DNA of 35,518 nucleotides from Candidatus Methanimicrococcus labiotermitis (GTDB taxonomy: Archaea > Halobacteriota > Methanosarcinia > Methanosarcinales > Methanosarcinaceae). This document shows, in pieces, positions 1 through 35,518 of this stretch (positions within the stretch are counted from its first letter, which is position 1; every line of letters begins with the position of its first letter). The notes beneath the pieces were generated by a model. It made no database searches, was not told where the DNA came from, and worked only from the letters and a program-made list of their open reading frames with translations. The translations under genes and the position numbers were made by a program. Location of the stretch: positions 1 through 35,518 of the forward strand of contig WRCE01000020.1 in assembly GCA_009784005.1 (NCBI GenBank), in the 5' to 3' direction.

Positions 1-1
1 C

Positions 2-220
2 GCCAAATCCGCCACCGCAAAACCCGCCGCCGCCAAAACCGCCGCCGCCAAAACCGCCACCGCAAAACCCGCCGCCGCCAAAACCGCCGCCGCTAAACCC
101 GCCGCCGCAAAAACCGCCGCCGCAAAACCTGCCGCCGCCAAACCCGCAGCCGCTAAAACCGCCGCCGTCAAACCCGCCGCCGCCAAACCCGTAGCCGCCA
201 AACCCGCCGCCACCAAACCC
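2..220 (+). repeat. 15-base tandem repeat encoding AAAKP/AAAKT
   Basis: About fourteen degenerate 15-base units (Ala-Ala-Ala-Lys-Pro or Thr) lie in frame with nth and run off the left edge. The composition resembles histone H1-like or AlgP/HupB-type basic tails, which bind DNA non-specifically in other proteins. That function here is inference. Confidence 0.85.
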
Positions 221-994
221 GCGCCTGTTCCGTTTCGAAAATCCGCCGGCAATCCCGACACGGAGTCACCGCGCCGGACAATCACGGAAATGCCGGCTGT
301 CAAACGAACAATTAAGCCGGCGCCGCTTTTTGAATTGCCGCCATTCCCGATTTCAAAAAAGCCCGACAACCGCGCTAATTTCAATGCCGTTTGGGAAATT
401 TTGCAACAGCTTTATCCCAAACCCGAAGTCGAATTGAATTTTGAAACGCCGTTTGAAATCTTAGCCGCCACGATTTTGTCGGCACAGTGCACAGACAGGC
501 AGGTCAACTCGGTGACAAAGGTTTTGTTTAAAAAGTACAAAACGGTTGAAGATTACGCCCGCGCCGACCCCGCCGAATTCGGAAAGGATATCTATTCCAC
601 CGGATTTTTCAATTCAAAGACAAAACACATCATCGGCTGCGCCAACGCCGTTTTGAAAAATTACGGGGGCGCCGTTCCAAACACAATGGAAGAGCTGACA
701 AAACTGCCGGGCGTCGGCCGCAAAACCGCCAACATCGTCTTGTCCCGCGGTTTTGGAATCAATGACGGAATCGCCGTTGACACGCACGTGAAACGGTTGA
801 CCGGCAAAATCGGTTTAACCGAGCAGGAAGACCCCGAAAAGATTGAACAAGACCTGATGAAGCTGGCGAAAAAAGAGGATTACGACAACTTATCTCTGAC
901 ATTAATATTCCACGGGCGCCGCGTTTGCGAAGCAAAGAAACCGAAATGCGACGTTTGCGCGATTTGGGACATGTGTCCGTCCGCGTTTGTTTGA
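2..994 (+). CDS. nth: Endonuclease III with Ala/Lys/Pro-repeat N-terminal extension (5' end outside window)
   Basis: DNA glycosylase/AP lyase of base excision repair acting on oxidised pyrimidines. Counting from the internal ATG at 290, the helix-hairpin-helix motif LPGVGRKTAN lies at about 139-148 with the catalytic Lys145. Asp164 follows in VDTHV. The [4Fe-4S] cysteines are C213, C220, C223 and C229, spaced C-X6-C-X2-C-X5-C. The core is full length. The frame stays open upstream of 290 to base 2, encoding about 73 residues of an (A/T)-A-A-K-(P/T) repeat and then a linker of about 23 residues. Variation between repeat units falls largely at synonymous third positions, which suggests translation. 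A start at 290 cannot be excluded, because that ATG has only weak Shine-Dalgarno (SD) complementarity. The gene is convergent with pyrG. The enzyme assignment is firm; the extension is inferred. Confidence 0.88.
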   Translation, partial: AKSATAKPAAAKTAAAKTATAKPAAAKTAAAKPAAAKTAAAKPAAAKPAAAKTAAVKPAAAKPVAAKPAATKPAPVPFRKSAGNPDTESPRRTITEMPAVKRTIKPAPLFELPPFPISKKPDNRANFNAVWEILQQLYPKPEVELNFETPFEILAATILSAQCTDRQVNSVTKVLFKKYKTVEDYARADPAEFGKDIYSTGFFNSKTKHIIGCANAVLKNYGGAVPNTMEELTKLPGVGRKTANIVLSRGFGINDGIAVDTHVKRLTGKIGLTEQEDPEKIEQDLMKLAKKEDYDNLSLTLIFHGRRVCEAKKPKCDVCAIWDMCPSAFV

Positions 995-1025
995 GAACGG
1001 AAAAAGAAAAAAAGAGAAATAATGT

Positions 1026-2636
1026 TCATTTCCGGTTTTCTTTTGCCGCTTTGACCAATTCTGTGAAAAGAGGTTCCGCTCTTTGCGGTCTGGATTTGAA
1101 TTGGGGATGGTACAGGGTGCCGATGAAGAATTTCTTTTCGGGCAATTCAACGATTTGTTTCATGCCGTTGATCTCACCGGAAAAGACCATGCCTTTTTCT
1201 TCGAGAATTTTGACGTAATCATTATTGATTTCGTATCTGTTTCTGAATCTTTCGGAAATGGCGTCTCTGCCGTAAATCATTTTGGCCAACGTGTCGTCTT
1301 TGATCGCGACTTCGTATTCGCCGACTTTCATGACGCCTCTGAATCCTGAAATGTCTAATTTTTTGGATGTGACGTCAACGACGGGATACTCAGTCTCCAT
1401 GTCCAGTTCTGTCGTGTTGGCGCCGTTCAGACCGGCAACGTTCTGCGCGAAGTCAATCACCGCTGCCTGCATACCGAATCCGATTCCGAGGAACGGGATG
1501 TCGTTTTCGCGGGCAAACTTCGCCGTTTGAATCATGCCTTTCGCGCCTCTTTCGCCAAACGCGCCGGGGATGATAATGCCGTCGTAGTTTTTCAGATTTT
1601 CCAAAACGGAGACGTCATCCTCGATTTTTTCCGAACTGACCAAAACCGCGGTGGCCTTAATGCCGGCGGCGGTTGAGCCGTGTTTGACGGCTTCAAAAAC
1701 ACTGATGTAAGAGTCGGGCAATTCTGTGTATTTGCCGACGATTGCAAGACGAACAGCTTCCGAATCCGGCGTAGCCGCCACAATCTTCATTTTGTCAACC
1801 ATTTCGTCCCAGCCCGATTCGGGCGGATTTTCGGGAGGCTGAAGGTTAAGCGCCTTGATCAAATGGTCCGTCAAACCCTGACTGTCAATGATTTTCGGAA
1901 CTTCATATAATATTTTGACGTCGTAAGCGCTGATCACGCACTCTTCGGGGACGTCGCAGAAAAGAGAGATTTTTTCTTTCGTTTCCTTTTTCAAAGGGAA
2001 AGAAGACCGGCCGATGATATAATCGGGAGACAAACCGAGCGTTCTCATTTCTCTGACGGAGTGCTGCGTCGGTTTTGTTTTTTGCTCGCCCTGCGTGTCG
2101 TCAAAGAACAATGTCACGTGAACGAATTTCATATTGCCCTGGGGCTCTTCGTTCCTCATTTGGCGAATAGCTTCCATGTAAAACATACTTTCGTAGTCGC
2201 CGACCGTGCCGCCGATTTCAATCAGGCAAACATCGGCGCCGCTTCTTTTCGCGGCTGTTCTGAGTTTATTTTTGATTTCGTTTGTAATGTGAGGAATGAT
2301 TTGAACGGTTTTGCCGAGGAATTCGCCGCGGCGCTCGCGTTCAAGAACAGTGGAATAAACGTTGCCGGTTGTGATATCGTGGTCCGCCGTTAAATCGACG
2401 TCCAAAAAGCGTTCATAATTCCCAAGATCCAAATCGACTTCGCCGCCGTCGTTTAGGACACAGATTTCACCGTGCTGGAGCGGCGTCATGATGCCGGCGT
2501 TGATATTCAGATACGGGTCGATTTTGATGGCCGTAACTTTGTAGCCTCTGTTTTTCAGGTTTCTTCCAATCGACGCTGTCGTGATGCCTTTTCCAAGACC
2601 GCTGATCACTCCGCCCGTTACGATAATATATTTCAT
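1026..2636 (-). CDS. pyrG: CTP synthase with degenerate glutaminase active site
   Basis: Makes CTP from UTP and ATP using ammonia, normally released from glutamine by the C-terminal class I amidotransferase domain. The protein has 536 residues, usual for the family. The synthase half (about 1-265) is well conserved: [12 protein letters not shown] at 6-17, LDLGNYERF at 69-77, EIGGTVGD at 140-147 and [10 protein letters not shown] at 184-193. In the amidotransferase half, the nucleophile motif normally written GICLGMQ reads GIGFGMQ (Gly386). The HPE motif reads HPQ (His510, Gln512). The oxyanion segment PGGFG reads PGAFG (357-361). Cys and Glu of the triad are therefore both absent. I infer an ammonia-dependent enzyme. 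A second pyrG elsewhere is possible. Transcribed alone, facing nth. Confidence 0.95.
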
Positions 2637-2685
2637 TTGAATCCAGCCTGATTTTGTTTGACCGTATGCGGTTTAATCCTGCCGA

Positions 2686-2710
2686 CGAATTCACCGAACC
2701 GATGAATTCG
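2686..2710. promoter_or_regulatory. Inverted repeat in the pyrG leader
   Basis: CGAATTCA and TGAATTCG form a perfect 8-base dyad separated by 9 bases, 50 to 74 bases upstream of the pyrG start codon. It lies between the putative TATA box and the gene, so it could be an operator or an RNA hairpin in the leader. No known regulator is recognised. Confidence 0.4.
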
Positions 2711-2816
2711 TAAGCGCCGCCGTTCACTTTTACTTCTAAAGACAACGTCTCATAAAGCCTATTCCGATTGAAAATTCAACCAATTTAACTTAAAATAAAA
2801 GATAGTGGGGTTGACG

Positions 2817-2824
2817 TATATAAA
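2817..2824 (-). promoter_or_regulatory. TATA box, probable pyrG promoter
   Basis: Reads TTTATATA on the minus strand, matching the archaeal box A consensus. Transcription would start near 2790-2795, giving a leader of about 155 bases that contains the 2686-2710 dyad. Confidence 0.45.
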
Positions 2825-2853
2825 TCTAATGTGCTCCGATATGGAACGGATTT

Positions 2854-2970
2854 GATGTGTGAATAAGATGTGAATAAGGCGTGAATAAGATGTGAATAAG
2901 GCGTGTTTAAAGCATGTTTAAGGCGTGTTGAAGCATGTTTGATGTTTTTTTGAAGTTTGTTTGAAGTTTG
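2854..2970. repeat. Degenerate tandem repeat in the pyrG to adhesin spacer
   Basis: Repeated variants of GATGTGAATAAG, then AAGGCGTGTTTAA, then TGAAGTTTGTT, in succession. A 63-codon minus-strand frame across it is low complexity and looks like a by-product. The rest of the spacer up to 3210 is AT-rich; beyond the duplicated leader of the adhesin gene I see nothing definite there. Confidence 0.6.
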
Positions 2971-3176
2971 TAACAAACCGTCCTCTTTCTCGTTATTTTC
3001 TGAAAACTGAATGAGGCAGTGTCTTTATTTCTCGAAGATAAACTTATCATCTTTAAGATTTTTTAATAATTTAGGCACTCAGATATCAATTTCAATAAAA
3101 TAAACAGAATAACGTAATATGTATGCGGTTTTTTCATTTACTTCCATATGATTCATTAATTTATGAGATCGATTTC

Positions 3177-3330
3177 GTTGGAAAATAAGGGATGACGGAA
3201 GGTATCGGAAATGAACAAAAGCAAATTCATCCAAAGAATTCTCTTGCTTTTATTGACGCTTATTCTTATTCTGACACTGCTGCCGGGCTTCATGCCGGCG
3301 GCGTTGGCGGCAGAGTACAATGCAGCGAGT
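3177..3330 (+). repeat. Duplicated 5' segment, copy 1 (copy 2 at 5385-5540)
   Basis: The 34 bases before the start codon and the signal-peptide coding part of the gene at 3211 are repeated almost exactly before and within the gene at 5419. The shared leader includes GTTGGAAAATAAGGGATGAC and an SD-like GGAAGGT or GAGGGTA. The duplication therefore included the translation signals. Confidence 0.85.
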
Positions 3331-5361
3331 CAGCAAGATATGATTGATGCTCTCAACGCGGGTGATGCCGTAAAAATTACAACGGCTTCCGATTTTACGA
3401 TAACCGGCAGTATCACCATTCCTAACAACTGCACGTTTGAAATCGGACACGCGATTATCATTAATGGCAGCGACAGTCTTGCTATCAACAACGGCAGTAT
3501 TGTCATCAATAGCGATGGCGGCATTTTTCTTAATAACGGCAGCAGGGTTGTCTGCGGCGGCATGATTGCCATCAATAGCGGCGGCATTATTGATATTGGT
3601 AACAGTAGTACGGTTACAAATGGCGGTACAATTGTTAACAACAACGGCGGCATTATTTCCAACAATGGACGAATTGACAACACCGGCACGATTACCAACG
3701 GCGGCATTATTTCCAATGGTGAACGAATTGACAACACAGGCACGATTACCAACGGCGGCATTATTTCCAATGGTGGACGGATTGACAACACAGGCACGAT
3801 TACCAACGACAACCAAATTCTCAACTTCGGTACGATTACCAATGGCGACACAGATGACAACGGCGGCAGTATTATCAACCATCGCGGCAGCACGATTGAC
3901 AACAGCGGCATGATTCACAACCATCACAGAAGCACGATTGACACCAGCGGCATGATTACCAACAGCGGAACGATTAGCAATTCCTATTGGATTGACAACT
4001 GCGGCGTGATTACCAACAACAACGGCGGCGCGTTTAATAACAACGGCGGCGGAACGTTTACTAACTACAACAGCGGCACGATTATCAACAACAAAGACTG
4101 CACGATTGCCAACTACGGCAGGATCCTCAACGGCGACACAACTCACAATGTCAACAGCACGATTGATAACAGCGGCACGATTATCAGCCACAGCGTCAGT
4201 AATATTTTCAATATCGGCAACGGTGTGATCACGAACAACAACGGCGGAATGATTACAAACGCCGGTATGATTCACAGCGATGGAACGGTTACCAACCGCG
4301 AAAATGGAAGGATTGACAACAGAGGCGGGATTAACAGCAGCGGCACGTTTGTCAATGACGGAAGGATTAACAACTATGGACATATCGGCAACGATGGCCT
4401 GTTTGCCAACAACGGAAAATTTGCCAGCAACGGTACGATTTACAACAACGAAAGCGGCATATTTACAGGTTTTTCGCCCACAGGCAGCGGTTCTATTCAC
4501 AACTCCGGAACATTCACAGTCACTGACGACAGAACATCTTTTGAACGCTTGAACACGATCGATTTTCTCAAAATAATAGGGGGATTGTTGCTGGCGGTGG
4601 CAGTGATTGCAGCTGTTTTCATCCGTCTTCGGAATAATACTGAAATCAAAATATCAAAGAAGCGGCACATAATACCTTTAATAGAATGTTTTATTCTGTC
4701 ATATCTATTGTCAGGTATTGTCGTTACTTATACACAGATCGGAATAGCCAATGAGTTCCTCACCCATCGAGAGGTGATAATAGAATTAATACCACTCATC
4801 TTGTGCATCACAGGTCTTATTTTTCATATTATTCTTTATTCTGTTCTGAAGAAAAAATATAATTTTGAAATGAGGTTTTTTCTTTACGGTGTCGGGTTTA
4901 CAGCATGTTGTATTGCATTCTTATGCCATACTCTGGGAGGACTTTATGGTCCATATGGGCCGTTTAGTCCATATAGTCCATATGGGCCGTATGAGCGTGT
5001 AAATATTATAGAAAACCTAAAGTTTTTGTTTTTTTACATACTTCCGTTTACCACATTCTATTATTCGTATGCAACCTTACTTCAAAATAAGGAAAAAGAG
5101 ATTGGCAGAGTTACTTTATGCTTAACTGCCATAACTGTTCTGTCTTTTGCAGTTTTAATAATTCTTGGAACAATTAATTATCAGAATCCGTATATAGGCA
5201 TCATCCCAATTCTTTTTGGATTGTATCTTGCTTATTGTTTAATTTATAAGAAAGGTATGCTCAGTCTTCGGCAAATTGCATGGGGTTCATTTATTTTGAC
5301 ATGTACTATGTTATTTTATGGTGCTGCATCAAATTTAATATTTTTTATAACACATTTTTAA
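3211..5361 (+). CDS. Secreted Asn/Gly-rich repeat (adhesin-like) protein fused to polytopic membrane domain
   Basis: 716 residues. Residues 1-34 form a signal peptide (MNKSKF, a long Leu/Ile core, then an ALAA cleavage-type end). Residues about 60-430 are short repeats of the type GTITNNGGIISN, with regular Ile/Val and Asn turns, as in parallel beta-helix adhesins. There are many N-X-S/T sequons. After the motif FLKIIGG (about 451) come one membrane segment and seven more hydrophobic segments up to residue 716. A loop holds repeats of GPYGP and SPYSP. The ectodomain would face outside, anchored by the membrane part. Start chosen at the ATG with SD-like GGAAGGT, conserved in the paralogue at 5419. 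Function unknown; surface adhesion is an inference from architecture. Confidence 0.8.
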   Translation: MNKSKFIQRILLLLLTLILILTLLPGFMPAALAAEYNAASQQDMIDALNAGDAVKITTASDFTITGSITIPNNCTFEIGHAIIINGSDSLAINNGSIVINSDGGIFLNNGSRVVCGGMIAINSGGIIDIGNSSTVTNGGTIVNNNGGIISNNGRIDNTGTITNGGIISNGERIDNTGTITNGGIISNGGRIDNTGTITNDNQILNFGTITNGDTDDNGGSIINHRGSTIDNSGMIHNHHRSTIDTSGMITNSGTISNSYWIDNCGVITNNNGGAFNNNGGGTFTNYNSGTIINNKDCTIANYGRILNGDTTHNVNSTIDNSGTIISHSVSNIFNIGNGVITNNNGGMITNAGMIHSDGTVTNRENGRIDNRGGINSSGTFVNDGRINNYGHIGNDGLFANNGKFASNGTIYNNESGIFTGFSPTGSGSIHNSGTFTVTDDRTSFERLNTIDFLKIIGGLLLAVAVIAAVFIRLRNNTEIKISKKRHIIPLIECFILSYLLSGIVVTYTQIGIANEFLTHREVIIELIPLILCITGLIFHIILYSVLKKKYNFEMRFFLYGVGFTACCIAFLCHTLGGLYGPYGPFSPYSPYGPYERVNIIENLKFLFFYILPFTTFYYSYATLLQNKEKEIGRVTLCLTAITVLSFAVLIILGTINYQNPYIGIIPILFGLYLAYCLIYKKGMLSLRQIAWGSFILTCTMLFYGAASNLIFFITHF
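3673..3808 (+). repeat. 54-base tandem repeat within the adhesin-like gene
   Basis: Units start at 3673, 3727 and 3781 (the last partial) and are almost identical. Each encodes 18 residues around IDNTGTITNGGIISNG. This is a recent expansion of one beta-helix-like turn pattern. Confidence 0.85.
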
Positions 5362-5418
5362 TTAAACATTCATTTTAACAAACTGTTGGAAAATAAGGGA
5401 TGACAGAGGGTATCGGAA

Positions 5419-6537
5419 ATGAACAAAAGCAAATTCATCAAAAGAATTCTTTTGCTTTTATTGACGCTTATTCTTATTCTGGCATTGCTGCCGGGTTTCA
5501 TGCAGGCGGCGCCGGCGGCACACTATTATGCAGCGAGTCAGCAAGATCTGATTGCCGCTCTCAATGCGGACGATGCTGTAAAAATTACAACGACTTCCTA
5601 TTTTACGATAACCGGCAACATTACTATCCCTAACGGCTGTACGTTTGAAATCAAACACATGATTGTCCTCAATGACGGCGGCAGTATCACCATTAATAAC
5701 GGCAGCTGGTTTGCTGACGGCGGCATGATTCTCATCAATGACGACGGCATAATTGTTATCAATGGCAGCAGCAGGGTTACCAATGGCGGTACGATTGTTA
5801 TCAATAGCGGCAACAGTATTATTGTCAATGGAGGAGGCAGTCTTACTATCAATAACGGCAGATGGGTTACCAACGGCGGCACGATTGATATCAATAGTGG
5901 CGGCAGTATTGTCTCCAATTACGGCAGTAGGGTTATCAACGGCGGCACGATTAACAACGGCGGCTTGATTTCCAACAGCGGTCCGATTAACAATAACGGT
6001 ACGATTGACAACAGCGGCACAATTGATAACAGCGGCCATATTGACAACAGCGGCACGATCAACAACCACGGCACCGGTGATATTATCAATCGCCGCGGCT
6101 ACACAATTCGGAACAGCGGCAGATTGATTACAAAAGGCGGTCAGATTTTCAACAATGGTACAGTTACCAACGACGGCAATATTTTCAACAGCGGCACGAT
6201 TAACAGCAGCGGTACGATTAACAGCAACGGTATGTTTGTCAATTACAATAAGATTAACAATTCCGGAAATATCGACAACAGTCGGTTGTTTAGGAACTAC
6301 GGGACAGTTGCCGGAAACGGTACGATTTTCAACAACGACTACGGCGTATTCACAGGCAACTCACCTGAAGGCAGCGGTGATATTTACAACACCGGAACAT
6401 TCACTGTCACTGACAAAAAAACGTTTTTAGAGCGGTTGCCCATTATCAGTCTTCTCAAAATAATAGGGGGATTACTGCTGGCGACGGCGGTTATTGCAGC
6501 GATTTTTATTCTGTTTCGGATTAAAATTGTGGAATAA
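5419..6537 (+). CDS. Secreted Asn/Gly-rich repeat (adhesin-like) protein with C-terminal membrane anchor
   Basis: 372 residues and a paralogue of the gene just upstream. Same signal peptide (1-34), same segment containing ASQQD before the repeats, similar GTINNGGLISNSG-type repeats to about residue 330, and the same TFTVTD and LLKIIGG region. It ends after one membrane helix (about 348-366) and a short basic tail, FRIKIVE. It lacks the seven-helix domain of its neighbour. The spacing of 57 bases and same orientation allow co-transcription, although the duplicated leader suggests each gene has its own translation signals. Role unknown; a surface-exposed, probably glycosylated protein is inferred. 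Confidence 0.8.
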   Translation: MNKSKFIKRILLLLLTLILILALLPGFMQAAPAAHYYAASQQDLIAALNADDAVKITTTSYFTITGNITIPNGCTFEIKHMIVLNDGGSITINNGSWFADGGMILINDDGIIVINGSSRVTNGGTIVINSGNSIIVNGGGSLTINNGRWVTNGGTIDINSGGSIVSNYGSRVINGGTINNGGLISNSGPINNNGTIDNSGTIDNSGHIDNSGTINNHGTGDIINRRGYTIRNSGRLITKGGQIFNNGTVTNDGNIFNSGTINSSGTINSNGMFVNYNKINNSGNIDNSRLFRNYGTVAGNGTIFNNDYGVFTGNSPEGSGDIYNTGTFTVTDKKTFLERLPIISLLKIIGGLLLATAVIAAIFILFRIKIVE

Positions 6538-6563
6538 AAGACAGGCTTTTGATAAGGCGAACC

Positions 6564-6580
6564 GAACATTTAATATGTTC
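6564..6580 (+). terminator. Small hairpin after the second adhesin-like gene
   Basis: GAACAT and ATGTTC pair around a 5-base loop, 26 bases after the stop codon, followed by a moderately T-rich stretch. A possible terminator, weakly supported. Confidence 0.3.
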
Positions 6581-6633
6581 CGGCATTATTTTGTATCAAA
6601 ACGTTTTTTTGGAAACTGACGCAGGGTGTCTGT

Positions 6634-6706
6634 TTCATTCACATTCGTTCATATTGGTTTACATTCATTCACATTCATTCACATTCGTTCAAATTCATTC
6701 ATATCC
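6634..6706. repeat. TTCATTCACA-type tandem repeat in spacer
   Basis: Short degenerate units of 10 to 12 bases (CATTCATTCA, CATTCGTTCA) fill the middle of the 256-base spacer before the ClC gene. No gene is evident in the spacer. Confidence 0.65.
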
Positions 6707-6793
6707 ATCATATTTACTGATGCTTATTGATGCTGTTCACATTCATTTATCGGCATCATTCATCTCGATTGAAACATTTACGGTTGGTTCAGG

Positions 6794-8647
6794 TTGGCAG
6801 ACGGTTCTTTTTTTCATGACGGCGGTCCCGGGAAATCTTTTGATGACAGGATTTTCTCTCTCAAGGCATATTTGAAGAAATTCTATACGCCGACAATGAA
6901 GGTGTCGCTGATTGCCATTATTATCGGTATTTTAACCGGCGTTTTAATCGGTATCTATACGCTTCTTTTGAACGGTTTGAGCAACGCTTTTTACGGCGGG
7001 AGCAGTATTTTGGATTATTACGGGATTCCGCGCTGGGGGCTTATCGCTGTTCCGATGATTGGCGGCCTTGCTGTCGGTGTTATTCGTAAGTATTACTTAA
7101 AAACGCATTACGGGGTCGAAAGCGTCATTGAAGCTTCCGCCCTTCACGGGGGGCGCCTGAAAACGAAATATGCGCTCGGGGAGGCGTTTTTGTCCGTGAT
7201 TACAATCGGAACGGGCGGTTCGGCCGGCAAAGAAGCGCCCGGCGTTTTGATGGGCGCGGGCGCGGGGTCGCTCGCTTCTAAAATTTTTAATCAGCGCGGG
7301 AAAAGTCTTCGCGTTTATCTCGGCTGCGGCGCCGCCGCCGGCATTTCCGCCGCTTTCAATGCGCCGCTTGCCGGCGTCGTTTTCGCGGTTGAAGTCGTTT
7401 TCGGGGAACTCGAAGCCAAAACATTCATCCCGATTGTGCTTTCCTCTATCTTTTCAACCTTGGTTTATCAGGCTTTTTTTGGCTCAGACGTTCTCAGTTT
7501 TCCTCATTACAGCCTGCATCAGCCTCTTTATGAATTCTGGCTGTTCCCGATTCTCGGCATTTTCGCGGGGATCGCTTCCGTTCTTTTCATTCAATGTTTT
7601 TACTTTGTCCGCGAACGTTTTCAAAAAGTCAATATCAACAGTTTATTCAAGCCCGCCATCGGCGGCCTTTTGGTCGGCATTATCGGTTATTACTTCCCGC
7701 AAGTTCTGGGTCTCGGCTACGATGTCATTGTCGAAGTGACGGCTAACCCGTTCCCGATCGTTCTCTTGCTTTCACTGATGGTTTTAAAAACGATCGCCTT
7801 TTCATTCACAATCGGTTCCAAAGGCGCCGGCGGGTCCATTGTCCCTGCCATGTTTGTCGGGGCGATGCTCGGCGCGGCTTTCGGCCTCGTTTGCGATATG
7901 CTTTTCCCGAGTCTGTCAATCAGTCAGGGCGCTTACGCGCTTGCGGGCATGGGCGCCGTTTTTGCCGGAACATCCAACGCCGCGTTTACGTCTATCGTTT
8001 TGCTGATGGAAATGACGCAGGATTACGGTTTGATTCTGCCGTTCATGACGGCCTGCATTCTCAGTAACGCGGTTGCCCGCGCCTTTAATCGCGACAACAT
8101 CTTTACGGAAATGCTCAGGCGCAAGGGTTACAACATTCGCGACGGCCGCGAAATCGACGTGATGGAATCCATTCTTGTCAAAGACTCAATGTACGCGCAC
8201 CCGCAAACGATTTTTGAGGACAACACAATTGAAGCGTTAAACGCAATCATGCAAAGCAGCAAACACGCCGGCTTCCCCGTGCTTAACCGCAGCGGAGAGC
8301 TGACCGGCCTTGTCACAATTGAAGACATGCAGGAGCGGGTGGATCCCGATAACAAAGAACAGCGAATCAAAGACATAATGACCACCGACATGATTGTCGC
8401 CTATCCGTTTGAAACACTGGATGTCATTTTGGACCGGATGGTCAGCAACGACGTTTCCCGCCTCCCCGTCGTCACGAAGTCCAACTCGAAAAAGATGGTC
8501 GGAATCATCACGCAAAAAGACGTCATGAACGCTTACAGCAAAAACGTCATGACCAAAGTCCGGCGCATCGGCGAAGAAGCCGAAAAAGAGGAATCCGAAG
8601 ACGAATACGAGCGGGCGAAGTCCGAGACGGATTCAAAAGAGAAGTGA
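6794..8647 (+). CDS. ClC-family chloride channel/antiporter with two CBS domains
   Basis: 617 residues from a TTG start; an in-frame stop at 6770-6772 limits extension. An ATG at 6896 (residue 35) is the alternative and would start within the first membrane helix. The ClC membrane domain spans about 35-430. GSAGKEAPG at 142-150 carries the gating glutamate (Glu147), and GGSIVP at 346-351 is the third anion-site motif. The first motif (GSGIP in the family) reads GVESV here, so central Ser coordination is not canonical. CBS domains lie at about 458-515 and 524-583 and commonly bind adenine nucleotides. The tail (590-617) is acidic/charged. Exports or exchanges anions at the cytoplasmic membrane. 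Neighbours give no functional clue. Confidence 0.9.
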   Translation: MADGSFFHDGGPGKSFDDRIFSLKAYLKKFYTPTMKVSLIAIIIGILTGVLIGIYTLLLNGLSNAFYGGSSILDYYGIPRWGLIAVPMIGGLAVGVIRKYYLKTHYGVESVIEASALHGGRLKTKYALGEAFLSVITIGTGGSAGKEAPGVLMGAGAGSLASKIFNQRGKSLRVYLGCGAAAGISAAFNAPLAGVVFAVEVVFGELEAKTFIPIVLSSIFSTLVYQAFFGSDVLSFPHYSLHQPLYEFWLFPILGIFAGIASVLFIQCFYFVRERFQKVNINSLFKPAIGGLLVGIIGYYFPQVLGLGYDVIVEVTANPFPIVLLLSLMVLKTIAFSFTIGSKGAGGSIVPAMFVGAMLGAAFGLVCDMLFPSLSISQGAYALAGMGAVFAGTSNAAFTSIVLLMEMTQDYGLILPFMTACILSNAVARAFNRDNIFTEMLRRKGYNIRDGREIDVMESILVKDSMYAHPQTIFEDNTIEALNAIMQSSKHAGFPVLNRSGELTGLVTIEDMQERVDPDNKEQRIKDIMTTDMIVAYPFETLDVILDRMVSNDVSRLPVVTKSNSKKMVGIITQKDVMNAYSKNVMTKVRRIGEEAEKEESEDEYERAKSETDSKEK

Positions 8648-8766
8648 GTTTCCGGCATGGCTTATCTGTCATGAGTTTCTGCCATGTTTCTGCCCTATTT
8701 CTTATTTCAGGCGAGTTTGTAACGGCGGCGGCCGGCAACACAACAGTTTTAATACATCTTTATTGC

Positions 8767-8776
8767 TTTTTATATC
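8767..8776 (+). promoter_or_regulatory. TATA box, probable ilvD promoter
   Basis: TTTTTATATC lies about 45 bases before the ilvD start codon, which predicts a leader of about 20 to 25 bases. No strong SD precedes the ATG. Confidence 0.5.
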
Positions 8777-8821
8777 TCTGATAATTTATTCTTAAATAAT
8801 TTTTACACAACGGCGACGATT

Positions 8822-10483
8822 ATGAACAGCGATAACGCAAAAAAAGGACTTGAAAGAGCGGCAAACCGTTCTTTGCTGAAAGCTTTGGGACTGACCGATT
8901 CGGAAATGGGAAAACCGTTCATCGCGGTCGTTAATTCCAAAAACGAAATCGTTCCCGGTCACATTCATTTGGATAAAATCGGGGAGGCTGTCAAAGCGGG
9001 TATCCGAAATGCCGGCGGCGTTCCGTTCGAGTTTCAGACAATCGGTGTCTGCGACGGAATTGCCATGGGGCACGTGGGTATGAAGTATTCCCTCCCGAGC
9101 CGGGAATTGATTCAAGACACAATTGAAGTGATGATTCGCGCCCACCAGTTTGACGGCATGGTTTTGATTCCGTCCTGTGACAAAATCGTTCCGGCGCATC
9201 TGATGGCGGCCGGCGCGCTTGACATTCCCGCGATTGTCGTGACAGGCGGCCCGATGCAGCCCGGCTTTGCCGACGACGGCAAGATGGATTTGATTTCCAT
9301 GTTTGAATTGGTCGGCGCCGTCAAGAACGGACAAATCACCGAAGAAAAGCTGAATATGATGGAAAACCACGCCTGCCCCGGATGCGGTTCTTGCTCAGGC
9401 ATGTTTACCGCCAACACAATGGCCTGTATGACCGAAGCGCTCGGCATGTCGCTTCCCGGGTGCGCGACGTCTCCGGCGGTTGATGCGAGCAAAATCCGGC
9501 TTGCCAAAGAGTCCGGCTCTCGAATCGTGGAAATGGTCAAGGAAGGATTGACGCCCCGCAAAATCGTGACATCCAAATCATTTGAAAATGCGGTGATGAT
9601 TGACATGGCGATTGGCGGCAGCAGCAACACGGCGCTTCATTTGCCGGCGATTGCCGGCGCTTTTGGCCTTTGCCTGACGCTGGATGACTTTAACAGGCTC
9701 AGCCTGACGACGCCTCACCTTATATCGCTTCGCCCCGCCGGTTCTTGGTTTATGACGGATTTTGACCGCGCAGGCGGCATCTATGCCGTGCTTGACCGTC
9801 TCGGCGACAGCGTTGAAATGAATGAAATGACGGTCAACGGAAAAACCGTCGGCGAAAACCTGAAAAGTATGGTTTTGGTCAACCCGAAGACGAATCAGCA
9901 AATCATTCAAACCGTTGCCAATCCCGTTCACAAAGAGGGCGGCATCGCTATTTTGAAAGGAAATCTCGCGCCGGACGGCTCCGTTGTCAAACAAGCCGCC
10001 GTGAGTGAAAAAATGATGAAGCACAAAGGCCCCGCCTGCGTTTTTGACGGCGAGGAAGCCGCAATGGACGCAATCCTTGCCGGCAAAATCAAAGCCGGCG
10101 ACGTCGTCGTCATTCGTTACGAAGGCCCGAGAGGCGGCCCCGGCATGCGCGAAATGCTGTCGCCGACATCCGCAATCGCCGGTCTCGGTTTGATCGAATC
10201 CGTCGCGCTCGTCACAGACGGCCGCTTTTCCGGCGGCACGCGCGGCCCCTGCATCGGCCACGTGTCCCCCGAAGCTTCAGAAGGCGGGCCGATCGGTTAC
10301 GTTTACGACGGCGACATCATCGAAATTGATATCCCGAACCGAACTCTGAACGTTCTTGTCAGCGAAGATGTCATGGAAGAACGCAGAAAACGATTTACGC
10401 CCATCGAAAAACCGGCGGCGGGTTATCTTAAAAAATACAGGAGAACAGTCCGTTCGGCTAATTACGGCGCGGTTGTTGATTAA
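8822..10483 (+). CDS. ilvD: Dihydroxy-acid dehydratase
   Basis: Converts dihydroxy-isovalerate and dihydroxy-methylvalerate into the 2-keto acids of valine, leucine and isoleucine synthesis, using an Fe-S cluster. 553 residues, normal length. Conserved segments in order: [69 protein letters not shown] and [11 protein letters not shown]. The cysteines in the CDG, CDK and CPGC motifs are all present. No other branched-chain genes adjoin it here; it is followed by a bidirectional terminator facing mat. Confidence 0.97.
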
Positions 10484-10590
10484 AAACGAAAAACGAAATA
10501 AAAGAGAAAATAAAGAAAAACGAAATAAAAGAGAAAATAGAGAAAAACGAGAAAGAGAAAATAGAGAAAAACGAGAAAGAGAAAAATCAA
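10484..10590 (+). repeat. Purine-rich tandem repeat after ilvD
   Basis: Nearly all A and G on the plus strand, built from repeats of AAAAACGAGAAAGAGAAAAT and shorter variants. It directly follows the ilvD stop and ends at the terminator hairpin. Confidence 0.6.
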
Positions 10591-10598
10591 TTAATTTT

Positions 10599-10629
10599 AA
10601 ATTGCGGCCTTCACTTTTGGCCGCAATTT
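10599..10629. terminator. Bidirectional terminator between ilvD and mat
   Basis: A perfect 11-base stem (AAATTGCGGCC with GGCCGCAATTT) and a 9-base loop lie between two convergent genes. T-rich sequence follows on both strands. Confidence 0.75.
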
Positions 10630-10672
10630 CAGGTACATTGGTATATTTTTTGAAAACGTTTTTGAAATGTGC

Positions 10673-11881
10673 TCAGAAGGTGTTCAATTCTCCCTTTGAA
10701 ACCATTTCCGTGATCTTTTTTGTATCGCAAAGCCATTCGTCGACGATTCCTTCCGCTTCTTTTCTCATGGAATCGAATTTGACGCCGTCTTTGACGCTGA
10801 TTTGAACGCTTGCCACGAGCGGCTGGTCAATCGGTTTGCCGATTTGGGACAGAAGTTTGACGTAAACGTCATCGATGCCGTCGATTTCAGCGGCGATTCT
10901 TCGGGCGATTTGCGTTGACATGAGGTTGTAGATTTTACCGATGTGGTTGATCGGGTTTTTGCCGCTTGTCGCTTCCATGCTCATCGGGCGGTTGGGCGTA
11001 ATCAAACCGTTGGAACGGTTGCCGCGGCCGACGGAACCGTCATCGCCCATTTCGGCGGATGTGCCGGTCACGGTCAAGAAGACGGATTCGCTTTTGATGT
11101 CGTCGGCGGTGTTGATGAAAACAGAAACCTTTCTGTTCGTATACTTTGCCGCCAAGTCTTCGACATAATTTTGTATTTGTTCTTTATAGCTGATGTAAGC
11201 GCCGATGTCGTCGATATATTTGTCAACCATGCCGCAGCAGATTGTTAATGTGATATCTTCGCCGTTTCGAAGGCCCATGACTTTGATGTCTTCGCCGACG
11301 GCTTGCATGCCTCTTTTCTTTTTCAGGTCTTCAATCAAAGAGCGTTCGGTGTTGTAAACGATATTTTCAAGTTCGGAAAAAGGCGCGTGCCCGACGCCGA
11401 AAGACGTGTCGTTCGCCATCGGAACATATCCCGGGCGGCCGAAAACATCGGACAAGTCAGAAGAACCGCGGCCGAATTTGCAATCCAAAACAATATCGGA
11501 TTCCAAATCCAAATTCGGAAGTGTCTCTTTTAAATATCGGCGGGCGGTTTTCAGCGCAATCGTGTCGGTTGCGATGTCGACGCCGTTAAAGGCTTTCGTG
11601 GCGCGGCCGACTAATAAGATGTAAATGGGATGAATCACGCTGCCGCCGCCGAAACGCGGAATGGAGTGGCCGGCCGCAATTTGAGTCTCATCCGTGTTGT
11701 GATGAAGAATGACGCCGCATTTGTCAATATATTCCTTACAAAGAGCGCGGCTGACGGATTCGGCAAGGCCGTCGGCGATGCTGTCCGGATGGCCGATACC
11801 TTTGCGTTCGACCAATTCGATTTGCTGTTTTTCAATCGGTGTTTCCAAATACTGTTCAACACAGATGTTTCTTTGACTCAT
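10673..11881 (-). CDS. mat: Archaeal-type S-adenosylmethionine synthetase
   Basis: Makes SAM from methionine and ATP. 402 residues, the usual size of the archaeal MAT family, which is distinct in sequence from bacterial MetK. Visible motifs are ERKGIGHPDSIADG near 25-38, HHNTDETQIAAGHS near 60-73, FGRGSSDLSDVFGRPGY near 135-151, and GDDGSVGRGNRSNG near 278-291. The ATG is preceded by GAGG in a purine-rich leader. The gene is divergent from the TPR gene and convergent with ilvD. Confidence 0.97.
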   Translation of the reverse strand: MSQRNICVEQYLETPIEKQQIELVERKGIGHPDSIADGLAESVSRALCKEYIDKCGVILHHNTDETQIAAGHSIPRFGGGSVIHPIYILLVGRATKAFNGVDIATDTIALKTARRYLKETLPNLDLESDIVLDCKFGRGSSDLSDVFGRPGYVPMANDTSFGVGHAPFSELENIVYNTERSLIEDLKKKRGMQAVGEDIKVMGLRNGEDITLTICCGMVDKYIDDIGAYISYKEQIQNYVEDLAAKYTNRKVSVFINTADDIKSESVFLTVTGTSAEMGDDGSVGRGNRSNGLITPNRPMSMEATSGKNPINHIGKIYNLMSTQIARRIAAEIDGIDDVYVKLLSQIGKPIDQPLVASVQISVKDGVKFDSMRKEAEGIVDEWLCDTKKITEMVSKGELNTF

Positions 11882-12016
11882 GTGAATTTCCTCATCTTCC
11901 TCTTCTTTTTCTTCTTTCTCATCGGCATACCATGCCGTTTTACACGCCGGATTCTGAGCCGGCCGCTTCTATTAATTAAACTCCCGAAATCAGGACTTTA
12001 ATTTATGAAGACATAG

Positions 12017-12023
12017 TATATAA
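12017..12023 (-). promoter_or_regulatory. TATA box, probable mat promoter
   Basis: Reads TTATATA on the minus strand, about 140 bases before the mat start. The mat leader would be about 110 bases, purine-rich near the start codon. The 456-base spacer from 11882 to 12337 otherwise holds only promoter-like AT-rich sequence for the two divergent genes. Confidence 0.45.
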
Positions 12024-12237
12024 TCGTTACACTCACATATTACTGACAGTAATATTTTTAATATTTTTCAAAATCGAACCTCTCTTTTTTGTCCCGGCCG
12101 CAATTCATTTTCAAAAAAACAAAGGTTCTGCGGGCGGGCGTCTTCCGGCTCTCGTCTTTCGAATGTGTGCATCCTTCCTATGCCATGAAAAAGTATAAAT
12201 CATGAAAAATCAGGAATCGTTGAAAAGTAAAAACCGT

Positions 12238-12245
12238 TATAAAAG
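12238..12245 (+). promoter_or_regulatory. TATA-like box upstream of the TPR gene
   Basis: TTATAAAA about 95 bases before the start. A second candidate (TATAAAT) is at 12194-12200. Which one is used cannot be decided from sequence. Confidence 0.35.
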
Positions 12246-12337
12246 CGAAGGAAGCAATTTTTAGGCACAAAGATTAAAAGATGAAAAGATTAAAAGATTA
12301 AAACGTTTGACAATTGAAATCATATGAGGCTTATATA

Positions 12338-13255
12338 ATGGCAGAAAATAATGCGGCAAAAAACAATGACCTTTCCCCGTCTGAGCAGGAAAACGCGGCG
12401 GCGTTTGAAGACGCCGGCTATGAATCCGCGCCCGCTTCAGACAGAGGGTATATGTTACATCAGCTTTCCGAGCGCGAAAAAGCGCTTGAATATTATGAGG
12501 AAATCCTTGAAAAAGAGCCTGAAAACGGTGACGTTTGGTATAACAAAGGATTGACGCTTCATTCCCTCAGCCGTTTTTACGAAGCGATTGACGCTTATGA
12601 CATGGCTGTTAAAATCAACCCGCAGGACAGCGACGCTTACTACAACAAAGGCGTCATCCAATCCGAACTCGGTTTTTTTCAAGAGGCGGTTGAGAGCTAC
12701 GACAAAGCGCTTGACGCGGACAGCGGAAACACTGACGCGGCTTTTAACAAAGGCACGGCTTTCCTTCAATTGAAAGAATTTGAAAAAGCGATTTTGGCTT
12801 ATGATTCGGTTCTTGAAAAAGAGAGCAACAATTTCGGCGCGGCTTTCAACAAAGCTTTGGCTTTGGCTCAGCTTGAGAAATATGACGACGCGATCAAGGC
12901 GTTTGACACCGTTATTCAAATCGACCCGTCAAACAAAGAAGCATGGTACGATAAAGGCCATCTCCTCTTGAAAATCGGACAAACCGATGACGCCAAAGAA
13001 GCTTTCAGCATGGCAATCAAGCTCATCCCGGATTTACCTGATTCGTGGTTCCGCGTCGGCGGTATATTAGCCGTCGTCGGCGAAAAAGAACAGAGTCTGA
13101 AATATTTGAGAAAAGCGATCAACGTCAACGAAGAAGCGCGCGAATGGGCCAAAGAAGATTTGGATTACGAATCAATTCGCAATGACCCCGACTTTAAGAA
13201 AGTGATTGACGCCGACATTGAAGAAATCAAAAAAGCGATTCAGCCCGATGAGTGA
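12338..13255 (+). CDS. Tetratricopeptide-repeat protein
   Basis: 305 residues. A short acidic N-terminal part is followed by about six 34-residue TPR units from roughly residue 45 to 260. These show the alternating small/aromatic pattern (for example DVWYNKGLTLHSLSRFYEAI and AWYDKGHLLLKIGQTDDAKE). No signal peptide or membrane helix. TPR proteins scaffold protein complexes; the partner is not evident. Start chosen at ATG 12338 because GAGG lies 8 bases upstream; a TTG at 12314 would add eight residues. Downstream lies a 27-base minisatellite and then the DUF4240 gene in the same direction. Confidence 0.9.
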   Translation: MAENNAAKNNDLSPSEQENAAAFEDAGYESAPASDRGYMLHQLSEREKALEYYEEILEKEPENGDVWYNKGLTLHSLSRFYEAIDAYDMAVKINPQDSDAYYNKGVIQSELGFFQEAVESYDKALDADSGNTDAAFNKGTAFLQLKEFEKAILAYDSVLEKESNNFGAAFNKALALAQLEKYDDAIKAFDTVIQIDPSNKEAWYDKGHLLLKIGQTDDAKEAFSMAIKLIPDLPDSWFRVGGILAVVGEKEQSLKYLRKAINVNEEAREWAKEDLDYESIRNDPDFKKVIDADIEEIKKAIQPDE

Positions 13256-13309
13256 TCATTCAGCCGGAAAGCGAATCACAGAGATTGAACAATCGTTATC
13301 AAATAAACG

Positions 13310-13633
13310 CAATCGAATAACCGTTCACAATAACCGAAATCGAACAACCATTTTCAATAACCGTAATCTAACAACCGTTCTCAATAACCGTAATCTAACA
13401 ACCGTCCTCAATAACCGTAATCGAACAACCGTCCTCAATAACCAAAATCGAACAACCGTTCTCAATAACCGAAATCGAACAACCGTTTTCAATAACCGAA
13501 ATCGAACAACCGTTCTCAATAACCAAAATCGAACAACCGTTCTCAATAACCAAAATCGAACAACCGTTCTCAATAACCGAAATCGAACAACCGTTCTCAA
13601 TAACCGTAATCTTACAACCGTTCACAATAACCG
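13310..13633. repeat. 27-base minisatellite, 12 units
   Basis: Twelve consecutive 27-base units without indels, plus degenerate flanks, fill the space between the TPR gene and the DUF4240 gene. The unit is divisible by three, so several frames on both strands stay open. The plus frame 13248-13691 encodes NRNRTTVLN repeats. It would start in an ATGAGTGA overlap with the TPR stop and end six bases before the next ATG, so translation is possible. I favour non-coding repeat because other spacers here hold similar arrays. Confidence 0.9.
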
Positions 13634-13696
13634 TAATCGAACAAAATCATTACCGAATCTCATTACCGAATCATTACAACAAAAGAGTTGAATTTC

Positions 13697-14272
13697 ATGT
13701 CTTCCGATAAACCAACCCGCGGCTCCCGTGAGAATCTCATGAGTGAGGATAAATTTTGGGAAATCATTGAGCTTTCCAAGGCCGACGACCCTCAAGACCA
13801 GCTGGACAATTTAACCGACATACTGGCGGCAATGACTGTTGATGAAATTTTCGGCTTCGATTACCGTCTTGATAAATTTTTGGAAGCCTCTTACAGCTCT
13901 GAATTGTGGGCGGCGGCGTTCATTGTCTGCGGCGGCTGTTCCGATGACGGCTTTGACTATTTCCGCGCTTGGCTGATATCTAAAGGGCGCGCCGTTTACG
14001 AAGCCGCGCTTGAAAACCCCGATTCTCTGATTGATGTTTTTGAACAGGCGGATGAAACGGATTATCCCGAAAATGAGGAAATCCTGTACGCGACGCTGGA
14101 TGCCTATGAAGAAATTACCGGAAAAGACGATTTCTACGAAGTCTTAGACTCCTTTGAGGATGATTTTTCCATTCTTGAAATCGAACTGAATTGGGATGAA
14201 GACGACCCGAAAACGCTTGAAGTGATTTGCCCGAAATTGTTTGAAAGATATTATGAAGAGCCGTTCTACTGA
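13697..14272 (+). CDS. DUF4240 domain protein
   Basis: 191 residues and acidic. It resembles the DUF4240 family: an opening EDKFWEIIE helix (residues 17-25), LWAAAFIVCGGCSDDGFDYF near 74-93, and AWLISKGRAVYEAAL after it. The acidic C-terminal part (about 120-191) is less typical. Function of the family is unknown. The ATG at 13697 is used here; ATG 13739, directly before the conserved helix, is an alternative with a GTGAG upstream. Its last 20 bases overlap mutY, which implies co-transcription and perhaps translational coupling. Confidence 0.8.
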   Translation: MSSDKPTRGSRENLMSEDKFWEIIELSKADDPQDQLDNLTDILAAMTVDEIFGFDYRLDKFLEASYSSELWAAAFIVCGGCSDDGFDYFRAWLISKGRAVYEAALENPDSLIDVFEQADETDYPENEEILYATLDAYEEITGKDDFYEVLDSFEDDFSILEIELNWDEDDPKTLEVICPKLFERYYEEPFY

Positions 14273-15326
14273 CTTATCCGGCGCTCTGCTTGATTGGTAT
14301 GACCGTTCCGGCCGCGATTTGCCGTGGCGGATGCGCGGCGCCCATTCCGACCCTTACATGGTTTGGGTTTCTGAAATTATGCTTCAGCAGACGACGATAA
14401 AAACGGTTATTCCTTATTTTCACCGGTTTATGGAAAGGTTTCCCGACATTCAAACGCTTTCAAAAGCCGATATTGAAGATGTTTTTCTGATGTGGCAGGG
14501 TCTTGGTTACTACACCCGCGCCCGAAAACTTCACGAATGCGCTCGTTATCTGGTTGAAAATACCGGCGGCGAATTCCCGAAAACCCACGGGGAACTTTTG
14601 AAACTTCCCGGCATCGGCCCGTATACAGCCGCCAGCATTTCTTCGCTTGCTTTTGATTTGCCGGTAGCTGTTGTTGACGGCAATGTCATTCGCGTCATTT
14701 CCCGCCTTTACGGCATTCGGGAAAGTACCGCCGTCAGCCTCCCGAAAATCAGAGAAAAAGCGCAAAGCCTGATGCCGGAACAAAGGGCAGCCGATTACAC
14801 GTCGGCGATTATGGACCTCGGCGCGACAGTCTGCGCGCCGAAAAATCCGGATTGCGGTTCCTGTCCTTTCAGCGAAAGCTGCGCCGCCTTAAAAGAAGGG
14901 AGCATCGACCAAATTCCTCTGATTGAAAAGCTTCAAAAGGTCGATAAAATCGGAAAATTGTTTTGGATTGAAAATGAACGCGGCGACGTTTTCATCAGGA
15001 AGAGGACGGAAAAAGGCCTTCTCCACGGCCTGACGGAATTCCCGTGGTCAGCCGTCGAAGGCGGGCGCGAGCAATTGGATGACATTCTTTTCCCTGTCAA
15101 AGGAGAGTGGGAAAGTTTCGGCAAAAGTATCCGCCACGTTTTTACGCATATCGATTTGGAACTTCACCTCATTAAAATCCGGTTATCAAAAGACGAAGAA
15201 GCCGGCTTTTTGGCTCACAAAAGAAATGAAGGCGGCCTATTTGTTTCAAAAAACAAATTTTCAGACTTTCCGTTCTCAACATTGATGAAAAAAATTATCA
15301 AGGAAGAGGCGAAACAAAAGGGATGA
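14253..15326 (+). CDS. mutY: A/G-specific adenine glycosylase
   Basis: Removes adenine mispaired with 8-oxoguanine. 357 residues. Catalytic Glu41 lies in SEIMLQQT, the helix-hairpin-helix is LPGIGPYTAA near 118-127, and the catalytic Asp142 lies in VVDGNVIRV. The [4Fe-4S] cysteines are C194, C201, C204 and C210 (C-X6-C-X2-C-X5-C). Residues about 230-357 form the NUDIX-like 8-oxoG recognition domain. The ATG at 14253 is preferred over the upstream TTG at 14241. Overlaps the DUF4240 gene by 20 bases. With nth, this is the second Fe-S glycosylase in the window. Confidence 0.96.
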   Translation: MKSRSTDLSGALLDWYDRSGRDLPWRMRGAHSDPYMVWVSEIMLQQTTIKTVIPYFHRFMERFPDIQTLSKADIEDVFLMWQGLGYYTRARKLHECARYLVENTGGEFPKTHGELLKLPGIGPYTAASISSLAFDLPVAVVDGNVIRVISRLYGIRESTAVSLPKIREKAQSLMPEQRAADYTSAIMDLGATVCAPKNPDCGSCPFSESCAALKEGSIDQIPLIEKLQKVDKIGKLFWIENERGDVFIRKRTEKGLLHGLTEFPWSAVEGGREQLDDILFPVKGEWESFGKSIRHVFTHIDLELHLIKIRLSKDEEAGFLAHKRNEGGLFVSKNKFSDFPFSTLMKKIIKEEAKQKG

Positions 15327-15327
15327 A

Positions 15328-15336
15328 TTTATAAAT
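15328..15336 (+). promoter_or_regulatory. TATA box, probable promoter of the isoprenoid cluster
   Basis: TTTATAAAT begins right after the mutY stop codon. Transcription would start near 15355-15360, inside the 20-base direct repeat, giving a leader of about 55 bases before mevalonate kinase. Confidence 0.5.
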
Positions 15337-15350
15337 CAATGTTACAGTTT

Positions 15351-15390
15351 TACTTTCATATTGTCATTCTTACTTTCATATTGTCATTCT
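15351..15390. repeat. Perfect 20-base tandem duplication before mvk
   Basis: TACTTTCATATTGTCATTCT occurs twice without a gap, between the TATA box and the mevalonate kinase start. It could matter for the leader RNA or be neutral slippage. Confidence 0.9.
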
Positions 15391-15411
15391 TGTTTTTTGA
15401 CGGTGTTTCAA

Positions 15412-16326
15412 ATGATTACTTGCTCCGCCCCCGGTAAAATTTTTCTCTTCGGTGAGCACGCGGTTGTTTACGGCAAAACGGCAATCGCCTGCGCCATTGA
15501 CCTTCGCGCTCATGTGACGGTTGAAGAGGCAGGTTCGATTCAGATGAAAGGCCCCGGCGGCAACATCGATATCAATCCGCGAAAACACCCTTACATTTAT
15601 ACCGTCGTTGAAAAGTTCAAAAACCTGACAGACGTTTCAGGCGTTTGCATCGATATCCGCTCTGACATTCCCGTCGGCTCGGGTCTTGGCTCTTCCGCCG
15701 CCGTTACCATCGCGACGATCAAAGCGTTGGACATTTTTTACGGCACGAATTTGTCATTGGACGACATCGCTCAAATGGGGCATCAGGTCGAAAGCGAAGT
15801 CCAAGGCCGCGCCAGCCCGACGGATACTTTTGTTTCAACATTCGGCGGCATGGTCCAAATCCCCGACCGCAAAAAATTGGGCTACTATGACATGCTTATC
15901 GTTATCGGCAACACCGGAAAGTTCTCATCCACCCGAAAAATCGTCTCCAACGTCGCCGCTTTAAAGGAAAGGCACCCGTCCGTTATCGGACAAATCATGG
16001 ATACAATCAGCGCGATCTCGGAAACCGGCATCGAATACATCCAGACCGGCGATTTCCACACGGTCGGCGAATTGATGAACATCAATCAGGGCCTGCTCGA
16101 TTCCATCGGCGTCGGCTCAAAAGAGCTCTCCGAATTGGTTTACGCATCGCGAAAAGCCGGCGCGCTCGGCTCTAAAATCACGGGCGCGGGCGGCGGCGGT
16201 TGCATGATTGCGCTTTGTGAGCACAAAAACCTCTCGCGCGTTGCCCATTCCATCAAACGCGCCGGCGGCGATTCGTTCATTTGCCGCACCTCCAATTCCG
16301 GCGTTCGGGCGGAAGGCAAATCTTGA
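15412..16326 (+). CDS. mvk: Mevalonate kinase
   Basis: Phosphorylates mevalonate to 5-phosphomevalonate, the first kinase step of the archaeal mevalonate pathway. 304 residues, GHMP kinase family. Motif 1 is SAPGKIFLFGEHAVVYGKTA near 4-23, motif 2 is PVGSGLGSSAA near 88-98, and motif 3 is KITGAGGGGCMIAL near 255-268. The frame extends upstream to a TTG at 15361, but that part is the 20-base repeat and the homology begins at ATG 15412. First gene of the isoprenoid cluster. Confidence 0.96.
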   Translation: MITCSAPGKIFLFGEHAVVYGKTAIACAIDLRAHVTVEEAGSIQMKGPGGNIDINPRKHPYIYTVVEKFKNLTDVSGVCIDIRSDIPVGSGLGSSAAVTIATIKALDIFYGTNLSLDDIAQMGHQVESEVQGRASPTDTFVSTFGGMVQIPDRKKLGYYDMLIVIGNTGKFSSTRKIVSNVAALKERHPSVIGQIMDTISAISETGIEYIQTGDFHTVGELMNINQGLLDSIGVGSKELSELVYASRKAGALGSKITGAGGGGCMIALCEHKNLSRVAHSIKRAGGDSFICRTSNSGVRAEGKS

Positions 16327-16368
16327 ATCCGTTTTTATGAAACTTTTAAATCGGTTCGATTCAATTTA

Positions 16369-16462
16369 GTTTACATCAGCGTTTACATCAGCGTTTACAT
16401 CACAATTGCGTCAAACATCAACGTTTACATCACATTTACATCACATTTACATCAAACATTCG
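16369..16462. repeat. TTTACATCA tandem repeat between mvk and ipk
   Basis: Degenerate copies of GTTTACATCAGC and CATTTACATCA occupy most of the 156-base spacer. The SD-like AAAGGA of the next gene lies just after it. Confidence 0.75.
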
Positions 16463-16482
16463 TCATCATCAAAGGAATATTT

Positions 16483-17265
16483 ATGAACGCTCATTCCGGC
16501 AATTCCGGCATAACGGTTTTAAAAGTCGGCGGCAGCGCCGTCACGGATAAAAATGCCTCTGCGGGCTCGGCAAAAGCGGATGAAATGGACCGCATCGCCA
16601 AGGAGATTGCGGGCTTTTCGGGAAAGCTTGTTATTGTTCACGGCGCCGGCTCTTACGGTCACGTTTACGCCAAACAGTACGGGTTGGACCGCGGCTTTCA
16701 CGAGGAAGGCTTTTTGAAAACGCATGACTCCGTTCGCGAACTGAACGAAATGATTGTTCAAACGCTTCGTAAGGAAGGCATTCCCGCGGTTCCGATGAAC
16801 CCTCTTTCCTTTTCATTGTGCGCCGACGGCCGGCTGATCTCCCTTTACACCGATCAAATTTCGGAAATGTTGAAATACGATTTAGTTCCCGTTCTTCACG
16901 GCGACGTGTGTATGGATACCAAACGCGGCGCCTGTATTTTGTCGGGAGACCAGTCACTTCCGTATGTGGCGGCTTCCCTTTCCGCCAAACGCGTCGGCCT
17001 CGGGTCAGCCGCTGACGGCGTGCTGGATTCAAGCGGCAAAACCATTCCCGTGATTACCAAAAATACGTTTGATTCGTTCAAACACCATATCGGCGGCTCG
17101 GCGGGAACGGATGTCACCGGCGGCATGCTCGGCAAAGTTTCCGAAATTCTGGAACTGGCGGAAAAGACGGGCATCGAGTCCCGCATTTTCAATGCCAACA
17201 CGCCCGGAAATGTCAAAGCGTATTTGGAAGGCGAAGACGTCGGGACATTGATTCGCAGGGATTAA
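16483..17265 (+). CDS. ipk: Isopentenyl phosphate kinase
   Basis: Phosphorylates isopentenyl phosphate to isopentenyl diphosphate, the step that marks the archaeal variants of the mevalonate pathway. 260 residues, amino acid kinase fold. Seen here: LKVGGSAVTDK near 13-23, the diagnostic HGAGSYGH near 54-61 with its substrate-binding His, VLHGDVCMD near 136-144, and GTDVTGGMLGKV near 208-219. SD-like AGGA precedes the ATG. Located between mevalonate kinase and IPP isomerase, as expected for the pathway. Confidence 0.95.
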   Translation: MNAHSGNSGITVLKVGGSAVTDKNASAGSAKADEMDRIAKEIAGFSGKLVIVHGAGSYGHVYAKQYGLDRGFHEEGFLKTHDSVRELNEMIVQTLRKEGIPAVPMNPLSFSLCADGRLISLYTDQISEMLKYDLVPVLHGDVCMDTKRGACILSGDQSLPYVAASLSAKRVGLGSAADGVLDSSGKTIPVITKNTFDSFKHHIGGSAGTDVTGGMLGKVSEILELAEKTGIESRIFNANTPGNVKAYLEGEDVGTLIRRD

Positions 17266-17304
17266 TCCCCTTTCAGTATTCGACAAAGGTCGCCCCGCTT
17301 CAAT

Positions 17305-17580
17305 TTTGAATTGTTTGATTCGCTTTTGAACCGTTTGATTCGCTTTTGAACCGTTTGATTCGCTTTTGAATTGTTTTGATTCGCTTTTGAATTGTTTGAT
17401 TCGCTTTTGAACTGTTTGATTCGTTTTATGAACTGTTCGATTCGCTTTTGAACTGTTTGATTCGTTTTATGAACTGTTCGATTCGCTTTTTGAACCGTTT
17501 TGTTCATTTTATGAACTGTTTTGGTTCGTTAATCTGAATTATTCAGTTCGTTTTATGTGTTGTTTCGGCTCGTTTTATGA
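17305..17580. repeat. 20 to 21-base degenerate tandem repeat between ipk and fni
   Basis: About a dozen variants of GTTTGATTCGCTTTTGAACC fill most of a 426-base spacer. Later units are more divergent (TTCGTTTTATGAACTG). A minus-strand frame of KRIKQFKSES repeats is a by-product. No gene is supported here. Confidence 0.85.
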
Positions 17581-17584
17581 ATTG

Positions 17585-17592
17585 TTTATATA
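17585..17592 (+). promoter_or_regulatory. TATA box, probable fni promoter
   Basis: TTTATATA follows directly after the repeat array and precedes fni by about 100 bases, predicting a leader near 80 bases. It suggests fni is not only read through from ipk. Confidence 0.5.
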
Positions 17593-17691
17593 CTATTACC
17601 AATTAGGATATGCATACGATATCGCAAGTATGAACCGATTTATCAAGAAATTTATTCGTTCAGAGCTGTTCAAAAATCCGGAGCTTTAAAA

Positions 17692-18786
17692 ATGGAACAC
17701 GAAACGTCACGCAGGAAGATGGAACATTTAGAACTTTGTGCACGATGCCATGTCGAATCCAGAAAAGTCAGCGCCGGTTTTGAAGACGTCGTTTTGGTTC
17801 ATCGCGCTCTTCCCGAAATTTCAATGAACGACATTGACATGTCCGTTGATTTTCTCGGTAAAAAATTATCTTTCCCGTTTTTGATTGCGTCCATTACGGG
17901 CGGCCACCCCGAAACGACAGCCGTTAACGCCGCATTGGCAGGCGCCGCCGAAGAACTCGGCATCGGCATCGGTGTCGGAAGCCAGCGGGCGGCGATTGAC
18001 GACCCCAAACAGGTCGGCTCTTTCAAAACCGTTCGCGAAAACGCGCCGACGGCTTTTGTTTACGGGAATATCGGCGCCGCTCAAATCAAAGAATACGGCG
18101 TCGAAAAGGTGGCATCGTTGGTCTCTATGATTGACGCGGACGCCATTGCCGTCCACTTAAACTTTTTACAAGAAGCCATTCAGCCCGAAGGCGATTTGGA
18201 CGCAACCGGCTGTCTTGAAATGATTGAAAAAATATCATCAGAGATTGGCGTTCCGGTGATTGCCAAGGAAACGGGCGCCGGAATTTCGCGCGAAGACGCT
18301 CTTATGCTGAAAAAAGCGGGCGTGAGCGCGATTGACGTTGGCGGCGCCGGCGGAACAAGCTGGTCGGGCGTTGAAGTTTACCGCGCCAGAATGGAAAAAG
18401 ACAAACTCGGCGAACACCTCGGCGAACTGTTTTGGGATTTCGGAATCCCGACAGTTTCAAGCCTCGTCGAATGCAAAGTCGGGGTCCCGTTAATCGCAAC
18501 AGGCGGCGTCAGAACAGGCGTCGACGTTGCCAAATCAATAGCGCTCGGCGCGTCTGCCGCAAGCGCGGCATTGCCCTTCGTCGCTCCGGCATTGGAAGGA
18601 AAAGACGCGGTCGCCGACGCGCTGGAAGTCATCCGGCAGGAATTAAAAACGGCGATGTTTTTGACAGGCTGCAAAGACATTAAAGCGCTATCGTGCGCGC
18701 CGGCAGTGGTTGTCGGCCAAACGTCGGAATATTTGGCGCGCCGCGGATTCAACATCGGCGGTTATGCGGGCGAAGACGTCCTTTGA
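17692..18786 (+). CDS. fni: Type II isopentenyl-diphosphate isomerase
   Basis: FMN- and NADPH-dependent interconversion of IPP and DMAPP. 364 residues. Typical features are RRKMEHLELC near 7-16, FLIASITGG near 64-72, IGVGSQRAA near 94-102, HLNFLQEAIQPEGD near 152-165 with the catalytic Gln/Glu region, VIAKETGAGIS near 188-198, and DVGGAGGTSW near 210-219. Supplies DMAPP as the primer for the GGPP synthase encoded downstream. Same strand and cluster as mvk and ipk. Confidence 0.96.
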   Translation: MEHETSRRKMEHLELCARCHVESRKVSAGFEDVVLVHRALPEISMNDIDMSVDFLGKKLSFPFLIASITGGHPETTAVNAALAGAAEELGIGIGVGSQRAAIDDPKQVGSFKTVRENAPTAFVYGNIGAAQIKEYGVEKVASLVSMIDADAIAVHLNFLQEAIQPEGDLDATGCLEMIEKISSEIGVPVIAKETGAGISREDALMLKKAGVSAIDVGGAGGTSWSGVEVYRARMEKDKLGEHLGELFWDFGIPTVSSLVECKVGVPLIATGGVRTGVDVAKSIALGASAASAALPFVAPALEGKDAVADALEVIRQELKTAMFLTGCKDIKALSCAPAVVVGQTSEYLARRGFNIGGYAGEDVL

Positions 18787-18789
18787 TAA

Positions 18790-18910
18790 AAAATCAATGA
18801 AATCGGAAATCAATGAAATCGGAAATCAATGAAATCGGAAATCAATGAAATCGGAAATCGATGAAATCAATCAGAAATCAATGAAATCAGAAATTAATGT
18901 AATCAATAAA
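18790..18910. repeat. 16-base tandem repeat between fni and RNase J
   Basis: AAATCAATGAAATCGG repeats about five times almost perfectly, then decays. The rest of the 304-base spacer is AT-rich with AAAATCTT repeats and a TATA-like box. Confidence 0.8.
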
Positions 18911-19053
18911 ATCAATTACATATCACCCAAAAATCACATTCATCCCCTTATTTAGAATTTAAAAGAAGATTCAGTTTCAATAATGAAAAATCAATTAAAA
19001 TCTACCCATTAAAAATCTTAAAAAATCTTAAAATCTTAAAAAATCAATTAAAA

Positions 19054-19060
19054 TATAAAA
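19054..19060 (+). promoter_or_regulatory. TATA-like box before RNase J
   Basis: TATAAAA about 31 to 37 bases before the ATG. It would give a very short leader containing only the AAAGGA SD-like sequence. The surroundings are AT-rich, so support is limited. Confidence 0.35.
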
Positions 19061-19090
19061 TTTATTTAAAACACAAAAGGAACTATTTCA

Positions 19091-20434
19091 ATGGAAGATA
19101 TAGGAATTGTCGCCGTAGGCGGTTATAATGAAATGGGCCGTAACATGACGGCCGTTGTTATCGGCGAAGATATTATTATTTTGGACATGGGTCTTCGCTT
19201 AGACCGTGTTCAAATTCACGAAGACGCGGAAATCGACCGCATGCACTCTCTTGAATTAATCGACATGGGAGCCATTCCCGACGACACGATTATGAGAGAC
19301 GTGAACGGTACGGTTCAGGCGATTGTTTGTACGCACGGGCATTTGGACCACATCGGCGCCATTCCCAAGTTGGCGCACCGCTACAACGCGCCCATCATCT
19401 CAACGCCGTACACCACCGCGCTGATACGCCAGCAGATTGAGGAAGAAAAGAAATTCAAGGTCAACAACCCTCTGATTGCTTTAAAGGCCGGCGGCACGTA
19501 TGAAATCACTGATGAAATCAGCGTTGAATTTGTCAGCATCCCGCACAGCATTATTGACAGCGTTATCGCTGTTTTACACACGCCTTACGGCTCTGTGATG
19601 TACGCTTGCGACTTTAAACTTGACCGCGCGCCGACAATCGGCGTTTCTCCCGACTTTGACGCGTTAAGAAAGCTCGGCAAAAAGGGCGTTTTGGCAATGA
19701 TTACCGAAACCACAAACAGCGCCCGCTCAGGCAAGACACCTTCCGAAACGATTGCGAAAGAAATGCTTCGCGACGTTTTGTTGGGAACGGAAGAATCGCA
19801 CGTCGGCATGGTCGTGACGACTTTCGCGTCTCACATTGCCCGCCTGAACGCGATTATCGAAATCGCCGAAGAAATGGGGCGTATTCCGGTTTTCCTGGGC
19901 CGTTCCATGGAGAAATACTTAATCGCGGCGCACGATTTGGGATACATTACGCTTCCTCAGGACGTTGAAATTTACGGCCAGAGAAAAGACATTGACCGCG
20001 CTTTGAAAAAGATTATGGAAGACGGCAAAGAGAAGTATTTGCCAATCGTGACCGGTCATCAGGGCGAACCCGGCTCTATTTTGGTTCGTATCGCCAACGG
20101 CGAGACGCCGTTTTTGGTGGAATCCGGCGACCGTGTCATTTTCTCTGCCAACATTATCCCGAGTCCCATGACCCGCGCCAACCGCTACGCGCTTGAAACA
20201 AAATTAAAGATGCGCGGCGCCAGAATTTATGACGATGTTCACGTTTCCGGCCACGCTTACCGCGAAGACCACTGGGAAATGCTTCGTATGGTTCGCCCGA
20301 CGCACGTTATTCCGGCTCACGGCGACTTGGCCATGCACAGCGCATACATAGAAATGGCGGAGGACGCAGGTTATGTCCTCGGTGAAACGGTTCATCTTTT
20401 AAGAAACGGAGAAGTTCTTTTCCTCGAACCCTGA
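19091..20434 (+). CDS. rnj: Archaeal ribonuclease J
   Basis: Metallo-beta-lactamase/beta-CASP nuclease, known in archaea as a 5' to 3' exoribonuclease in RNA decay. 447 residues, typical of archaeal forms lacking the bacterial C-terminal domain. Metal-binding motif THGHLDHIGAIP lies near 80-91, IPHS near 154-157 and CDFKLD near 173-178. Beta-CASP motifs are TETTNS near 203-208, FLGRSM near 272-277, HVSGHA near 375-380, and PAHGD near 398-402. Its place among isoprenoid genes matches what I recall of Methanosarcina, which remains to be checked. Confidence 0.94.
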   Translation: MEDIGIVAVGGYNEMGRNMTAVVIGEDIIILDMGLRLDRVQIHEDAEIDRMHSLELIDMGAIPDDTIMRDVNGTVQAIVCTHGHLDHIGAIPKLAHRYNAPIISTPYTTALIRQQIEEEKKFKVNNPLIALKAGGTYEITDEISVEFVSIPHSIIDSVIAVLHTPYGSVMYACDFKLDRAPTIGVSPDFDALRKLGKKGVLAMITETTNSARSGKTPSETIAKEMLRDVLLGTEESHVGMVVTTFASHIARLNAIIEIAEEMGRIPVFLGRSMEKYLIAAHDLGYITLPQDVEIYGQRKDIDRALKKIMEDGKEKYLPIVTGHQGEPGSILVRIANGETPFLVESGDRVIFSANIIPSPMTRANRYALETKLKMRGARIYDDVHVSGHAYREDHWEMLRMVRPTHVIPAHGDLAMHSAYIEMAEDAGYVLGETVHLLRNGEVLFLEP

Positions 20435-20454
20435 ACTGGTTCGCCCCCTTTCTT

Positions 20455-20520
20455 TTAATTTCATTAATTTCTAAAATTTCAAAATTTCTAAATTTCTAAA
20501 ATTTCAAAATTTTCTTTTAA
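20455..20520. repeat. AT-rich short repeat before idsA
   Basis: Repeated TTTCTAAAATTTCAAAA variants fill the short spacer. A GGGG-containing SD-like site follows before the idsA ATG. Confidence 0.6.
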
Positions 20521-20549
20521 ATTTTTTGGAATTCACCGGGGTTTTAAAA

Positions 20550-21515
20550 ATGACTGTTGTAGATGATATTAAGAAAAAATCTGTTCCCGTTGACGAAGCA
20601 ATCGAGTTGCTGCTTCCGGTGATGGAACCGGCCGGGCTTTACGAAGCTTCCCGCCATATTGTCAAAGCCGGCGGCAAAAGGCTCCGTCCCGCCGTTTTGC
20701 TGACAGCGGCCGAAGCTGTCGGCGGCGACACAAAAACAGCTGTTCCGGCAGCGGTTGCCGTTGAGTTGATGCACACCTTTACGCTGGTCCACGACGACAT
20801 TATGGACAACGACCCCGTGCGCCGCGGCCTTCCCGCCGTTCACACGATTTGGGGCGAAGCCGGCGGTATACTGGCGGGCGACACGCTTTATTCAAAGGCG
20901 ATTGAAATTATTACAGAAGCCGACAGCGACCCTGTCCGTCTTTTGAAATCCGCCAATATCCTTTCCCGAACTTGCGTTGAAGTTTGCGAAGGCCAATGGC
21001 TGGACATTGATTTTGAGAAACGCGATTACGTTTCCGCCGAGGAATATCTTGAAATGATTGAGAAAAAAACGGCCATCCTTTTCGGCGCGTCCGCCCAAAT
21101 CGGCGCCATCATCGGCGGCGCTGATGAAAAAGTCGCTTTGGCGATGTATGACTACGGCCGTCTCGTCGGCCTCGGCTTTCAGATTTATGATGACGTTTTG
21201 GACCTTGTCGCGTCCGAAGAAGTTCTCGGCAAGCGCCAAGGCAGTGACATTTTTGAAGGCAAGCGAACCCTCTTAATGATTCACGCCGCTGAAAAAGGCG
21301 CAATCCCGCGCGCTTTCGGCAAAGGCTCAGGCACCAAAGACGACATCGAAGAAGCCATCAAAGTCTTGACCGACTCAGGTTCTTTGGCATATGTCAAGGA
21401 TTTGGCTGTCGGTTTCGTTGAAGAAGGCAAATCCAAATTGGACATCTTGCCCGACAGCCCGAAAAAGCAGCTTTTGAAAGACATGGCTGATTACATGCTT
21501 TACAGAACTTACTGA
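20550..21515 (+). CDS. idsA: Geranylgeranyl diphosphate synthase
   Basis: Condenses IPP with DMAPP to the C20 diphosphate used for archaeal ether lipids. 321 residues. GGKRLRPA lies near 41-48, the first Asp-rich motif is HDDIMD near 84-89, and the second is IYDDVLD near 213-219. A Phe sits five residues before the first Asp-rich motif and the motif has no insertion. This is the archaeal (type I) arrangement that limits products to about C20. Start at ATG 20550 with GGGG upstream, rather than the TTG at 20526. Last gene of the cluster, followed by a terminator hairpin. Confidence 0.95.
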   Translation: MTVVDDIKKKSVPVDEAIELLLPVMEPAGLYEASRHIVKAGGKRLRPAVLLTAAEAVGGDTKTAVPAAVAVELMHTFTLVHDDIMDNDPVRRGLPAVHTIWGEAGGILAGDTLYSKAIEIITEADSDPVRLLKSANILSRTCVEVCEGQWLDIDFEKRDYVSAEEYLEMIEKKTAILFGASAQIGAIIGGADEKVALAMYDYGRLVGLGFQIYDDVLDLVASEEVLGKRQGSDIFEGKRTLLMIHAAEKGAIPRAFGKGSGTKDDIEEAIKVLTDSGSLAYVKDLAVGFVEEGKSKLDILPDSPKKQLLKDMADYMLYRTY

Positions 21516-21649
21516 TACAGAACTGCTGATACAGAACCTTACTGATCCGGATTTGCAACTCAGATCTTACAGGACCGGATCTTACAGGACAAGTTTGCCC
21601 GCGCCGCTCTGCCCAATTCCTTTTTTCAGAGTGGCCGGTTGCGTTTATT

Positions 21650-21682
21650 GGGGTGCTTGAAGCATCCCGTCTTTTATTTTTG
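21650..21682 (+). terminator. Terminator after idsA
   Basis: GGGGTGC pairs with GCATCCC (one G-T pair) around a 5-base loop and is followed by CTTTTATTTTT. It lies about 135 bases after the idsA stop. Confidence 0.5.
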
Positions 21683-21766
21683 GAACTATTTTTGGAACCA
21701 TTTTTAGAACCATTTTTAGAACCGTTTTTGGAACCATTTTTAGAATCGTTTTTAGAACCATCACTT
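21673..21766. repeat. 15-base tandem repeat (TTTTTAGAACCATTT type)
   Basis: Six to seven units with few differences lie between idsA and the hypothetical gene on the other strand. The plus frame encodes FLEPFLEP repeats without homology to anything I recognise. The remainder of the 390-base spacer holds two copies of GATCTTACAGGAC (near 21563 and 21577) and a poly-A stretch. Confidence 0.75.
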
Positions 21767-21905
21767 CAGGCGGTACAGCCTTCGCTCACGTGTTTCACAA
21801 CATGCCGCAGCGGTGGCTTGTTAAAAAAGAAAGTCTGTCAAAAAAAAAATTGTAAAAAAAAGAAAACAACAATCAAATCTGATGTTGTTTTGCTGTTTAT
21901 TCGTT

Positions 21906-22784
21906 TTATTTGTTGTATTGGCCGAGAACGCCGTGAAGGTTGTTCGCCGCGATGACATAGGTGAGGAAGTCATTGGATTCGATATACAGTTTAATCATAT
22001 AATCGTCCTCGCTGACACTGAATGTTTCGCTGTCCTCCGCTGCCATTTCCGCAATGTCGTCTCTCATGTCGCCGCTCGGGCTGTAAACAACGGTTTCCAG
22101 AATATATGTGTCGTTTACGATGCGGGAGCATTGGTAAAGCATGCTGTATCCGCTGCCGGAACTTTTTGAAACGGTCATTTCTTCGTAATCGGAAACATCA
22201 TCGACATAGGCAAAGATCGGGTCAAAGTCTTTGGAACCGCCTGAGTAACCGGTGAAAACGTCAATGGCTCTTTTGGCCAAATTGGAATCGTTGGCATAAT
22301 TGTTCAGGGACGCGATGACAATCGGGTTGCCGGCAATGATTCTTTGGACAGGGTTTATGTAAATGATATTGTAGTTTTCATATTTTTCATAAACGGGCTT
22401 GTTGCCGGAAATCATGATGCTGACATTGTTTTCGTTTTTCAATTGGTAATATTCCAGCATGCCGGTCGGGTAATAAACCACCAATACTTTGGTGGCTTCG
22501 GCGCCCGGGAACGCGGCATTAAGAGCTTCATCAATTGTCTCGTTCGATGCATAACTTGAGATTTGAAGGGCGCCTTCCGGTATGTATTTCGCGCCGTCTT
22601 TGATATTTGTAAAAGCGAAATTCGTGTGTTCTCCGGGAATATCGGAAAACGGATGTTTCGTCATTTTGTTTGAATTGTCGCCCCAGCCTACAATCATCAT
22701 CACACCGACTGTTGCCGACCCGACCATAATGAGGATGGCAAAAATAGCGCCGTATTTTATCCATTTACTTTTTTCTTCTTTCAT
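21906..22784 (-). CDS. Membrane-anchored hypothetical protein
   Basis: 292 residues. An N-terminal basic stretch and one hydrophobic helix (about 10-33) anchor the protein. The rest, from about residue 40, is probably outside the cell and begins HPFSDIPGEHTNF. It is acidic and has mixed alpha/beta character with several N-X-S/T sequons. No catalytic motif is recognised. A clear SD (AGGTG) precedes the ATG. The gene stands alone between idsA and the aldolase. I believe it is a lineage-specific conserved protein but cannot name a family. Confidence 0.8.
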   Translation of the reverse strand: MKEEKSKWIKYGAIFAILIMVGSATVGVMMIVGWGDNSNKMTKHPFSDIPGEHTNFAFTNIKDGAKYIPEGALQISSYASNETIDEALNAAFPGAEATKVLVVYYPTGMLEYYQLKNENNVSIMISGNKPVYEKYENYNIIYINPVQRIIAGNPIVIASLNNYANDSNLAKRAIDVFTGYSGGSKDFDPIFAYVDDVSDYEEMTVSKSSGSGYSMLYQCSRIVNDTYILETVVYSPSGDMRDDIAEMAAEDSETFSVSEDDYMIKLYIESNDFLTYVIAANNLHGVLGQYNK

Positions 22785-22802
22785 TGAATGACACCTGACT
22801 GT

Positions 22803-22816
22803 TTTAGAATCCTAAA
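22803..22816. promoter_or_regulatory. Near-perfect 14-base palindrome before the hypothetical gene
   Basis: TTTAGAATCCTAAA has one mismatched pair and lies 19 bases upstream of the start of the 21906-22784 gene. It could be an operator; no regulator is recognised. Confidence 0.3.
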
Positions 22817-22954
22817 CAGTTGTATAGTTTGTTTTTGAACGTGTGAATTCCAAAAATTAGTTGATAAGAATTTAAGAATAATAATACATACGAATTTAAT
22901 CCATCAGAATTAAAACCCAATCATGTAACTCATATGCAGAAAGCATTTTTCTCC

Positions 22955-22962
22955 TATATAAA
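22955..22962 (-). promoter_or_regulatory. TATA box, probable promoter of the 21906-22784 gene
   Basis: TTTATATA on the minus strand, about 170 bases before the start codon. The 322-base spacer (22785-23106) otherwise contains the aldolase terminator and AT-rich DNA. Confidence 0.4.
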
Positions 22963-23058
22963 CTAATAACAAAGACCCAAACGGCAAAAGCCGAGCGGTA
23001 AGAATTGAAATAAGAAATGAGAAAAAAAGGTTTTTCGTTTTATTCAAAAAAAGGCTTG

Positions 23059-23087
23059 GCTTCCGGCGCGGCTTCGCCGCCGGAAGC
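23059..23087 (-). terminator. GC-rich hairpin and T-tract after the aldolase gene
   Basis: GCTTCCGGCG pairs with CGCCGGAAGC over a loop containing TTCG. On the minus strand seven T residues follow shortly after. It lies 20 bases past the aldolase stop and looks like an intrinsic terminator. Confidence 0.75.
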
Positions 23088-23106
23088 GGGTAAAAAGAAC
23101 AGAGGT

Positions 23107-24033
23107 TTATTCTCCTCTGTAAATTTTCAAAGCTTCTTCAATCGGCGCCAAGTGGACGGTGAGCGCGTAAATCGCGTTACACATGCGAACGGCTTCGTCA
23201 AGCGGTTTTTGGTGGATGTTGCGGCCGGTCGCGTTGCCCGCCACGCCGCTGATATGGAGTTGTTTGTGTAATTCTTTTAAGAATTCTTCGGGCGAGGCGT
23301 TGGAACCGCCGGCGCAGACAACTTTTGTTCTGCCGGCAGATTGGACGGCTTCTTTTAAAAGAACAGCGGACTCTTGGCCGTCTTTGGCGCGCGGCGCGTT
23401 GACTTTTACGAAGTCGGCGTTCAGACAGGCGGCGGTGCCGGTCGCGCCGGCGATTAAGTGCGCGTCTTTTTCGTCGGAGACGGCTTGGCCGCGCGGGTAA
23501 ACCCATAAAACGGAAATTAAACCGAATCTGTGCGCCTCGTAAATCAACTGAGCCGCTTCGGCAAGCATGTCCGCTTCAAATTCGCTGCCGATGTAAATCG
23601 TGTAACCGATGCCGACGATGTTTAAACCGCTGTTTTCTTTAAATTCCATCAGCTGGTCAATGCCGCATAATCGGGCGCTGTACGGGTCGGACTGCGTTGT
23701 CTTGACGAGGTGCGTCTTAGAATTCATCTTGACGAGATAAGCCAAATCGGGATAATCCCTGCCGTAACGCGCGATAAGTCCGAGCTGTGTCGCGAAAACG
23801 CCGATCCTTCCGTTTTCGGCGATTCTGAAAAGGTGTTCGGGGTCGTTGTCTTCGGCGGCAATGTCGTCGCCGTAAAAGTCGTCATTCAAATGCTCAATTT
23901 TCTGGTCGCCCGCAAAAAGCATCAACCGGCCGCTTTCTTGAGTCGCGGTCATGTAATTGGAAATGTAATCATCACGAAAATCGGATAAAACGTCTAACGG
24001 CACTAAAACATCTTTTTCGGATATCTTGGACAT
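23107..24033 (-). CDS. Class I fructose-bisphosphate aldolase-like protein (DhnA/DeoC superfamily)
   Basis: 308 residues, TIM-barrel Schiff-base aldolase family found in archaeal sugar metabolism. Visible features are LFAGDQKIEHLN near 39-50, VKMNSKTHL near 100-108, VLWVYPRGQAV near 175-185, DFVKVNAPR near 208-216 with the probable Schiff-base Lys, VCAGGSNAS near 238-246, and GVAGNATGRNI near 262-272 for phosphate binding. In glycolysis/gluconeogenesis it would cleave or form fructose 1,6-bisphosphate. A related activity such as the aromatic-precursor aldolase cannot be excluded from sequence alone. Single gene with its own terminator. Confidence 0.85.
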   Translation of the reverse strand: MSKISEKDVLVPLDVLSDFRDDYISNYMTATQESGRLMLFAGDQKIEHLNDDFYGDDIAAEDNDPEHLFRIAENGRIGVFATQLGLIARYGRDYPDLAYLVKMNSKTHLVKTTQSDPYSARLCGIDQLMEFKENSGLNIVGIGYTIYIGSEFEADMLAEAAQLIYEAHRFGLISVLWVYPRGQAVSDEKDAHLIAGATGTAACLNADFVKVNAPRAKDGQESAVLLKEAVQSAGRTKVVCAGGSNASPEEFLKELHKQLHISGVAGNATGRNIHQKPLDEAVRMCNAIYALTVHLAPIEEALKIYRGE

Positions 24034-24562
24034 ACTCTTTAAACCAGCCTTTATTTTGATAACTATTATTTTTGATAACCATTATTTTTGGTAATACAAT
24101 ATAACACGTTCGATAAAACAACAATATAACACAATATAACAACAATATGACACGATATAACAATCACATATTTGATAAAACAATAACAGTCAATTAAATT
24201 TCATGGCAATAACCTGAAAATTATAAGAGTGAATAGGACGGGAATTATTAAAGCGTTTTGTTGATTTTAAAAAAGAATAAAAAAGAAGCGCAGGGGCTTT
24301 TCAGTTGACGCGGAAAAACAACGCCATGCGCGTGGAACCTGCACCCCGTTTACCGGATGTGTTTACGGAACAGGATAAATTTACGCTGGTGATAACAAAC
24401 TTGCTCTTATATGCGGCGGTAATTTATCAGCTTCAATAAGTCTAAGCGCAGTTTTTGTAGTCTGCTTAAACCGGCAACAGCATCAGCATCAACATTAGCA
24501 TCAGCATTAGCATCAGCATTAGCATCAGCATTAGCATTAGCATCAGCAAATAATGATAATAG
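24034..24562. other. Long spacer with short repeats and a doubtful 37-codon frame
   Basis: The first part is AT-rich with CAATATAACA repeats (about 24096-24170), probably including aldolase promoter sequence. A frame from ATG 24326 to the stop at 24437-24439 encodes 37 residues with a hydrophobic end (VITNLLLYAAVIYQLQ). It has no SD and no recognised family, so I do not call it a gene. An AGCATCAGCATT array ends the spacer. Confidence 0.4.
24478..24548. repeat. AGCATCAGCATT microsatellite-like repeat
   Basis: About twelve hexamers alternating AGCATC and AGCATT. No coding role seen. Confidence 0.85.
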
Positions 24563-24618
24563 CCGTTCATTCCGATTCCGTTCTTCGCTGCGCTCAGACC
24601 GGAATTCGTAATGAACGG
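24563..24618. other. Large imperfect inverted repeat
   Basis: CCGTTCATT and AATGAACGG form a perfect 9-base outer stem. Pairing continues inward with one mismatch and one bulge through CGGAATT/ATTCCG. The loop contains TTCTTCGCTGCGCTC. It could be a terminator-like RNA or the end of a small mobile repeat. Confidence 0.6.
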
Positions 24619-24645
24619 TCGGTTCCGGGGGTCAAAAGAGAATAA

Positions 24646-24777
24646 AAAAATGAAACACCGATTTGTTCGTTTTATTCAAAATCTGAACGCCGCTTTTTAA
24701 AAACCTGAAAGGTATGTTTCGGGAAAAGGGGCGTTCCCTTTTCTTATTTTGTTGAATAAAATGGGTGTTTCATTTTT
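24646..24777. mobile_element. MITE-like element with nested inverted repeats
   Basis: AAAAATGAAACACC (24646-24659) is perfectly inverted at 24764-24777. Inside, TTTTATTCAA (24670-24679) is inverted at 24752-24761. Inside that, GAAAAGGG and CCCTTTTC form a hairpin at 24723-24743. This nested symmetry over 132 bases suits a non-autonomous insertion or a structured RNA. No transposase is present and no second copy was seen in the window. Confidence 0.5.
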
Positions 24778-25125
24778 GTTATTCTTCAAAAAGTTCAAGT
24801 ACGACCGCAATTTCGGATTTCGGGAGCGAAGCGGACGAAAGACGAAAATGCGGCGCACGACTTATTCTCATCACTATTATCGGCTCACGACTTATTCTCA
24901 TCACTATTATCGGCTCACGACTTATTCTCATCAGATCAGTTACTTACAAATTGTAAGCAACTGAAAATGAAAGCCGCCGACGGTAAGAGGTATAATGCTG
25001 ATGTTGCAAATACGGAGCAGCTTTTTCGCCTTATTCAATCAATCCCCTCGCCAAAAGCCGAACCTTTCTATAACAACATTTGCACTCGGCTTGCTCGGCA
25101 TATCGGCATGGAGAAAATGGCGTAA
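24760..25125 (+). pseudogene. Relic of a Bro-N (phage antirepressor-type) gene
   Basis: An open frame without a convincing start. It ends in a block typical of the C-terminal half of the Bro-N domain: TNCKQLKMKAADGKRY followed by DVANTEQLFRLIQSIPSPKAE. After the residues PF, where the family continues with a KxWLA-type segment, the frame turns into unrelated sequence and stops within 19 codons. The upstream half of the domain is missing; instead there is a 10-residue repeat (HDLFSSLLSA) from a 30-base tandem repeat at 24856-24933. Bro-N proteins are common on phages and plasmids, so this marks decayed mobile DNA beside tRNA genes. Confidence 0.7.
24856..24933. repeat. 30-base tandem repeat in the Bro-N relic
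   Basis: Two identical 30-base units and a partial third start at 24856, 24886 and 24916 and include CACGACTTATTCTCATCA. They are in frame with the relic. Confidence 0.9.
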
Positions 25126-25175
25126 ATAAAAGGAACAAAGGAACACGGTAATAAAAGCAAGAGAAGGTTTTTGAG

Positions 25176-25248
25176 TGGGCCTGACAGGATTTGAACCAGT
25201 GACAACTCGGTTATGAGCCGAGCACTCTAACCGCTAAGTTACAGGCCC
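25176..25248 (-). tRNA. tRNA with anticodon CAT, probably tRNA-Ile2
   Basis: A 73-base cloverleaf on the minus strand. The acceptor stem is GGGCCTG with CAGGCCC, and the discriminator is A. The D stem is ACTT with GAGT. The anticodon stem is CTCGG with CCGAG around CTCATAA. The T arm is ACTGG, TTCAAAT, CCTGT. No intron and no encoded CCA. The GGGCC-type acceptor suggests the isoleucine tRNA whose C34 is modified to agmatidine in archaea, rather than elongator Met; that choice is inference. The third T-stem pair is T-T, a mismatch. Confidence 0.85.
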
Positions 25249-25378
25249 TGAAACGATTCGGACTAAAATTGCTAGCGTGAATAGCCGTTTTTTACATTAA
25301 ATCTTTTCTATCTGAAAAACTGAAAAGAAAGGAAGAAAAAGGAAAAGAGAGGAAAAGACAGGAAGAGAGAGGAAAAAA

Positions 25379-25540
25379 GACAAAACGAGATGAAAACAAA
25401 CAAAAAATATATAACCATCTCCATTTTCAGAGTTGGGCGATGCGAAGTAGCGCACAAATCTGAAAATGGAGATTTCTACCAAAAAAACGAGAAATAACAA
25501 CATTTTTTTTGTAAAAAACAAGATGAAAGAGAAATATCAA
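25379..25540 (+). repeat. Hairpin element, copy 1 (between two tRNA genes)
   Basis: Nearly identical to 30377-30540 over at least 110 bases. The core is a 15-base perfect inverted repeat (25417-25431 with 25459-25473, ATCTCCATTTTCAGA) enclosing 27 bases. Inside, TGCG and CGCA form an inner stem around AAGTAG. A TATA-like ATATATAACC stands just before the stem. Purine-rich DNA flanks both sides. The rest of this 373-base spacer holds no gene I can support. Confidence 0.85.
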
Positions 25541-25621
25541 ACATTTATTTTTTGTAAAAAACAAGATGAAAAGAAAGGAAATGAAAAGAAAGGACAAAAT
25601 AAAAAATGATAAAAAGTGAAG

Positions 25622-25694
25622 CGCCGCCTACAGGGCTCGAACCTGTGACATTCTGGTTAACAGCCAGACACTCTACCATCTGAGTTAAGGCGGC
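25622..25694 (-). tRNA. tRNA-Asn (anticodon GTT)
   Basis: A 73-base cloverleaf on the minus strand. Acceptor GCCGCCT with AGGCGGC, discriminator G, anticodon stem TCTGG with CCAGA around CTGTTAA, T arm ACAGG, TTCGAGC, CCTGT. No intron and no encoded CCA. All stems pair. Confidence 0.95.
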
Positions 25695-25827
25695 TTATGG
25701 CGCTTGAAGCGAATCACTGTAGTATGCAATAATATTTAAACGTTATGAAAAAAGGACAATGGGATTCATGTAAAATCCCGATTATCCAAAATCTCTGTTT
25801 CCAAATTTATTTCCAAAAGCCGTCCCT

Positions 25828-26934
25828 TCATTTAACCTCAATCAATTCATATTTTCTTGTCCCAAGCCCGATTTCCTCGCCGTATTCTAATTGGCGGCGC
25901 CCATCCACGTTTCTCCAAATGCCTTTGAACTTGTCTTCGCCGGCCTTATGGTTGCACCGCAGTTTTGTATTTTCAAAACCGGCGCTTTGGTTGACGAGGT
26001 CGCAGCATGCCTGATCCAACGCAATCGGGTCATCCGATGCCAAGATACCGATGTCGGGGACTATCGCTGCGTCGCTCCAAGACGCGCAGTCGCAATCAGG
26101 CACGATGTTCATCAAGAAAGTGATGTAACAAACTTTTCCTTTTTTCTCCTTCACGGAACCGTAAGCGTACTCCACCATCCGGTCGATGAAAGCCGGCACC
26201 CTGCCCCAATCATGAAAAATGGCGCCGTTTGGACAAATCATACAGTTGCCGCAGCTGAGGCAGGTGTCGGCGATGATATGCGCGCCTTTTTGCGTTATAC
26301 TGACGGAGTCTGCCGGGCACGCGTCAACGCAGGCACCGCAGGAAGTACATTTGTTTTGATCCACTTCGGGCTGGGCGGCGGCGTGCTGTTCCCATTTGCC
26401 TTGAACGGAAGCGCATCCCATTGCCAAATTTTTAACGGCGCCCCCGAATCCCGACATCACGTGGCCCTTAAAATGCGTCAGCACAACCATAGAATCAGCA
26501 TGAACGATGTCGGCGGCGATTTTCACCTCTTTGAACTCTTTGAGACCCACGGGAACCGATATTTCATTTGTTCCCGTCAAGCCGTCGGCGATAATCACCG
26601 GAACGCCGAGAGCGGCGTAATTAAAACCGTGAAGGATAGCCGTCTCAATATGGTCGACAGCATTTCGCCGGTACCCGATGTAAAGCGTATTCGTGTCGGT
26701 CAAAAAAGGAGAGGCGCCGGCATCTTTAATGCAGTCGGTCACCGCCCTGACAAAAACGGGATTGATATAACTGTCGTTGCCGCGCTCGCCGAAATGAAGT
26801 TTGACGGCGGTCAAGTCTCCGCCCGATAACATATTTTCAAAACCGGCAGCCTTGAAAAGACGCTTGATTTTACAAACTTTACTGTCAGAGGGCCCCCGCG
26901 CTCTGAAATCGGTTAAATAAACTTTTGATGACAT
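25828..26934 (-). CDS. DUF362 protein with ferredoxin-type Fe-S domain
   Basis: 368 residues. The DUF362 core (about 45-185 and 280-335) includes VKLHFGERGN near 44-53 and HFKGHVMSGFGGAVKNLAMG near 153-172. A two-cluster ferredoxin insert occupies about 190-245. The first motif CTSCGACVDACP is canonical (C-X2-C-X2-C-X3-CP). The second, CLSCGNCMICP, is one residue shorter than usual before CP. The protein is probably cytoplasmic and redox-linked; the family has no settled function. A good SD (GAGGG) precedes the ATG. It ends a run of minus-strand genes, 45 bases after the HemK-like gene. Confidence 0.9.
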   Translation of the reverse strand: MSSKVYLTDFRARGPSDSKVCKIKRLFKAAGFENMLSGGDLTAVKLHFGERGNDSYINPVFVRAVTDCIKDAGASPFLTDTNTLYIGYRRNAVDHIETAILHGFNYAALGVPVIIADGLTGTNEISVPVGLKEFKEVKIAADIVHADSMVVLTHFKGHVMSGFGGAVKNLAMGCASVQGKWEQHAAAQPEVDQNKCTSCGACVDACPADSVSITQKGAHIIADTCLSCGNCMICPNGAIFHDWGRVPAFIDRMVEYAYGSVKEKKGKVCYITFLMNIVPDCDCASWSDAAIVPDIGILASDDPIALDQACCDLVNQSAGFENTKLRCNHKAGEDKFKGIWRNVDGRRQLEYGEEIGLGTRKYELIEVK

Positions 26935-26979
26935 TTAATCCCTCTCTTTCTTTAATGCTGTAATAAATGAAAATAAACG

Positions 26980-27828
26980 TTATAGCGGTTTTCCTTTGAG
27001 AACAAACAATTCTTCAAATGAAACTTTTGTCCGCCCGCAAATTTCCGCCGAAAAACCGTTTTTTCGCATTTCATCCATGACTTCATCAAGTCCCGTCAGC
27101 GACGAAATAAGAAGCAAAAAGAAACCCGAGTCCGCCAAATAGTTCCCCGCTTCCGCCAAGAAACGGTCAATACTGTCGCGGCCGAGAACGCCGCCGTCAA
27201 ACGCGTAATTCAAATTCCCCGGCACTTTTTCATCTTCAGCCGTCGGCAAGTAAGGGGGATTGAACAAAATCAGGTCAAAGCCGCCGGGCGGCATCGCAGG
27301 TACCGCCGGCGAATCAGACAAAAGGTTTTTCTCGTTTTCGCTGAGTTCAAAAATCTCAAACATATCGGATTGACAGGCGCGAACGCCATTTTGACGGGAA
27401 CACATGACCGCATTCGGATTAATATCAACGCCTGTCATATGAACGAACGGCGCCTTTTCTTGAACAAATTCAGAAACGAATCCGCTGCCACAACCGATTT
27501 CAAGGCCATAAACAGTACCATAAACAGTAAAATCGCGGTCTTTTGAAAAATCGGTAAAATCGGCGCCTTTTGAAATTTCGGCCGGAAGAAAAAGAAAAGC
27601 CGCGTCCGCCGCGCAGTCGGCCAGCAAAAAAGTATCTTCTGCCGGTTCGTAAACATCTTCCAAAACAACCGCGCTGACATTTTTGTACACAACTTTTGAA
27701 ACGACGGCGGGGGTGAGGGCAGTGGTGGGGTTGGGCTCACCGCGTTTTTGGCCGCCGTCGCCGCCCGCGCGCGCGCCGCCGTTACGCGCCCGCTCATCAA
27801 AACAGCCGCCACCGGATTCTTCGTTCAT
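26980..27828 (-). CDS. HemK2/Mtq2-like release-factor glutamine methyltransferase
   Basis: SAM-dependent methyltransferase related to eukaryotic N6AMT1/Mtq2, which modifies the GGQ glutamine of the archaeal/eukaryotic release factor. 282 residues. DVYEPAEDTFLLAD lies near 58-71, the SAM motif is LEIGCGSGF near 108-116, VDINPNAV near 133-140, and the catalytic NPPY near 188-191. The first 45 residues are Gly-rich and probably disordered. An unusual insertion of about 25 residues separates the PAED motif from SAM motif I. It starts six bases after the ksgA stop, so the two are co-transcribed. Confidence 0.9.
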   Translation of the reverse strand: MNEESGGGCFDERARNGGARAGGDGGQKRGEPNPTTALTPAVVSKVVYKNVSAVVLEDVYEPAEDTFLLADCAADAAFLFLPAEISKGADFTDFSKDRDFTVYGTVYGLEIGCGSGFVSEFVQEKAPFVHMTGVDINPNAVMCSRQNGVRACQSDMFEIFELSENEKNLLSDSPAVPAMPPGGFDLILFNPPYLPTAEDEKVPGNLNYAFDGGVLGRDSIDRFLAEAGNYLADSGFFLLLISSLTGLDEVMDEMRKNGFSAEICGRTKVSFEELFVLKGKPL

Positions 27829-27834
27829 CCAAAA

Positions 27835-28803
27835 TCAACCTTTACGTTTTTTTATTTTGTCTTCAAATCTATCATACAACAAATCGGAAAGATGAGCAAT
27901 GTCAAGCGGCGCCAATTCTTCGGCGCGCATACTCAAAATGTCAGCGACGGTTTTGCCTGCCAATCCGGGCGAAATCGGCCCGGACGGAATCGGTATTTCT
28001 TCGACGGCTGCATCGGCCGCACCGGCCGTGTAGGCCGTGTCGGCCGCACCACAATTTTCAGGCGCGAAAGCCTGCGGCGACATTTCTTCAAGAACCGCCT
28101 TAAAATCAGGCAGTGCCGATTCCAAATGGCTGCCGAGAAGCGCGTTTTTGATTTTTTTGCGGCGCTGGGAGAACAGCGCCTTTGTTACTGAAAAGAAGAA
28201 GTTTTCATCGCGAACGGGATACGGGTCCGGCCGCGGGATGAGGCGGACAACGGCGGAATCCACTTTCGGCGCCGGCTCAAACGAGTTTTTGGGGACTTTT
28301 AAGACCATAGACGCTTCCGTTTTGTATTGGACGTGAACGGAGAGGCGGCCGTATTCTTTGCCGCCGGCATCAGCCGTCAGCCGCTGCGCGAATTCGTACT
28401 GGTACATCAAAACGGCCGCGTCAAAATCAGATTGAAGCAATTTGAGCGTGACATCCGATGAAATAGAGTAAGGCAGGTTGGCAACGATTTTATTGAACGG
28501 GATTTGAGTTAAATCGGCGTCCATGACATCGCCGGCGATAATTTCAATGTTGGGAAAAACAGAGAGCCGCGATTTTAAAATATGAACCATTCGCGGGTCC
28601 AACTCAATGATAATCAATTTAAAAACGCGCGGCGCAATCCGCTCGCTCAAGTTTCCGATTCCGCCGCCGATTTCTAAAACAATATCAGACGGTTCAAGAG
28701 ACGCGGCGGCGACAATCTCGTCCAAAGCCGCGACATCCGCCAAAAAATGCTGGTCCATTCGGCCCCCTTTCACGTTATATTCTTTGAGAATCTGCCGAAT
28801 CAT
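27835..28803 (-). CDS. ksgA: rRNA small subunit dimethyladenosine transferase (KsgA/RsmA)
   Basis: Dimethylates two adjacent adenosines in the 3' end of 16S rRNA during small-subunit maturation. 322 residues. DQHFLADVAALDEIV near 17-31, SAM motif LEIGGGIGNLSE near 44-55, IIELDPRM near 63-70, and the adenosine-binding NLPYSISS near 107-114. The frame extends upstream through a spacer repeat (LILILTL), so the ATG at 28803 is used. A low-complexity insertion rich in Ala and Gly (about 245-280) interrupts the C-terminal domain. Lies between DUF655 and HemK2, a conserved archaeal order. Confidence 0.94.
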   Translation of the reverse strand: MIRQILKEYNVKGGRMDQHFLADVAALDEIVAAASLEPSDIVLEIGGGIGNLSERIAPRVFKLIIIELDPRMVHILKSRLSVFPNIEIIAGDVMDADLTQIPFNKIVANLPYSISSDVTLKLLQSDFDAAVLMYQYEFAQRLTADAGGKEYGRLSVHVQYKTEASMVLKVPKNSFEPAPKVDSAVVRLIPRPDPYPVRDENFFFSVTKALFSQRRKKIKNALLGSHLESALPDFKAVLEEMSPQAFAPENCGAADTAYTAGAADAAVEEIPIPSGPISPGLAGKTVADILSMRAEELAPLDIAHLSDLLYDRFEDKIKKRKG

Positions 28804-28825
28804 AATCAAAACCGTTTCAAATGGG

Positions 28826-28922
28826 TGAATCAAAATTAAAGTCAAAATTAAAATCAAAATTAAAGTCAAAATTAATATCAAAATTGAAATCAAAATTAAA
28901 GTCAAAATTAAAATCAAAATTA
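28826..28922. repeat. 12-base AAATTAAAGTCA-type repeat between DUF655 and ksgA
   Basis: About eight units alternating AAAGTCAAAATT and AAAATCAAAATT. It occupies almost the entire leader of ksgA. Confidence 0.85.
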
Positions 28923-28979
28923 AGAAGACGGGCTGAAATGCCCGTCAAGGATTAAAATGAATATCGCCGGTTTGCCGCG

Positions 28980-29939
28980 TTAATACCGCCGTTCACCGTC
29001 ATTCCTGTTGCCGCCGTCGCGTCGGTCATTCCTGTTGCCGTCGCCGCGCCGGTCATTTCGGTTGCCGTCGTCGCGCCGGTCATTCCTGTTGCCGTCGTCG
29101 CGCCGGTCATTTCTGTGACCGTCATCACGCCTGTCACCTCTGTTGCCGCCACCTCTTCCGTCCCCTCTACCGTCCCCTCTTCCGCCGCCGTGTTGCTGCC
29201 CGTGGCCATGCTGTTGCCCGCCGTGTTGTTGCCCGCCGTGCTGTTGCCCGCCGTGTTGCTGCCCGTGCCCGTCTACGCCCAAAAGAGCTCTGGACGGGGG
29301 TGCTGCAAAGAGGTAGTATTTCTGGCCGCCTTTCATTTCTTCAATGATACGCTGAACCAGCAATTTTTCGGGATTGTGAAGGCCGTGGACGCGTTCTTTC
29401 AGGTCGGCGAAATTTACAAACGGTCGTTTCCTTTTTTCATCCAAAACGTCCATCATCAATTTTTTACCGATCCCCGGCAAAAGTTCAAGACTGTTTTGGC
29501 GCATGGAAAGGGGTTTCGCTTCGTTGAAGAAGTTAATAAACCGTTCTTCATTGATTTTGACATAATCTTCCAGTACGGGAGACAATTCAGATTTGGCGCC
29601 GTTTGATAATTCGTCATACGAAATACGGGATTTGACCCGCTCGGCGTATTCTTCGCCTTGGGCGCCGATATGCGTTTTAATATGAGCCGGCGGAATTTTG
29701 TTTTCGACCGGAATCAATTCCAATAAAATAAGCTTATTGTCGCCGAGCGCATGAATGAGCGGTTTTTTCTGATAAACAGGACGGTTGTCCGTTTCCCTGC
29801 CATACGGCAGATAATCCAAAACCCAGACCCACTCCTCACGGTCTTCGCGCCCGCCCGCTTCATGCTTGCGGTCACCGCCGTGCCTGCGGTGTTCAAACGT
29901 GGGGTCGGTTCCCCCTCTGCTTGGAATTTCGTCTGTCAC
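28980..29939 (-). CDS. DUF655 protein with Gly/Gln/His and Arg/Asn/Asp repeat tail
   Basis: 319 residues. The DUF655 domain (about 35-215) contains WVWVLDYLPYG near 37-47 and a helix-hairpin-helix-like LELLPGIGKKL near 150-160. The family is a conserved archaeal protein thought to act with RNA, usually encoded near ksgA. From about residue 222 the tail has GQQHG repeats, then RGD/RGG-like runs, then NRNDRRDDG repeats of 8 residues. This is an intrinsically disordered, basic, RGG-like region. GTG at 29939 is chosen because GGAG lies 10 bases upstream; GTG 29948 would sit too close to it. Confidence 0.88.
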   Translation of the reverse strand: MTDEIPSRGGTDPTFEHRRHGGDRKHEAGGREDREEWVWVLDYLPYGRETDNRPVYQKKPLIHALGDNKLILLELIPVENKIPPAHIKTHIGAQGEEYAERVKSRISYDELSNGAKSELSPVLEDYVKINEERFINFFNEAKPLSMRQNSLELLPGIGKKLMMDVLDEKRKRPFVNFADLKERVHGLHNPEKLLVQRIIEEMKGGQKYYLFAAPPSRALLGVDGHGQQHGGQQHGGQQHGGQQHGHGQQHGGGRGDGRGDGRGGGNRGDRRDDGHRNDRRDDGNRNDRRDDGNRNDRRGDGNRNDRRDGGNRNDGERRY

Positions 29940-29948
29940 AATAAACAC

Positions 29949-30248
29949 TCTCCGTTAATTTTGGCCGGGTTCATCTGCCCGGCATGTTGATAATAACAAC
30001 TGATTATGATTAAAATTACGATTTACTTCCGGTGCCTAATAATTATCCATAAAGAATTGAATGAACAATTTGATCAATCAATAGATTTTTTTTGAAATTT
30101 ATTTTTATATGTATAACACCTTATGTATTGTTTTTAATGCTTTGAACCATTAATTGACTTTATAATTATTAAAATTCAATATTATCTCCCATCTATATCC
30201 ATTCAGATATAAATAAAAAACTCATTGTACATATTCCAAGTAATATAT
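29949..30248. other. AT-rich spacer upstream of DUF655
   Basis: No gene is seen. CATATAAAAATAAATT on the minus strand (about 30099-30114) could be the promoter of the DUF655-ksgA-hemK unit. AGATATAAATAAAA near 30205 on the plus strand is another TATA-like site. Confidence 0.4.
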
Positions 30249-30376
30249 TCGAGTGAAAAAGAAAGGAAAGAAAGGGAAAGAAAGGGAAAAGAAAGGGAAA
30301 AGAAAGGGGAAGAAAGGGGAAAAAGGGGGAAAAAAGGGAAAGAAAGGGGAAAAAAGGGAAAAGCAAGACGAAAAGA
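30249..30376 (+). repeat. Homopurine tract (GAAAGGG type)
   Basis: About 120 bases made almost only of A and G on the plus strand, in units such as AAAGAAAGGG and GAAAGGGGAA. It leads directly into the second hairpin element. Homopurine runs of this length can form triplex DNA under supercoiling; no function is shown here. Confidence 0.85.
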
Positions 30377-30540
30377 GACAAAACGGGATGAAAACAAACA
30401 AAAAATATATAACCACCTCCATTTTCAGAGTTGGGCGATGCGAAGCAGCGCACAAATCTGAAAATGGAGATTTCTGCCAAAAAATAACGAGAAATGAACA
30501 AACATTATTTTTTTTGAAAAAAACAAGATGAAAAGAAACA
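30377..30540 (+). repeat. Hairpin element, copy 2 (upstream of PAP2 gene)
   Basis: Same sequence as 25379-25540 with four transitions and a small indel in about 115 bases. The stem is 13 base pairs (30417-30429 with 30457-30469). One difference lies in the apical loop (AAGCAG instead of AAGTAG) and another at the base of the stem, leaving the core pairing intact. It ends about 80 bases before the PAP2 start. Confidence 0.85.
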
Positions 30541-30618
30541 AAACGAAAATAAAAAGAAACAAAACGAAAACAAAAAGAGACAAAACATAGATGAAAAGAA
30601 AGGAAAGAAAGGGAAATT

Positions 30619-31245
30619 ATGATGAACCAAATGTTTGAAACGATCCAATCCTTTGACATGTCTGTTATCATGTGGCTGTTTCAGACCGGCGGTCATCTGT
30701 TTTTGGATCAAGCCGCGATTTTTCTTCATTGGCTCGGCGCGTATAAAATCCCCGCCTTCTTGCTTTGCATCGCTTTATGGTTTAAAAAAGAGACGCGCCC
30801 GATTTCAATAATACTGCTGGCAGCCGTTTTTGTAAGCATTGCCGCGACATCCCTGATAAAAGAACTGATCGAGCGCCCGAGACCGTATATTATGCTTGGC
30901 ATGACCGCCGCCGACATGCTGGTATCGACAAATCCGGCGGCGTCTTTCCCCTCAGGCCACACATCGTCCGCTTTTGCGGCGGCCGCCGCCGTTTCCTACT
31001 ATTTCAGAAAATGGGCGGTTCCGGCTTTGACTCTTGCTTGCGCCGCCGGGCTTGCCCGAATCTACCTGCTTGTACATTACCCATCAGATGTGGTCGCGGG
31101 CGCGCTGTTAGGGATTTTTGCAGCGCTGGCTGTCATCTGTATCGCAAAAAAATTACAGGAAAATGAAAAGTTCGCGTTTTTGAAAACAAATTTAAAAACG
31201 GATTTGGAAACGGATTCGGAAACGGATTTAAAAAAAGACGGGTGA
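30619..31245 (+). CDS. PAP2-family membrane phosphatase
   Basis: 208 residues with five to six membrane helices. The three PAP2 signatures are present: KELIERPRP near 76-84, FPSGHT near 110-115, and ARIYLLVHYPSD near 145-156. The family removes phosphate from lipid phosphates or polyprenyl diphosphates at the membrane. A role in recycling the polyprenyl carrier of glycosylation would be an inference. The cytoplasmic tail ends in a slippage-like acidic/basic repeat (LKTDLETDSETDLKKDG). SD-like GGGA precedes the ATG; ATG 30622 is equally possible. Confidence 0.9.
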   Translation: MMNQMFETIQSFDMSVIMWLFQTGGHLFLDQAAIFLHWLGAYKIPAFLLCIALWFKKETRPISIILLAAVFVSIAATSLIKELIERPRPYIMLGMTAADMLVSTNPAASFPSGHTSSAFAAAAAVSYYFRKWAVPALTLACAAGLARIYLLVHYPSDVVAGALLGIFAALAVICIAKKLQENEKFAFLKTNLKTDLETDSETDLKKDG

Positions 31246-31349
31246 TGCCGTTCTCTTTAATCTTTTTTCTTTTTTATTCTCTTATAACGGTCACGGCGAA
31301 AACAGCCGTATCACTCGGCATTTATGAAATTTAAAAAAATAAACGAGGT

Positions 31350-31412
31350 GGGGGGCTTTAAGCCGCCCCGCGGTTTGCCGGCCTGTCAGTCAAAAGGAGA
31401 CAGAAGGGCCGG
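31350..31412 (-). terminator. Two hairpins after the ribosomal protein genes
   Basis: At 31378-31412 CCGGCC/GGCCGG with an inner TGTC/GACA stem, and at 31350-31369 GGGGGGC with GCCGCCCC (one bulge, TTTAA loop). On the minus strand the second is followed by TTTATTTTTTT. They close the priS-GINS-L44e-S27e unit. Confidence 0.7.
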
Positions 31413-31432
31413 AGTAAACAATTAAGAAGCAA

Positions 31433-31624
31433 TTATTCGAGAACTTCAAGGATGTGGGTGGTAATGTTGGATTTACCGCCGGTACATTCGGATAAAGTTC
31501 TGCCGCAAACGTTGCAGACAACTTTTCGGCTTGCACTGCCGAAAATGATTTGTTCGTTTTCGCAGTCATTGCATTTCACGCGCAAGAATCTGCTTTTGGG
31601 TTTGTTGGTATAGTCCGCTGCCAT
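31433..31624 (-). CDS. rps27e: Small ribosomal subunit protein eS27
   Basis: 63 residues, the usual length of the archaeal zinc-ribbon protein. Zinc ligands are in CNDC near 18-21 and CNVC near 37-40. Begins 5 bases after L44e, so co-translated with it. Archaea and eukaryotes only. Confidence 0.97.
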
Positions 31625-31629
31625 TTAAA

Positions 31630-31908
31630 TCACTCCGTAAATTCAAATTTCTTTGCTCTGAAGCCTTTTCTCTGATGCGCTTTCTTACATTGTGTGCATC
31701 TGTACTTCAATGCGATTTTCTTGGTCGGTTTGTCGCCGCCGGGTACTTTTGAGAATTTACCGGAGTTACCGATACCCGTTTGTCTTTTCTTTTGTCTGGC
31801 AATCATTGTAAGAGAGGAGGCTCTGCCTTTTTTAACTCTCTCCAAAGAGACTTCCGTGTGCTTTTTGCAGAACGGACAATAAGTTTTAATGATTTTTGGC
31901 ATCTTCAT
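31630..31908 (-). CDS. rpl44e: Large ribosomal subunit protein eL42 (L44e)
   Basis: 92 residues, basic. Zinc ligands lie in YCPFCKKHT near 10-18 and [19 protein letters not shown] near 71-89. The strong SD AGGTGA stands before the ATG. A 188-base leader separates it from the GINS gene and holds no other gene I can support. Confidence 0.97.
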
Positions 31909-32096
31909 GATGTTTCACCTGCGATTCCTGATACATCCCGCGGAGTAAATTCGCGCGGAACAAATAAATTCAAAGGACTCCGTTGCCGGAAAAGATACCT
32001 GCGGAACAAAATTGTTCGTTGAATCGATATCTGAGACGCACATCCGCCAATCAAGACAAAGATGCTAAAAAAAGCCAAAAGCTTAAAAAAGCAACA

Positions 32097-33005
32097 TCAA
32101 GACTCCGGATTGCCTTCGGAACTGCCGGAAATACCCAAAGCGGCGCCGCGCTTAATCAATAGATTGGCGTTTGCGGCCGGAAGCATGACTTCATCCTGCG
32201 AACGCAGTTGGTAAGTCTTCTTATCTTCGGCCATAAATTCAGGTAAATCCTTTAATATTCGCACAAAAATGTAATTCTCATTTATAACGTTTGCGGAATT
32301 ACCCGCAGAATTGTTTGAAGAATTATTTGAAGAATTGTTTGAAGAATTATTTACGGAATTATTTGTAGAAGTGCCTTCTGCGCCCGATTGACCTGCGCCC
32401 GAATTACCTGCGCCCGATTGACCTGCGCCCGAATTACCTGCACCCGAATTACCTGCACCCGATTGGCCCGCGCCCGAATTACCTGCGCCCGATTGACCCG
32501 CGCCCGCCGCGGCGTTCGCCGCCGGCTGCTTTTTGGATTCCTGAATCGGCATTTGCCCCGCCTTTTTCTCGGTTTTGATTTCCGCTTTACCGGCGCCGTC
32601 AGAATCGCCGTCGGTCATATCCGCGATCATTGCTTTTCGGGCTTTTAAAATCGCTTTTAAAACGTCTTCATAAAGTTCCTGTTCCGCCGGCAGCAATTTG
32701 TCGGCGTCTTTTTTCAGGAGAACATTTTTGGACATGGCAAACGCGCCGGACGTTGCGTTGTGGACAACTTTTTTGGCACGGTTCGTGAAAACGGTTTCAA
32801 CGTTTGCCTCAAGCCCTGACAGCTCATCCTCAAGCATTTTATATTCAACAGACCTGGGGCGGCCTATCCGCATCATCTCTTTTTCCAAACTTTGGGCTGC
32901 TGCTGCCGCCACTTCGTAGAAATCGGATGAAATCGGCTTTAAATCGGTGGTTTTTTCCCGCCGGGCCGTTTGTTTAATTTCCTCAAGCGTCTTTTCAATA
33001 TCCAT
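32097..33005 (-). CDS. gins51: GINS complex subunit (Gins51/Gins15 type)
   Basis: Part of the archaeal replicative helicase assembly with MCM and the RecJ/Cdc45-like protein. 302 residues. The alpha-helical A domain occupies about 1-135. The small beta B domain is at about 245-302 (VRILKDLPEFMAEDKKTYQL). Between them lies a long low-complexity linker with repeats of GAGQS/GAGNS and NNSS. The ATG at 33005 is chosen since GGGGAG lies 9 bases upstream; it overlaps the end of priS, so the two are translationally linked. Confidence 0.88.
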   Translation of the reverse strand: MDIEKTLEEIKQTARREKTTDLKPISSDFYEVAAAAAQSLEKEMMRIGRPRSVEYKMLEDELSGLEANVETVFTNRAKKVVHNATSGAFAMSKNVLLKKDADKLLPAEQELYEDVLKAILKARKAMIADMTDGDSDGAGKAEIKTEKKAGQMPIQESKKQPAANAAAGAGQSGAGNSGAGQSGAGNSGAGNSGAGQSGAGNSGAGQSGAEGTSTNNSVNNSSNNSSNNSSNNSAGNSANVINENYIFVRILKDLPEFMAEDKKTYQLRSQDEVMLPAANANLLIKRGAALGISGSSEGNPES

Positions 33006-34212
33006 AATTCGCAACTCCCCTGCACATTAAGTATACAGCGGCGTATTCGGGAAGCTCTGTGTTCCCTTCTGTCACGGCAAAGTCCTGCCCGTTCAATAAG
33101 AACGAAAACGGGCGGGTGATTCTGACTTTAGTCATTTGGCCGCCGAAAGCCAGCGCGTCTGTCAGCGGGTTATAATTCGGCAGCTGCTCCAATGTTATCG
33201 TTTGCACTTCAAAGCCTGAGCCGCCGTGAAGCGACCCGGGGAAACGGATCAGACGTTTAATGTCGCCCGTCACCGGCTCGTCAACGCTGGCGCCGGCATC
33301 AACGCCGAGTTCTGCCACAGTTTTTTGAACAATATATTCGATAATCTTCTTAAAATCTTTCACGGGGAAATCCAAGCGGCCTTTTTCTGTAATTTCGGCA
33401 AGCAGGGCGTCATCGGACGCGAATTTCGCTAATTTTTCAAGCGTTGTCTCACCCGCTATCTTATTCTCTTTCAAGTCTTTAAACATTTCCTTTTTTTCTT
33501 TTTGCACTTCCGACCTCAGATAATCGGCAACGTATCCGGCAATCCTTTTGCCCCAGCCGCTTTCGTAACCTTCCAATATCCATTTTGTCGGAATTTTGCG
33601 CATCCCCTTGAACTCAGAGGTTCCCGCGCCGGCATCGCCGTCCATGCTGACTTCTTTGAGGAAGAATTTGAAATCTAAGTCGCGGCCGCTGATATAATTC
33701 ACGATTTCGCGTCTCTCGGCGCTGTCAAGCGCGGCGATTTTATCATCATAAACGTGGAAGTGGTAGCCGCGGCCGCCCGAAAAGACAAGTTCGATGCTGT
33801 CCTCGGAAAAATCAAAGTCATTGACCAGAAAATCTGCCAGCTTGATCGATTCGGCTTTGACGTGGTCCAACATATCCGAATATGTCCTTTTCGCGCCCGG
33901 CAGGTGGTCGGCGTCCAAATCGAAAATCAGGTCGGCGCCTTTCCAGCCCTTTTGGTCCATCCGCGGCGCGCCCGGCGAATCGTAATAAGCGACAGAGTAA
34001 TAGACATGCGCCGGCGCCATGCCGGTAAGATATTCTGAAAACTCGCTGAAAGACCCGAAACTTTTGTGGCGCTTCATAATGACTTCCGGCATCGGGTCAA
34101 ACGAAATAAAACCCCATTCGCGGGCCGTAAAAGAGGGCGGCATTTTCAAATCCGATTTTTTGTAGTGAGACTGGAATTTGGCTTTTAAAAAACGCTTTGT
34201 AAAATCATCCAT
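32995..34212 (-). CDS. priS: DNA primase small (catalytic) subunit
   Basis: Synthesises primers with PriL at replication forks. 405 residues. Catalytic aspartates lie in DLIFDLDADHL near 94-104, SGGRGYHFHV near 144-153 binds nucleotide, and RLIRFPGSLHGGSG near 320-333 is the third conserved block. REWGFISFDPMPEVIMKRHK near 32-51 is also typical. The ATG at 34212 is used because GAGG lies 8 bases upstream and family proteins begin near MDDFTKRFLK. An in-frame ATG at 34284 or GTG at 34287 could add about 24 residues. First gene of the GINS-L44e-S27e unit. Confidence 0.94.
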   Translation of the reverse strand: MDDFTKRFLKAKFQSHYKKSDLKMPPSFTAREWGFISFDPMPEVIMKRHKSFGSFSEFSEYLTGMAPAHVYYSVAYYDSPGAPRMDQKGWKGADLIFDLDADHLPGAKRTYSDMLDHVKAESIKLADFLVNDFDFSEDSIELVFSGGRGYHFHVYDDKIAALDSAERREIVNYISGRDLDFKFFLKEVSMDGDAGAGTSEFKGMRKIPTKWILEGYESGWGKRIAGYVADYLRSEVQKEKKEMFKDLKENKIAGETTLEKLAKFASDDALLAEITEKGRLDFPVKDFKKIIEYIVQKTVAELGVDAGASVDEPVTGDIKRLIRFPGSLHGGSGFEVQTITLEQLPNYNPLTDALAFGGQMTKVRITRPFSFLLNGQDFAVTEGNTELPEYAAVYLMCRGVANYGY

Positions 34213-34317
34213 GGAACCGGCCTCTTTTTTTACGCTAAAACAAACGATTTGGGTACAGCAGGAAATTTCATCAAGATTTTTCATCACGAAATTCCAAAAT
34301 TCTGAATGCTGATAATA

Positions 34318-34323
34318 TTTATA
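34318..34323 (+). promoter_or_regulatory. TATA box of the Rqc2-like gene, predicting a leaderless mRNA
   Basis: TTTATA lies 27 to 32 bases before the ATG at 34350. Archaeal transcription starts about 25 bases downstream of box A, that is at or next to the start codon. No SD is present. Confidence 0.55.
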
Positions 34324-34334
34324 GACATTTTGAT

Positions 34335-34342
34335 ATTATATA
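34335..34342 (-). promoter_or_regulatory. TATA box, probable priS promoter
   Basis: TATATAAT on the minus strand. Transcription would start near 34310, giving about 100 bases before ATG 34212 (about 26 before 34284). It overlaps the divergent promoter of the Rqc2-like gene. Confidence 0.5.
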
Positions 34343-34349
34343 TCTTTCA

Positions 34350-35518
34350 ATGAAGCAGGAAATGACAAGTGCCGATGTGGCGGCGATAACGGCGGAATTA
34401 ACGTCGGGAAAAACGACACTCATTGACGCTAAAATCGAGAAAATTTACCAGCCGGCGGAGGATGAAGTCCGCATCAATTTATATGTCAGAGGCAGAGGCC
34501 GCGAAAATCTGATCATTGAGAGCGGAAAGCGTCTTCACATGAGCAAGTATCTGAAAGAATCGCCGAAAACGGCGCAAGGTTTTCCGATGCTTCTCCGCAA
34601 ACACATCATGGGCGGCAGGATTATATTTATTGAACAGCACGAGTTTGACCGAATCGTTAAAATCGGCATCGTTCGCGGCGGCGAGGAAACCGTCTTAATC
34701 GCCGAATTGTTTTCAAAAGGAAACGTGATTTTAACGGATAAGGAAGGAAAAATCATTCTCCCCTTGAAGCCGGTGACGTTTAAGGAACGGCGCATCCGTT
34801 CGGGAGAGATTTATGAGCTGCCGGGTAAGCAGCTCAACCCGATGAAAACAACCGCCGAGGAAATGAAAGAAGTGTTTGCCGCCTCCGACCGCGACACGGT
34901 TCGCACGATGGCCGCGCAATTCAATCTCGGCGGCTTATATTCCGAAGAAATCTTTTACCGCTGCGCCGTTGATAAAACAAAGCCGGCAAATGAATTGACG
35001 GATACGGAAATTCAAACTATCTTTGAAGCCGTCAACGAAATAATGGAGCCGATCAAACGCGCTCAATTCAATCCGAGACTTGTTTTAAAAGAAAAGAAAC
35101 AAAAGGCAGGAGCGGAAGCGGAACCCGCCGCCTCGGTTGAACTCACAGCCTCGGTTGAGCCGGCAGCAACGGTTGAGCCGGCAGCCTCAGCAGACTCCGC
35201 CGCCTCGGCGGAGCCGGAAGCGCAAAGCCCCGAAAAACCGGCTTTTGTTTTACCCAAGGGCATGGAAATTGCCGACGTTGTCGCTCTCGATTTGGTTCAA
35301 TACAAAGATTTGCCGTTCGCCGGATTTGAAACGTTTTCAGAGAGTGTGGACGAAGCTATCGGAAAAACGGCTCTCTCCGCCGTTCAAACGAAAAAGGAAG
35401 AAATCAAGCAGGACAAAAAACTCGGCATTTATGAGCGCCGGCTGAAGCAGCAGGTGGACACGATTGAGAAATTTGACCGCGAAATCGAAAAGAACACAAA
35501 GATTGCCGAGACGATTTA
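34350..35518 (+). CDS. rqcH: Rqc2/NEMF (RqcH, NFACT) homologue, 3' end outside window
   Basis: Ribosome-quality-control factor that binds 60S/50S-nascent chain complexes and recruits tRNA. 389 codons are visible without a stop. The NFACT-N domain covers about 1-240. Asp9 and the Asp100-Arg101 pair match the residues that Rqc2/NEMF proteins need for tail synthesis. A low-complexity region with VEPAAS repeats (about 250-300) is followed by the start of the long coiled coil (from about 345, KKEEIKQDKKLGIYERRLK). Divergent from priS across a 137-base spacer. Confidence 0.9.
   Translation, partial: MKQEMTSADVAAITAELTSGKTTLIDAKIEKIYQPAEDEVRINLYVRGRGRENLIIESGKRLHMSKYLKESPKTAQGFPMLLRKHIMGGRIIFIEQHEFDRIVKIGIVRGGEETVLIAELFSKGNVILTDKEGKIILPLKPVTFKERRIRSGEIYELPGKQLNPMKTTAEEMKEVFAASDRDTVRTMAAQFNLGGLYSEEIFYRCAVDKTKPANELTDTEIQTIFEAVNEIMEPIKRAQFNPRLVLKEKKQKAGAEAEPAASVELTASVEPAATVEPAASADSAASAEPEAQSPEKPAFVLPKGMEIADVVALDLVQYKDLPFAGFETFSESVDEAIGKTALSAVQTKKEEIKQDKKLGIYERRLKQQVDTIEKFDREIEKNTKIAETI

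Follow-up and report, generated by a model that had tools for sequence, protein, structure and literature searches.

Glutamine is a near-universal nitrogen carrier in biosynthesis, and the class-I amidotransferases with their NH3 tunnels are textbook examples of substrate channelling. In vitro, CPS, GMP synthetase, IGP synthase and FGAM synthetase can also run on NH3 through their large or synthetase subunits, and vertebrate carbamoyl-phosphate synthetase I, which has a fused class-I glutaminase domain without the Cys, uses free ammonia. Free NH3 is also a substrate of normal CTP synthase (PMC9138612). In NAD synthetases, NH3 and glutamine use alternate in evolution via gain or loss of a nitrilase-like domain (PMC3376133), while PurF' of some archaea, an amidotransferase homologue lacking the catalytic Cys, has been proposed to be NH3-dependent (PMC3261824).

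In this report, we focused on PyrG, the CTP synthase of Candidatus Methanimicrococcus labiotermitis, and on the fate of glutamine-using enzymes in its relatives. Methanimicrococcus are Methanosarcinaceae of arthropod and insect guts. When compared to glutamine-hydrolysing PyrG (TIGR00337; E. coli 1s1m and 8i9o; Sulfolobus 3nva), the protein has the same two domains, synthase residues and fold, and is likewise the sole CTP synthase, but the genus has lost the Cys, the triad Glu, Gly352, the HRH motif and the GTP wing. It shares a fused Cys-less domain with vertebrate carbamoyl-phosphate synthetase I but catalyses a different reaction, and the loss is here one of many changes per genome. Unlike in NAD synthetases, the alteration involves point mutation of a class-I domain together with loss of many other glutaminases, and unlike PurF', which is a class-II homologue in single species, it affects the sole CTP synthase of an entire genus.

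PyrG and its altered glutaminase site

The window analysed here, i.e., the whole stretch of 35,518 nucleotides, is one contig of a 1.69-Mb genome that is 93% complete with no contamination. The pyrG features in it are as follows.

ORF 1026-2636, feature 1029..2636, minus strand: PyrG, CTP synthase, 536 aa (translation)
1827..2636, minus strand: synthase (amidoligase) domain, residues 1 to about 270 (profile match and E. coli residue mapping)
1029..1760, minus strand: class-I glutaminase (GATase) domain, residues about 293-536, with fold retained and catalytic site gone (PF00117, AlphaFold, Foldseek)
1560..1562, minus strand: Ala359 codon, replacing Gly352 (E. coli) at the joint between oxyanion strand and lid L11 (alignment and mapping; role from PMC9138612)
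1479..1481, minus strand: Gly386 codon, replacing the Cys nucleophile (E. coli C379; translation, alignment and E. coli mapping)
1326..1355, minus strand: degenerate GTP-binding wing L13, residues 428-437 (mapping and pLDDT)
1239..1247, minus strand: FRN, residues 464-466, replacing HRH beside the glutamine-binding Arg (alignment and mapping; R467 retained)
1107..1109, minus strand: His510 codon, triad His retained (E. coli H515; E. coli mapping)
1101..1103, minus strand: Gln512 codon, replacing the triad Glu (E. coli E517; translation, alignment and E. coli mapping)

PyrG belongs to the CTP synthase family, with a score of 682.9 bits against TIGR00337 (NCBIfam cut-off 462.75) and the full-length two-domain architecture of the family (383.9 bits for PF06418 and 90.4 bits for PF00117), and it scores well below the cut-off of 260 for NF004836, the CTP synthase C-terminal region-related (seleno)protein (133.8 bits). 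The synthase half had been predicted to keep its motifs, and indeed all the synthase residues tested by E. coli mapping are present, including the P-loop Lys, the Mg residues D72/E140, the UTP residues K187/K223 and the CTP residues. The NH3 gate P54/H57 is unchanged in Methanimicrococcus, the exceptions in this half being V60, which is Ile (a conservative change), and I148, which is Tyr (all E. coli numbering). The AlphaFold model, with a mean pLDDT of 89.3, aligns over its full length with E. coli and Sulfolobus CTP synthases (Foldseek; TM about 0.93), and its sole segment with pLDDT <50 is residues 426-434 in the GTP-binding wing.

The glutaminase half departs from the glutamine-hydrolysing class in that the Cys nucleophile is missing and, although the triad His is kept, the triad Glu is lost. 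Both substitutions, Gly386 and Gln512, were claimed in the original prediction, and alignment and E. coli mapping agree on them (GIGFGMQ starts at residue 384 and HPQF at residue 510). The prediction was also right that PGGFG reads PGAFG (residues 357-361) but not that an oxyanion residue is affected, because the oxyanion Gly, G351 in E. coli, persists as Gly358 and it is G352 that has changed. Substitution of this Gly352, at the joint with lid L11, by Pro has been reported to impair glutaminase activation (PMC9138612). Further changes had gone unnoticed: HRHRYE has become FRNRYE, the wing carries D434G/L435F/G436R/T438V/R440K (E. coli numbering), and lid residue E359 is K, D or S in the genus. 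In CTP synthase, GTP normally both stimulates the hydrolysis of glutamine and closes off the NH3 tunnel (PMC9138612), so the decay of wing and lid fits a loss of glutamine use. By contrast, E410 and R467, which bind glutamine, are retained (E. coli mapping), so glutamine might still bind PyrG, which counts against such a loss.

PyrG across the genus and other archaea

The changes in PyrG are a property of the genus. Our set comprised six Methanimicrococcus species genomes, most of them incomplete MAGs, i.e., the window genome and five congeners including the isolate M. blatticola DSM 13328. Gly, Gln and Ala occupy the three sites in all six species, M. blatticola DSM 13328 included, and so do FRNRYE and an altered MRLG motif. 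In an alignment of the kind proposed with the original prediction, here extended to about 100 PyrG rows from other archaea (with some loci represented twice), positions 359, 386 and 512 show a genus-specific A/G/Q versus a near-invariant G/C/E in other archaea. Specifically, the PGGFG column has G in 100 other rows and D in 1, the Cys column has C in 100 and S in 1, and the Glu column has E in 100/100, while the genus rows are all A, G and Q, respectively.

The alignment revealed one other dead archaeal PyrG, in Met33H (L063, CP061209.1), with Cys replaced by Ser, His replaced by Tyr, and PGDDG. In the PyrG tree, these are two separate losses, hence independently derived dead triads, and the two cases differ in that in the complete 0.99-Mb Met33H genome, glutamine synthetase looks intact and several further class-I GATases are retained. 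A literature search on Met33H found nothing. Methanimicrococcus is monophyletic in this tree (100/100) and is sister to a genus, g7, that is likely Methanolapillus (G026, on a long branch). In g7, the PyrG triad is intact, and changes are seen in the lid, the wing and the L4 loop (Leu109 is Arg).

Selection estimates, which are rough because dS is near 1, give Methanimicrococcus dN/dS values of 0.05 (synthase half) and 0.09 (GATase half), compared with 0.035 and 0.05 in Methanosarcina. The ratio of amino-acid change between the two halves is similar in both (1.76 versus 1.98, respectively). On these estimates, both halves of PyrG are under strong purifying selection and the protein is not decaying.

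The GATase domain may have been kept because it became a regulatory module, sensing for example glutamine or GTP without hydrolysing glutamine, while catalysis is NH3-dependent. A GATase dN/dS of 0.09, the retention of E410 and R467, and a fold predicted with high confidence are what would be expected of such a module, but lid L11 and the GTP wing are both divergent, the wing is predicted to be disordered, and stability or tetramer contacts alone may explain the domain, which makes this explanation possible but rather unlikely. It is much more doubtful that NH3 from glutamine is supplied in trans by another protein or that an unusual residue stands in for the Cys. We found no support for either apart from the persistence of the glutamine-binding residues; searches of the genus turned up no further class-I GATase whose nucleophile is intact, Gly is incapable of acting as a nucleophile, and the Glu is lost as well. 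The alternative in the original prediction, two diverged paralogues of which the other is normal, can practically be discarded, as a search for a second pyrG gave a single PyrG per genome, with one CTP_synth_N match in the window genome (PF06418 profile search) and likewise one PyrG per congener (split over two contigs in one of them). A sequencing error or an unselected, decaying gene is hardly conceivable given that the same substitutions occur in six independent assemblies, one of them from an isolate, and that dN/dS in the synthase half is 0.05.

Other glutamine-using sites and their partners

While PyrG is a variant of a known enzyme, it is the visible corner of a lineage-wide dismantling of glutamine use that has apparently gone unreported. 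Our literature search found no earlier report of such dismantling, and the main text of genome papers on the group does not mention glutamine. Class-I GATase domain matches in each Methanimicrococcus genome are limited to the dead PyrG, plus a weak CobQ match in three genomes. The other Methanosarcinaceae tested have 11 per complete genome, and 8 in a genome that is 76% complete. To test for gene absence, we searched the entire M. blatticola genome (1.87 Mb, overlaps included) with Methanosarcina and E. coli proteins as queries, and also ran family searches. In that whole genome, there is no orthologue of CarA, GuaAa, HisH, PurQ, TrpG/PabA or PdxT, nor of GlmS, AsnB, AsnA or GltB. The GlmS query matched only PurF, and the PdxT query gave a weak 21-bit match to a region of a CobB-type protein.

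The synthetase partners are still there. M. blatticola has CarB, GuaAb, HisF, HisA, HisG, HisD, PurL, PurF, PurM, PurN, PyrB and PyrI; CarB, GuaAb, HisF and PurL are found in all six genus genomes and in G026 (concatenated query), and PurQ is missing from all seven. In the window genome, CarB, the C-terminal part of GuaA, HisF and PurL exceed their NCBIfam cut-offs. In Methanosarcina, carA directly adjoins carB, and no carA lies beside carB in the window genome or g7. As CarA is found in 285 of the 296 Halobacteriota genomes that are at least 90% complete, its absence is uncommon, though not unique. Near-complete Halobacteriota without a CarA match include G116, G180, G184, G188, G193, G198 and G203 (family f8), and G302, G346 and G348 (f14). 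These gene absences and retained partners, like the residue changes and the domain constraint in PyrG, are direct readings of the sequences.

Glutamine-using proteins that persist have mostly lost their active sites. The loci concerned are as follows (coordinates within the named contigs).

M. blatticola L177:4307-5770: CfbB, coenzyme F430 synthesis (NCBIfam equivalog)
Window genome G000:C30:2152-3657 (L361) and M. blatticola L211:15701-17080: GatA without its triad; the GatB gene adjoins in M. blatticola
Window genome G000:C3:4562-5887 (L117) and M. blatticola L203:5207-6514: glutamine synthetase homologue

In Methanimicrococcus, the nucleophile motif of CobQ has changed from GICGG to GIGEG or GVGEG and that of the CobB/CbiA paralogue from AECGG to GEGAG (Cys to Gly in both), and that of CfbB has changed from AECGG to AESAG (Cys to Ser). 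M. blatticola L201 is the CobB/CbiA paralogue of CfbB (NCBIfam), the Cys being lost in both, and CfbB was not found in the assembly of the window genome. In GatA, which belongs to the amidase family and is unrelated to class I, the Lys is replaced by Ser and both the cis-Ser and the nucleophile Ser are lost, so that the Ser-cisSer-Lys triad is gone. The window genome and M. blatticola each have a single glutamine synthetase homologue. Its residues E129, E131, E212, E220, H269 and R359 are changed in all six species, five of the six metal ligands (E129, E131, E212, E220, H269, E357) are replaced in the window genome and M. blatticola, and the window-genome protein falls outside type I GlnA (260.7 bits against TIGR00653, cut-off 429.15). 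The homologue in g7 (G027) also lacks most of these residues. The gene for this pseudo-glutamine synthetase without metal ligands has been conserved as an open frame across the six species.

In the genus, glutaminase residues survive only in PurF and GatD. PurF retains its N-terminal Cys in 6/6 genomes, though its HVRYST motif reads HVRNAT, and GatD retains its catalytic residues in 6/6, so the genus probably still makes some use of glutamine (or asparagine). Four of the six genus genomes and both g7 genomes encode an NADP glutamate dehydrogenase of bacterial type, which shares 56-60% identity with E. coli GdhA. We do not present it as a gain in a family without such an enzyme, because other Methanosarcinaceae carry different ELFV dehydrogenases, which are only distantly related to it.

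The sister genus gives an indication of the order of events. g7 lacks the stand-alone glutaminase subunits, and its CobQ, CobB, CfbB and GatA already carry dead sites, but its PyrG triad is intact, which points to the PyrG domain as the last class-I site to die. Since G026 is 80% complete, single absences there are uncertain, although their sum is not. The simplest scenario would be that the common ancestor had already lost most glutaminases, with the PyrG domain dying later on the Methanimicrococcus stem. GATase matches on two contigs of G027 (C8 and C94), which carry a fused long PurL with GATase_5 and a HisH-like gene, were set aside as probable bacterial contamination, given that this PurL is of bacterial type and that many reading frames are open there, as is seen in high-G+C DNA.

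A proposed switch from glutamine to ammonia

We consider it very likely that Methanimicrococcus PyrG is an ammonia-only CTP synthase, within a lineage-wide replacement of glutamine by ammonia. The purely ammonia-dependent enzyme of the original prediction thus gains support from the single PyrG, the intact synthase half, purifying selection and the system-wide loss. The synthase half would phosphorylate UTP at O4, and free cytoplasmic NH3, rather than NH3 channelled from glutamine, would displace the phosphate to yield CTP. The C-terminal domain would be a glutaminase that has lost catalysis but still folds, retained for structural and perhaps regulatory reasons. In the rest of the system, class-I glutaminase subunits that were separable have disappeared while their synthetase partners stayed, class-I domains that could not be removed because they are fused have been inactivated at the nucleophile, and GatA and the glutamine synthetase homologue have lost their active sites. 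Asp-tRNA(Asn) amidation with a triad-less GatA may use ammonia, and glutamate would probably come from the bacterial-type NADP glutamate dehydrogenase.

We thus infer a physiological switch in which glutaminase activity has been lost and NH3 is used instead, and the overall pattern suggests that free ammonia now supplies the nitrogen for nucleotides, histidine and cofactors in this lineage. The broadest form of this proposal, to which we lean with some reservation, is that intestinal Methanosarcinaceae gave up glutamine as a nitrogen carrier. They would have no working glutamine synthetase, class-I glutaminase site or GatA; pyrimidine, purine, histidine, corrinoid, F430 and Asn-tRNA amidations would run on free ammonia; and the fused domain of PyrG would have been the last class-I step.

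An ammonia-based metabolism is plausible because NH3 is accepted by CTP synthases and other synthetase subunits, and in view of the NH4Cl in the culture medium and the reported needs of M. hongohii. Acid-hydrolysed casein is glutamine-free. The medium in which isolates of the genus grow contains 0.3 g/l NH4Cl, and the needs of the M. hongohii isolate are reported to be acetate and Casamino acids only, although the routine medium also contains peptone (PMC11362671). Counting against an ammonia-only PyrG, Amt was detected in four of the six genus genomes and lies near pyrG in only two. In these two (G001:C1:158107-162942 and G004:C13:14857-19616), the ammonium transporter gene is divergent and about 2 kb from pyrG. 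We rejected this linkage as a general rule, as it is confined to G001 and G004 and absent at the window locus.

If true, our proposal would have several implications. First, a natural lineage would show when channelling is dispensable, the apparent order being most other sites first and the fused PyrG last. Second, mechanistic studies would gain naturally evolved, NH3-only forms of several enzymes. Third, the switch would account in part for how these methanogens, for which a cultured isolate exists, adapted to the gut.

Finally, two neighbours of pyrG in the window deserve a brief description. Upstream of pyrG, a 716-aa ORF (3211-5361, plus strand) has no Pfam match. At the start of the window, an ORF on the plus strand (1-290, running into 290-994) encodes endonuclease III with an Ala/Lys/Pro/Thr-rich, repetitive, histone H1-like tail in frame ahead of it, and lysine-rich tails are also found on the endonuclease III homologues of M. 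blatticola and L012.
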